A stretch of DNA of 42,154 nt, from positions 1 through 42,154 of IMG/VR virus record IMGVR_UViG_3300045886_000013; one strand, 5' to 3'. Shown here piece by piece: positions 1-42,154 of the stretch. The notes below the pieces were generated by a model, which made no database searches, was not told the origin of the DNA, and saw nothing but the letters and a program-made list of their open reading frames with translations. The stretch is from a virus. Each line of letters opens with the position of its first letter. Position 1 is the stretch's first letter. Position numbers and translations under genes: made by a program.

Positions 1-660
1 ACCGGAGGACCGGGTTATTACGATACACCCTACACCGCACAGGAAGGACCGGCTTACGACAAGAGTACCTATCGCTGGATGACCGACAGCGGTGGAACCG
101 ATACCGCCATATGGGCTGGCACCTTGGTCGGCTCCGCTACGACGCTGGCCAACCCATTTGCCAACGGTGCCTACACCTACTACCGGCACACGTTACGGGA
201 ACAGAACTCTTATGGCGGCGGCTCCCCCGGCCCGCACGAGCCGCCCAACCCGACCTACTGGAAAAGCTATTACGAGATTTACCGTCAATACACGGCATAC
301 AGCCGGACGATCACCAGTGGTGGCGGGGGTGGTGCTGGCGGCAACGGCGGGCGCGGCATCGGTTACAACTCCCCCAATCAGGGTGGCAGCGGTGGTTCTC
401 CCGGTGCCGGTGGTCAAGCCTATGCAGGCTCCGGCGGCTATGGCGGAACCGGTGGAACGGGAGGGTCGTGGGGCGCGGTCGGCAATACCGGCAATACCGG
501 GGCGACAGGCAATGGCGGAAACTATGGCGGCGGCTATGGAGGAGCGGCGGGCGCTGGGGGTGGTGCTGCTGGTTATTCGATCTATGCGGCATCCAAGTGG
601 GGATACTGGTCACCCGGCACCAATAACGGCCCGTATGGTGGAGGCGTGGCGAACTCATGA
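1..660 (+). CDS. Glycine-rich virion/tail protein, 5'-truncated
   Basis: The reading frame is open from the first base, so the true start lies upstream and only the C-terminal 219 residues are present. The first 110 residues are rich in Tyr, Thr and Pro. A long stretch of Gly with Asn, Ser and Ala follows, with repeated GGS, GNTG and GGYGG units, and the tail is short and aromatic. Such Gly-rich domains are common in phage tail and fibre proteins, where they can form polyglycine-II-like adhesin bundles. No enzyme motif is visible. The stop overlaps the next start (ATGA), so it is translationally coupled to the downstream structural gene. A virion surface or tail role is inferred from composition and position. 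Confidence 0.75.
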   Translation, partial: TGGPGYYDTPYTAQEGPAYDKSTYRWMTDSGGTDTAIWAGTLVGSATTLANPFANGAYTYYRHTLREQNSYGGGSPGPHEPPNPTYWKSYYEIYRQYTAYSRTITSGGGGGAGGNGGRGIGYNSPNQGGSGGSPGAGGQAYAGSGGYGGTGGTGGSWGAVGNTGNTGATGNGGNYGGGYGGAAGAGGGAAGYSIYAASKWGYWSPGTNNGPYGGGVANS

Positions 661-2585
661 GTTGGACAAGCCTGAAGATTGCGCCCGGTCTGGTCAGAAA
701 CACCACAAGGTACGCCACGGCTGGCACGTGGTTCGACTGCTCGCTCGTCCGTTTCCGTGACGGCACTCCGGAGAAATGGGCCGGATGGGAAGAGGAGTAT
801 CCCGGCCTGAAGATGGACGGCATCTGCCGCTCGCTGCATCGGCACGGCGACCTACAGGGGTTCTCGTGGGTGAGCGCCGGAACCTCCAAGCGGTTCTACA
901 TGCTGTCAGACGACAATCAGTGGGACGTAACACCATGGGCTGGACCGGCAGTGACGCTCGGCACCGATCCACTAAGTGTCACCGATGGCTCAACCGTGAT
1001 GACCATCACCCAGAATACACACCAGCACTTCCCCGGTGACACGGTGTTCATCTCCGGCGCAACGGCTTTTGCCGGACTGCCGGACAGTGGCGACAACAAC
1101 ATCAACCGGGAATACATCATCCAGTCCTATGTGGATGACAACCACTACACGGTCACCCTGCCTGTTGCCGCGACGGCAACCACAACAGGAGGAGGAGCAG
1201 CGGTTCAGGCCCGCTATCTGCTTCGCGCTGGCACCGACGACTACATCATCGGCGGCGGCTGGGGATCGCTGACTTGGAACGAAGAGGAATGGGGCGGCGA
1301 ACCCGACAAGGCCATTCTGGATCAAATGGGCATCTGGTCGCAGGACAACTGGGGCGAGGATTTGCTCGCCTGTCCACTGAGTGGCGGCATCTATTACTGG
1401 GACGCCACCACACCGCAGAACAGGATGATCAACATCCTCGACATCCCTGAAGATTTCTTCGGTCCCGACACGCCGGGTGCCGATGGGCACGCCCCGCAGG
1501 AAGCGGAGTTCATTATCATCTCGCACCGTGACCGGCACTGTCTGGCGTTCGGCGCATCGGCTTTCATGGGAGGCGGCATCAAGGAACCGATGTCATTCCG
1601 CTGGTGCAGTCAAGAGAACATCCTCAATTGGGATGACGCCAACAAGACGACCGGGACTGCCGGAACCCTGCCGCTGTCGAACGGCTCCAAGTTTGTCGCC
1701 GGTCATGCGACGGCGCGTGAAATTCTGGTGTGGACGGATCAGGCAATGTACTCGGTCCAGTATGTCGGTGCGCCGCTGATCTACGTGGCGGAACTCCTCG
1801 ACCGCTGGTCCGACATTGCCGGGATGAAGGCGGTCTGTTCCTACAATGGCGTGGTCTACTGGATGGGACGCTCCGGCATCTATGCCTATTCGGGGCGCAC
1901 GGAGAAGGTGCCCTGCCCGATTTGGGGCTATGTCTCCGACCGCATGGATACCGACCAGTTCCCGAAGATTTATGCCAGCGCCAACCAGAAGCACAACGAA
2001 GTGCTGTGGTTTTATCCAAGCGCCGAAAGCGGTGGCATGATTGACAGCTATATCGCCTTCAATGTGATGGAGCAGATATGGACCTTCGGCAATCTGCACC
2101 GCACTGCATGGCTGGATGTCGATGCCTTGCATGGAGCGATTGCCGCGACCGATGATGGACGCATATTCGCCCACGATGTCGGTGCCGACGACGGGTCCAC
2201 CTCACCGGTTTCACCGCTTAATGCCTTCATCGAAAGCGGCCCCATTGAACTGTCTTCGGAAGGCAGCTTCGACAAGGGCGACAAGATGATGTTCGTACGG
2301 CGTATCCTACCCGATGTTACGTTCCGCGAAGGCGTAACATCGTCCGATGCGCCGCAGATGAACATCGTCTTGAGAATGATGGACAAACCGGGTGGCGGCT
2401 TCGTGCAGGAAGAGAGCCGGGAAACACAGCGCACCGCGACCATTCCCATCGAAGAGTTTACCGAAGAGGCGTGGGTCCGGTTGCGCGGACGGTCGATGAC
2501 GGTCAGAGCGGAGAGCAACACGACCGGCACCAACTGGCGTATGGGTATCGTTCGCATCGATGCACGGACGGATGGACAGCGATGA
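657..2585 (+). CDS. Large virion structural protein (probable tail hub/propeller-like)
   Basis: 642 residues, starting at an ATG that overlaps the upstream stop (ATGA). The N-terminus carries the pattern SLVRFRDGTPEKWAGW, which I associate with a structural protein widespread in podovirus-like phages. Residues of about 100-180 form an inserted beta domain with the pattern H-F-GDTVFISGA...INREYII...D-N-YTVTL, typical of small phage adhesin modules. The remainder has repeated W/G-rich strands (for example near VYWMGRSGIYAYSG) that suggest a beta-propeller. A position directly before tail-fibre genes supports a tail or DNA-stabilisation role similar to P22 gp10, but that homology is inference. 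There are no catalytic motifs. Confidence 0.65.
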   Translation: MSWTSLKIAPGLVRNTTRYATAGTWFDCSLVRFRDGTPEKWAGWEEEYPGLKMDGICRSLHRHGDLQGFSWVSAGTSKRFYMLSDDNQWDVTPWAGPAVTLGTDPLSVTDGSTVMTITQNTHQHFPGDTVFISGATAFAGLPDSGDNNINREYIIQSYVDDNHYTVTLPVAATATTTGGGAAVQARYLLRAGTDDYIIGGGWGSLTWNEEEWGGEPDKAILDQMGIWSQDNWGEDLLACPLSGGIYYWDATTPQNRMINILDIPEDFFGPDTPGADGHAPQEAEFIIISHRDRHCLAFGASAFMGGGIKEPMSFRWCSQENILNWDDANKTTGTAGTLPLSNGSKFVAGHATAREILVWTDQAMYSVQYVGAPLIYVAELLDRWSDIAGMKAVCSYNGVVYWMGRSGIYAYSGRTEKVPCPIWGYVSDRMDTDQFPKIYASANQKHNEVLWFYPSAESGGMIDSYIAFNVMEQIWTFGNLHRTAWLDVDALHGAIAATDDGRIFAHDVGADDGSTSPVSPLNAFIESGPIELSSEGSFDKGDKMMFVRRILPDVTFREGVTSSDAPQMNIVLRMMDKPGGGFVQEESRETQRTATIPIEEFTEEAWVRLRGRSMTVRAESNTTGTNWRMGIVRIDARTDGQR

Positions 2586-3214
2586 GGGATGACCTATCCG
2601 CTCCTAACTTGGGACAGGCCAAGCGAGATGGTTTCGACGCTCCCTTCTTTTGGCAGTCCTATCACACCATCGAACAGTGGATGACCCGCATCCTGTCAAA
2701 GGGACCGCTCAATGTCAGCAAACTGACAGCCGACGAAGTGATTACCGATAAGCTGTCAGCCAAAGCTGCGAACATTAATGGAGAGGATATCGCGACCAAA
2801 GCCTACGTCGATGCCGGTGACGCAACGCTAGCCAATGACAAGGTGGCCAAGGCTGGCGACATTGTGACAGGATCGTTGGAGATCAATGAAGACCTCACCG
2901 TGCATGGCGATACCCTCATCAATGGGCCGTTCATTGCAGAGGTCAACGCTGAGTTCAATGGCAATGCACAGTTCTGGAACACCACCACAACTCTTGGTGG
3001 GGATGTTCTTTTGTATGGTCACATAACGCCGAACGCCAACGGTTTCTCCAATCTTGGTTCAGCCACGAAGCGGTTCGGCACCATCTACACTTCGGACCTG
3101 AGCCTTAAGAACAACGTTGGAGACTGGACCATCGTGGAGGGTGCGGACGATCTGTTCATCACCAACAATAGGACGAACACGACCTACAAGTTCGTTCTGC
3201 AAAAGGTGGGTTGA
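2582..3214 (+). CDS. Tail fibre protein
   Basis: 210 residues; the start is the ATG overlapping the previous stop by four bases. The N-terminal part (FWQSYHTIEQWM, then ILSKGPLNVSKLTADEV) looks like an attachment and coiled region. The middle has beta-helix-like repeats (NINEDLTVHGDTLINGPF-type strands). The C-terminus contains NLGSATKRFGTIYTSDLSLK and DWTIVEGADDLFITNN, motifs frequent in phage tail fibres just before an endosialidase-type chaperone domain or fibre tip. The gene is coupled to three downstream C1q-like proteins by stop/start overlap, so it probably supplies the shaft while those supply tips. Recognition rests on motif memory, not on a database hit. Confidence 0.65.
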   Translation: MRDDLSAPNLGQAKRDGFDAPFFWQSYHTIEQWMTRILSKGPLNVSKLTADEVITDKLSAKAANINGEDIATKAYVDAGDATLANDKVAKAGDIVTGSLEINEDLTVHGDTLINGPFIAEVNAEFNGNAQFWNTTTTLGGDVLLYGHITPNANGFSNLGSATKRFGTIYTSDLSLKNNVGDWTIVEGADDLFITNNRTNTTYKFVLQKVG

Positions 3215-3756
3215 TGCCTATCGATATCGGTGGCGCTTTCACGATCTCAGGAGCCAGTGGTTCGCAAGCCCTGAAGATTGCCGGGACCGCTGATGGATTG
3301 GTCATCGACACCACAGGCCGTTCTTTCACGCCGAACCAGCCGGGTTTCAACGCTGGCCTGACCACCGATCCCGGTTGGGTTGCACAGCCCGCTGACACTT
3401 GGGTCTACCAGAACTATTTCAACAACACGACTTACAACAAGGGATATGCATCGAACCGCTTCACCGCGCCGGTTGCGGGGCGCTACTGGTTCCACGTTTA
3501 CAGCTATCACAACAAGGCATCGTCAACGGCTGGAACGGGATGGGTCTATGCACAGGTCTATATCAATGGGGTTGCAGTGGGACCGCACCAGATTATCGGG
3601 CATCCTAACCCTGCTAGTCATTCTTACGGGGCAGAACAGGCCATCGTTCTGAACATGGCGGCGGGCGACTACGCCGATATGTACATCTATGCCAGTGGGG
3701 CAGGCACAAATTGCTATCGCCGTTATTCCGGCTTTGAAGGTTATCTGGTGGGCTAG
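3214..3756 (+). CDS. C1q/jelly-roll-like putative receptor-binding protein, copy 1
   Basis: 180 residues from the ATG that overlaps the preceding TGA (TGATG). A short N-terminal beta segment (IGGAFTISGASGSQ) is followed by a C1q/TNF-like beta sandwich. The signature strand is RFTAPVAGRYWFHV near residues 85-100, then a stretch that reads as the GDY strand (NMAAGDYADMYIYA), and the protein ends in GFEGYLVG. C1q-like domains form trimeric receptor-binding tips on phage fibres. Two paralogues follow immediately. Carbohydrate or surface-protein binding is inferred; no catalytic residues are seen. Confidence 0.6.
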   Translation: MPIDIGGAFTISGASGSQALKIAGTADGLVIDTTGRSFTPNQPGFNAGLTTDPGWVAQPADTWVYQNYFNNTTYNKGYASNRFTAPVAGRYWFHVYSYHNKASSTAGTGWVYAQVYINGVAVGPHQIIGHPNPASHSYGAEQAIVLNMAAGDYADMYIYASGAGTNCYRRYSGFEGYLVG

Positions 3757-4317
3757 ATGGGCTTCGATCTCAACGGCACTCAACTGACTGCCACCCAAGG
3801 CTTTGAAGTGATGTCGGGGGCTACGCAGTTTCTGCGGATTACGCCTGCCGGTCTGTTCCGACGCAATGCCATGCAGCCGATGTTCCGCGCCGGAAATTCC
3901 GGCACCGCAGCCGGTGTTGCCTATGGTACGACTGCTTGGACTGCGATCAATTTCAACGCCACCAACGTCAATGTCGGGTCATGCTTCAACACCAGTACGC
4001 GGCGCTTCACTGCGCCGGTCGCCGGAATGTACCTGTTCAGTGCATCGGCATATTACAACACCCCCGCTACGGCGGGCGTGAACTACGCTCACGGCATGTT
4101 CTGGGTCAATGGCGATAGTGTCGGGAGGCGACCCGGTGGGCCGCAGCACAGGCTATATACGCATGGGCTGACGCAGGGATACAGCGGCGACAACGATAGC
4201 ACCGAGATCATTCCGCTTCTCGCGGGCGACTATGTGGAGTTCCGCAATGCTGCCGCAGGGACCGATCTTGCGATTGTTCCGCAATACTCGCGCTTTGAGG
4301 GGTATCTGTTGGGCTGA
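3757..4317 (+). CDS. C1q/jelly-roll-like putative receptor-binding protein, copy 2
   Basis: 186 residues, starting directly after the stop of copy 1. It has the same architecture as its neighbour: N-terminal beta segment (DLNGTQLTATQGFEVMSG), a core with RRFTAPVAGMYLFSASAYY, the LLAGDYVEFRNAA strand and the terminal SRFEGYLLG. The loop between the core strands (HGMFWVNGDSVGRRPGG region) differs from the other copies, as expected for specificity loops. The stop overlaps the start of copy 3 (TGATG), so the copies are probably translated together. Paralogy with the flanking genes is visible in the sequence; the receptor-binding role is inferred. Confidence 0.6.
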   Translation: MGFDLNGTQLTATQGFEVMSGATQFLRITPAGLFRRNAMQPMFRAGNSGTAAGVAYGTTAWTAINFNATNVNVGSCFNTSTRRFTAPVAGMYLFSASAYYNTPATAGVNYAHGMFWVNGDSVGRRPGGPQHRLYTHGLTQGYSGDNDSTEIIPLLAGDYVEFRNAAAGTDLAIVPQYSRFEGYLLG

Positions 4318-4871
4318 TGGGACTTGATATCAACAACACGACGCTGACGCAGGCCAGCGGAACACTCACCATCAACACGGGTGTAACAACCTCTCTCACG
4401 TTGGCGGGTGCGCTGATGCGACCGAACAATGCGCTGTTCTCAGCCAATGGACCGGGCACTTGGACCTATCTGACCGCAGGGGCATGGAACAAGCTTTCGA
4501 TGCCGAATGTCATCATCAACGCCAGCAATTGCTATAGCGGTGCAAGTGCAAGGTTTACTGCGCCGGTCGATGGGAAATATGCGTTCCAGCTTGCTTTGTA
4601 CCTTCTCAAGGATGAAGCCCCTGCTGACCGTTATTTCCATCCGATCTTCGCCGTGAATGGCGCAATGGGCGGGCGCACGGTCAATCCTTCCTACCCTGAT
4701 TATCGATTACGCGGCCACGGCTGGGGGATAGCCGCTTACTTTTGGGGCAATCTCTCTGAAAATTATGATCTCCTCGCTGGTGATTACGTCGAGCCTTACT
4801 CGTACTCATCGTATGCCACCAATCGCTGGTATCCGGCAAACTCCCGCTTCACCGGCTTCATGATGGGATAG
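4317..4871 (+). CDS. C1q/jelly-roll-like putative receptor-binding protein, copy 3
   Basis: 184 residues, coupled to copy 2 by a TGATG overlap. It keeps the N-terminal MGLDINNTTLTQASGTLTI strand, the core ARFTAPVDGKYAFQLALYLL, the LLAGDYVEPYSYSS strand and a terminal SRFTGFMMG equivalent to EGYLLG in the others. It is the most diverged of the three, with a longer loop rich in Tyr, Arg and His before the GDY strand. It is the last gene of the fibre cassette. Function as an alternative or additional host-recognition tip is inferred from fold and context. Confidence 0.58.
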   Translation: MGLDINNTTLTQASGTLTINTGVTTSLTLAGALMRPNNALFSANGPGTWTYLTAGAWNKLSMPNVIINASNCYSGASARFTAPVDGKYAFQLALYLLKDEAPADRYFHPIFAVNGAMGGRTVNPSYPDYRLRGHGWGIAAYFWGNLSENYDLLAGDYVEPYSYSSYATNRWYPANSRFTGFMMG

Positions 4872-4875
4872 GACC

Positions 4876-5172
4876 ATGCCGACCATCACGATCATACTGA
4901 CCGACGCAGAGATGAAAGCACTCGAATATGTAGCGGTGGACCCGGTGGAGTGGGTCACCAACTTCACCAAGAACCGCTGTGAAGCTGCCATGCAGGAAAT
5001 ATACGAGAACGAGATAAAGCGGCTGAATGCAGACCCAGATGTCGAGAGCATCCCAGCCGATCCGGCTGAAGTGTTGCGTAACGCCCCAATCGTGAGCGCA
5101 GCCGAACGCCAAGCGGAGTTTCTGGCTAACCCGCCAATCCCACCCATTGAGCCAGAAGGAGAGAAGCAATGA
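4876..5172 (+). CDS. Small conserved tail-region protein of unknown function
   Basis: 98 residues following the fibre cassette with only four bases between. It opens with a short strand (TITIILTDAEMKALEYVA), then an amphipathic helix containing DPVEWVTNFTKNRCEAAMQE, and ends in an acidic Pro-rich tail (NPPIPPIEPEGEKQ). Proteins with the DAE-KAL-Y-A-DP-EW pattern occur next to phage tail-fibre genes; their function is not known to me. Position suggests an assembly or structural accessory role. The stop overlaps the next start by four bases. Confidence 0.6.
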   Translation: MPTITIILTDAEMKALEYVAVDPVEWVTNFTKNRCEAAMQEIYENEIKRLNADPDVESIPADPAEVLRNAPIVSAAERQAEFLANPPIPPIEPEGEKQ

Positions 5173-5342
5173 TTGGTGATCCAGAAAGGCCAGACAGCAC
5201 CGAAGAACCACAGACGCCACCTCCTGCTCCCAATGAACTGCCACCGGAGGAGCCGGAAGAGGAAGAGGACGGCGAAGAAGAAAGCGGAGACGCTGGCGAA
5301 GGGGATGCGGGTAACGATCCCGGCACGCGCGATCCAAGATAA
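5169..5342 (+). CDS. Very acidic Pro-rich small protein
   Basis: 57 residues from an ATG that overlaps the previous stop (ATGA). More than a third of the residues are Asp or Glu, including a run around EEPEEEEDGEEES, with Pro-rich flanks. No fold is predictable and the protein is probably disordered. Highly acidic small proteins in phage late operons can be scaffolds, DNA mimics or chaperones, but nothing here discriminates between these. The next gene starts 12 bases downstream with no own promoter visible. The call as a real gene rests on tight coupling and uninterrupted frame. Confidence 0.5.
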   Translation: MIGDPERPDSTEEPQTPPPAPNELPPEEPEEEEDGEEESGDAGEGDAGNDPGTRDPR

Positions 5343-5354
5343 GGACTAAAAGCC

Positions 5355-7094
5355 ATGACTGACATGAGGCATGCTGCCCAACAAGTGGCGGCACGGGGAA
5401 GGTTTGGCGACACCATGCTCCTGCATGTGTCACCGGCTGAGTTGGAGGGCATTGCCTCGCTCATTCCCGGTGGTCTGACCACCAACCCTCAAACAGGTTT
5501 GCCGGAAGCATTCTTCTTCCTGCCTTTCTTGGCATCCCTGTTCGGGGCTGCTGCTCCTGCCGCTGCGGCGGCAACGGCAGCGGCTCCAGCCTTGGCGGCG
5601 GGGGCCGGGGCAGCGGCAGCAGGAGCAGGAACGGCGGCTGCTCTTGGTGCGCCAGCCGCCGCTATGACGGCTGGCACGCTCGCTTCGGCAGCGGCTCCAG
5701 CCATCACGACCGGACTTGGCACGGTGACCGGAGGGCTGGGCGGTCTGATGAAGGGTGTCGGTGCGATAGGCAAAGGCATCGGCTCCCTGTTTGGTGCCGG
5801 TCAGGCTCCAGCGGCACAGGTTGCAGGGAATGCGATCCGCCATGTCGGAGGTGCCGGTTCGGCAGCAGCCAACTTTGCTCCAGCGGCAGGATCGTTTGCC
5901 GCCATGCATCCGCCGATCACCGCCGCGACGATGGCCCCGGCGGCGCAGACGGCAGTCAAGACAGCCGTCACACCTCCAGCCAAGGGTGGCATCCGTGGAC
6001 TGTTCACCATGAAGAACCTCCCGCTACTGGCAGTCGGGGCGCAGGGTCTGAGCAACATGGTGGGCGGTCTGTTCCAGAAGAAGGAGAAGGGCGAGAAGTC
6101 CCGCGACATCTCCAAGATCAAGTACAGCGGTGGCGATGCCAGCTTCCCAGAGCGGGCAGAGAGCGCCGCCTATCGCGAACACAACTACTTCCCCAACTAC
6201 CAGTACGCCCAAGGCGGCATCGTCACGCTGGCCGATGGCGGCATGGTCGATCCGCAGATGCAGCAGCCGCAGGACTTGAGTTTCCCGATGGCGGGCGTTC
6301 CCGCTGGCGGCACCGATGAAGCCCCGGCGCTGGAGGACATTCCGTCCAGCCCATATCCCACATCACAGATTGGCACAGAGCCGGAACCCACTGGAGAGAC
6401 GGCGGAACCCACCACCGACAATGACCGCGAACTGATCGCCCAGACGGTCGAGGTGATACAGGGGAAGATACCGCCACAGGATGCCCAGCCGATCATCTTG
6501 TCCTTCGTGCAGGAGTTCGGTGAACCGGCGCTTCAGGACTTGGCGGCACGGGTCAAGGCAATGCCGAAGAGTGAAGGGCGCAGCGATGGCATGTCGGACA
6601 GCATCCCGGCAATGATCGACGGCAAACAACCCGCCGCCCTCAGTGAGGGCGAGTATGTGGTTCCCGCCGATGTGGTTTCAGGAATGGGCAACGGCTCCAC
6701 CCAAGCTGGTGCGCAGGCGCTCGACGGCATGGTGGGCGATGTTCGCACTGCCAGAACCGGTTCGCCACAACAGCCACCGCAGATGAATACCGGAGGGCTG
6801 GTCAGTTCCTACGCCCAAGGCGGCATCGTCGGACTGAAGAAGGGCGGCAAGGTCAGGGTCGAGGAAGTCCCGGTGATCCTGAACTACGGAGAGCAGCGGC
6901 TTCAGGAACAGATGGAGCCGCGTGACGTGATCTGGGGCGAACCCGATCTGATCAACCGGTCCCGCCTGCAAGGGATTTTCAGGGACTACAACATCCCGGC
7001 TCAAGCCATTCCCGGCACCGGTTACACGGAAGAATGGGCAAAGGGTCAGGGTGCATATCAAAGGGCCATGCGCGAACTCGCCCGTGGCAGATAG
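5355..7094 (+). CDS. Internal virion/structural protein with Ala-rich hydrophobic region
   Basis: 579 residues. The N-terminus MTDMRHAAQQVAARGRFGDT followed by HVSPAELEGIASL resembles a structural protein recurrent in podovirus-like phages. Residues of about 50-130 are an Ala/Gly-rich hydrophobic stretch that could insert in a membrane during ejection. Two YAQGGIV...GG motifs (near 6205 and 6815) match motifs in the next two large virion genes. A C-terminal segment (EVPVILNYGEQRLQEQMEPR onward) is better folded in appearance. It is part of the block that precedes the giant ejection protein. An internal or ejected virion role is inferred; no enzyme motif is seen. Confidence 0.62.
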   Translation: MTDMRHAAQQVAARGRFGDTMLLHVSPAELEGIASLIPGGLTTNPQTGLPEAFFFLPFLASLFGAAAPAAAAATAAAPALAAGAGAAAAGAGTAAALGAPAAAMTAGTLASAAAPAITTGLGTVTGGLGGLMKGVGAIGKGIGSLFGAGQAPAAQVAGNAIRHVGGAGSAAANFAPAAGSFAAMHPPITAATMAPAAQTAVKTAVTPPAKGGIRGLFTMKNLPLLAVGAQGLSNMVGGLFQKKEKGEKSRDISKIKYSGGDASFPERAESAAYREHNYFPNYQYAQGGIVTLADGGMVDPQMQQPQDLSFPMAGVPAGGTDEAPALEDIPSSPYPTSQIGTEPEPTGETAEPTTDNDRELIAQTVEVIQGKIPPQDAQPIILSFVQEFGEPALQDLAARVKAMPKSEGRSDGMSDSIPAMIDGKQPAALSEGEYVVPADVVSGMGNGSTQAGAQALDGMVGDVRTARTGSPQQPPQMNTGGLVSSYAQGGIVGLKKGGKVRVEEVPVILNYGEQRLQEQMEPRDVIWGEPDLINRSRLQGIFRDYNIPAQAIPGTGYTEEWAKGQGAYQRAMRELARGR

Positions 7095-7110
7095 GACAAG
7101 GAGACAGGTC

Positions 7111-8184
7111 ATGGGTATGGGTGCTGGTGGTGGAAAGGGCGCTGGCGGACAGGCACTGAGCCAGTTGGCTTCGCAAGGCAGAGGTGCCGGTGCGCCACCG
7201 GGAGGTCAAGCCGCCTTTGCACGGCCCTATCAACAGGCCATGCAGCAGCGCATGGCGCAAGCCAGACCAGCCGCCATGCAAGCGAGGGCGCAGATGCCGC
7301 CAAGGCCGATGGCACCGCAGGCGGCGCAGCTTCAGCAGGCATACCAGCAGTTCGCGGCAGGCAGACCGCCGCCTCCCATGCCGGGAGGAAAAGGTGGACC
7401 CGGCGCTCCCATGCAGGCAGGAAAGGGTGGACCCGGAGGAATGATGCCGGGAGGACAGCCGGTTGGTGGACCACCCGGACTGGGTGGACTTGCCGGTCTG
7501 TGGTTCAACCAGCAGAGAACCCCACCGCCCGCAGCCGCACCCGATCCGATGGCCGCTGCCAATACGCCAGCCGCGATCACCAATGCGTTCGGGTCCACGG
7601 TATCGGGAGCAGCCCCTGTCACACCGACAGAACCGATGGCACCGGCACCTGAAGTACCGGCTTACGCTGGCGCACCCAACTCTCTGTACCGTGGCGGCAT
7701 CGTCAGTCTCGCCAATGGGGGCGCAGTCTGGGAACCCGCTAGCCGGGGTGGCGTAACACTTGCGCCAGCCGCTCCGGCTCCAGTGGCTCCGGCACCTGTT
7801 GCTCCGGCACCTGTCGCAGCGACACCGGCAGCAACGGTTTCTTGGAAACCCGGCGCAGCAGCAACCACCGGCAACACCGGCAGCATGTTCAGCGGCATCA
7901 ACATGAGTGAGATCAAGACGCCGGAGAAATTTGTTGCGGGTCCGAAACAAACGATCTGGCAACCGCCAGCCAAGGTGGAAGACACCTCAACCAAGAACAA
8001 GGGCATCAGCAAGTTCGACATGTTCATCGGCGGCATGGGTGCTGGCGGACAGAAATACCTCCAGCAGAAATACGCGAAAGACCCGAACTACAGGCCGACC
8101 GATCTGCAACGCATGCAGATGATGAACAAGGGTGGCTCCGGTCTGTATGCCGGTGGTCCGAAGGCAGGAGGACAGCGGGGATGA
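7111..8184 (+). CDS. Low-complexity Gly/Pro/Ala-rich virion protein
   Basis: 357 residues. The ATG at 7111 was chosen because it follows a good Shine-Dalgarno (AAGGAGA) and starts the composition typical of the protein; an earlier in-frame ATG lies within the upstream gene. The protein is rich in Met, Gly, Gln and Pro, with GKGGPGAPM/GKGGPGGMM repeats and a tandem PAPVAPAPVA run at about 7771-7830. It carries one RGGIVSLANGG motif shared with neighbouring virion proteins. The C-terminus (KGISKFDMFIGGMGAGGQKY onward) is more ordered. It is probably an internal virion or tail component; it overlaps the next gene by four bases. Confidence 0.58.
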   Translation: MGMGAGGGKGAGGQALSQLASQGRGAGAPPGGQAAFARPYQQAMQQRMAQARPAAMQARAQMPPRPMAPQAAQLQQAYQQFAAGRPPPPMPGGKGGPGAPMQAGKGGPGGMMPGGQPVGGPPGLGGLAGLWFNQQRTPPPAAAPDPMAAANTPAAITNAFGSTVSGAAPVTPTEPMAPAPEVPAYAGAPNSLYRGGIVSLANGGAVWEPASRGGVTLAPAAPAPVAPAPVAPAPVAATPAATVSWKPGAAATTGNTGSMFSGINMSEIKTPEKFVAGPKQTIWQPPAKVEDTSTKNKGISKFDMFIGGMGAGGQKYLQQKYAKDPNYRPTDLQRMQMMNKGGSGLYAGGPKAGGQRG

Positions 8185-8618
8185 GTTCGATGATTACCGC
8201 AGTCCCGCGTGAGCACATCTCCAACGTCTGGCTGTCGATCAGTCCCGACATGGACAAGGCGATCAAGCGAACGCATGGCCGCTTCCACAATGTCGATATC
8301 CTGACATCGCTGCTTGAGGGCGTGGCGTCCCTGTGGCTGGCGCTTCATGACAAGGAGATCATCGGCTCGCTGGTGTTCGTCATCACCGAATATCCCAGCG
8401 GCATGAAGTGCGGACGCATCGACTACATCGCGGGCAAGAACCGCGAAGAGTGGTTCGATGACATGTGGAACGCCATCGTGGACTACGCCAGAGATCAGGG
8501 CTGCACATCCATGGAGATGGTCGCTCGCCCCGGCACCGCTGCCTACGTGGACAAGTGGGGCGGCAAGCGCATGGGCATCCTGATGGAGTACGACATAAAG
8601 GAAAAGACCGATGGGTAA
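8181..8618 (+). CDS. GNAT-like fold phage protein
   Basis: 145 residues, starting at an ATG overlapping the upstream stop. The sequence ITAVPREHISNVW, SLWLALHDKEIIGSLVFVITEYP, GRIDYIAGKNREEWFDDMW and the end with ARPGTAAYVDKWGGKRMG follow the order of strands and helices of the GNAT acetyltransferase fold. This family is common in phages between virion genes. The pyrophosphate-binding loop is poorly conserved (RIDYIAGKNREEW lacks a clear Q/RxxGxG/A). Acetyltransferase activity is therefore uncertain and a structural role is possible. The stop lies eight bases inside the next gene. Confidence 0.5.
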   Translation: MSSMITAVPREHISNVWLSISPDMDKAIKRTHGRFHNVDILTSLLEGVASLWLALHDKEIIGSLVFVITEYPSGMKCGRIDYIAGKNREEWFDDMWNAIVDYARDQGCTSMEMVARPGTAAYVDKWGGKRMGILMEYDIKEKTDG

Positions 8619-9777
8619 AGGTGGCGGCAAGCAGAGTTCGACCTCACAGGTCTATCAGTCCACCCTGCCGAAATACGCAGAGCCGTACTATCACAGCCTG
8701 ATGGACCGGGCGCAGGCGGAAAGCCAGCGCCCCTACCAGACCTATGAAGGGCAGCGGATCGCGGACCAGACGGCGCAGACCACGGCTGGCATGAACATGG
8801 CGCAACAGTTCGCCACGTCCGGTGCGGGCGATCTCGACAACGCCAGAAGCCTCGCCAATACCGTGGCGCAAGGTGCGGTCGATCTTCAGAACTATCAGGC
8901 TGGCGGGGTCAACAACACCTATATGGGACCAGCCGACTGGCAGGCCGGACAGTTCACTGCCGATCAGGTGCGAACCGGAGAGTTCGATGCGGCGGCTCGC
9001 GACAGGTACATGTCGCCCTACATGGACGCGGTGACGGCGGCTGCGCAGCGGGACGCCCAAGAAAAGGCCATGGAAGAGATGACCATGCTTCGGTCCCAAC
9101 AGGGGCTGACGGGTGGTTTCGGAGGGTCACGCGCCGCAGTCCAGCAACAGATGGCTGCAAACGCCGCGCAACAGCGCATCAGTGACATCGGTGTGCAGGG
9201 ACGACAGGCGGCATTCGAGAATGCCCAGCAACAGTTTGAGCGGGACCAAGGGCGTGGCCTTCAGGCGCAGCTTGCCAATCAGGCCAAGAACTTGGAAGCC
9301 CTTGGCATGGGCGAGAGTTCCCGCCAGTTCGGTTATGCCCAAGGCGAGGAGGGCAGGCGGGCGGCATCGGAACTCGGTATGCAGGCACAGAGCCAGACGG
9401 AACAGTTGCGTCAGGCTGGCAAGCAGTTGGGATTGCAGGGACTACAGCTTGCCGGGAACACCGCCAGCCAGATGGCCGACTTCCAGAAACTGTCGGACAG
9501 CATGCAGATGCAGCGGTTCCAGACCATGCTCGGTATCGGCCAGATGCAGGAGGACCGACAGCAACGGGCGCTTGATCTGGCCTATGAGGATTTCCAGAAC
9601 CAAGTGAACTGGCCACGCCAGAACCTGTCCTTTGTCTCCAGCATGCTGGCCAGCCAACCAATGGGAACCAACCAGTCGATCACCACCAGTTCGCCGCAGA
9701 ACAACATCGCCGGAATGGCTGGCACGGCGATGGGTCTTCAGGCGCTCTATAACCTCGGCAGAGGGACAAGCAGCTAA
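8611..9777 (+). CDS. Gln/Ala-rich internal virion protein
   Basis: 388 residues beginning MGKGGGKQSSTSQVYQSTLP. Most of the protein is a long helical, Gln- and Ala-rich region (AANAAQQRISDIGVQGRQAA, LRQAGKQLGLQGLQLAGNTA) with spaced Met residues, likely an extended coiled structure. RSQQGLTGGFGGSRAAVQQQ is a pattern I have seen in internal virion proteins of podovirus-like phages. It overlaps the preceding gene by eight bases and its stop overlaps the following ATG by one base. A role as an internal core or ejection protein is inferred from composition and gene order. Confidence 0.6.
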   Translation: MGKGGGKQSSTSQVYQSTLPKYAEPYYHSLMDRAQAESQRPYQTYEGQRIADQTAQTTAGMNMAQQFATSGAGDLDNARSLANTVAQGAVDLQNYQAGGVNNTYMGPADWQAGQFTADQVRTGEFDAAARDRYMSPYMDAVTAAAQRDAQEKAMEEMTMLRSQQGLTGGFGGSRAAVQQQMAANAAQQRISDIGVQGRQAAFENAQQQFERDQGRGLQAQLANQAKNLEALGMGESSRQFGYAQGEEGRRAASELGMQAQSQTEQLRQAGKQLGLQGLQLAGNTASQMADFQKLSDSMQMQRFQTMLGIGQMQEDRQQRALDLAYEDFQNQVNWPRQNLSFVSSMLASQPMGTNQSITTSSPQNNIAGMAGTAMGLQALYNLGRGTSS

Positions 9778-11387
9778 TGGCCGATCTGGCGCAGGCTTTC
9801 TCCGAAATCAAAAGCCTTCCCGATCATATCCTCCAGAAAGAAATCTCTTCTCCCTCCGGTTCGATCCCCGGCTGGCTGGCGCTTGGGGAAATCCATGAGC
9901 GCAAGAGGATACGGGCAACCACCGGCAGCAACCAGAACAAGCGTCCGTCGATGGCGGAAGAGTATGCAGGCAACATCCAGAACATCTATGCGGGTGCTGG
10001 CTTGTCCCAACCGGCCACACCGCAGGCGATGCCGCCACCGGGAGTGCTCCCTCCACAATCCCAACCCGGTGGTGGTATCGCTGGTCTGCCACCTCCGGCA
10101 CCCAGCGGCCTTGCTTCAATGCCGCAGGCGCAAGCACCGCAAGGGTATCATAATGGTGGCGTCGTTGGCTTGGCCCGTGGTGGTCCCGTCTTCTACATGA
10201 ACCAAGACGCCATCCGAAATCAGCAGCTTACCGAACAGTTGTATGGCTATCTCGGTGATGCGGTCAGCAACGTCTATGGTCCCGGCTACAGGCTGGGGGT
10301 CTACAGCGGCGGACAATCCGGTGAAAGGCGAACCGGCTCCGTGCGTCACAACGAGGGACGCGCCGCCGATGTCTATGTCATCGACCCAGAGGGTAACCGG
10401 TTAAGCGGCGATGCACTGGCTCCGCTCGGTCAGTATTGGGCGGCGAAGAAGTATGGCGGCGTTGGCATGGAGATGCATGGCGGCGGCATCCATCTGGACG
10501 AATGGGCAACCCCGCCTGCCGGTGGCGGCATGAGTTGGAACTATGCCGATCAGGGCGGGCAATACACCACAGCACAACAGGCGGCAATCGAAGCCGGACT
10601 GCGCGGTGAACTGCCGCTGATGTATACCGGTGGCGGCGGACAGGTCGTCTCAGCCCTCAGTCCGCAGGCCCGCGCTCTCTTGGATACGATTGCGGGACCG
10701 GAGAGCGCCGGGAAGTACAACGTCATCTATGGCGGACAGACCTTCGATGACTACACACGGCATCCCGGCGTAGCGATCCCAATCAGGACGGGGCCGAATG
10801 CCGGAGACACTTCCAGTGCCGCAGGCCGCTACCAGTTCCTCGGTTCGACGTGGGATGACATCTCCCAGAGGTACAACCTCGCTGACTTCTCGCCGCAGAA
10901 CCAAGACCTTGGTGCTTACTATCTGGCAAAGGAACAGTACAAGGCGGCGACCGGTGGCGACCTCGACGCAGTGCTTCAGTCCGGTGACCCGACCGCTCTT
11001 GCCGGTGTCGGTCAGGCACTGAACAAGACATGGACCTCGCTTCCCGGCGGCATCGAACAGGGCATTGGCACCGACCGCTTTGTCTCCGCTTACCAGACGG
11101 CGCTCAACAATCCGACCGCAGCGGCGGCAGCGGGAACCGCGCAGGCTTCCAATGCTGTCGCCACGCAGGCAGCGGATACCGCAGGCAAGATGGCTTCTGC
11201 CGAAGGTGCGGCAGAAGGCGACCCGATGAGCCAGTATTTCCTGATGCAGCAACTGTTTGCACAACAACAGCAACCGGCTGCACCGGCACCGGCTCCAGTG
11301 GCGCAACCAGTGGCGCGGCCTGTCGATGCACGGCAGTTCATGCAGAACCCCTTCTTTATGCAAAGGAGAGCCTATGGCCTCGCCTGA
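9777..11387 (+). CDS. Virion peptidoglycan hydrolase: M15-type peptidase plus GH104 (lambda R-like) muramidase
   Basis: 536 residues with two cell-wall domains. Residues of about 160-245 carry the LAS/M15 zinc signature SVRHNEGRAADV (His191, Asp198) and the distal GGIHLDEW (His239), as in D,D-carboxypeptidases. Residues of about 298-450 match lambda endolysin R: LLDTIAGPESAGKYN (catalytic Glu309), FDDYTRHPG, SSAAGRYQFLGSTWD, ADFSPQNQD and a WTSLPGG equivalent. The N-terminal 140 residues are Pro/Gln-rich and hold a NGGVVGLARGG motif common to neighbouring virion proteins; the C-terminus is Gln/Pro-rich. Location among virion genes rather than next to a holin suggests it digests the wall during entry, although a lysis role cannot be excluded. 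Confidence 0.82.
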   Translation: MADLAQAFSEIKSLPDHILQKEISSPSGSIPGWLALGEIHERKRIRATTGSNQNKRPSMAEEYAGNIQNIYAGAGLSQPATPQAMPPPGVLPPQSQPGGGIAGLPPPAPSGLASMPQAQAPQGYHNGGVVGLARGGPVFYMNQDAIRNQQLTEQLYGYLGDAVSNVYGPGYRLGVYSGGQSGERRTGSVRHNEGRAADVYVIDPEGNRLSGDALAPLGQYWAAKKYGGVGMEMHGGGIHLDEWATPPAGGGMSWNYADQGGQYTTAQQAAIEAGLRGELPLMYTGGGGQVVSALSPQARALLDTIAGPESAGKYNVIYGGQTFDDYTRHPGVAIPIRTGPNAGDTSSAAGRYQFLGSTWDDISQRYNLADFSPQNQDLGAYYLAKEQYKAATGGDLDAVLQSGDPTALAGVGQALNKTWTSLPGGIEQGIGTDRFVSAYQTALNNPTAAAAAGTAQASNAVATQAADTAGKMASAEGAAEGDPMSQYFLMQQLFAQQQQPAAPAPAPVAQPVARPVDARQFMQNPFFMQRRAYGLA

Positions 11388-13068
11388 TCTTCCGCTGATC
11401 GACAGGGGTATCCGTTCTCTCTACCGGTCAGCCGTCAAAGCTTTCGACCGTTCGGCACAGAAGAAAGCCTCCCGCTCACGCACGCCCATCGTACTGGAGA
11501 CGGGACTGAACTTGCGTCCTGCCGCAGCGGTCGCTGCTCCACCGGTACGGATTGTCCATCCGCCAAACCCGATTGTTGGGACACCGGTCGATCTCAACAC
11601 GGCGATGGGTTACCCAAGTGATCCTGCCATTGCGCTCTACCCAGACACCGACCGGCAGAAGGACGATGAATATGTCATGTCGGCTCCGGAATTTCTGGAG
11701 GACCGTGCAACAAGAACTCGACTTCTTGAGACTGGTCTTAACCTACGCCCAGACGCGGCACCCATCGTCTTCGCAGAAGACAGGGCGACACGCTTCGAAC
11801 CTCCACCGGTAGCAGAGGACACGGCAGCGACCCTGATCTCCAAGGGCTATGACGATGTGCCGTTGCTGGAGGACAGGCTGACCCGCTTCCAGCCTGCACC
11901 GGAAGTGGTTCTGGCAGAGGACAGGGCAACCCGCTACAGACCGGGAGAAGAGAGAACCGATCCCCGTGCCTACACCACCGGCATCATTGCTGAACCGAAT
12001 GTCATCGGTGAACCGCTGGTCGTCCCTGACAGGAACCCCAACGATCCATCTGAAAGTTCCATCGTCAAGTTCCTGACCAAGAAGGGGAGAAACCCAAGGA
12101 CCGGCGAACTGCCGCCGCTGACCCCGGAAGAGGAGGATGCGCGGGAACTCCAGCGGATGCGTGCCCATAACCGCTGGCTGAACGCACCCGAACAGGGACC
12201 GCCGATGCCGCCGCCTACTCCGGACACCAAGTTCGCAGAAGACAGAGCGACACGCTTCAGGCCGGAAGACTTGGTGCTTCCTCCCGATCCCAACAAGCCA
12301 GCAGAGCAGCCAGCCGTCGTACCGGGAACCGCTGTCGAAGCACCGAAGATTGATGCAACAGAACTTACCGGTGCGGCAGGACTTCCCGGCACCACGACAG
12401 AGACAGCGACCGGGGCACTGTCGCTGGACGCCTACATCGAGAAGATGAAGCAGGCATATCCCGATCTCGACTTCACCAATCCCAAGCAGGCGGAAGCCGA
12501 TGCCAATGCGCGGCGCGATCTCGACCGCACTGCCATGCTGGCACAACTGTCTCTCGCAGCCGGAATGGTCAAAGGTGCCGGGACGATGTGGGAAGGTCTG
12601 GGTGCAGGCTTTGAGAGTGCCGCCGGAACTTACGACAAGGGTTTCCAGAAATATCAGCAGGCGCTTCAGGACAGTGCCGACCGCTACGGCAAGCAGATGG
12701 AAGCGCAGATGACCTACGACACCGCCCGCAGGCAGGCGGCACTGAAGATGTACACAGATGCGGAAGCACAGGCACGCGAGGATCAGCGGACCCTGTTCAC
12801 CGAAAGGAACAAGCGCGAGTGGGAAAGCTACAAGCTGCAACAGGAGACGAAGAAAGAGGGACTGAAGCTGTCCCACGAGGACATCAGGAACTACTTCACC
12901 AAAGCCTTGAAGCCGCTTGAGCCGTCAGCCGATGACGCCACTGCCGATCCAGTCGAAGTAGAACGCAAGGCAAAACTCTACAAGCAGACGCTCGCTGCCA
13001 TGCAGGAGAGCCTGCTCCGTGGCGAAATCGTTGCGGCAGGAGACGAAGACGTGGATGTGGCTGACTGA
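11374..13068 (+). CDS. Virion protein with EDRATRF repeats and long coiled coil
   Basis: 564 residues from ATG 11374, preceded by AAGGAGA; the start lies 14 bases inside the upstream gene. The N-terminal half contains five copies of a motif close to AEDRATRFxP (near 11697, 11776, 11869, 11914, 12235) and two copies of LETGLNLRPxAA (near 11494 and 11725). The C-terminal half (residues about 370-560) is alpha-helical and rich in Gln, Lys and Glu, with AMLAQLSLAAGMVKGAGTMW, a pattern that recurs in phage internal virion proteins. It directly precedes the giant polyvalent protein. A structural or ejection role is inferred; the repeat has no family name that I recognise. Confidence 0.58.
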   Translation: MASPDLPLIDRGIRSLYRSAVKAFDRSAQKKASRSRTPIVLETGLNLRPAAAVAAPPVRIVHPPNPIVGTPVDLNTAMGYPSDPAIALYPDTDRQKDDEYVMSAPEFLEDRATRTRLLETGLNLRPDAAPIVFAEDRATRFEPPPVAEDTAATLISKGYDDVPLLEDRLTRFQPAPEVVLAEDRATRYRPGEERTDPRAYTTGIIAEPNVIGEPLVVPDRNPNDPSESSIVKFLTKKGRNPRTGELPPLTPEEEDARELQRMRAHNRWLNAPEQGPPMPPPTPDTKFAEDRATRFRPEDLVLPPDPNKPAEQPAVVPGTAVEAPKIDATELTGAAGLPGTTTETATGALSLDAYIEKMKQAYPDLDFTNPKQAEADANARRDLDRTAMLAQLSLAAGMVKGAGTMWEGLGAGFESAAGTYDKGFQKYQQALQDSADRYGKQMEAQMTYDTARRQAALKMYTDAEAQAREDQRTLFTERNKREWESYKLQQETKKEGLKLSHEDIRNYFTKALKPLEPSADDATADPVEVERKAKLYKQTLAAMQESLLRGEIVAAGDEDVDVAD

Positions 13069-16000
13069 TGGGCCAGTTTCTCGCACGCAGAGCGAACGGC
13101 ACCCCGATTATTTTCAGGATCAAAGGCGAAGCGCCATCCCAAACGGAGATGGCCCGCATCAACGCGCACCTGACAGCCAAGCCGCAGGCAGCGGTCACCA
13201 CTGAACCCCCCAAGGAAGAAGCCCCCGGCATGCTGACCCAGTTCGGTCGAGGTGTTGCGCGTGGCTGGAACGAAATACAGGCTGGCGTCGATACCGCCGG
13301 TCAGTCACTGTTCGAAGCCTTGGGTGACCCTGCGCGGGCCAAGGAGTGGGAACAGGCAGCGCAGGCACAGCGGGCTGAGAGAGATACGTATGGCACACCG
13401 GAGGGCAGCTTCCTCGACAGCAATACCAACAAAGCCAACGCCATCGCCGGAACCATCGGACAGTCTGCCCCGTCGATGGGTCTGGGTCTTGGCGGCATGG
13501 GTGTTGGGACTGCCGTTGGTGCAGCTATTGGCGCTCCTTTTGGCGGGCCAATTGGGGCTGGTATCGGTGGTGCCATCGGCGGCGTCATCGGCGGCGCACT
13601 GGGCTATGGACCCCAGATGCTCAACGCCAATGCCGAACGGCAGATCGAAGAGCATGGTTACGTCAAGGACTGGGGCAAGGCTTACGCCTCGACCGCTCTC
13701 CAGTCTGGCGTCGAGACAATCACCGACAAGATAGGACTGCGCGTTCTTGGCGTCATCGGTGCCGCCGGGAAGGCAACCGTTCCCAAAGCAACGCAGAAGG
13801 TCATCAAGGATGCGGTGGCCAAGGCCACGCAGAAATCGATGACGCTTGTCGCCAAGCGGATTGGCGAAGGGGCTGCGCTGTCTGCGGTAACCGGTGCGTC
13901 GGAAGAGGTGATCCAGCAGGGGCTGGAACGCTGGCAGGCCGAACTGCCGATGATGGATGACAAGGCCAAGGCCGAGTACATCGAAAGCGCCATCATGGGC
14001 GGCATTGTCGAGAGCATCTTCGGCGCTGGCGCTGGTGCTCACGGCGGCATGAAGGAAGCCAAAAACCAAGAAGCCTTGCGGCAGGCGAAGGAGGACATTG
14101 ACGCCGAAGCCGCCGACCTTTCCGCCAGACAGAAAGCTTTCGGTCCCAAGCAGGAAGGCCAACCCCCTCAAGTTGAGGATGCGCTGGCGAAACCGCTGGA
14201 CAATCAGGTGGTTGCCGGTGCGCAGCCGGACAATGCCAGCGACATCGTGGAAAGTTTCACGGAGGACGACGAGAAGAAACTTCCCGCCGGTCTGAAGGAT
14301 ACGGAAACCGAAGGACCGAAGCCGCCACCTCCAGCGCCCCCTGCACCAGTCCCTTCCGCCCCGTTATCGCCGCACGCCGTGCCGGACTTGGTTGGCAAGG
14401 AGGGCATGCGGCTGATCCATGGAACCGGCGATGCGCAACTGACGCAGGACCGCATCAACCTCATCCATGACAGACCCGGAAAGAAGGGCCGTCTCTATGC
14501 CGGGTTCTTCGGCCATGCCGAGGAAGACCTGTCACAGGCCGAGAACTTCTCCCGCAGGATGGGCGGCACACCCACCGTCTATAATGTGGACATCGCCCCC
14601 GGCACCAAAATCTTCCGCCAGAAGGGCACCATCATCGGGCTGACACAGGAGCGGATGAATGAACTGGCTAACCAAGGTTACGGTGTGGTGGCGGGCACTG
14701 GCCCGAAGGGCCGCACCGAGTACGCCGTCATCAACAAGTCCGCTGTCACCGGAATGTCGCCGCGTGTTGCGGCTGCTGGTTCAGAGACAACGCAGGAGGG
14801 ATCAGCACCGCAGGCCAGCCGGGTAACGGCGACACCGAAGATTGGTGAGGAAGTCTCACCGATCAGCGAAACCGATTACAAGAAATCCGTCGTCGCCTTG
14901 CGGGACAAGGGCACTCTGTCCATCGACAGGATCAGGAAAACGCTGGGCGTCTCCAAGCCGATGGCAGAAGCCTACTTCAACGAGATACTGAAGCGTGGCG
15001 ATGCCCATGCGGCTGGCAACAAGGACCAGTACATCAAGATCATTGAACCGCATGGAACCGGCGAGACGGTGGACAAGACGGGCAAGGGGCGCAAGCGGCG
15101 CACCCGTGAGTATGTCGTCAGAGCGGTGCAGTCAGCCGATGCGAAGCCGTTCTCCGTCGAGATGGACGGTAAGAAGGTTGGCCGCAAGGTGAACTTTGCC
15201 ACACGCGAAGAGGCGCTTGACTGGATCGACAAGAACATCCCGGCCAACCGGCAGAAGGAAGCCACCGTAAGCGAAGACCCGAAGGGTATTCAGTACGGCA
15301 TCCATGAACTCCAGCATGAGCACATCCCCGGCAAGGATCAGCGGACGGTCAGTGACACGCTGCTCAAGACATTCGTCACCGAGAACGAAGCCACCGAAGC
15401 GTTGAAGGGTTTCGATGCCGCCTACTCCCCGGAAAGCAATCAGCACAAAGAACAGCAGACAGCGGAAGAGAAGCAGGCGGCAATCGAGGAGGACTTCACC
15501 AAGCAGGTGGGTCCGGTTGCCGACAGCCTGAAAGCTTACGGCGAAAAGGTTCTGGGCAAGGGACGGGTGGATGTCGGCATCCTGCCACGGCTGACCAACC
15601 CAGAAGCGCCGGACGGTATTGTCGAAGGCACCTCACAGGACATCAAGCGCACCGATCCGGATGGCATGAAGCGGGTCATCGGCAACCTGATCCGGATTGC
15701 CAACGATCTCTACAATCCGAACCTGACCACCGAGCAGCGTGCTCAGTTGATGGAACAGGTCTTCAACCACGAACTGATCCATGCCTTACGCAGCCTTGAT
15801 CTCCTTACTCCGCAGGAATGGGACACCCTGTTCCAGCATGCGGTGAACGCCAAGGTTCCCGGCAAGAAGTACACATGGCTGCAACGCGCAGCCATCCGCG
15901 CCGAAGGCTCCAGCTCCAACATCCTTGCCGAGGAAGCCATTGCCGAGATGGCGCGGCACTACATGAACGACCCGACCGCGTTCCGCAATCCGGAGCGCAG

Positions 16001-19000
16001 CCTGCTGAGAAAGATAGCCGACTTCATCAAGAAGATGATGCGGCTGTCGCAGCGGCACGATGCCGCCGACCTGATGGACACCATCTTCTCCGGTGGCATT
16101 GCCGACCGTGAGATTGGTCATGGCGGGCTGGGTCCGCGCGGTCCCGACGACATCACCTACTCGCTGCTCAAGACCGACAACTTCTATCTCGACACCATGC
16201 GCTTCCTTGAGAAGGTCACCCGTGAGACGGCACCGAAGAATGACTGGATCAAGATGCTGTCCAGTGCCGGGATCAAGCCGGATGAACTGAACTGGCTGGG
16301 CATCAAGCAGTGGCTACAGGACTTGCCGAAAGGTGAGGAAGTCCACCGCAACGACATCATGAACTTCGTCAAGGCGTCCGGACCCAATGTGCGTGCTGTC
16401 GTCTTTGCCAACCCGGCACACCCCGACTTGGGTCAAGCGGCGATATCCAGCCCGCAGTGGGTGGAGCGCAGCCAGACCAGCAAGGCCGACAAGACCTATG
16501 CCGAAGTGGCGCTCACCTTCCCCGGTAAGGAAGGGGAGCCGGACTACTTCGACAAGAACGGGCACATGACAGTGCCCGCAGGCAAGGGTAGGCGAAAGCT
16601 TGAGAACGTGCTGGCCTTCGTCCGTTTCAGGGACGTGGAACGGGACGGCAAACGTATCATGTTCCTTGAGGAAATGCAGTCCGACCTTCATCAGCGGGGG
16701 TCGAAGGTTGGCTACTACTCCAAGTCAGCCGTAGCCAAGTACGAACAGTTGGGAAATGAGGCGCGTGCTCTCTACGACAAGCAACGCCAATTGGAAGGCA
16801 GGAAGGTCGTCATCGCTGACCAGATATGGATGCTGCAACAGATGGAGAAAAGGATACGCGCCGAAACCGGTGGCGCGGTGAACGAGCGGCTACTCACCAA
16901 CCGCAGACAGGTGCAGGAGCGACTACAGGAAATGGTCGATCTTGGACCGCAGATCGATGCCGTCAGGAAAGAGCACAGCGATGTGGTCCAAGAGATGGCT
17001 GCGGCGCGGGAACGACTGGCTATCCCCAACGCTCCCTTCAAATCGAACTGGGAAGACTATGTGATCCGCCGCATGATCCGGCATGCAGTCGAGCATGGCT
17101 ATGACGGCATCTCATGGCACGGCTCTCCGGAAAGCGTTGCCGTGACAGAGGGTTATGGCGAATTGGAAACGACACAGGACGAGAAGGGGCGAAACCAGTA
17201 CACCGCCTATGGAGATGTCTCCGTCTCACCCATCGTCAACCGCTACCTTCTCAAGCTTCCCCGTATCACACGCGGCATTGCCGATCCATTCGGTGCAGTT
17301 CTTGAGCACTCAGTCGTGCAAAGCAGGGATCGTCCTCCGACGTGGGAGCCGGAGCCGTGGGAACTGGGGATAGACGAGGGACCGTCTCTCAGTGCCGCCG
17401 AAGCCCTGCCTGAACGGGAAGACATGTTCGACTTCATCAATGCATTGCACAAAAACCATCAGGACAACATCCATGACGACGTGTACCAGCACGACAGCGA
17501 GAAGCAGGACGCGGAGACGCTGATCGACAAGCTGAAGACGGCGATGCACGTCACCCGCAACCGGCGCAACTATGATCCGGATGACATCCTGAAATCCGCC
17601 GGACTGGAGCGGGACGAGATCAACCATGTTCTGTCTTGGCATGCGCACGGCGACTACTATCGTGGCTTGGATGCCGCGATGGGGATGGACGAACAGAAGG
17701 GTGGCGTTCCTCTCGACACCTACGACCTGATGTTCACTCAGCCGATGATGGACAGTTTCGAGAAGGGCGACCAGCCTTTCTTCTCCATGGTCCGGCAGGC
17801 ACAGGCGCAGGCAAACCCACAGTATTCGGCGGCGGCACCGACCGGAACACGGGTGCCGCCCGTGCCACCCATCGACAGGCTGTCCGAAGTCCACAACAGG
17901 ATCACCTACGACAACCTGTCTCCTGTCCTGCACAAGCTGATCGACTGGACCATCCCCGGCGGCAGGCAGAAGGCTCTCCTGAAGGAGAAGGCCGACGACA
18001 CCATCATCTCCTTGCAGGACCGCATGCTGTCGATTGGCAGGCTGATCGACCGCATGAAAAAGAACGGCGGCTTCATCACCAACGAGAACGATGTCTATCT
18101 CAGGGAGCAACTGTACTCCAGCCAGACCGACGCCCATCTGACCGCCAACGACAAGGACTTCTACAAGCCGATGATGGACACCATCCAAGGCTTGAGCGTC
18201 ACCCGCCGGGACTACGACGAAGCACGCACCATCTCGCCAAGGGTTGCCGGTTTCCTCGACGGCTACAAGGTCAACCACAAGCACGCACTGGCTGAACTCT
18301 ATCTCTATGCACAGCATGCACTGGAGCGAAATGCGCTGATGAAGAAGCGCAACGAGCGCATCGCTGGCGAACGACCGATGCAGTACGAAGCCGGGTCCGG
18401 CATGGGTGACGGTGAGGCGCAGGCCGTGCTCGACTGGTTTGCCACCAAACCATTTGCACGGGAGTTCATGGAGCCGACCAATCCGAACTCCGTGCGCTCC
18501 CGCATGCGGGCCATCGTCAGGTCCACCAACGACATCCGCGTGGCATCCGGACTGACCCCCGACTTCCGCACCCTGCTGCATCCGGACGGCACCCCGGTCG
18601 ATACCTATCAGGACTACGTGCCGATCCGTGGCTTCCTTGGCGAAGCATCTCTCAGGGATGAGGACATGTCCGACTTTGCCAAGACCGGCAAGGGCTTCAA
18701 CATCAGGGGTAAGGAAGACTACTCAGCCCTTGGCCGCGAAAGCATGGGCCGTGACCTGATTGCCCACGCCATCATGCAGAACCAAGAGACGATTGTGCGG
18801 GCCGGGAAGAACAAGGTGGCGCAGTCGTTCCGCAAGCTGATCCTCGACAACCCGGCGCAGATGGCGGGCGTGGCGGAAATCCTTCAGATGCCGAGGACCA
18901 AATACCGGTACGATGTCAAGACCGGCACCGTCGTGCAGTCAGTGGACAATCAGGTGATGACCGATCCGACCGTGCTCAAGGGCAAGGTCGATGGCCAGCA

Positions 19001-20792
19001 ATTCTACATCAAGATGAAAGACGACAAGATCGTCAGGGCGATGGGATCGAAGTCCGGGCTGGGTTCGAACACCGGCATGCACTCCCTGATCAAAGGTCTG
19101 GCGGCAGTCAACCGGTTCCTTGCCGCCACCCGCACCAGCTACAATCCGGAGTTCATGATCGCCAACATGCTGCGCGACCTTGAGGCGGCGATGGTCAACC
19201 TGTCCGAGCAGAAGCGCAAGGGTGTGCGCCGCAAGGTGATCGCTTCGGTTCTCCCGGCACTCAACGGGGTGCGGCAGTCGCTGCGTTCCGGCAACCCGAC
19301 CGGCGAGTGGGCCAAGGTGCATGAGGAATTCCGCAGGCATGGCGGACATACCGCCGTCTTCGGCATCCGTGAACTGGCTGACACCATCGACCACATCAAC
19401 CAGCATCTGGCCGAGGATGTCTCCGGTGCCAAACACAAAGTTCTGAAGCCGCTCAAGGCGCTTGGCAAGTTTATCTCCGACTACAACCTTGCCATTGAAA
19501 ACGGCACCCGTCTCGCCGCCTACAAGGTTCTTCGGGACCAGTACCTTGAACTCAGCGGTGACCCGCACGATGCACAGAACCAGTTGCGGGCAAAGGAGAT
19601 GGCGGCATTCGCAGCCAAGAACCTCACCGTCAACTTCAATATGGGCGGCGAGATGAAACCGATGATGACCGCCTTCTACATGTTCTTCAATGCGTCGATG
19701 CAGGGATCGATGGCGCTGCTCAACCCGTTCATCCGCTCGCGCCGGATGAAGTATGTCTGGGCGTCGGTGCTTGCAGCCGGTGCCGTGCAGGACATGCTGA
19801 TGTCGGCGCTTTCCCCGGAAGACGATGACGGAGAGAAGACCTACGACAAGATACCGCCGCACGTGCTTGAACATAACATGGTGTTCATGGACCCGTTCGG
19901 CATCAGTGAGCGCGGCTACTTCAAGATACCGATGCCGTACCTGATGAACGGCATCTACAACTGGGGCCGCGCCTCGTCCCGTGCCGCGCGTGGCAAGTAC
20001 ACGATGGGTGAACTGATGAGCACGGGCGGCATGACGATGATCGACAGCCTCAACCCGATGGGCGGATCGAACTCCTTCCTCAACTGGGTGGTACCATCGA
20101 TTATCGACCCGGTAGTGGACCTCTACATGAATGAGGACTTCACCGGCAAGCCCATCGCGCCACCGGTCAGCCCCTATGATAACGTTGGAGAAAACCGCAG
20201 CCAGCAATACTGGAACAACACCCATCCGCTGTTTGTTTCCATCGCGGACTGGATGTCCCAGCTAACCGGTCGGCAGGGAGATTACATACCCGGCAAGATG
20301 GAGTACTCCCCCAATCAGGTCGAGTATGCAGTCGATTGGATTACCGGTGGCACCGGGACATTTCTGGCCCGCGCCGGTCGCTTGATGTATGGCGGGGCGA
20401 CCGGCGAACTGCCGGAGATGGAGATCGAAGCCACCGACATTCCGTTCCTGCGCAAAGCCTACGGCACCATCACCACGCGCAACGACCTACAGGACTACAT
20501 TGAGGGCAGGGATCAGGTGCTGCGCGTACACAAGGCAATGAAGGATGCCCGCAGGGATAACGACGATGCGATGTACCTGTCGATCATCCAGAAGTATCCG
20601 AAGGAGTACAAGATCGCCGCCCGCATCAACGCCTTTGAGAATGCCCGCAAGAAGATCAGCACCAAGATCAAGAAGATCAGGGAAAGCAAGAAGGGCACCG
20701 AGGAGAGCAGGGAAGCGCGGATCAAGATGCTGAAGGATCGTCAGGACAATCTCGTTGGACGCGCCAATGAAGTGATGGCGGCAATCGATTGA
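13068..20792 (+). CDS. Giant polyvalent internal virion (ejection) protein
   Basis: 2574 residues, the largest gene here. Visible regions, in order: Gly-rich hydrophobic segment (about 135-190) that could span a membrane; an ADP-ribosyltransferase-like fold starting MRLIHGTGDAQL (about 446-563); a winged-helix segment resembling FtsK-gamma (about 603-645); a metallopeptidase motif HELIH (His901, Glu902, His905) with AEEAIAEMARHY near 955 as possible third ligand; large-polyvalent-protein domains with MFLEEMQSDLHQ (about 1198) and HAVEHGYDGISWHG (about 1340); and a long C-terminal region with YNPEFMIANMLRDLEAAM (about 2025), typical of LPD38. Such multi-effector proteins are packaged and ejected with DNA to act on host defences or wall. 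The individual activities are unproven. Confidence 0.78.
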   Translation: MGQFLARRANGTPIIFRIKGEAPSQTEMARINAHLTAKPQAAVTTEPPKEEAPGMLTQFGRGVARGWNEIQAGVDTAGQSLFEALGDPARAKEWEQAAQAQRAERDTYGTPEGSFLDSNTNKANAIAGTIGQSAPSMGLGLGGMGVGTAVGAAIGAPFGGPIGAGIGGAIGGVIGGALGYGPQMLNANAERQIEEHGYVKDWGKAYASTALQSGVETITDKIGLRVLGVIGAAGKATVPKATQKVIKDAVAKATQKSMTLVAKRIGEGAALSAVTGASEEVIQQGLERWQAELPMMDDKAKAEYIESAIMGGIVESIFGAGAGAHGGMKEAKNQEALRQAKEDIDAEAADLSARQKAFGPKQEGQPPQVEDALAKPLDNQVVAGAQPDNASDIVESFTEDDEKKLPAGLKDTETEGPKPPPPAPPAPVPSAPLSPHAVPDLVGKEGMRLIHGTGDAQLTQDRINLIHDRPGKKGRLYAGFFGHAEEDLSQAENFSRRMGGTPTVYNVDIAPGTKIFRQKGTIIGLTQERMNELANQGYGVVAGTGPKGRTEYAVINKSAVTGMSPRVAAAGSETTQEGSAPQASRVTATPKIGEEVSPISETDYKKSVVALRDKGTLSIDRIRKTLGVSKPMAEAYFNEILKRGDAHAAGNKDQYIKIIEPHGTGETVDKTGKGRKRRTREYVVRAVQSADAKPFSVEMDGKKVGRKVNFATREEALDWIDKNIPANRQKEATVSEDPKGIQYGIHELQHEHIPGKDQRTVSDTLLKTFVTENEATEALKGFDAAYSPESNQHKEQQTAEEKQAAIEEDFTKQVGPVADSLKAYGEKVLGKGRVDVGILPRLTNPEAPDGIVEGTSQDIKRTDPDGMKRVIGNLIRIANDLYNPNLTTEQRAQLMEQVFNHELIHALRSLDLLTPQEWDTLFQHAVNAKVPGKKYTWLQRAAIRAEGSSSNILAEEAIAEMARHYMNDPTAFRNPERSLLRKIADFIKKMMRLSQRHDAADLMDTIFSGGIADREIGHGGLGPRGPDDITYSLLKTDNFYLDTMRFLEKVTRETAPKNDWIKMLSSAGIKPDELNWLGIKQWLQDLPKGEEVHRNDIMNFVKASGPNVRAVVFANPAHPDLGQAAISSPQWVERSQTSKADKTYAEVALTFPGKEGEPDYFDKNGHMTVPAGKGRRKLENVLAFVRFRDVERDGKRIMFLEEMQSDLHQRGSKVGYYSKSAVAKYEQLGNEARALYDKQRQLEGRKVVIADQIWMLQQMEKRIRAETGGAVNERLLTNRRQVQERLQEMVDLGPQIDAVRKEHSDVVQEMAAARERLAIPNAPFKSNWEDYVIRRMIRHAVEHGYDGISWHGSPESVAVTEGYGELETTQDEKGRNQYTAYGDVSVSPIVNRYLLKLPRITRGIADPFGAVLEHSVVQSRDRPPTWEPEPWELGIDEGPSLSAAEALPEREDMFDFINALHKNHQDNIHDDVYQHDSEKQDAETLIDKLKTAMHVTRNRRNYDPDDILKSAGLERDEINHVLSWHAHGDYYRGLDAAMGMDEQKGGVPLDTYDLMFTQPMMDSFEKGDQPFFSMVRQAQAQANPQYSAAAPTGTRVPPVPPIDRLSEVHNRITYDNLSPVLHKLIDWTIPGGRQKALLKEKADDTIISLQDRMLSIGRLIDRMKKNGGFITNENDVYLREQLYSSQTDAHLTANDKDFYKPMMDTIQGLSVTRRDYDEARTISPRVAGFLDGYKVNHKHALAELYLYAQHALERNALMKKRNERIAGERPMQYEAGSGMGDGEAQAVLDWFATKPFAREFMEPTNPNSVRSRMRAIVRSTNDIRVASGLTPDFRTLLHPDGTPVDTYQDYVPIRGFLGEASLRDEDMSDFAKTGKGFNIRGKEDYSALGRESMGRDLIAHAIMQNQETIVRAGKNKVAQSFRKLILDNPAQMAGVAEILQMPRTKYRYDVKTGTVVQSVDNQVMTDPTVLKGKVDGQQFYIKMKDDKIVRAMGSKSGLGSNTGMHSLIKGLAAVNRFLAATRTSYNPEFMIANMLRDLEAAMVNLSEQKRKGVRRKVIASVLPALNGVRQSLRSGNPTGEWAKVHEEFRRHGGHTAVFGIRELADTIDHINQHLAEDVSGAKHKVLKPLKALGKFISDYNLAIENGTRLAAYKVLRDQYLELSGDPHDAQNQLRAKEMAAFAAKNLTVNFNMGGEMKPMMTAFYMFFNASMQGSMALLNPFIRSRRMKYVWASVLAAGAVQDMLMSALSPEDDDGEKTYDKIPPHVLEHNMVFMDPFGISERGYFKIPMPYLMNGIYNWGRASSRAARGKYTMGELMSTGGMTMIDSLNPMGGSNSFLNWVVPSIIDPVVDLYMNEDFTGKPIAPPVSPYDNVGENRSQQYWNNTHPLFVSIADWMSQLTGRQGDYIPGKMEYSPNQVEYAVDWITGGTGTFLARAGRLMYGGATGELPEMEIEATDIPFLRKAYGTITTRNDLQDYIEGRDQVLRVHKAMKDARRDNDDAMYLSIIQKYPKEYKIAARINAFENARKKISTKIKKIRESKKGTEESREARIKMLKDRQDNLVGRANEVMAAID

Positions 20793-20806
20793 CCGCCGCC
20801 ATCAGA

Positions 20807-20828
20807 GGATAGTTCGGAAGAACTATCC
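20807..20828. terminator. Symmetric hairpin between convergent modules
   Basis: A perfect 9-bp stem (GGATAGTTC / GAACTATCC) with a GGAA tetraloop lies 14 bases after the stop of the giant virion gene and 13 bases before the stop of the convergent HTH gene. It could end transcription from both sides, but neither side has a strong T tract, so efficiency is uncertain. Confidence 0.55.
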
Positions 20829-20841
20829 ATCTCCTCTCTGG

Positions 20842-21090
20842 TTATACGTTTTCAGGATCGGGGTTCGGCATCTTGTCATCGACCAGACGCGCCCATTCCC
20901 TGATGGTGATGTCGTGTGCATTGAGCACGCGGGCCAGTGTCTTCAGGCTCATCCAGTTCCGCTTGCGGCGTGCATGGCTGAAGGTTGATTGGTCAAGCCC
21001 CGCCTTCAAAGCAAGCCTTGGAAGCGTGGTGTTTTCCTGCTCCGCAATCTTGTCGATGCTGGCCCACAGATTTGTTGCATGGATACTCAT
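20842..21090 (-). CDS. Short CI-like HTH repressor without S24 peptidase domain
   Basis: 82 residues. The start at 21090 was preferred over an upstream in-frame ATG because the extension reads through the preceding promoter and has non-protein-like composition. The sequence IDKIAEQENTTLPRLALKAG, LDQSTFSHARRKRNW and SLKTLARVLNAHDITIREW is a classic Xre/CI-type helix-turn-helix, closest in pattern to the N-terminal domain of alphaproteobacterial S24 phage repressors. The self-cleavage peptidase half is absent. It is preceded by its own promoter and sits after the integrase operon. A role in lysogeny or early/late control is inferred; a Cro-like role is equally possible. Confidence 0.65.
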   Translation of the reverse strand: MSIHATNLWASIDKIAEQENTTLPRLALKAGLDQSTFSHARRKRNWMSLKTLARVLNAHDITIREWARLVDDKMPNPDPENV

Positions 21091-21123
21091 ACTGGTTCGC
21101 CCTGTTCCATTATGCCCGCACGA

Positions 21124-21153
21124 TTTATATCGTACTTCACGGTCATTTATCAA
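21124..21153 (-). promoter_or_regulatory. Promoter of the HTH gene
   Basis: On the minus strand TTGATA (21153-21148) and TATAAA (21129-21124) are separated by 18 bases, each matching five of six sigma-70 consensus bases. Predicted initiation near 21117 gives a leader of about 27 bases before ATG 21090. The element overlaps the last codons of the upstream gene. Confidence 0.55.
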
Positions 21154-21506
21154 CCCTTGCGCACGTTGCGCTTGATGCGGTCGAGGGCAGAGCAAACCCA
21201 ATCCTTCCTTTCCTTGGTGTCCAGAGGATGGGAGCGGAAGTCGATGTGCCCGCCTTGGAAGAGCAGGATGCTGGTCATGATGCAGCCATTCTTCGTCGGC
21301 TCAAGGTCTTCGGCACTGTGGACCATACCCCCGGCTATCGGGATCAGCGCCTCCGCGATCTCCCGGTAGACAGCATGGGTATCCATCCTGTCGTCATAGA
21401 AATCGGTAATGGCCACACGCCATGATCCTTCCTCGTCCATCGTTGCCTCAAGCGAGAAGCGTGGGGTCATGTCCTTGTAATTGTTAAGTTCGACAACCTC
21501 CCCCAT
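21150..21506 (-). CDS. Conserved phage protein of unknown function
   Basis: 118 residues, starting immediately after the stop of the preceding small gene, so part of the integrase transcript. It starts MGEVVELNNYKDMTPRFSLE and has a mixed alpha/beta appearance with FYDDRMDTHAVYREIAEALI in the middle and a basic C-terminus (ALDRIKRNVRKG). There are no cysteine clusters, signal peptide or membrane segment. Its 3' end hosts the promoter of the downstream HTH gene. I do not recognise the family. Confidence 0.55.
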   Translation of the reverse strand: MGEVVELNNYKDMTPRFSLEATMDEEGSWRVAITDFYDDRMDTHAVYREIAEALIPIAGGMVHSAEDLEPTKNGCIMTSILLFQGGHIDFRSHPLDTKERKDWVCSALDRIKRNVRKG

Positions 21507-21692
21507 CTATTCCCCCTCTTCCATGTCCAAGACATTCGCCTCATGATAGAAGGCGTTCTCCTTGTCTGGCGTAACCCGTCTCAGGACATAGAGTTTCCCA
21601 CCCCGGTTAATGATTTCAGGAAAGGCGGGAAGACCACCAAGGTCTTTGGTCATCACCTCTCCCCCATTCTTGGTTCTCAGCGTTACATTCAT
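21507..21692 (-). CDS. Small hypothetical protein coupled to integrase
   Basis: 61 residues. The ATG at 21692 overlaps the integrase stop (ATGA), and the next gene begins directly after its own stop. An in-frame extension further upstream lies entirely within the integrase gene and was rejected. The sequence is compact and beta-rich in appearance (INRGGKLYVLRRVTPDKENA) and ends in an acidic tail (ANVLDMEEGE). A role as an excisionase cannot be argued: no helix-turn-helix or strongly basic region is present. Function unknown. Confidence 0.5.
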   Translation of the reverse strand: MNVTLRTKNGGEVMTKDLGGLPAFPEIINRGGKLYVLRRVTPDKENAFYHEANVLDMEEGE

Positions 21693-22534
21693 TGCCATTT
21701 CGCCATGGCCTCCTCTGCCAATCGCCTCTTCTCTGCACCCACCGTGTAACGCTGGACCTCCTTGAGGGACTGGTGACCGGTGATCGCCATGATCTGGAGT
21801 GCGGTGCAACCAAGTTCGCCAAGGATCGACGCGGTAGTCTTACGCACACCATGCAACTGCTTTCCCGTCAGACCGATCTTGGCACAGTGACGCTTGAAAG
21901 CCGCACGCAAACTTTCAGGCACCCACGGCATCCCATAATGGTTTGTCAGGATGTGGTTCTGGGCGAAGACCGTTCGCACGCTCTTGCGTTTCTGCATCCC
22001 GTCGAGATGACGGCGCAGCTTGGGATGGATGGGTATCCACAGCTCGACGCCCGTCTTGCGCTGCTTCACATAAAGCAACCCGCTCTCCTCATTGATGTCG
22101 GACCAGCACATGCGCACCAGATCGGAACGTCGCTGCCCCGTGTAGAGCGCCAGCATCATGGCATCCCTGATGTGGAAGGGTGCGGTCGAACAGAACCTGT
22201 CGATCTCATCCTCCTGCCAGCGTTCGATCTCCTTGGACGGCGGCATGTCGCGCAGGTTCATGGCGACATTGCCGGTCACCCAGCCTTTGTCATAAGCGTG
22301 TTGAAGGATGTTCTTCAGGACATTGATCGCCACCCGGCACTTGCCCGGTTGATCGTAGTGTGCGTCACGGAACGCGATCACCATCGGCCTGTCGATATCC
22401 TTCAACAGGACACCGCTGAAGTACGGTGCCAGAGTATCGATGCCGTCGCTGTATATTCTCTTGGAGTTCGGAGAAAGCTTTTCGAACTTCTTCGACCTCA
22501 CATAACTGCTCATTGCCCACTCATATTCTTCCAT
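21689..22534 (-). CDS. int: Tyrosine recombinase (phage integrase)
   Basis: 281 residues, full length for a small tyrosine integrase. An N-terminal core-binding (SAM-like) domain spans residues of about 1-100. The catalytic domain shows Arg135 in YTGQRRSDLV, Lys160 in KQRKTG, His228 and Arg231 in LHGVRK, His254 in TGHQS and the nucleophile Tyr263 in VQRYTVGAEKR. All six active-site positions are present, so the enzyme is probably functional. There is no N-terminal arm-binding domain of lambda Int size. The start follows an AGGGGTAG ribosome site six bases away. It would join attP to a chromosomal attB; no attP was identified nearby. Downstream small genes are translationally coupled. Confidence 0.92.
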   Translation of the reverse strand: MEEYEWAMSSYVRSKKFEKLSPNSKRIYSDGIDTLAPYFSGVLLKDIDRPMVIAFRDAHYDQPGKCRVAINVLKNILQHAYDKGWVTGNVAMNLRDMPPSKEIERWQEDEIDRFCSTAPFHIRDAMMLALYTGQRRSDLVRMCWSDINEESGLLYVKQRKTGVELWIPIHPKLRRHLDGMQKRKSVRTVFAQNHILTNHYGMPWVPESLRAAFKRHCAKIGLTGKQLHGVRKTTASILGELGCTALQIMAITGHQSLKEVQRYTVGAEKRRLAEEAMAKWQ

Positions 22535-22537
22535 AAT

Positions 22538-23005
22538 CTACCCCTTTGGTACGGTGCCACGGCGCAGATCATTGGCGAATTCGTCGCGCAGGGCAAGGAA
22601 CCGGCGGCGTGCAGCCACATTGGTCTTAAGGTCAGAACGTGACACCACGCCGCAATGAGTACGGATGGCATCTGCGGCTGCGGCTTCGGAGATCACGTCC
22701 GATAATTCCTGCTGCACCAGCCATGTCTGAAAGCGGCTGTCCCGTGCAAGCTGTCCCGCCAGATTAACCGCCACGATCCCATCACGAAGAGAAGGTGAGG
22801 CAATCGCCTCACCCTCATCGCCAATCCGTACAGCCACCACCAGATAGCGGGTGCCAACCGGATCACGCATGATGTCTTCCGGAGCATCGTTCGGGTGGAC
22901 CGACAGCTTGAGGATGAACCCCGTCTTGTCTTGGTTCATGGCGATCTTCACTGCCTCGAATTTCGAGGACAGCAATTCGATTTCTCTTTCCTCATCGTCT
23001 TGCAT
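22538..23005 (-). CDS. Conserved phage protein of unknown function (recombination module)
   Basis: 155 residues. The N-terminal half is beta-rich, with KIAMNQDKTGFILKLSVHPN and the pattern DPVGTRYLVVAVRIGDEGEA; the C-terminal half is helical and ends in RRRFLALRDEFANDLRRGTV. Proteins with the LKLSVHPNDAPEDIMRDPVG pattern accompany phage recombination genes, but I know no assigned activity. It overlaps the upstream gene by 14 bases and lies three bases before the integrase start, so it is in the same transcript. Confidence 0.55.
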   Translation of the reverse strand: MQDDEEREIELLSSKFEAVKIAMNQDKTGFILKLSVHPNDAPEDIMRDPVGTRYLVVAVRIGDEGEAIASPSLRDGIVAVNLAGQLARDSRFQTWLVQQELSDVISEAAAADAIRTHCGVVSRSDLKTNVAARRRFLALRDEFANDLRRGTVPKG

Positions 23006-23843
23006 TGATGTTCAATCCTCCCCCAAACAGATTTCCCAAAAGACCCTGACCAATCTGACTTGCCGACTGACCCATTCCATACAGTTGGTTACTGATGCTG
23101 TTGGCCTGCTGCGCCAGCATCGCCTGCTGCGCCAGCATGTTTGACTGAATTCCCTGACTGTAGGTCTGGTTGGCCTGTGCCTGTGCGTGCATGCTCTTCC
23201 TGATCTGTTCCGACTTCACCTCAACCACCAGCTTGTTGCGCTCCATGATCTGCTTCCAAGCAGCGGGCATCACACCCAGCGCAAGGTCCACGCAGATCAG
23301 GGTGATCTCACGCTCTGCCTTCTCACTGTAGTAAGCATTGAAGAACGGGCGGAACTTCGGGCGGCTCTCAGCCCAGTGCTTGAGCAGGGCCAACCCTGCC
23401 GATGAGGTGCGGTTCTTGGAGCGGTGCCGTCCGACTTCCGGCGGCGTGAAGAGCATCAGGCCACACGCCTTCCAGCGAAACCCCTTGCCGGGACACGGAG
23501 ACGGCAGACCGTCGAGCAGCTTCTGGGCATACAGCTTGGGGCGACCGGACTGCATCGGGTTCCACCAGCCAAGCGCATCGATCACTTCCTCGACCGGCAC
23601 CGCTTCGTAGTACCAGTCGATGCCTTGCTTCTCCTCACCGAAATTGCGCTGAAGCCGGTTCCTGCCCTGCTCAAACCTCGACAGTACCTTCAGCTTCTTC
23701 CCGGCGACGATGACATTGCGTGGGTCACCAATTGCTATCTGTGCATCCGCCCACATAGGTGGCCCGTTGAATATCTGGTTGCCGATCTGAACCGGCGCGA
23801 TCCCCGTCGCACTAAGAACCGGTGTCGTCGTTGTGTACGCCAT
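22992..23843 (-). CDS. Unknown protein with Gln/Met-rich repeat tail
   Basis: 283 residues. The N-terminal two-thirds look globular (PVEEVIDALGWWNPMQSGRP, RTSSAGLALLKHWAESRPKF, REITLICVDLALGVMPAAWK). The last 70 residues are rich in Gln, Asn and Met with near-tandem MLAQQA units and a Gly-rich end (GLLGNLFGGG). That tail resembles phage virion proteins more than enzymes, which is odd inside a recombination operon. It overlaps the next gene downstream by 14 bases and the HNH gene upstream by 32. No family recognised. Confidence 0.55.
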   Translation of the reverse strand: MAYTTTTPVLSATGIAPVQIGNQIFNGPPMWADAQIAIGDPRNVIVAGKKLKVLSRFEQGRNRLQRNFGEEKQGIDWYYEAVPVEEVIDALGWWNPMQSGRPKLYAQKLLDGLPSPCPGKGFRWKACGLMLFTPPEVGRHRSKNRTSSAGLALLKHWAESRPKFRPFFNAYYSEKAEREITLICVDLALGVMPAAWKQIMERNKLVVEVKSEQIRKSMHAQAQANQTYSQGIQSNMLAQQAMLAQQANSISNQLYGMGQSASQIGQGLLGNLFGGGLNINARR

Positions 23844-24177
23844 GCTCCTTGCTCCATTCCTCGTAGCTTCTCTCTGCCCATTTCACTGGATCAATTCCAC
23901 GCAAGGCCCACCACGTCCGCTCCGGTATGCCATCGTTGTGCAGTTTCATGTGGCAGGGATGGCACAAGGGAACTGCGTACTGATCGCCGGTCTTGCGTCC
24001 CAGTGCTCGTGGCTGTGCGTACTGGATGTGGTGGGCCTCACCGGGTGAGCCGCACTGAAGGCACGGCTTGCCACGGATGAAGTAGAGATAGGAGAAAGAA
24101 CGCAAACGGAACGGGTCTTCCTTCCGCTTGCGCCGTGTGTAAACTACCCGGTACTCCCGGTCAGAACGGTGGGGCAT
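23812..24177 (-). CDS. HNH endonuclease (DUF968/Ref-like)
   Basis: 121 residues from ATG 24177 (an adjacent ATG at 24180 is possible). Upstream in-frame sequence is an antisense-like reading of the SSB-like gene and was discarded. The zinc/HNH pattern is KPCLQCGSPGEAHHIQYAQP (Cys39, Cys42, His49, His50) followed by GRKTGDQYAVPLCHPCHMKL with Cys72, Cys75, His76 and then His80. This spacing, with the LGRKTGD segment, matches DUF968/Ref-type HNH nucleases used in phage recombination or DNA processing. It overlaps the SSB-like gene by 17 bases, so the two proteins are coupled. Confidence 0.78.
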   Translation of the reverse strand: MPHRSDREYRVVYTRRKRKEDPFRLRSFSYLYFIRGKPCLQCGSPGEAHHIQYAQPRALGRKTGDQYAVPLCHPCHMKLHNDGIPERTWWALRGIDPVKWAERSYEEWSKEHGVHNDDTGS

Positions 24178-24712
24178 CATCGTCATCGTCGCGCAGAAAG
24201 TCTGGCATCCGGTCGCCACGCGAGAACTCGTCGTCATCATTCCTGCGTGGCGGCGGGTTGCGTTCGTCGTATCTGCCACGACCGCTTTGCTGCGAGTAGC
24301 GGTTGCCCTGCGGATCACCACGGTCATCATCCCTGCGTCTCTGTGGCTGGCTGTAACGCCTGCCGCCACCGCGCTGTGACCTGTAGGTGGGGTTGCCGCC
24401 CTCTTCCATGCGGACATTGTACGGGATGTTGATGGCGATGCTCTCGTAGTTGGTGTTGTTGCGCGAGATGCGCCGCCAGCCCTTCAGTTCCATCAGCACC
24501 TCGTTGCCGTTCTGTGCCTCACGCACGATGTAGTCGAGCACATCGTCGGCAATCAGGATGGTGCCGCTCATGTCGGGCGAATTGTCCGAACGCTTATCCT
24601 TGACCGGGAACAGACCGCCATTGTTGGGGAACCTCTGCTGCTGCCTGTCATCATCCCTGTCGTCATAGTTTCCACGGCCACGATTGCTGCGTGCTCTACC
24701 CCAGTCACTCAT
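24161..24712 (-). CDS. SSB-like single-stranded DNA-binding protein with acidic C-terminal tip
   Basis: 183 residues. The N-terminus is Arg/Gly/Asp/Gln-rich and disordered. A short beta-rich core (SGTILIADDVLDYIVREAQN, EVLMELKGWRRISRN, ESIAINIPYNVRM) could form a reduced OB-like fold. A long Arg/Gln/Gly-rich linker follows, ending in DFLRDDDDDAPPF. An acidic tail finishing in Pro-Phe is the hallmark of bacterial SSBs, which recruit partner proteins through it. Position between a putative annealase and an HNH nuclease fits. The core is not a clear match to canonical SSB, so the call relies on architecture and context. Confidence 0.55.
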   Translation of the reverse strand: MSDWGRARSNRGRGNYDDRDDDRQQQRFPNNGGLFPVKDKRSDNSPDMSGTILIADDVLDYIVREAQNGNEVLMELKGWRRISRNNTNYESIAINIPYNVRMEEGGNPTYRSQRGGGRRYSQPQRRRDDDRGDPQGNRYSQQSGRGRYDERNPPPRRNDDDEFSRGDRMPDFLRDDDDDAPPF

Positions 24713-25431
24713 TTCCTTGACCCCACTGTGTTGTGCCGCGTTGCGAACGTGGCCTTGATCTCTGCGATAATGTCCTGCGCTCCCGCAAATTTCTTGAGGG
24801 TGTCAAGCGACGGCTTGAGTTCACCCCAGTATTTGCCGAGTTCATGGGTGGTATCGATGCGGTCGATCTCGTCCATGACATTCTGCGCCGCTTCGTCGGG
24901 CTGGATTTCCCAGTCATCGACAGTCGGTACGTACCATCTGCTTGGCATTGGCTTCTGCTCAACTGGTCTGTCGGGACCGTTGCCATTGGCTGGCTTGGCC
25001 ACAGTGCGTGGTGCCGCGCGGAATTCTTCCTTCCTCTGGTGGGTCTGCATCTCATCCAGTGAGGCGTACTCTCCACCATGCAGGCCGAAGCAGGCCAAGG
25101 CGCGTCCTATCGCGCTCGTCTCAGCCACCTCGACCGGCGAGGCATCGGTCAGTTTGGTCGAGCCGACGAACTCGACAGCCCATCCGGATGCGATCACAAG
25201 TCCCTCGCTGTTGAGGATGAAGGCAGACGCCACGACCGGCGCTCCCTGATCGAAGCCTTCCTTGTAATCAACCTCAGTCCTGATACCGAAGCGATCACCG
25301 AATTCCTTGCGGAAGATTTCGATGCGGTCCTTGACCATGACGTAGGACTTGCCGCCCTTCATTGGGACAGCCACTTGATCTCCAAGTTCATGCAGTGCCT
25401 GCATGGCTTGGACAAACTGTTCGTCTGACAT
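24709..25431 (-). CDS. Single-strand annealing protein, Sak/Erf/Rad52-like
   Basis: 240 residues. The N-terminal domain (residues about 1-115) has IEIFRKEFGDRFGIRTEVDY and ends with PVEVAETSAIGRALACFGLH followed by GGEYASLDEM, the ETSAIGRAL signature of phage annealing proteins of the Rad52-like Sak/Erf group. A variable linker and a helical C-terminal region (IDRIDTTHELGKYWGELKPS) follow. It starts with an AGGAGAAACAATG ribosome site and its stop overlaps the SSB-like start. It would anneal complementary strands produced by the RecB-type nuclease encoded just upstream. Confidence 0.65.
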   Translation of the reverse strand: MSDEQFVQAMQALHELGDQVAVPMKGGKSYVMVKDRIEIFRKEFGDRFGIRTEVDYKEGFDQGAPVVASAFILNSEGLVIASGWAVEFVGSTKLTDASPVEVAETSAIGRALACFGLHGGEYASLDEMQTHQRKEEFRAAPRTVAKPANGNGPDRPVEQKPMPSRWYVPTVDDWEIQPDEAAQNVMDEIDRIDTTHELGKYWGELKPSLDTLKKFAGAQDIIAEIKATFATRHNTVGSRK

Positions 25432-25439
25432 TGTTTCTC

Positions 25440-25658
25440 CTAAAATTTTATGAACCCGATGGTTCGTTTTTCTGCATCACGCATGATCTTGTTGCCACTG
25501 GCGTCAAGCAGTCCGGTATCCACCGCTGCCGGTTCCTCTGAAAGGTAGACCGTATGGGAAAGATAGCTTGTGCCTGTCGCCTCGTAGTCCCGCTCATCGT
25601 AAATGACCGCACGGTTTTTATCAACCGGCACCACCCTGTTCCGCTTGATCATTGTCAT
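25440..25658 (-). CDS. Small hypothetical protein
   Basis: 72 residues, lying between the nuclease and annealase genes and overlapping the former by 38 bases. It starts MTMIKRNRVVPVDKNRAVIY and is predicted to be beta-rich (ATGTSYLSHTVYLSEEPAAV), with a basic end (EKRTIGFIKF). Such small proteins are common between recombination genes. No motif suggests an activity; it could be a DNA mimic, inhibitor or structural partner. Confidence 0.5.
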   Translation of the reverse strand: MTMIKRNRVVPVDKNRAVIYDERDYEATGTSYLSHTVYLSEEPAAVDTGLLDASGNKIMRDAEKRTIGFIKF

Positions 25659-26541
25659 GCTCCTTCATGTGCCGCCACTGCTCACACCACTTAGCTACGC
25701 CGCAATAATCCCCGTCACAGCGGACCGATTTGCCGGGACGGAACTCTACCTTGTAGCCATTCTTCCTTTCCTTGAGATGTTCCTTGGCCTCGGCCTCGTT
25801 GAAGAACACCCGTGCCGCCTTCTTACTCCCTTCCTTGATGACCGCCCATTTGCTGTCGCGCATCCAGCGTTCCTCATCGGAGCAGTAGGGCAGCGGCACC
25901 CCGATCTCGTGCAGCATCTCCGTCTCGCGGTGCAGCCTGACCCGCTCGCGCAGGTAATTCTCCTGTCGCTTGACGGACCACAGCGGCACCTTCAACCTGA
26001 CCACCGGAGCCACCGGATACATGGCATCCATCGCTGCCTGCGTGCGCTGCCAGTCGCGGACGATGGCGACGATCTGCAATGCCGCGATCCTGAACTCCGG
26101 CTTGTTGCAGTGAACCAGATAAGCGAGAAGGTTCAACTGGTTGATCCACTCCGGCTTGACCTCCTCCTGCATCAGGGCGAAGGCGGTGGTCACCTTGTAG
26201 TCGGACAAGACCAGACCATCGATGGTGATCTCCTGAAGGTCGATCATCCCCGACACCTTCCAGCCATCGATCTCACAGGCCAGCCGCTCTTCGACAAGCG
26301 TTGGGGTGGAAGCCCCCATCTCCAGAATGTGGTGGACAGCGGAGCCGAACAGCGCCCACCACTCCTCCGAAATATCTTTCTCCATATCCACGAAGTGCGC
26401 CTTGCGCAGCATGTCGATGCGCGGCGGCTGGATCAGTTGTGTCACCGACCGGTGCACGTCGCCCTTGTTGTACTTGTCGTTGTTGACATAGGCTGCGCGG
26501 ACAATGGTGTCCGGCAGATTGAATTTGTTGGTGTACTTCAC
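25621..26541 (-). CDS. PD-(D/E)XK exonuclease, RecB/Cas4-like
   Basis: 306 residues from GTG 26541, chosen over a longer GTG start at 26613 because it follows GGGGTAGG and gives the usual N-terminus VKYTNKFNLPDTIVRA of this phage family. Motifs: His70/His71 in ALFGSAVHHILEMG, Asp101 in VSGMIDLQEI, and Asp114/Lys116 in LVLSDYKVTT, together the RecB-family active site. The C-terminus has two Cys (CDGDYCGVAKWCEQW), possibly an iron-sulfur or zinc cluster as in Cas4/AddB-type nucleases. It likely resects DNA ends for the annealase in the same operon. Confidence 0.8.
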   Translation of the reverse strand: MKYTNKFNLPDTIVRAAYVNNDKYNKGDVHRSVTQLIQPPRIDMLRKAHFVDMEKDISEEWWALFGSAVHHILEMGASTPTLVEERLACEIDGWKVSGMIDLQEITIDGLVLSDYKVTTAFALMQEEVKPEWINQLNLLAYLVHCNKPEFRIAALQIVAIVRDWQRTQAAMDAMYPVAPVVRLKVPLWSVKRQENYLRERVRLHRETEMLHEIGVPLPYCSDEERWMRDSKWAVIKEGSKKAARVFFNEAEAKEHLKERKNGYKVEFRPGKSVRCDGDYCGVAKWCEQWRHMKEHDNDQAEQGGAG

Positions 26542-26618
26542 TGCCCTACCCCGCTGGAAAATTTGATCGCCGGGACTGGTGGATATTTCTCCCGGCTCAT
26601 GGTTTGATAACACGACAG

Positions 26619-26649
26619 TTCATAGCATCAGACCCATGAAGAATGTCAA
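26619..26649 (-). promoter_or_regulatory. Promoter of the recombination/integration operon
   Basis: On the minus strand a perfect TTGACA (26649-26644) is followed after 19 bases by TATGAA (26624-26619) preceded by TG at the extended -10 position. Initiation near 26612 would give a leader of about 70 bases to GTG 26541. The element overlaps the 5' end of the divergent RusA-like gene. Confidence 0.45.
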
Positions 26650-27058
26650 GGCAAGGAAAAAACAGAACCTTCTCGGGCGTGAGGTTCCATGGACCAAGGT
26701 GATCCTCGGTCAGCCACATAGCAAGGCGAACTCCCGCAAACTGGTACACGTCAACGGCAAAGTCCGTTTCATCAAAAGCGATGAGGCGTTGGGTTACCTG
26801 AGTGCGTTCGCCATGCAGTGTCCGACGCTTGATCCCATGTTCCTTGGGGATGTCCATGTCGAACTCGAAATCTACTACACGAGCCGACGCCCTGACCTTG
26901 ATGAAAGCCTCATCCTCGACGCCCTGCAAGGACGTGTCTACGTCAACGATAGACAGGTCCGTAAGAAGACAGTCACCGGGCTGGTTGATCCACAGCGACC
27001 ACGAACAGTCATCCGTGTATCGTCTCTGGAGGGGAGTGATCGGCCAGTCAGTCCGTGA
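26636..27058 (+). CDS. rusA: RusA-like Holliday junction resolvase
   Basis: 140 residues from ATG 26636; a GTG at 26699 would give a 119-residue protein nearer the E. coli RusA length, so the start is uncertain. The conserved block is RRPDLDESLILDALQGRVYV followed by NDRQV, holding the acidic residues that bind metal in RusA, and earlier ILGQPHSKANSRKLV typical of phage RusA. It cuts four-way junctions as a dimer. It is divergent from the nuclease operon and completes the recombination set. The C-terminal 23 bases overlap the next gene. Confidence 0.8.
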   Translation: MKNVKARKKQNLLGREVPWTKVILGQPHSKANSRKLVHVNGKVRFIKSDEALGYLSAFAMQCPTLDPMFLGDVHVELEIYYTSRRPDLDESLILDALQGRVYVNDRQVRKKTVTGLVDPQRPRTVIRVSSLEGSDRPVSP

Positions 27059-27260
27059 CATCTACGAGGGTGACCCACGGGCGAGGGATGAGGTCTTTGC
27101 ATGGCTGGCCAGCCCTGACTTCGATACCGTCTGTTACTTGGCAAACGTGCATGTCGAGGACATGCGCAACCAGATGACCACGCTGGCTGGCCTGCCGATT
27201 TCGCTGGCCAAAAAGTACGGTCGCCTTCTCAGGGAAAAGATCAACCAGAAAGAAAGCTGA
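27036..27260 (+). CDS. Small hypothetical protein downstream of RusA
   Basis: 74 residues from GTG 27036, placed just after GGAGGGGA, a strong Shine-Dalgarno inside the RusA gene; longer in-frame readings lie wholly within rusA. The protein reads VIGQSVRDIYEGDPRARDEV, then CYLANVHVEDMRNQMTTLAG and a basic helical end (KKYGRLLREKINQKES). It looks fully alpha-helical. No family recognised. It is the last coding unit before the long non-coding, hairpin-rich interval. Confidence 0.55.
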   Translation: MIGQSVRDIYEGDPRARDEVFAWLASPDFDTVCYLANVHVEDMRNQMTTLAGLPISLAKKYGRLLREKINQKES

Positions 27261-27267
27261 CTATCGG

Positions 27268-27297
27268 TTGACAGCCTTCCGTGCAGGGGTGAAAAAT
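27268..27297 (+). promoter_or_regulatory. Putative promoter of the structured RNA
   Basis: A perfect TTGACA (27268-27273) is followed after 18 bases by AAAAAT (27292-27297), which matches four of six -10 bases. Initiation would fall near 27304, just before the first stable hairpin of the non-coding interval. Confidence 0.45.
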
Positions 27298-27303
27298 CAA
27301 GCT

Positions 27304-27640
27304 ACGGTGTAGAGGGTCCAATCCCCTCCGTCCGGCGCATACGCATAGCCAGTCCCGCCTATAGGGACCGAACCTTGGGATCAAGACCGAGGGGAACGAC
27401 CGTCGTTGGTCACCGTCGATTGGGCAATCGATCATTCACGGGAGACTACGTGCAACTCGTAGCCAGCATGATCCGTGGGCGCAGGGTTAACCATCCGACT
27501 GTGTGGAACTTAGGACTTCACACGAGGTGCCGCTGGAAACGTTCGGAGGGGAAGACGACCCCGTGGCAATCACCCCCTTTAACCCCAGAATGCGCGACGG
27601 GAAACTTCGCGCTGTTCTCTGGGGGGTAGGGGGGGTCGTG
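27304..27640 (+). ncRNA. Candidate large structured non-coding RNA of unknown class
   Basis: The 437 bases between 27261 and 27697 hold no credible gene but a dense run of stems. These are 27312-27328 (5 bp, 7-nt loop), 27352-27368 (5 bp, 7-nt loop), 27385-27411 (GACC/GGTC enclosing AACGA/TCGTT), 27416-27431 (6 bp, tetraloop), 27446-27462 (5 bp, 7-nt loop) enclosed by CACGG/CCGTG (27437-27441/27473-27477), 27501-27523 (7 bp with one bulge), 27528-27568 (TGCC/GGCA enclosing GGGG/CCCC), and a long C-run/G-run stem 27572-27636 capped by GCGCGA/TCGCGC. Hairpins, not codons, explain the sequence. It does not match tRNA, tmRNA, RNase P or group I intron signatures that I know. Ends are approximate. 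Confidence 0.5.
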
Positions 27641-27697
27641 GCTTAAGAGGGTGCCGGAAGGGATAACCGGTAGCGAAGCGAAAAAAAAGGAAACACG

Positions 27698-28084
27698 GTG
27701 GGAAAATATGGGAAGGGGAAAAGAGTGGGCTATAGGGATAACTGCGTCCAAAAAAATCTGTTTGAACAACCGGTGGTCACGCTGACAATCCAGTTGACCA
27801 TCTGGTTCTTTAATGATGGAGAACGAGACAGGTTTTTCCCGACACTGGACAAGGCAGAGGCTGCGGCATTCGAGTTCCTTAAGGGACAGGATGAGTGGAC
27901 GCAGATCGATATCGAATGTTGCGCCACACCACGTCTGACTAATGATGCTATCTGCGTCATGCTTGGTGAAGATAGCGGGTGGATGGTTGGACGGCGTGTG
28001 TTTGAGAGCGCCACCAAAGATGGCGAGATCATCGAAACAGATTATTCGAAAGACGCCAAGGCACCTGACGTATGGCAGAGGTAG
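27698..28084 (+). CDS. Hypothetical protein
   Basis: 128 residues starting at GTG 27698 after AAAAGGAAACACG. The first 18 residues are basic and glycine-rich (GKYGKGKRVGYRDN). The rest is a compact alpha/beta protein with TLTIQLTIWFFNDGERDRFF, AEAAAFEFLKGQDEWTQI, and MLGEDSGWMVGRRVFESATK. No catalytic motif is visible. A later in-frame GTG at 27774 is possible and would remove the basic segment. It follows the structured interval and may share its transcript. Confidence 0.5.
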   Translation: MGKYGKGKRVGYRDNCVQKNLFEQPVVTLTIQLTIWFFNDGERDRFFPTLDKAEAAAFEFLKGQDEWTQIDIECCATPRLTNDAICVMLGEDSGWMVGRRVFESATKDGEIIETDYSKDAKAPDVWQR

Positions 28085-28089
28085 GCAAG

Positions 28090-28254
28090 ATGTTCCTGCA
28101 CAATTGTTACTGCGGAAGATGGGGTGCCTTTGGTTTCGGCGTGTTCAAGGACAAGCCGGGTGTGTGGTTGTGTGCCGAGCACAAGGTTGAAGGCCGGATG
28201 ATGGAAGACCTTGGGTTGTTGGCCAGACAGAAATCTAAATTGTCCGGAAGTTAG
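28090..28254 (+). CDS. Small Cys/His putative zinc-binding protein
   Basis: 54 residues. ATG 28090 follows AGAGGTAGG at good spacing; ATG 28072 in the same frame overlaps the upstream gene and lacks a site. The sequence FLHNCYCGRWGAFGFGVF then WLCAEHKVEG gives a C-x-C ... C-x2-H set that could bind one zinc ion. Small zinc proteins of this sort are frequent in phage early regions and may act as inhibitors or adaptors. The stop codon lies inside the 5' arm of a long hairpin. Confidence 0.5.
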   Translation: MFLHNCYCGRWGAFGFGVFKDKPGVWLCAEHKVEGRMMEDLGLLARQKSKLSGS

Positions 28255-28296
28255 GAGGTTAGTTCACACGCCTACGGGTGAGAACTTACCTCCTAA
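28251..28296 (+). terminator. Long hairpin overlapping the stop of the small zinc protein
   Basis: Two 19-base arms (28251-28269 and 28278-28296) pair at 17 of 19 positions around an 8-base loop. The arm ends TTAGGAGG/CCTCCTAA are perfectly paired, and an A-rich then TTATTCTTT stretch follows. It could terminate transcription or protect the mRNA end. The stop codon TAG is within the 5' arm. Confidence 0.5.
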
Positions 28297-28382
28297 AACA
28301 TTATTCTTTAAGATCAATTACTTATCTGGCTCTTTGGGGTTTTCCGTATAAATAACGGTAATCGTTATCTCATTCATCTGTG

Positions 28383-28550
28383 ATGCGGAAAGGGCCGGTT
28401 GATAAATCACCGGGCCGGGAATACCGTCGAACAATCCGGTCCATCGGTTCGGGATGGCTCCTCACCGAAGGATCGGAGCGGGCGGGACAATAACGCAAGT
28501 CACCCTGCGAACGGGGGCGTCAGGTGTAGCGACTGCCCCGCCCATCCCTT
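28383..28550 (+). ncRNA. Structured leader or small RNA candidate
   Basis: No open frame of coding character is visible. Stems seen: 28393-28416 (GGCCGGT with GA / TC with ACCGGGCC, one bulge each side), 28457-28479 (GCTCC/GGAGC), with CCATC/GATGG at 28441-28457 as an alternative, and a closing helix GGGCGGG (28480-28486) / CCCGCCC (28537-28543) with AGTC/GACT inside (28498-28501/28531-28534). Mutually exclusive stems suggest a switchable leader for the secreted small protein at 28624. Class unknown. Confidence 0.4.
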
Positions 28551-28590
28551 CTCCCTGTCTGGTTTTCTTGGCGGTTTTCCAGACAGGGAG
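28551..28590 (+). repeat. Perfect 12-bp inverted repeat upstream of the small secreted-protein gene
   Basis: CTCCCTGTCTGG (28551-28562) and CCAGACAGGGAG (28579-28590) are exact inverted repeats around a 16-base U-rich loop; the stem extends to about 16 bp with one mismatch. It ends 33 bases before ATG 28624. There is no T tract after it, so an operator, attenuator or RNA-stability element is more likely than a simple terminator. Confidence 0.6.
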
Positions 28591-28623
28591 GAGGCTTCCC
28601 CATAACAGATGAAGGAGAAACAA

Positions 28624-28818
28624 ATGAGACTGCTACTTATCACGCTTGCGCTGTGCTCTGTCACAAACGCACAGGCGGCATCGACTTGCTACCTCTATGA
28701 CGGCGACGACTACTGGAACTGCCTGCGCGAAGAGTGGGCGGACGAGCAGGAGCGGGAGGAACTGAAGGAGGAAATCAGCCGGGAGATTGCAGAGCAGCTT
28801 GAGGAGGTGCTCGACTGA
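28624..28818 (+). CDS. Small secreted protein
   Basis: 64 residues from ATG 28624, preceded by the stereotyped AAGGAGAAACAA ribosome site. The N-terminus MRLLLITLALCSVTNAQA is a textbook Sec signal peptide with likely cleavage after AQA. The mature part holds two cysteines (TCYLYDGDDYWNC) that could form a disulfide in the periplasm, then a highly charged helix (EEWADEQEREELKEE onward). A structured leader and a 12-bp inverted repeat precede it, suggesting controlled expression. A role in envelope modification, superinfection exclusion or lysis is possible but unproven. Confidence 0.6.
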   Translation: MRLLLITLALCSVTNAQAASTCYLYDGDDYWNCLREEWADEQEREELKEEISREIAEQLEEVLD

Positions 28819-29081
28819 TGGCTATCGCGGGCGGGTACGTGGATGACAAGGTGGTGCGGGCACGCAAGATGCTGCGTGACGGAATGAGCCTACAGGAAAT
28901 GGCTCCGGCACTCGGATACAAGGAGGGATCAAGCGTGCGGATGTACCTCATCCGGATGGGTTTGCCCTTGCCATCTATCAAGGGTACAAGGCATAGACCG
29001 TCCTACTCGGACGATCAAAAGCAAGTGCGATCCCAGAAGATGAAAGAGTGGCATGCGAACCGCAAGTTGAGGAGTGGCTGA
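28818..29081 (+). CDS. Small HTH DNA-binding protein
   Basis: 87 residues, starting at the A of the preceding stop (TGATG). Residues of about 10-50 (VVRARKMLRDGMSLQEMAPA, then LGYKEGSSVRMYLIRMGLP) form a helix-turn-helix of the sigma-region-4/resolvase type with Gly between helices. The basic C-terminus (KKQVRSQKMK-like, NRKLRSG) could add DNA contacts. It is translationally coupled to the secreted-protein gene and to the next gene. A regulatory role in early transcription is inferred. Confidence 0.55.
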   Translation: MAIAGGYVDDKVVRARKMLRDGMSLQEMAPALGYKEGSSVRMYLIRMGLPLPSIKGTRHRPSYSDDQKQVRSQKMKEWHANRKLRSG

Positions 29082-29881
29082 TGCATGAGAAGAGCAGGCA
29101 TGACAGAAGCTTTGAGATGGTCACGGCGGCGGACCCGACTGACCAGTTCCACAGGGTCCGCATTCGATGCAGCGCAAGGGATTGCGACCGCACGATGATC
29201 TACTCGCGGCGAGGAGCGATCAATCCCATCGCTGCCGCGAAGTGGTTTCGGGATAAGGGATGGGGAGTGGGTGGACATCAGCGTGCCGACCGCTGCCCCG
29301 AACACTGGAGGGGTGAAGACATGGGTAAGAGGGCCAATGGTGGTGCGAACATCAAGACCAAGCACACCGACATCCGGACAGATACGGCGATACCGCCGCC
29401 CGTCACGTTCGATGACATGAAAATTTCTACCGGAAATTTGCATGCTTCCACGGAACAGATTATGCCAGAGGCTCCGGTCAGTCTGTCCATGAGTAGGGCA
29501 GATAAACGTATCATTTACAATAAGTTAGACGAAGTATACGCGGACGAAACCACTGGCTATCGGGGGCACTGGAACGATGAGAAGGTCGCGACTGATCTGG
29601 GGGTTCCGAAGGAATGGGTTGCGGCCATTCGTGAGGATACCTTTGGTCCAGAGATCAACCGTGAGAAAGAGAAGGCGGAAGTGGACCGTCTGGTGCGGGA
29701 GATCATGGATCGGTCCATGACCTACAACACCAGTCTCATGGAAGTCCAACTGAAGATAGAGGAATACGGTAAGCTATCGGAAACGTTGGATAAAAAGCTT
29801 GATGATTTTGAAACCAAGGTGGCTGCGATGACCGCCTTGTTTGCGCAGTTCGATGAAGCAGTAAAGGAACTGAAGGCATGA
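29081..29881 (+). CDS. Zn-ribbon and coiled-coil phage protein
   Basis: 266 residues from ATG 29081 overlapping the preceding stop and following TTGAGGAG. The N-terminal 80 residues carry RIRCSARDCDRTMIYSRRGA and AAKWFRDKGWGVGGHQRADR followed by CPEHW, a Cys/His ribbon pattern found in phage proteins near primases. A middle segment has RADKRIIYNKLDEVYADETT and EKVATDLGVPKEWVAAIRED, resembling a winged-helix or ParB-like end. The C-terminal 90 residues are a long coiled coil (KIEEYGKLSETLDKKLDDFE). DNA binding is likely. It overlaps the next gene by four bases. Confidence 0.55.
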   Translation: MHEKSRHDRSFEMVTAADPTDQFHRVRIRCSARDCDRTMIYSRRGAINPIAAAKWFRDKGWGVGGHQRADRCPEHWRGEDMGKRANGGANIKTKHTDIRTDTAIPPPVTFDDMKISTGNLHASTEQIMPEAPVSLSMSRADKRIIYNKLDEVYADETTGYRGHWNDEKVATDLGVPKEWVAAIREDTFGPEINREKEKAEVDRLVREIMDRSMTYNTSLMEVQLKIEEYGKLSETLDKKLDDFETKVAAMTALFAQFDEAVKELKA

Positions 29882-30237
29882 GCATGATCAATGAAGACGA
29901 ACTGGCCAAGGAGATACTGAACTTGGAGAAGACGGTGGAGCCGAAGAAGCCTGACCAGCTTGGCTTGAGTAAGGTGAGGCCACTGAACCTCCGTCCGGAA
30001 CTCGCTCGTCCGGTACTGACCCCGACCGGCATGGCTAAGGCAGTCGAGGCGGCAACCAACGAAGACACCGACAGAGCCACGCGCACCATGAACGAGCAGA
30101 TGGACAACATCATCTCCGGTCTGGAGCGTGACATTAGTGAGACGGAAGAGGTGCGGTTGACAATCGTCCGCCGCATCGATGATCTGAACATCGCAAGACA
30201 GGCATGCATTGCAGCCAAGGAAGTCCTGCAAAGATAG
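29878..30237 (+). CDS. Small coiled-coil protein
   Basis: 119 residues overlapping the upstream gene by ATGA. The N-terminal half is charged and Pro-rich (EKTVEPKKPDQLGLSKVRPL); the C-terminal half is a heptad-like helix (NEQMDNIISGLERDISETEE onward, then ARQACIAAKEVLQ). It probably assembles with the coiled-coil protein encoded just before it. No enzymatic motif. Five bases separate it from the next gene, which uses a TAGGGTAG ribosome site. Confidence 0.55.
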   Translation: MSMINEDELAKEILNLEKTVEPKKPDQLGLSKVRPLNLRPELARPVLTPTGMAKAVEAATNEDTDRATRTMNEQMDNIISGLERDISETEEVRLTIVRRIDDLNIARQACIAAKEVLQR

Positions 30238-30242
30238 GGTAG

Positions 30243-30728
30243 ATGCCGCTTCGCGAAACGGATGAAGATCGTGAGAATGAGGAAGCGATAGCCAATCTGT
30301 TGCTTCCTTGTTTCGATTGCGACAATTTCGAGAAGCTTCCCCGGTATCTGAGTTTGGATTATGTCCTGTGCCGGGACCGTGATGCCGACACCTTCGTCAA
30401 GGTGGAGTTCGATGACGAAGAGATGCGGGATGCCATTGTTTTTGTCGAAGCGAAGTTTCGATGGAGCATCCCCTTCGGCTATGGCGAAGGCTACTGGATC
30501 GCCATGAACAAGGTGACGGCGGCGAAGCAGTTCATTGAGATGGGTTACTCCAGCTACTTGGCCGTGCGTTTCCCGAACGCCAGCGTGCATATGGCTGACT
30601 TCAGGGACGTGATCCACAGGCCACGCATTGTGGTGGACGGACGCCGGGACCGAAAAGATGAAGGGTCTGTCGAACCGTTGGTCGTTGTCCCGTGGAACCG
30701 GTTCGAACTGATAGGTTACCTCTATTGA
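30243..30728 (+). CDS. Possible PD-(D/E)XK-fold nuclease-like protein
   Basis: 161 residues. The order LSLDYVLCRDRDADTFVKVE, then AIVFVEAKFRWSIPFG, GYWIAMNKVTAAKQFIEMGY and SSYLAVRFPNASVHMADFRD follows the strand-helix layout of a restriction-like nuclease fold, with Asp in LDYV and Glu-x-Lys in VEAKFR as candidate active-site residues. The acidic N-terminus (RETDEDRENEEAIANLL) is helical. Assignment rests on pattern recognition only. It ends the plus-strand early cluster and is followed about 100 bases later by a strong terminator. Confidence 0.4.
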   Translation: MPLRETDEDRENEEAIANLLLPCFDCDNFEKLPRYLSLDYVLCRDRDADTFVKVEFDDEEMRDAIVFVEAKFRWSIPFGYGEGYWIAMNKVTAAKQFIEMGYSSYLAVRFPNASVHMADFRDVIHRPRIVVDGRRDRKDEGSVEPLVVVPWNRFELIGYLY

Positions 30729-30828
30729 AATAGAACCTGTCTGCCTTTATGTTCCGGTGTGCAGTGGCTGCACCCGCTTGCCCCCCTCTACCCCCCCCAT
30801 GCATCTGGTGCAGCCAGTCTTGTCAGAG

Positions 30829-30861
30829 CCCTTCCCGTCCTACCCTGCGGGAAGGGTTTTT
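30829..30861 (+). terminator. Rho-independent terminator
   Basis: CCCTTCCCG (30829-30837) pairs perfectly with CGGGAAGGG (30848-30856) around a 10-base loop and is followed by TTTTTC. This is a textbook intrinsic terminator ending the 26.6-30.7 kb transcript. The upstream 100 bases (30729-30828) carry C-runs (CCCCCC, CCCCCCCC) and no gene. Confidence 0.85.
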
Positions 30862-30959
30862 CTTTGACAAATTACCGGGTTCGGGTTGTCGGCTAACGAC
30901 CGGGGGAGTAGACTATTCTAGTGTCATTTGTCCAGACGAGCATCCGGTCCTTGACACAT

Positions 30960-31001
30960 GGGCATCGCTGGTTTCCACCCCATTAGGCGATGCCCTCTTC
31001 A
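30960..31001 (+). terminator. Second terminator-like hairpin or attenuator before primase-helicase
   Basis: GGGCATCGC (30960-30968) pairs exactly with GCGATGCCC (30987-30995) around an 18-base loop, followed by TCTTCATTTTT. It lies only 20 bases before the start of the primase-helicase gene, so any transcript for that gene must pass it: an attenuator or regulated terminator is the simplest reading. No convincing promoter was found between the two hairpins. Confidence 0.6.
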
Positions 31002-31020
31002 TTTTTAAGGGTAACTTCCT

Positions 31021-32868
31021 GTGCAATACACGGACGACGAGAAGAATGCGGTGCGCGTTTGGGCTTTAGCCAAGGGCAGCGGGCACTACAGGAGAACCTG
31101 TTTCGCCTGCTCTGAGACACGCACCAACAAGAAAGCACGCATCCTCTCCGTCACCATCGATCACGAGAAGGCACTGTACATGTGCTTTCACTGCGATGCC
31201 AAAGGTGCGGTGCGCCTTGATCCGAATGACAAACGTGACGCTGAACCCAAGTGGACGGAGAAGAAGGTCGCCAAGGGTGCCGTCAAGAAGATCGAAGCCA
31301 TCCTTGATCCGATAGCCAAGCAGTTCCTCAAGGGGCGCGGCATCTCTGAAGAGACGGCTGCATCCTACGGGGTGGTCAATGCACTCGCCTACTTCCACGA
31401 TCTCAGGCGTGAGGATTGGGCTGTCGCATTCCCGTATATCGTTAATGGCAGAGTGCAGGGGCACAAGGTCCGCTGCATGGCTGAGAAGGCGAACACTTGT
31501 GACACCACGCTGGGTTCATTGTGCGGGCTGCAACTGGTGGACATGGAGAAGAACAGCGACTTCATCATCTGCGAAGGTGAGATGGACATGCTCTCCTTCG
31601 GTGAGGCTGGCGTAGCCAACGCCACCTCCGTGCCTAATGGCTCATCCAGTTTTACCAGAGACGAAGGCACCGACATCAAGACGACGATGGCGTTCCTGTG
31701 GTCAGCCAAAGAAAAGATGGATGCAGCCAAGCGCATCGTCATTGCCAGTGACGCAGACGAACCCGGCACCAAACTTGCAGAGGAACTGGCCCGCCGCATC
31801 GGCAAGCACCGTTGCTGGAGGGTTGCATTTCCGGACGATTGCAAGGATGCTAACGATGTCCTGTTAAAGCATGGTGGGGAAAGACTTAGGACATGTGTGG
31901 AACTGGCAGAGCCGTGGCCCATTGAAGGGTTGTACGAAGCCTCTGCGTTTGCGGGCAACGTGACCAAGCTATACGACGACGGACTTGGGGAACGCATTCT
32001 CACGGGCATGCCACCCATCGATGACCTTTACTCGTGTGGTCCCGGCCTGTTGACGATCCTCACCGGCATCCCCGGTCACGGCAAGTCCACGATGGTGGAC
32101 CAGTTCATGCTCAATCTCGCGCGTCGGCACGGACAGTCGTTCGCCATCTGTTCATTTGAGAACCCCATCCACGTTCATATCGCCAAGCTTGCGGAGATGC
32201 TGACCCAAAAGCATTTCTTTGAGACGGATAGGGCGGGTGAGCGGATGAGCAAGCGGGAACTGGAAGACTGCCTGCCGTTCATCAACGAGCACTTCAAGTT
32301 CCTGTCGCAGGACGATGGGCAGAAGGCTTCACTGGCTTCCATTGTCGAGCGCATCAAGACAGCAGTGTTCCGGTGGGGCATCTCCGGTGCGGTGATCGAT
32401 CCCTACAATTACATTGCCCGCCCGACCAAGGATGTGAACGAAACCCAGTGGATCGATGACATGCTGACGACGCTGCGCCTGACGGCGCAGTACCACGGCA
32501 TTCATCTGTGGCTGATCGCCCATCCGACCAAGCTGATGCCGGACAGGGACGGCAACTATCCGCCGCCGCGCGGCTATCATGTGTCGGGATCGGCAGCTTG
32601 GTATTCCAAGGCGGACTTCGGACTGACCGTCTATCGTGTGCCCGACAAGCCGGGAGTGGTGAAGTTCATCAACTGGAAGACCCGCTACGACTGGATGGGT
32701 AAAGAGGGTGAGTGTGAAATCCTCTACGACACCGCCACCAATACCTACTTGACAGACATCATGGATGACCTTCATCCATACTCCCCCAATGGGCCAACCA
32801 GTTATCGGGAAGCGCGTGATGGGGAAGAGTTCATCGAAACAGAAAACCTCTTCAATCGTCGCTACTGA
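31021..32868 (+). CDS. T7-type primase-helicase
   Basis: 615 residues from GTG 31021 (AAGGG nine bases upstream). A zinc-binding domain has Cys27, Cys30, Cys55 and Cys58 (CFAC, then MCFHC). The TOPRIM primase region shows FIICEGEMDMLSF (Glu185, Asp189) and IVIASDADEPGTK (Asp244, Asp246). The C-terminal DnaB-type helicase has Walker A TGIPGHGKST (349-357), Walker B AVIDPYN (Asp460) and HLWLIAHPTKL. The order matches phage T7 gp4: it unwinds DNA as a ring and makes lagging-strand primers. It is the replicative core of the window; the partner DNA polymerase is not here. The stop lies 50 bases inside the next gene. Confidence 0.92.
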   Translation: MQYTDDEKNAVRVWALAKGSGHYRRTCFACSETRTNKKARILSVTIDHEKALYMCFHCDAKGAVRLDPNDKRDAEPKWTEKKVAKGAVKKIEAILDPIAKQFLKGRGISEETAASYGVVNALAYFHDLRREDWAVAFPYIVNGRVQGHKVRCMAEKANTCDTTLGSLCGLQLVDMEKNSDFIICEGEMDMLSFGEAGVANATSVPNGSSSFTRDEGTDIKTTMAFLWSAKEKMDAAKRIVIASDADEPGTKLAEELARRIGKHRCWRVAFPDDCKDANDVLLKHGGERLRTCVELAEPWPIEGLYEASAFAGNVTKLYDDGLGERILTGMPPIDDLYSCGPGLLTILTGIPGHGKSTMVDQFMLNLARRHGQSFAICSFENPIHVHIAKLAEMLTQKHFFETDRAGERMSKRELEDCLPFINEHFKFLSQDDGQKASLASIVERIKTAVFRWGISGAVIDPYNYIARPTKDVNETQWIDDMLTTLRLTAQYHGIHLWLIAHPTKLMPDRDGNYPPPRGYHVSGSAAWYSKADFGLTVYRVPDKPGVVKFINWKTRYDWMGKEGECEILYDTATNTYLTDIMDDLHPYSPNGPTSYREARDGEEFIETENLFNRRY

Positions 32869-33367
32869 TTACGGTTCGCCTGAACTGGCGAAACGGTTCA
32901 CTGTCGTACCCAAACTCACGGCTTCGAATGGATACCAAGGCAAGGTCTTGGACGACAGCGAGATCGACCGGCTGCTGCTGAATGATACCATCAGTGCGGT
33001 TGAGTACAGTCTGCTCGTCGCTTTGCTACATAAGTTGCATCGGGCGACGTTCGTCGGGCTGAAGTCGCCCGACTTCAACGGCGTGGCACACAGCGATCCG
33101 TCACGGATAGCTGCACGAAAAGCCAATGCAGTGATGTCTGTCTGTTACATCGTTAAGGGAATGGATAAGGCGATGGGCAAGCAGTACCGCATCGCTCTTA
33201 TCGATCTGGTTCTCTTGGATATTCCGTGGCCCTTCGATGTAACGTGTCTGCGCACATGCGTGCGGGCACTGGACGGCGTGCTCACGGAACCGCGCAGCCA
33301 GACAAGCGTCCCTCAAATTTCTTTGACGCCGCAATCCCCCGCTCCTGCCAAAGCTGTCGGCAGATAG
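32819..33367 (+). CDS. Conserved phage protein following the primase-helicase
   Basis: 182 residues from ATG 32819, after CGGGAAG; an earlier in-frame ATG is deeper in the upstream gene. The pattern SPELAKRFTVVPKLT followed by VLDDSEIDRLLLNDTISAVE and YSLLVALLHKLHRATFVGLK is familiar from alphaproteobacterial phages, without assigned function. It looks helical and may bind DNA or the primase-helicase. It overlaps the primase-helicase by 50 bases. Its last 29 codons overlap the convergent metalloprotease-like gene, so the Pro/Gln-rich C-terminus is constrained by the opposite strand. Confidence 0.6.
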   Translation: MGKSSSKQKTSSIVATDYGSPELAKRFTVVPKLTASNGYQGKVLDDSEIDRLLLNDTISAVEYSLLVALLHKLHRATFVGLKSPDFNGVAHSDPSRIAARKANAVMSVCYIVKGMDKAMGKQYRIALIDLVLLDIPWPFDVTCLRTCVRALDGVLTEPRSQTSVPQISLTPQSPAPAKAVGR

Positions 33368-33665
33368 TCTCGACCGTCTCGTCCCACCTGAAGATGTACT
33401 TGGTGTCCATCGGGGCCAGCGACATGATTGCCATGTGCTCCCCGTAATTATGTCCGGTGAGATAGACGGTGAGCAACCCATCGTAGGGATGCACGTACTC
33501 TCGTGGCGGCACGAGATTGGGCGCGAAGGGTTCGTGCCACCAGCCATTGCAGTGTGCGATCTCGTGTTCGTAGATTGCGATGGTGCCATCGGTGACGATG
33601 GTACATGTCTGCCCCCATGCGGGAGTAGACATATAGAGGAGAGCGAGTGCGATCCGCAACATCAT
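33282..33665 (-). CDS. Small exported metalloprotease-like protein (HExxHxxGxxH)
   Basis: 127 residues. The N-terminus MMLRIALALLYMSTPAWG is a signal peptide. The mature part contains YEHEIAHCNGWWHEP: His34, Glu35, His38, Gly41 and His44 match the metzincin zinc motif HExxHxxGxxH exactly. The protein is shorter than any classical metzincin and I see no Met-turn, so it may be a minimal protease or a zinc-binding relative. Similar HCNGW-bearing small proteins occur in alphaproteobacteria. Signal peptide and motif place it in the periplasm, where envelope or phage-exclusion roles are possible. It is coupled to the upstream gene (ATGA). Confidence 0.6.
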   Translation of the reverse strand: MMLRIALALLYMSTPAWGQTCTIVTDGTIAIYEHEIAHCNGWWHEPFAPNLVPPREYVHPYDGLLTVYLTGHNYGEHMAIMSLAPMDTKYIFRWDETVETICRQLWQERGIAASKKFEGRLSGCAVP

Positions 33666-34774
33666 CCCTTCCTCTTCTTGAAGTCCACGTTGATAACGTT
33701 CTTCTCTTGGCTTGCGATCACCCGGTATCGCTTCTTGCCGACCGTCGATCCCTTCTTGGGATCGCCCGCCACATAGGATGGCTTGCGGGTGCGCCGTCCG
33801 CCGCAGTCGGAGCAGACTTCACGGCGCAGTGGTTCCTTGTGCCCGTACTTCAGGTCACGTTCGGTCGCTTCCTCTGAGGTGAAGGGTTGCCAGTCATGCT
33901 GGCACTGCGTCGAGCAGTCGTAATAGACCCAGTGTTCGGACACATCATGTTCGATTTGGTGCCCTCCCTGATGAGCGGTTTTGGCATAGACCTTGCGGAT
34001 CGTCGGCACATCAAGATCGATGGTCACCACGTCATGCTTGGCGACGGCAGTCAGCTTGCCCTGTATCACTTTGCGTGTGGCCGGGACGTGGACAAGCTGC
34101 CGCTTGATCCTCTCATCCAGCAGCATCAGGCATGCCAGTGCATATTTGTAGGTGCCGATGTTCTCGTTGAATGCCGCCTCAAGAACCTCCATTGGGATAT
34201 CTGATCTGGCCAGACCAATCTCATAGAGATCGGTGAGATTGTGGGAGAACTTGTTTACGTCCGGCCTCAGATCAGGAGCGACCTGTCCGATCATGAGGTA
34301 CTGCTTGAACCGGGCGTAGGTCATCCGTTCATCGTCCATGCTGTCATCAAGCTGGACGATCTGCTTGTCGTAGATTTCCCACAGCCGGTCGCCATCACCG
34401 CCCGTGCCGTGCTGTGCATAGACGAAGGGCGACCACTCTGCCTTGTGTCCGCTGCCGTAGCAGACGAAGCACTGCCCGTACTCCGTCCACAGGTAGCCGA
34501 TCCTCTCATCGGCACCGAACATCACATCGTTCTTCGCGCCCCTGATACAGGCGTGATTGTCGATCTCAATGTACGTGTTGGGATACGGCTTCACGATGTA
34601 GTTGGCGTTGCGGCAGATGGTGTCTGCCGCTTCCATCGCGAAGCGTCCCTGCTTGTGTGATGCGTCGGCGTTGAAAACGAAACGCCTCGTGAACGGTTTG
34701 AGATACTTAAGCTTTTGCTTGATGCCGTTGGTCAGCATCACGCCATGCGCCAAAGCTGTGTCGAGAACCATCAT
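33662..34774 (-). CDS. Zn-finger phage protein of unknown function
   Basis: 370 residues from ATG 34774 after AGGGGTAGCAAC. The N-terminal half is globular (TRRFVFNADASHKQGRFAM, ECFVCYGSGH-like CFVCYGSGHKAEWSPF). Residues of about 170-230 are helical. The C-terminus has HVPATRKVIQGKLTAV, a His-rich stretch (HQGGHQIEHDVSEHW) and a zinc-ribbon-like REVCSDCGGRRTRKPSY, then a basic tail. Phage proteins with H-V-G-H-W and CxxCGG ends are widespread but uncharacterised. Nucleic-acid binding is likely. It shares a transcript with the exported protein downstream. Confidence 0.5.
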   Translation of the reverse strand: MMVLDTALAHGVMLTNGIKQKLKYLKPFTRRFVFNADASHKQGRFAMEAADTICRNANYIVKPYPNTYIEIDNHACIRGAKNDVMFGADERIGYLWTEYGQCFVCYGSGHKAEWSPFVYAQHGTGGDGDRLWEIYDKQIVQLDDSMDDERMTYARFKQYLMIGQVAPDLRPDVNKFSHNLTDLYEIGLARSDIPMEVLEAAFNENIGTYKYALACLMLLDERIKRQLVHVPATRKVIQGKLTAVAKHDVVTIDLDVPTIRKVYAKTAHQGGHQIEHDVSEHWVYYDCSTQCQHDWQPFTSEEATERDLKYGHKEPLRREVCSDCGGRRTRKPSYVAGDPKKGSTVGKKRYRVIASQEKNVINVDFKKRKG

Positions 34775-34791
34775 GTTGCTACCCCTGCTCT

Positions 34792-34809
34792 AAATTTTGC
34801 GCAAAATTT
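34792..34809. repeat. Perfect 18-bp palindrome (possible operator)
   Basis: AAATTTTGC followed by GCAAAATTT forms an uninterrupted palindrome with A/T-rich ends and a GCGC centre. It lies 18 bases upstream of the Zn-finger protein start and 23 bases below the stop of the HTH gene. A dimeric regulator site is plausible; the adjacent small HTH protein is a candidate binder. Confidence 0.5.
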
Positions 34810-34831
34810 TCAAATTCTCCCTACAAATCGG

Positions 34832-35008
34832 TTACGGCAGAGAGCCATTCCCAGTGTGGATGAGTGGCACCTTCAGTTTGGTTGCCCGTGCTATGACGGC
34901 TGGTCGTGAGCGCCGCAGCTTGTGTGCGATCAAGCCAAGCGCCACCTTCTGCTGCGCCAACTGCCGCAGCAGTTGGTCTTCCTCCTCGGTCCACTTGAAC
35001 TTCTTCAT
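34832..35008 (-). CDS. Small Myb/GcrA-like HTH protein
   Basis: 58 residues starting at 35008, after GAGGGGGGCAA; the ATG overlaps the stop of the upstream gene (ATGA). The sequence FKWTEEEDQLLRQLAQQKVA then IAHKLRRSRPAVIARATKLK is a Myb/SANT- or GcrA-type helix-turn-helix: Trp followed by acidic residues, then a recognition helix with Arg-Arg-Ser-Arg. Such proteins bind specific DNA in alphaproteobacterial phages and cells. It may control nearby genes, for instance through the palindrome just downstream. Confidence 0.65.
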   Translation of the reverse strand: MKKFKWTEEEDQLLRQLAQQKVALGLIAHKLRRSRPAVIARATKLKVPLIHTGNGSLP

Positions 35009-35187
35009 TTGCCCCCCTCTAGTTTCTCGATTTCAGTCTCCAGTCGGTCGATCTTCTTCCTGAAGGCGATGGCCCGCTTGGAGTTCTCGCGATAGCGTTC
35101 GGTGAGATTGAACAGCTTCGCGCCCTCGGTCAGCTTGAGGTATTCGATCTGCTTGCGCAGAGCGGCGGCTTGTTCTTTCTTGGTCAT
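35005..35187 (-). CDS. Small coiled-coil protein
   Basis: 60 residues starting after AAGGGGTAGACC. Nearly the whole protein is a charged helix with heptad-like leucines and isoleucines (AALRKQIEYLKLTEGAKL, RKKIDRLETEIEKLEGGK). Its stop overlaps the start of the Myb-like gene. It could be a dimerisation partner or a small regulator. Function unknown; a hairpin pair separates it from the ParB-like gene upstream. Confidence 0.55.
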   Translation of the reverse strand: MTKKEQAAALRKQIEYLKLTEGAKLFNLTERYRENSKRAIAFRKKIDRLETEIEKLEGGK

Positions 35188-35217
35188 GGTCTACCCCTTG
35201 AGCGTGATTGCTCAGAC

Positions 35218-35240
35218 AGGGGCCGGACGAACCGGCCCCT
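35218..35240 (-). other. Intercistronic hairpin
   Basis: AGGGGCCGG (35218-35226) and CCGGCCCCT (35232-35240) form a perfect 9-bp stem with a 5-base loop, followed on the minus strand by a second smaller stem (TGAGC/GCTCA near 35200-35215). No T tract. It lies 10 bases after the ParB-like stop and may stabilise or partly terminate the mRNA. Confidence 0.5.
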
Positions 35241-35250
35241 CGCTACCCAA

Positions 35251-36384
35251 TCACTTGACGGAGACGATCTCCCAATTGCCGTTGGCCTTGGCACCACGGC
35301 GCATGTCCAGCTTCTTGGTGTTGCCGTTGTGGTAGCTGTCGATCAGCTTGACCACGGCAGGACCGATATCACCGTTGAGCAGGACACAGGAGGATGCTTC
35401 CTGCCCTGCCTTGGGTCCGGTGATCTGGCCCTTGGTCGCCAGCAACACGTTGCGATGGACGATCTTGGAGAACTGACCGTCATCGATCTTGGCCGATGAC
35501 CAGTAGATGAAGCTGGCCTCGTAGCGCAGACCCCACTTGTCGAGAAGCTTGATGCCCTCGGCCAGCCACTCATCCGGCACGATCACATAGCAGGCGGCGT
35601 TCTTGTCGAGCGTCGGCTTCGGCTCTGTCGAGATGGAGAAACCGGAAGCGGAGAAGTCTGGCTCACACAGGGCGACACCGTAGTAGGTCTGCTTGTCCAC
35701 CACAGCAGCCTTGATAGCCTTGTCTTCCTGCTTCTTCTCTGCCTTCTGCTTCTTATAGTCATCGATGTTCTTCAGGGTCTTCGCCGCAACCGTGGTGTTG
35801 GGAGCCTGTCCGATGACGGCGACTTCCTCACTGGTGTAGGTCGGCTTGTTCGACAACTGCTTGTTCTTCTCAAGCTTGCCACGGATGCGTTCGATGGCGT
35901 CGATGCCCTTGGCATTGGTGCCGTAGCGACGAACGGTCTTCTCCGACACTTCGAATTCAGCCGCCAGCTTCTCGGCAACGTTGCCGCCGCCTTCCTGCTT
36001 TTCCTGTGCAGTCTCAGCCTTCTGCTCGTTGTAGAGTTTGCCGATGTAGTATTCGAAGCGTGCCGGAGTGAGGTTGCGCCGCCCCAACTGGTTGCGAATG
36101 ATCCACGTCTTGACCTCGGCCTCGTCGGCAAAGGACTTGTCCACTCGTGGGCATTCGATGCCCAGTTCCTTGGCGATCTTGAAACGGTTATGACCGTCCG
36201 CAATCACGTTCTGCTCTGCCCATACGACGATGGGATCGCGAATACCCTCCGCTTCGATCATCTTCTTCAGTTCCTCGTAGGAAACCTCCGACTGGATGTC
36301 GAGCAAGTCTCTGAATTCGGGATTGATCTTGGGTTCCATAGCCTCTGCTTCCGCTGCCTTGATGCTTTCGATGATGCTAGCCAT
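35251..36384 (-). CDS. ParB-like protein fused to a degenerate MT-A70 adenine methyltransferase domain
   Basis: 377 residues from ATG 36384, chosen because it follows AGGAGAAACAA; an upstream ATG at 36408 lacks such a site. The N-terminal 110 residues are a ParB/Srx-like domain (GIRDPIVVWAEQNVIADGHN, with GHNR at 64-67), followed by a helix-turn-helix (VAEKLAAEFEVSEKTVRRYG). Residues of about 232-352 follow MT-A70 strand order (YYGVALCEPDF..., AEGIKLLDKWGLRYEASFIY, HRNVLLATKGQITGP), but the catalytic DPPW is replaced by EPDF (241-244), so methylation is doubtful. It overlaps the upstream gene by 8 bases. It may bind DNA and act by occupancy. Confidence 0.68.
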   Translation of the reverse strand: MASIIESIKAAEAEAMEPKINPEFRDLLDIQSEVSYEELKKMIEAEGIRDPIVVWAEQNVIADGHNRFKIAKELGIECPRVDKSFADEAEVKTWIIRNQLGRRNLTPARFEYYIGKLYNEQKAETAQEKQEGGGNVAEKLAAEFEVSEKTVRRYGTNAKGIDAIERIRGKLEKNKQLSNKPTYTSEEVAVIGQAPNTTVAAKTLKNIDDYKKQKAEKKQEDKAIKAAVVDKQTYYGVALCEPDFSASGFSISTEPKPTLDKNAACYVIVPDEWLAEGIKLLDKWGLRYEASFIYWSSAKIDDGQFSKIVHRNVLLATKGQITGPKAGQEASSCVLLNGDIGPAVVKLIDSYHNGNTKKLDMRRGAKANGNWEIVSVK

Positions 36385-37048
36385 TTGTTTCTCCTGATAT
36401 TTGTTCATTGACTGACCTGACTGTCAGCCTTTGCGCTGCTTGGATTGCGGCTTGCTTGTCTGTCCTGAAGGAACAGAGTTGCTCACCCAGTTTCGACTGG
36501 CCGATCCAGCCGTTCACTTGTCCCTTCTCGCTGATGCCGTAAGCGACAGCCTCGTAGAGCCTGACATGCGGCACATTGGTCCGGTACTCGACGGCTGACA
36601 GGATGATGTAATCATTCTGGACCAGCCGATTGTGGTCGTAGATGTTCTTGAAGACATTGCGATACCACATATGCCCTACGCACAGCGTTACTGTAGGCTT
36701 GGAGTATCGGTTAATCCCCTCCTTGTATTCACATGTTCCTGTGTCTTTTCCTCCTACGATAATTGTTTCGTTGAACTTGCGCTTGCTACATATGTCCGTC
36801 AGGCATCTCTTGATATCCTTCTCGGCATTGAGAGCGAAGCTTTTCTTGACTTGCAAAGGATCAGCGGAGCGGTCCCGCTGTCCCTTGCGCATCAGCTTCA
36901 TGCGCTCACAGAGCCCCCTGATCTCGTGCTCGACGTTCCACGATTTGCCGCGCCTTACGTCTTTGATGTCGGCGCTATACGCCGACATCATCCGCTTGAG
37001 TGTCCTGATATCCTTGAAGGTCAGGACTGCCCTCTCACGATCCATCAT
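36377..37048 (-). CDS. Unknown protein in the MoxR/VWA cluster
   Basis: 223 residues; ATG 37048 overlaps the stop of the VWA gene (TGATG). The N-terminal half is basic and helical (FKDIRTLKRMMSAYSADIKD, ERMKLMRKGQRDRSADPLQV) with scattered cysteines. The C-terminal half is beta-rich (YKEGINRYSKPTVTLCVGHM, YIILSAVEYRTNVPHVRLYE) and ends with GQSKLGEQLCSFRTDKQAAI. No motif recognised. Coupling to both neighbours suggests it is made with the VWA protein and the ParB-like protein. Confidence 0.5.
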   Translation of the reverse strand: MMDRERAVLTFKDIRTLKRMMSAYSADIKDVRRGKSWNVEHEIRGLCERMKLMRKGQRDRSADPLQVKKSFALNAEKDIKRCLTDICSKRKFNETIIVGGKDTGTCEYKEGINRYSKPTVTLCVGHMWYRNVFKNIYDHNRLVQNDYIILSAVEYRTNVPHVRLYEAVAYGISEKGQVNGWIGQSKLGEQLCSFRTDKQAAIQAAQRLTVRSVNEQISGETNG

Positions 37049-38319
37049 CACGACACCGCGCTGATCGGATCACGAAGCGAGAGATAGGTACCGAAGGGAG
37101 CAATGTCCGGACCCGTCGCCGCCCACAGAACCGGGAAATCCGGTGCCTCTTTCACGGACGGGAAGTCATTGATCCCCATGTCAGTGAAGCAGATCATCCA
37201 GTCGATCTGTTCATCGAAGGTATTGACCTTCTCGAATGACGGACGGATGCATGTGCCGCCACGGTGAGTGATCTTCAGGTGGTCGAAGGTATCGCCCTGT
37301 TCCCACTCATCGACACGGTGGACGTGAGTGTCATGCTGCATGATGTACAGCTTGTCCGGGTTGCAGATTTCCACGACGCCAGCGATCTCGGTGATGTACT
37401 TCACCAGTTCCTCGTTGCTCACGGAACCGGATGTGTCGATGGAGATGACGCCAGTGCCGCAGCCGTTCAACTGCATGGACGGAGTGACCAGACCGTAGAG
37501 GCCCAGCATCTTCTTGTTCGGGCGCTTCCAAGTGTAATCGTCCGGCACCTTGCCGCTCACCCATTGCTGGATGTACGCCTTCCAATCGACAGTCGGCTTG
37601 CCGACAGCCTTGACCAGACCTTCAAGAGCGACCGGCAGCTTGCCGATTGACTTGGCTGCTTCAGCGGCCTGCACCACCTTGATCTTGATCTCCTCTTCCA
37701 GTTCGCGCTTCTCGGCATCGCTCATCGGCGTGCCGTCATCGTTGCGCGGCTCCATGACGGTGCCCCACAGAGGCGTCTTGCCATCCTTGCCCTTGTCTCC
37801 CTTACCCGGTTGCGGGGGAAGCTTGCCGTTGCCTTCGCCATCATCGCCATCGGGGCATGGGCGTCCCAGAGTGATACGCTTCGGCAAATCCGGACGGTTT
37901 TTGATCAGGTCATCATAGATCGCATCGACCAACCAATCCTTGTACTTCGGCTCAAACAATGCGTCGGATGGCAAGGTCAGACCGGCATCCAGAACGATGT
38001 GATTGATCGCGTAATCACAAGCGATGTTCCAGATCAATGGGTCACGGGCACCGCGCCGAAGGCAGTGCATGAAGACAACGTGCAGAACCTCGTGACAAAT
38101 CACGCCGACCGTCTCAGCGACAGTCAGCTTGTCCGTGAACTCTTCGTCCCACCAGATATGACGGCCATCCGTGGCCATCGTATTGATCTCTGGCATGTGG
38201 TCTTCGGTCGCGTTCCTGTAGAGAAGGCCAAGCGCGACGATTGAGAAGAACGGGTGCTTGAGCACCAGCTTGGTCTTTGCCTTGGTGATTTTCTCTTCAC
38301 CATCTGTGATCAATGACAT
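37048..38319 (-). CDS. Metallopeptidase-VWA protein (DUF2201-like), partner of MoxR ATPase
   Basis: 423 residues. The N-terminal domain contains VGVICHEVLHVVFMH (His76, Glu77, His80), a zinc metallopeptidase HExxH as in the putative metallopeptidase domain that precedes VWA-like DUF2201. A Gly/Lys/Asp-rich linker (about 155-200) follows. The C-terminal VWA-like domain has the MIDAS signature VISIDTSGSVS (Asp295, Ser297, Ser299), HRGGTCIRP for the MIDAS Thr and CFTDMG for the distal Asp380. Such proteins work with MoxR AAA+ ATPases. It starts after AGGAGAAACTCAGC, 39 bases below its own -10 element. Confidence 0.75.
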   Translation of the reverse strand: MSLITDGEEKITKAKTKLVLKHPFFSIVALGLLYRNATEDHMPEINTMATDGRHIWWDEEFTDKLTVAETVGVICHEVLHVVFMHCLRRGARDPLIWNIACDYAINHIVLDAGLTLPSDALFEPKYKDWLVDAIYDDLIKNRPDLPKRITLGRPCPDGDDGEGNGKLPPQPGKGDKGKDGKTPLWGTVMEPRNDDGTPMSDAEKRELEEEIKIKVVQAAEAAKSIGKLPVALEGLVKAVGKPTVDWKAYIQQWVSGKVPDDYTWKRPNKKMLGLYGLVTPSMQLNGCGTGVISIDTSGSVSNEELVKYITEIAGVVEICNPDKLYIMQHDTHVHRVDEWEQGDTFDHLKITHRGGTCIRPSFEKVNTFDEQIDWMICFTDMGINDFPSVKEAPDFPVLWAATGPDIAPFGTYLSLRDPISAVS

Positions 38320-38357
38320 GCTGAGTTTCTCCTGTAGGGCTTGATTTTTATCGTCCG

Positions 38358-38386
38358 ACCATACCGCCGCCAGCGGCTCCGGTCAA
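38358..38386 (-). promoter_or_regulatory. Promoter of the metallopeptidase-VWA gene
   Basis: On the minus strand TTGACC (38386-38381), a 17-base spacer and TATGGT (38363-38358), followed by CGGACGATAAAAA. The same downstream sequence (CGGACGACAAAAAA) follows the MoxR promoter -10, so the two promoters probably share a regulator or an initiation context. Confidence 0.55.
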
Positions 38387-38422
38387 TATGCCGGAAATCG
38401 TCCGGCTCAGAGTGAAGGTGTA

Positions 38423-38443
38423 AGGGGGAGGATCGCTCCCCCT
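38423..38443 (-). other. Hairpin after the DUF3150-like gene
   Basis: AGGGGGAG and CTCCCCCT pair perfectly around GATCG, eight bases past the stop. It is not followed by a T tract on the minus strand and the VWA promoter follows directly, so it likely limits read-through or protects the mRNA end. Confidence 0.5.
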
Positions 38444-38451
38444 CACAGAGT

Positions 38452-39327
38452 TTAGGCAGCGATACGCTTGACCGGGGTCATTTTGTCGAGAATGCGCTTG
38501 GCCTTGTCGGCAATCTCGGTGCGCATCTCGGCGGACTTGCGGAGTTCCTTGCCCGACAGGTCAACGAAGTCCTTGAGGAGTTCCTTGCCAACCTGTTCCA
38601 GCAGAGGATCACCAGTGATATTCATGTCGCAGACCATCTCGGCAAACGCATTCATCTGATCGATGGTGGCGTCCCGCAGCATGGCCCCCGGTGCCTTGAC
38701 GTTGTAGTTCTTAGCCTGCCGGTAGAAGTTCTCCAGATAGGCTCGCGCCCTGTCGAACATGGTCTTGGTGGCGTCGGCATAGAGTTGCTTGACGCTATCC
38801 TGAACCTCGCTGCTGAAGACAGCGGTGTTCTCGGCACTGACCCCCTCAAGGCGGAAGTCAGTCGCTTCAGGGATCGGTCCCGGCGTCACTTTGTAGTCGA
38901 AGTACGAGCGGATGGCATCGGCTGTCGGGAAATCGCTTTCCTTATAGGACGTGCCCAGCTTGCCTTTCGCTGCTTCGCGGATATCCGGATAGATGCCGAT
39001 GAACTTATCGACGGCACTGAAGAACTGGTCGCCGTACTCCTGCTGCTCGACCATGTAATCCTCGAACATCTTCGTCGGCAGGATAGCTTGACCACGGAAC
39101 AGACCGGGAAGGGTCTTCTTGTAATGCGCCGCCCGCCCTTCCTGCATGATGTTGGTAATCGGCTGGATCAGGTACTTCGGCGTCAACTGTTTGATGACAG
39201 TCATCGTGCCCTGTTCTGCGTTGGCGTTTATTTCGGCTTGTGCAGCAACCTCACGGTCCACCGCCTTGCCCTTCCATGCACGTTGATTGAGGACCACCAT
39301 GACGGCCCGATGTGAAAGATTAGCCAT
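38452..39327 (-). CDS. DUF3150-like protein of the MoxR/VWA triad
   Basis: 291 residues from ATG 39327 after TTAGGAGAAACAA. The protein is alpha-helical: TVIKQLTPKYLIQPITNIMQ, FFSAVDKFIGIYPDIREAAK, SSEVQDSVKQLYADATKTMF, RAYLENFYRQAKNYNVKAPG and a basic C-terminus (DKAKRILDKMTPVKRIAA). Gene order between MoxR and the VWA protein, and size, agree with DUF3150, which I recall next to phage and plasmid MoxR ATPases; I could not verify the profile. It may be the substrate or adaptor on which the ATPase-VWA pair acts. No enzymatic motif seen. Confidence 0.5.
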   Translation of the reverse strand: MANLSHRAVMVVLNQRAWKGKAVDREVAAQAEINANAEQGTMTVIKQLTPKYLIQPITNIMQEGRAAHYKKTLPGLFRGQAILPTKMFEDYMVEQQEYGDQFFSAVDKFIGIYPDIREAAKGKLGTSYKESDFPTADAIRSYFDYKVTPGPIPEATDFRLEGVSAENTAVFSSEVQDSVKQLYADATKTMFDRARAYLENFYRQAKNYNVKAPGAMLRDATIDQMNAFAEMVCDMNITGDPLLEQVGKELLKDFVDLSGKELRKSAEMRTEIADKAKRILDKMTPVKRIAA

Positions 39328-39372
39328 TTGTTTCTCCTAACTTCTTGCTACCCTTCGTTGATATTCCGGAAA

Positions 39373-39396
39373 CCGGTCCCGCCGAAACAGGACCGG
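39373..39396 (-). other. Hairpin between MoxR and DUF3150-like genes
   Basis: CCGGTCC (39373-39379) and GGACCGG (39390-39396) form a 7-bp stem with a 10-base loop; CCGGAAACCG is also directly repeated around it (39367 and 39393). No T tract. It separates two genes that share the same ribosome-site sequence and may set their relative expression. Confidence 0.4.
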
Positions 39397-39407
39397 AAAC
39401 CGCAGTA

Positions 39408-40499
39408 TCAGATGAGGATTTTTGTCAACGTGGACAGCTTAAACTCTGTCATCTCCTTCAGGTCGTTGACTTCCGGATGCCGCTGCTGGACATCCTTGGC
39501 CCACATGGCGACGAATTCCTTGTTGGGCATGCGCTTCAGGTACTTGATGATCTGCCCAAGGTTCTTCTTGTCCGCCACCTCAACAAGGTTCGCCATCAGC
39601 ATGTAGTTCACGTCGGCATCGCGATCCCCGAAGACCGGCACACCTTCAGGGTCTTTCACAACATCCTCGGCACTCGGCAACCGGTCTTCGACCTTGACCC
39701 ATGCAAGGAACTGCGAAGCCATACCCTCACCAATCTGGCCATACAGACACTCGGTCAGGATGTGCGGCGCATGGCCCATCTTCAGGAGTTCCGAAGTCCG
39801 CTCCCAAGAACGTGGTGACGGGAAAGCGTTGACGCCGACTTCGAACTTGTGAAGGAACGCCGGGTTCTTCTGGACAAAGGCACGGACCCAACGATGCAGA
39901 CCGCGCTGGTTGGCGTAGTCATTGAAGTCCTTGTGGTCCGCTTCGATGTTGATGAACATCAGACGGTCCCTCAAGTGCATCGGCATGGTGGTCGTACCGG
40001 CCTTGTTCTCAGGCTTGTTGCCGGTGCAGCAGATGGTGATGCCGTGAGAAATCGGATGTTCGCCAACCCGGTACTCGTTGACGATCTGGCTGCAAATGTT
40101 CTGGTTGGCCAGAAACGCCTGCATCAGTTCGTCAAGGTTCCAGATACCGACAACGCCTTCCGGAGTACGTGGATCAGGCAGATAATCGGGGCGTGCCCGG
40201 ATCACACGCTTCTCAGTGTAGCGGCGGATTTTTCCCTCGTCGTCTTCCTCTTCGAAAACCACGTCTGTGGGAATGCCGAAGCCACCCATTTCGCCAGCGT
40301 CATACTGAGCGATGATGGTGGTGTGAAGAGGAACGCCCTCTTCGGCGGCAACCTGATTGGGAATGGAAGTCTTGCCGACACCGGGATCACCGATGAAGCA
40401 AGGAATAATGAAGTGCTTATGCGAAACACCGGCCAGATGTTGGTCGATGTTGTACTTGAGAATGGTGGTAAGCAGGGTCTTGGCGTCGGAAATTTTCAT
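39408..40499 (-). CDS. MoxR-family AAA+ ATPase
   Basis: 363 residues from ATG 40499, after CAGGAGAAACAA; an in-frame extension upstream passes through the promoter. Walker A is GDPGVGKT (37-44), Walker B is VGIWNLDE (Asp123, Glu124), sensor 1 is CCTGNKPE (Asn161), and HLRDRL holds the likely arginine finger; the C-terminal lid contains SWERTSELLKMG. This is the MoxR subclass, which remodels partner complexes together with VWA proteins such as the one encoded downstream. It is the first gene of the triad, with a strong promoter about 60 bases upstream. Cellular target unknown. Confidence 0.82.
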   Translation of the reverse strand: MKISDAKTLLTTILKYNIDQHLAGVSHKHFIIPCFIGDPGVGKTSIPNQVAAEEGVPLHTTIIAQYDAGEMGGFGIPTDVVFEEEDDEGKIRRYTEKRVIRARPDYLPDPRTPEGVVGIWNLDELMQAFLANQNICSQIVNEYRVGEHPISHGITICCTGNKPENKAGTTTMPMHLRDRLMFINIEADHKDFNDYANQRGLHRWVRAFVQKNPAFLHKFEVGVNAFPSPRSWERTSELLKMGHAPHILTECLYGQIGEGMASQFLAWVKVEDRLPSAEDVVKDPEGVPVFGDRDADVNYMLMANLVEVADKKNLGQIIKYLKRMPNKEFVAMWAKDVQQRHPEVNDLKEMTEFKLSTLTKILI

Positions 40500-40556
40500 T
40501 TGTTTCTCCTGAAACGTTTCTTTATAGTCGGACCGGTTTTTTGTCGTCCGGCCCAA

Positions 40557-40584
40557 ATCATATCCGGTTCGGCTGGGCTGTCAA
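40557..40584 (-). promoter_or_regulatory. Strong promoter of the MoxR operon
   Basis: On the minus strand a perfect TTGACA (40584-40579), a 16-base spacer and TATGAT (40562-40557). CGGACGACAAAAAA follows within ten bases of the -10, as at the VWA promoter. Predicted start near 40550 gives a leader of about 50 bases ending in the AGGAGAAACAA ribosome site. Confidence 0.7.
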
Positions 40585-40625
40585 TCCCACCAAACCGATT
40601 TTGTGGAAGCATCTAAGGAAGAAGG

Positions 40626-40979
40626 TTAAGCGTGCAGCGCCAGATCGACGTGTTTGGTCAAGCCTTCAGCCACCCACGCGATAGCCAAGGCAGTCAGTTC
40701 CTCCGCGTGCAGATATTTCGGAGTTTCCTGATTGTGGTAGGGTTCCTTGGTCGCCCGTAGCACAATGTCGTAGGTGATTTCGTGCCGGTGCGAATAGCCA
40801 TCCGGTTTGGGGATTTTCGTGACGCGCAGGAACACAGCCCTGTTGTTGCGCATGTCACGCACGCCGATCAGTGTCTGCTTGTAGAAGTACAGCCACACCT
40901 CTCCGACTGAGACGGAGGTGATATCGTTGCCCATCTCGTCGTGGAAAAAGAATTCCGGTGTGCTCGAATACTCAATCAT
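40626..40979 (-). CDS. Hypothetical phage protein
   Basis: 117 residues, its start overlapping the preceding stop by 8 bases. Mostly beta strands: PEFFFHDEMGNDITSVSVGE, VWLYFYKQTLIGVRD, NRAVFLRVTKIPKPDGYSHR and HEITYDIVLRATKEP, with a helical C-terminus (AEELTALAIAWVAEGLTKHV). No motif or signal. It is the last gene of the 42.1-40.6 kb transcript, directly before the MoxR promoter. Confidence 0.5.
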   Translation of the reverse strand: MIEYSSTPEFFFHDEMGNDITSVSVGEVWLYFYKQTLIGVRDMRNNRAVFLRVTKIPKPDGYSHRHEITYDIVLRATKEPYHNQETPKYLHAEELTALAIAWVAEGLTKHVDLALHA

Positions 40980-41682
40980 GCCCCACGTCTTTGTCGTCGT
41001 AGCCTTTATGCCGGATTTTGCGCTGGTAGGAGCCGACCTCGGACATCATCAGACGCCTGTGGTTCTCCCGCAGAAGCTTTTCTTCCGGTGTCTCTCCCCG
41101 TGCCACCATACTCAGTTCCTCCCGCTTGAAAGGCAGCACCTGTGCCAGCGGCGTGCCCTTGCGAATGAAATGCAGACCATCGGGAAGATTACAGAAGCAT
41201 GGAATGGTCAGGACATCGTGCATCCGGTCGCTGTCCAGCACTCCGGCCATTGCCTCTAGAGGCAGTTCGGCACGATTGATTGGCGGGAAGATCAGCGTGG
41301 ACCATCCCGGCTTGGTCTTGATGCCCCACATGGTGAACACCTTGACGATGATCTTGCCATGCTTGGGATGTCCGGTGATGGAACTCGGTGGATGCCCGTC
41401 GATATAGGGTTCCGGATAGCGCCAATAGGCGTTGAAGTGGGTGCCGTTGCCGGTGATCTCTATCTTGAAGTCGGCGGGCACCAGAAACATGTAGCCCAGC
41501 GTCATGGCGTCCAAGAAGGGCGGGCAGGCTTTGACCGTCCTGCCGAAGTTCTCAAGGATGTTGTATTCCGGAAGGTCCATCGGCAGCTTGCGGAACCAGT
41601 CTTCGATGATCTTCTTGGCCGGGACCGGTTCGGCAATGGACCCAAACACCACCGGCTCACAGGCAAAAGTGATCTCGCTCAT
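40972..41682 (-). CDS. Conserved phage protein, possibly DUF6065
   Basis: 236 residues; ATG 41682 overlaps the previous stop (ATGA). The pattern WFRKLP, VKACPPFLDAMTLGYMFLVP, FTMWGIKTKPGWSTLIFPPI, AGVLDSDRMHDVLTIPCFCN, IRKGTPLAQVLPFKREE is one I associate with a phage family (DUF6065) that resembles a beta-rich, possibly cupin-like fold. No enzymatic activity is known to me. The C-terminus is a basic tail (SYQRKIRHKGYDDK). The family assignment is from memory. Confidence 0.5.
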   Translation of the reverse strand: MSEITFACEPVVFGSIAEPVPAKKIIEDWFRKLPMDLPEYNILENFGRTVKACPPFLDAMTLGYMFLVPADFKIEITGNGTHFNAYWRYPEPYIDGHPPSSITGHPKHGKIIVKVFTMWGIKTKPGWSTLIFPPINRAELPLEAMAGVLDSDRMHDVLTIPCFCNLPDGLHFIRKGTPLAQVLPFKREELSMVARGETPEEKLLRENHRRLMMSEVGSYQRKIRHKGYDDKDVGHD

Positions 41683-42002
41683 GCGGTTTCCAGCCCCAGC
41701 TTTTCATCCACCAGCTTGGACGCCATGGTCATGATCGCAGCCTCGACCATTGCATTCAGGTCTTCACGCTTCATCTCATGCACCTTGCGTGGCTTGTGTC
41801 GCAGCATGGCGCTCCGCACACGTTTGTACATGATGCCGCTGTCGAGCGCATTGACGCGATAAAGCGCATCGTGGGCGTACATCGCGATCACCTTGCGGTC
41901 AGCGAAATAGACGGTGGTTTCGCCTATTTCGACAAACACCGCATCGTTGACGCGATCAATGTAGTTCCCCGATATGAAGCGGAGCGGCCTACCCTTTGCC
42001 AT
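41679..42002 (-). CDS. Small conserved phage protein
   Basis: 107 residues. ATG 42002 was chosen because TTAGGGGTAG precedes it and because the longer GTG start at 42065 would run through the 3' end of another gene on the same strand. The sequence starts MAKGRPLRFISGNYIDRVND and holds a beta hairpin (AVFVEIGETTVYFADRKVIA), then a basic helix (RVRSAMLRHKPRKVHEMKRE). It may bind nucleic acid. Overlaps the next gene by four bases. Function unknown. Confidence 0.55.
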   Translation of the reverse strand: MAKGRPLRFISGNYIDRVNDAVFVEIGETTVYFADRKVIAMYAHDALYRVNALDSGIMYKRVRSAMLRHKPRKVHEMKREDLNAMVEAAIMTMASKLVDEKLGLETA

Positions 42003-42010
42003 ATCTACCC

Positions 42011-42154
42011 CTAAGCCACCAAGATCGAAGGTGGTCTTGGTATTTCCTGCTTTTGCGGTCGCCACATGTGGAGACAGTTCGGGTGTACCGAAATGTGGTC
42101 AACCACTGGCACATGCAGTTGCATGACAGTTTCGTCATCCTTGAAGAACAGATG
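42011..42154 (-). CDS. C-terminal fragment of a DUF7694-like phage protein
   Basis: The minus-strand frame is open from the window edge to a TAG at 42013-42011, giving the last 47 residues. The end reads VMQLHVPVVDHISVHPNCLH followed by MWRP...IPRPPSILVA, the typical C-terminus of DUF7694-like phage proteins (QLH...HP-CLHLWRP...IPRPP). The remainder lies beyond the window. Its stop is seven bases upstream of the next start, consistent with one operon. Function unknown. Confidence 0.6.
   Translation of the reverse strand, partial: HLFFKDDETVMQLHVPVVDHISVHPNCLHMWRPQKQEIPRPPSILVA

Follow-up and report, generated by a model that had tools for sequence, protein, structure and literature searches.

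The 74-aa and 128-aa genes of this phage, both read rightward, are separated by 437 bases (27261-27697), and the question is whether this gap is transcribed into a structured RNA and, if so, of what kind. The window is the whole stretch of DNA analysed, the 42,154 bases of virus record IMGVR_UViG_3300045886_000013. By coordinate arithmetic its overlaps with two further records (G001 and G003) join the three into a circle of about 77.9 kb, and the window is therefore roughly half of the phage. An initial annotation had described the gap as gene-free and hairpin-rich, with the look of a large structured RNA that could be related to GOLLD or ROOL or form a new class. Full-text searches of the literature covered large RNAs of phages, the discovery of structured RNAs and phage hairpins between cistrons; none of the papers listed named the phage or the candidate domain (RNA1, Table 1).

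Table 1. Coordinates of the candidate domain RNA1, its predicted parts and the surrounding features.
Feature	Position	Strand	Remarks
RusA-like resolvase gene	26636-27058	+	PHROG match; 3' end overlapped by 74-aa gene
Upstream gene, 74 aa	27036-27260	+	No PHROG or Pfam match
RNA1, candidate structured RNA domain	27256-27679	+	MFE -181.6, z -3.42, 0/120 shuffles, well-defined ensemble
P1 closing helix, 5' strand	27261-27285	+	10+7+3 bp with 27652-27673; pair probabilities 0.94-1.00
Promoter-like TTGACA-18-AAAAAT	27268-27297	+	10/12 consensus; overlaps P1 5' strand
P2, 5' strand	27299-27306	+	Pairs with 27637-27644, p 0.93
P3 rod, 5' strand	27314-27340	+	5+9+7+3 bp within 27527-27561, p 0.73-0.99
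Multibranch head on P3	27341-27526	+	Five hairpins/arms, predicted fold
P4, C-run/G-run hairpin	27572-27636	+	GAAA tip possible (p 0.56)
P1 closing helix, 3' strand	27652-27679	+	Pairs with 27261-27285; extra pairing 27256-27258/27677-27679
A8 run and Shine-Dalgarno-like AAGGA (27687-27691) of 128-aa gene	27681-27697	+	Predicted mostly open
Downstream gene, 128 aa, GTG start	27698-28084	+	No PHROG or Pfam match
Five intercistronic elements	L105:4016-4092, 4264-4333, 4585-4661, 4991-5069, 5286-5359		Same phage, outside window

The gap sequence is probably non-coding. All three open frames of at least 60 aa that touch the gap were scored for codon use, against a reference of -0.351 +/- 0.280 bits/codon off frame (n=415) and 0.260 +/- 0.119 on frame (n=83). 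The frames 27375-27629(+) and 27241-27435(-) scored -0.336 and -0.361 bits/codon and are off-frame-like. The third, 27518-27769(-), which runs antisense into the 128-aa gene, scored -0.021, and coding there is compatible with codon use. None of the three had a PHROG or Pfam match at E <= 1, and tblastn of 27375-27629(+) in phages gave no match. A coding gene in the gap was rejected on these grounds, the antisense frame being ambiguous; the gap is thus gene-free as first described as far as two of the frames are concerned, with a reservation for the third.

The flanking proteins have few relatives. The 74-aa protein resembles stretches in Wolbachia phage WO (8 records at E <= 1, the best 38% over 45 aa, E 4e-4) and had no match among 385 genomes at E <= 1e-4. 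The 128-aa protein was found in viral_contigs only in the sister contig described below, and weak similarities of 34-37 residues occur in some RusA loci (E 0.007-0.036; E 0.003). Primase relatives in genomes lie in rhizobia-like bacteria at seven of eight loci. Elsewhere in the window, the protein at 37048-38319 is an HNH endonuclease by PHROG (phrog_1314) and a DUF2201 putative metallopeptidase with a VWA-like domain by Pfam; an ATPase-family gene (39408-40556) follows two genes later.

The minimum-energy fold closes the entire gap end to end, as a rod of P1, P2 and P3 with P4 as a side hairpin. P1 is made up of the blocks 27261-27270/27664-27673, 27275-27281/27655-27661 and 27283-27285/27652-27654. 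The head on P3 is predicted to contain hairpins at 27352-27368, 27373-27392 and 27398-27411, an arm at 27415-27499 and a further part at 27500-27524, and it includes a T-loop-like hairpin, CUACG-UGCAACU-CGUAG (27446-27462). A second T-loop-like hairpin, GAGGG-UCCAAUC-CCCUC (27312-27328), competes with P3, and forcing it costs 11 kcal/mol. RNA1 starts at the upstream stop codon. Its 3' end lies 7 nt ahead of AAGGA and 18 nt ahead of the GTG, AAGGA itself being six bases before this start codon. The predicted unpaired probability in the linker is 0.91-0.99 at 27682-27689 and 0.86-0.96 at 27690-27695, and it is 0.70-0.80 for 27686-27703, which includes the start codon. As a leader hiding the next start site RNA1 does not qualify, the single predicted fold leaving the ribosome-binding site uncovered. 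No plus-strand terminator-like site was found between the two genes.

Taken as a whole, RNA1 has the properties of a stable structured domain on one strand; the head alone does not. Its energy relative to dinucleotide shuffles is given in Table 1, and the minus strand reaches only z -1.44. Repeat runs gave z -3.28 for 27261-27697 (0/100 shuffles) and z -3.07 (0/60), and segments shifted by 100 nt gave z -0.97 and -0.58. The mean base-pair distance of the ensemble is 42, compared with 102 +/- 31 in the shuffles, none of 120 being as low. Helices that match P1 in strength close 38 of 40,000 segments of random start and span and 7 of 5,961 segments of fixed span. The z value is not unique: similar or lower ones occur in other windows of the phage. 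A sample of 100 windows of 424 nt from the record had a mean z of -0.92 (sd 1.18; 20 shuffles each) and included one at -4.84 and one at -3.37, so that RNA1 would rank about second or third; seven windows sampled elsewhere in the phage, mostly in a hairpin-bearing region (L105), had z -4.2 to -10.9. The segment at -4.84 (27721-28144; 20 shuffles) is mostly coding, lies directly 3' of RNA1 and has a strong fold of its own. A scan of 280 windows of 300 nt, a length too short for P1, placed no window starting inside the gap among its best 20; the leaders were those starting at 28351 (z -5.61) and 28201 (z -4.26).

The fold signal resides in P1, the P3 rod and P4, and the head is the least supported part. 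The P4 region alone (27568-27640) has z -4.40 (0/200 shuffles) and P3 with the head z -2.48 (2/200), whereas the head alone has z -0.19, which 80 of 200 shuffles reach. The stems named in the initial annotation are all present (GTCCC-7-GGGAC at 27352-27368; CACGG/CCGTG around CTACG-7-CGTAG at 27446-27462; the C-run/G-run helix at 27572-27636). Since the head is no better than shuffled sequence, most of the hairpins first noticed fall in an energetically unsupported part. Their abundance is ordinary: the gap holds seven five-bp hairpins, a number that 29 of the 300 shuffles and 44 of the 191 windows of equal size also reach. The three hairpins with 7-nt loops that had drawn attention do exist and are moderately unusual (5/300 shuffles, 10/191 windows). 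The two T-loop-like hairpins compare with 0.085 expected and are reached by 2 of 1000 shuffles, for a motif picked post hoc, and by 3 of 418 windows, counting windows over RNA1 itself. The proposal of a structured RNA is accordingly upheld by fold energy, definition, strand bias and the fit from gene to gene, and not by the multibranch head.

Structured spacers are found elsewhere in the same phage. A second gap, 28368-28618, is statistically stronger than RNA1 (z -6.42 on the plus strand, -6.19 on the minus strand). Its closing helix has 23-nt arms that are 87% complementary. The next gene, which is small and signal-peptide-like, starts at 28624, and its Shine-Dalgarno sequence (28612-28617, unpaired probability 0.19-0.22) is paired by this helix. 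This gap had no blastn match in phages, none in 297 genomes, and only identical copies and weak matches in 212 loci. Upstream of it, a hairpin at 28251-28296 (19-nt arms, 89% complementary, without a T-run) lies at the stop codon of a 60-aa gene, and 28241-28341 has a sub-threshold Rfam match to traJ-II (26.3 bits, cut-off 40, E 0.031).

The five intercistronic elements at L105 are better supported than RNA1. Each has an outer stem AAATTGC/GCAATTT, a conserved internal loop, a variable, covarying tip stem and a small invariant hairpin. Across the five copies 11 of 24 predicted pairs have two-sided compensatory changes, and the five pairs of the small hairpin, which takes in part of the Shine-Dalgarno sequence GAGGAG, never vary. 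A covariance model of the five (R1) had no match in the window and found a further candidate in a two-gene spacer of another phage (L193:16703-16781(-), E 2.6e-7); its other matches in 39 sources were the same hairpins read on the opposite strand, plus one weak match in L122 (E 0.055). The elements had no match among 199 genomes of a Rhizobium-centred order. Also at L105, an inverted repeat with 59-nt arms (76% complementary) and a 19-nt direct repeat occupy 6690-6875.

Leaders of about 370-390 nt, one in this phage (L105:3040-3405) and one in G005 (L112:16795-17192), are apparently homologous and share CGGAAAGCCGGATGGCTCCCG and GCTGTGAAG; that of G005 has z -3.55, and neither had a blastn match in phages or plasmids. 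G005 is the nearest long relative of the phage (62% identity in a 642-aa structural protein, 61% in the primase), and no match to RusA or to the two genes flanking RNA1 was detected in it. Its leader was considered as a relative of RNA1 and rejected, only TTGACA followed by GGGG being common to both by eye and the folds being different. Four analogous two-hairpin spacers, each with the Shine-Dalgarno sequence inside the second hairpin, lie between small genes of G005 (L112:17755-18870); their sequence is unlike that of the five L105 elements.

The reading preferred here, tentatively and at something short of even probability, is that RNA1 is a structured intercistronic domain of an early polycistronic mRNA which leaves the next Shine-Dalgarno sequence open. 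It is favoured because the edges of the domain coincide with gene edges and a shift of 100 nt removes the signal, because stability and definition of the fold are strand-specific, and because P1 is rare and the linker predicted to be mostly open. It is favoured also because the flanking genes are co-directional with no plus-strand terminator-like site between them, and because the same phage has other structured spacers, both 28368-28618 and the five elements. The occurrence of such spacers and leaders elsewhere in the phage makes control at the RNA level credible. The rod would form once the 3' strand of P1 has been transcribed, and it could then hold back ribosomes at termination so that they do not run on into the following start site. 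The open A-rich linker would keep that site available and allow independent translation of the 128-aa gene. RNA1 may in addition shield the mRNA or mark a processing point between the two cistrons. The start site lies outside the domain, and any effect in cis would therefore be indirect. Against this reading stand the single sequence with no diverged homologue, the z value that is not unique and the unsupported head.

The main rival, an unlikely one, is a stand-alone, large structured non-coding RNA; excised from the early mRNA, it would act in trans and be an orphan representing a new class. The closed end-to-end fold with its low-diversity ensemble, the two T-loop-like hairpins and the mostly open linker at the 3' end are all consistent with it, and GOLLD and ROOL may act likewise, by analogy. 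Both are often encoded near tRNA islands, a tendency rather than a strict requirement, and their hallmark is a homo-oligomeric cage. What speaks against a stand-alone RNA is the outcome of the searches for relatives, known families and tRNAs, together with the head, which folds no better than shuffled sequence, and a length below that of GOLLD and ROOL.

An identical copy of RNA1 is present in IMGVR_UViG_3300045944_000157, a sister contig of the same phage (identity 100% over 17.5 kb and 99.99% over 10.4 kb), and for covariation across diverged homologues this identical copy is all that was found. In phages blastn gave nothing at E 1e-5 and three 25-nt matches at E 5, and in plasmids nothing at E 0.1. 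Searches of 212 loci (2.27 Mb) with blastn and nhmmer returned identical copies only, apart from weak blast matches in five loci. Three of 20 virus records matched at E <= 10, one being the identical copy and two matches of 14-22 nt. Seven of a further 20 genomes and records gave short matches of 15-29 nt at E <= 1; the sole one examined, which was the best and lies in G037 (E 4e-4), falls in a protein-coding frame. The 14 relatives of RusA other than the sister contig had no blastn match to 27001-28700.

Two samples drawn from the order and the class of a Rhizobium genome gave two matches among 397 genomes at E <= 0.001 and none among 385 at E <= 1e-4; these samples may overlap, and where a listed genome had more than two first-look candidates, scoring was limited to two. 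Both matches (L220 and L221) are isolated single blocks, of 27 and 44 aligned columns, and the one in L221 sits in a 494-aa open frame. Two exact-pattern searches of viral_contigs found the sister contig only. A third found seven contigs, the sister and six without flanking similarity by eye, unaligned; two of the six (L223 and L226) are identical in sequence, and this sequence seems by eye to be the antisense of tRNA genes. With R2, a covariance model of the head, the window and its copy were recovered, and the other matches were 9.9 bits, E 2.8, at L222 among 74 sequences and 14.5 bits, E 0.63, in G021 among 39 records; the model is confined to the head, whose fold is no better than that of shuffled sequence, and the result is a weak negative.

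The Rfam search suggested in the initial annotation found no family at its cut-off in the gap or in 28368-28618. Seven matches were obtained at E <= 10, and the only two that overlap the gap are sub-threshold matches to animal RNAs (mir-647, 20.6 bits against a cut-off of 93; TTC28-AS1_3, 18.1 bits against 55). Group I and II intron, tmRNA, RNase P, ribozyme and riboswitch families were absent from these matches. ARAGORN reported no tRNA or tmRNA in the window or in eight further stretches of the phage and G005. The first impression that the gap does not match tRNA, tmRNA, RNase P or group I introns is borne out by these searches. Half a tRNA or tmRNA was also rejected, the T-loop-like arm having no acceptor partner by eye and both ARAGORN and Rfam being empty. 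The suggested kinship with GOLLD or ROOL finds no backing, neither family appearing even at E <= 10, with no tRNA found and a shorter domain. RNA1 is a single-sequence candidate without diverged relatives found, and a new RNA class cannot therefore be claimed. The more specific idea that it is the first member of a class of end-closed, T-loop-bearing, trans-acting phage RNAs of about 420 nt, released from the early operon, is quite improbable.

It is also improbable that there is no RNA function at all, the gap being GC-rich spacer DNA whose fold arose by chance or acts at the level of DNA, as a recombination remnant or a site for replication or packaging. The ordinary hairpin count, the unsupported head, the similar or lower z of other phage windows and the single sequence with no diverged homologue found agree with such a spacer, but the fold is well defined and strand-asymmetric and its edges match gene edges.

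The TTGACA reported ahead of the hairpins is present (27268-27273) and could belong to a promoter from which the 128-aa gene would be transcribed with a long structured 5' leader starting at about 27304, a reading judged improbable. The match of 10 of 12 positions is the sole one found in 26000-29500, and both the phage and G005 have a structured leader, of about 370-390 nt, ahead of another gene. Chance matches are nevertheless expected (shuffle mean 1.8), and the second hexamer is AAAAAT. The promoter also conflicts with the fold, because a start at about 27304 removes the 5' strand of P1 and leaves 27304-27679 with only z -1.84 (4/120 shuffles).

In retron RNAs the a1/a2 repeats form an end-to-end closing helix, which P1 resembles, but an unrecognised self-splicing intron or retron-like RNA is highly improbable: the reverse transcriptase domain PF00078 was absent from all four records searched (G000, G001, G003 and G005; 4 of 14 control genomes matched), for which reason a retron was rejected, no intron, tmRNA or ribozyme family is among the Rfam matches, and no interrupted gene was seen.

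Among known systems, GOLLD is like RNA1 in being large, elaborate and phage-encoded, RNA1 being a candidate non-coding RNA. According to PMC12286853, many GOLLD members exceed 800 nt, and the ROOL described there has 659 nt. RNA1 differs from GOLLD in its length of about 420 nt and in having no Rfam match, no nearby tRNA found and no diverged homologues found. It shares with ROOL the character of a large structured RNA of phages and prophages with unknown function, and differs in being shorter, without Rfam match and with no nearby tRNA found. If its fold is real and conserved, RNA1 would join the few large phage RNAs of unknown function. Like the structured intercistronic regions and leaders of phages, RNA1 fills a co-directional gap beside a ribosome-binding site; it is much longer than a simple stem-loop and leaves the Shine-Dalgarno sequence uncovered. 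The five elements at L105 are likewise structured stop-to-start spacers of the same phage, but they are about 75 nt long, repeated and covarying, with part of the Shine-Dalgarno sequence predicted to be paired, and they offer the better-supported ground for testing RNA control of phage operons.
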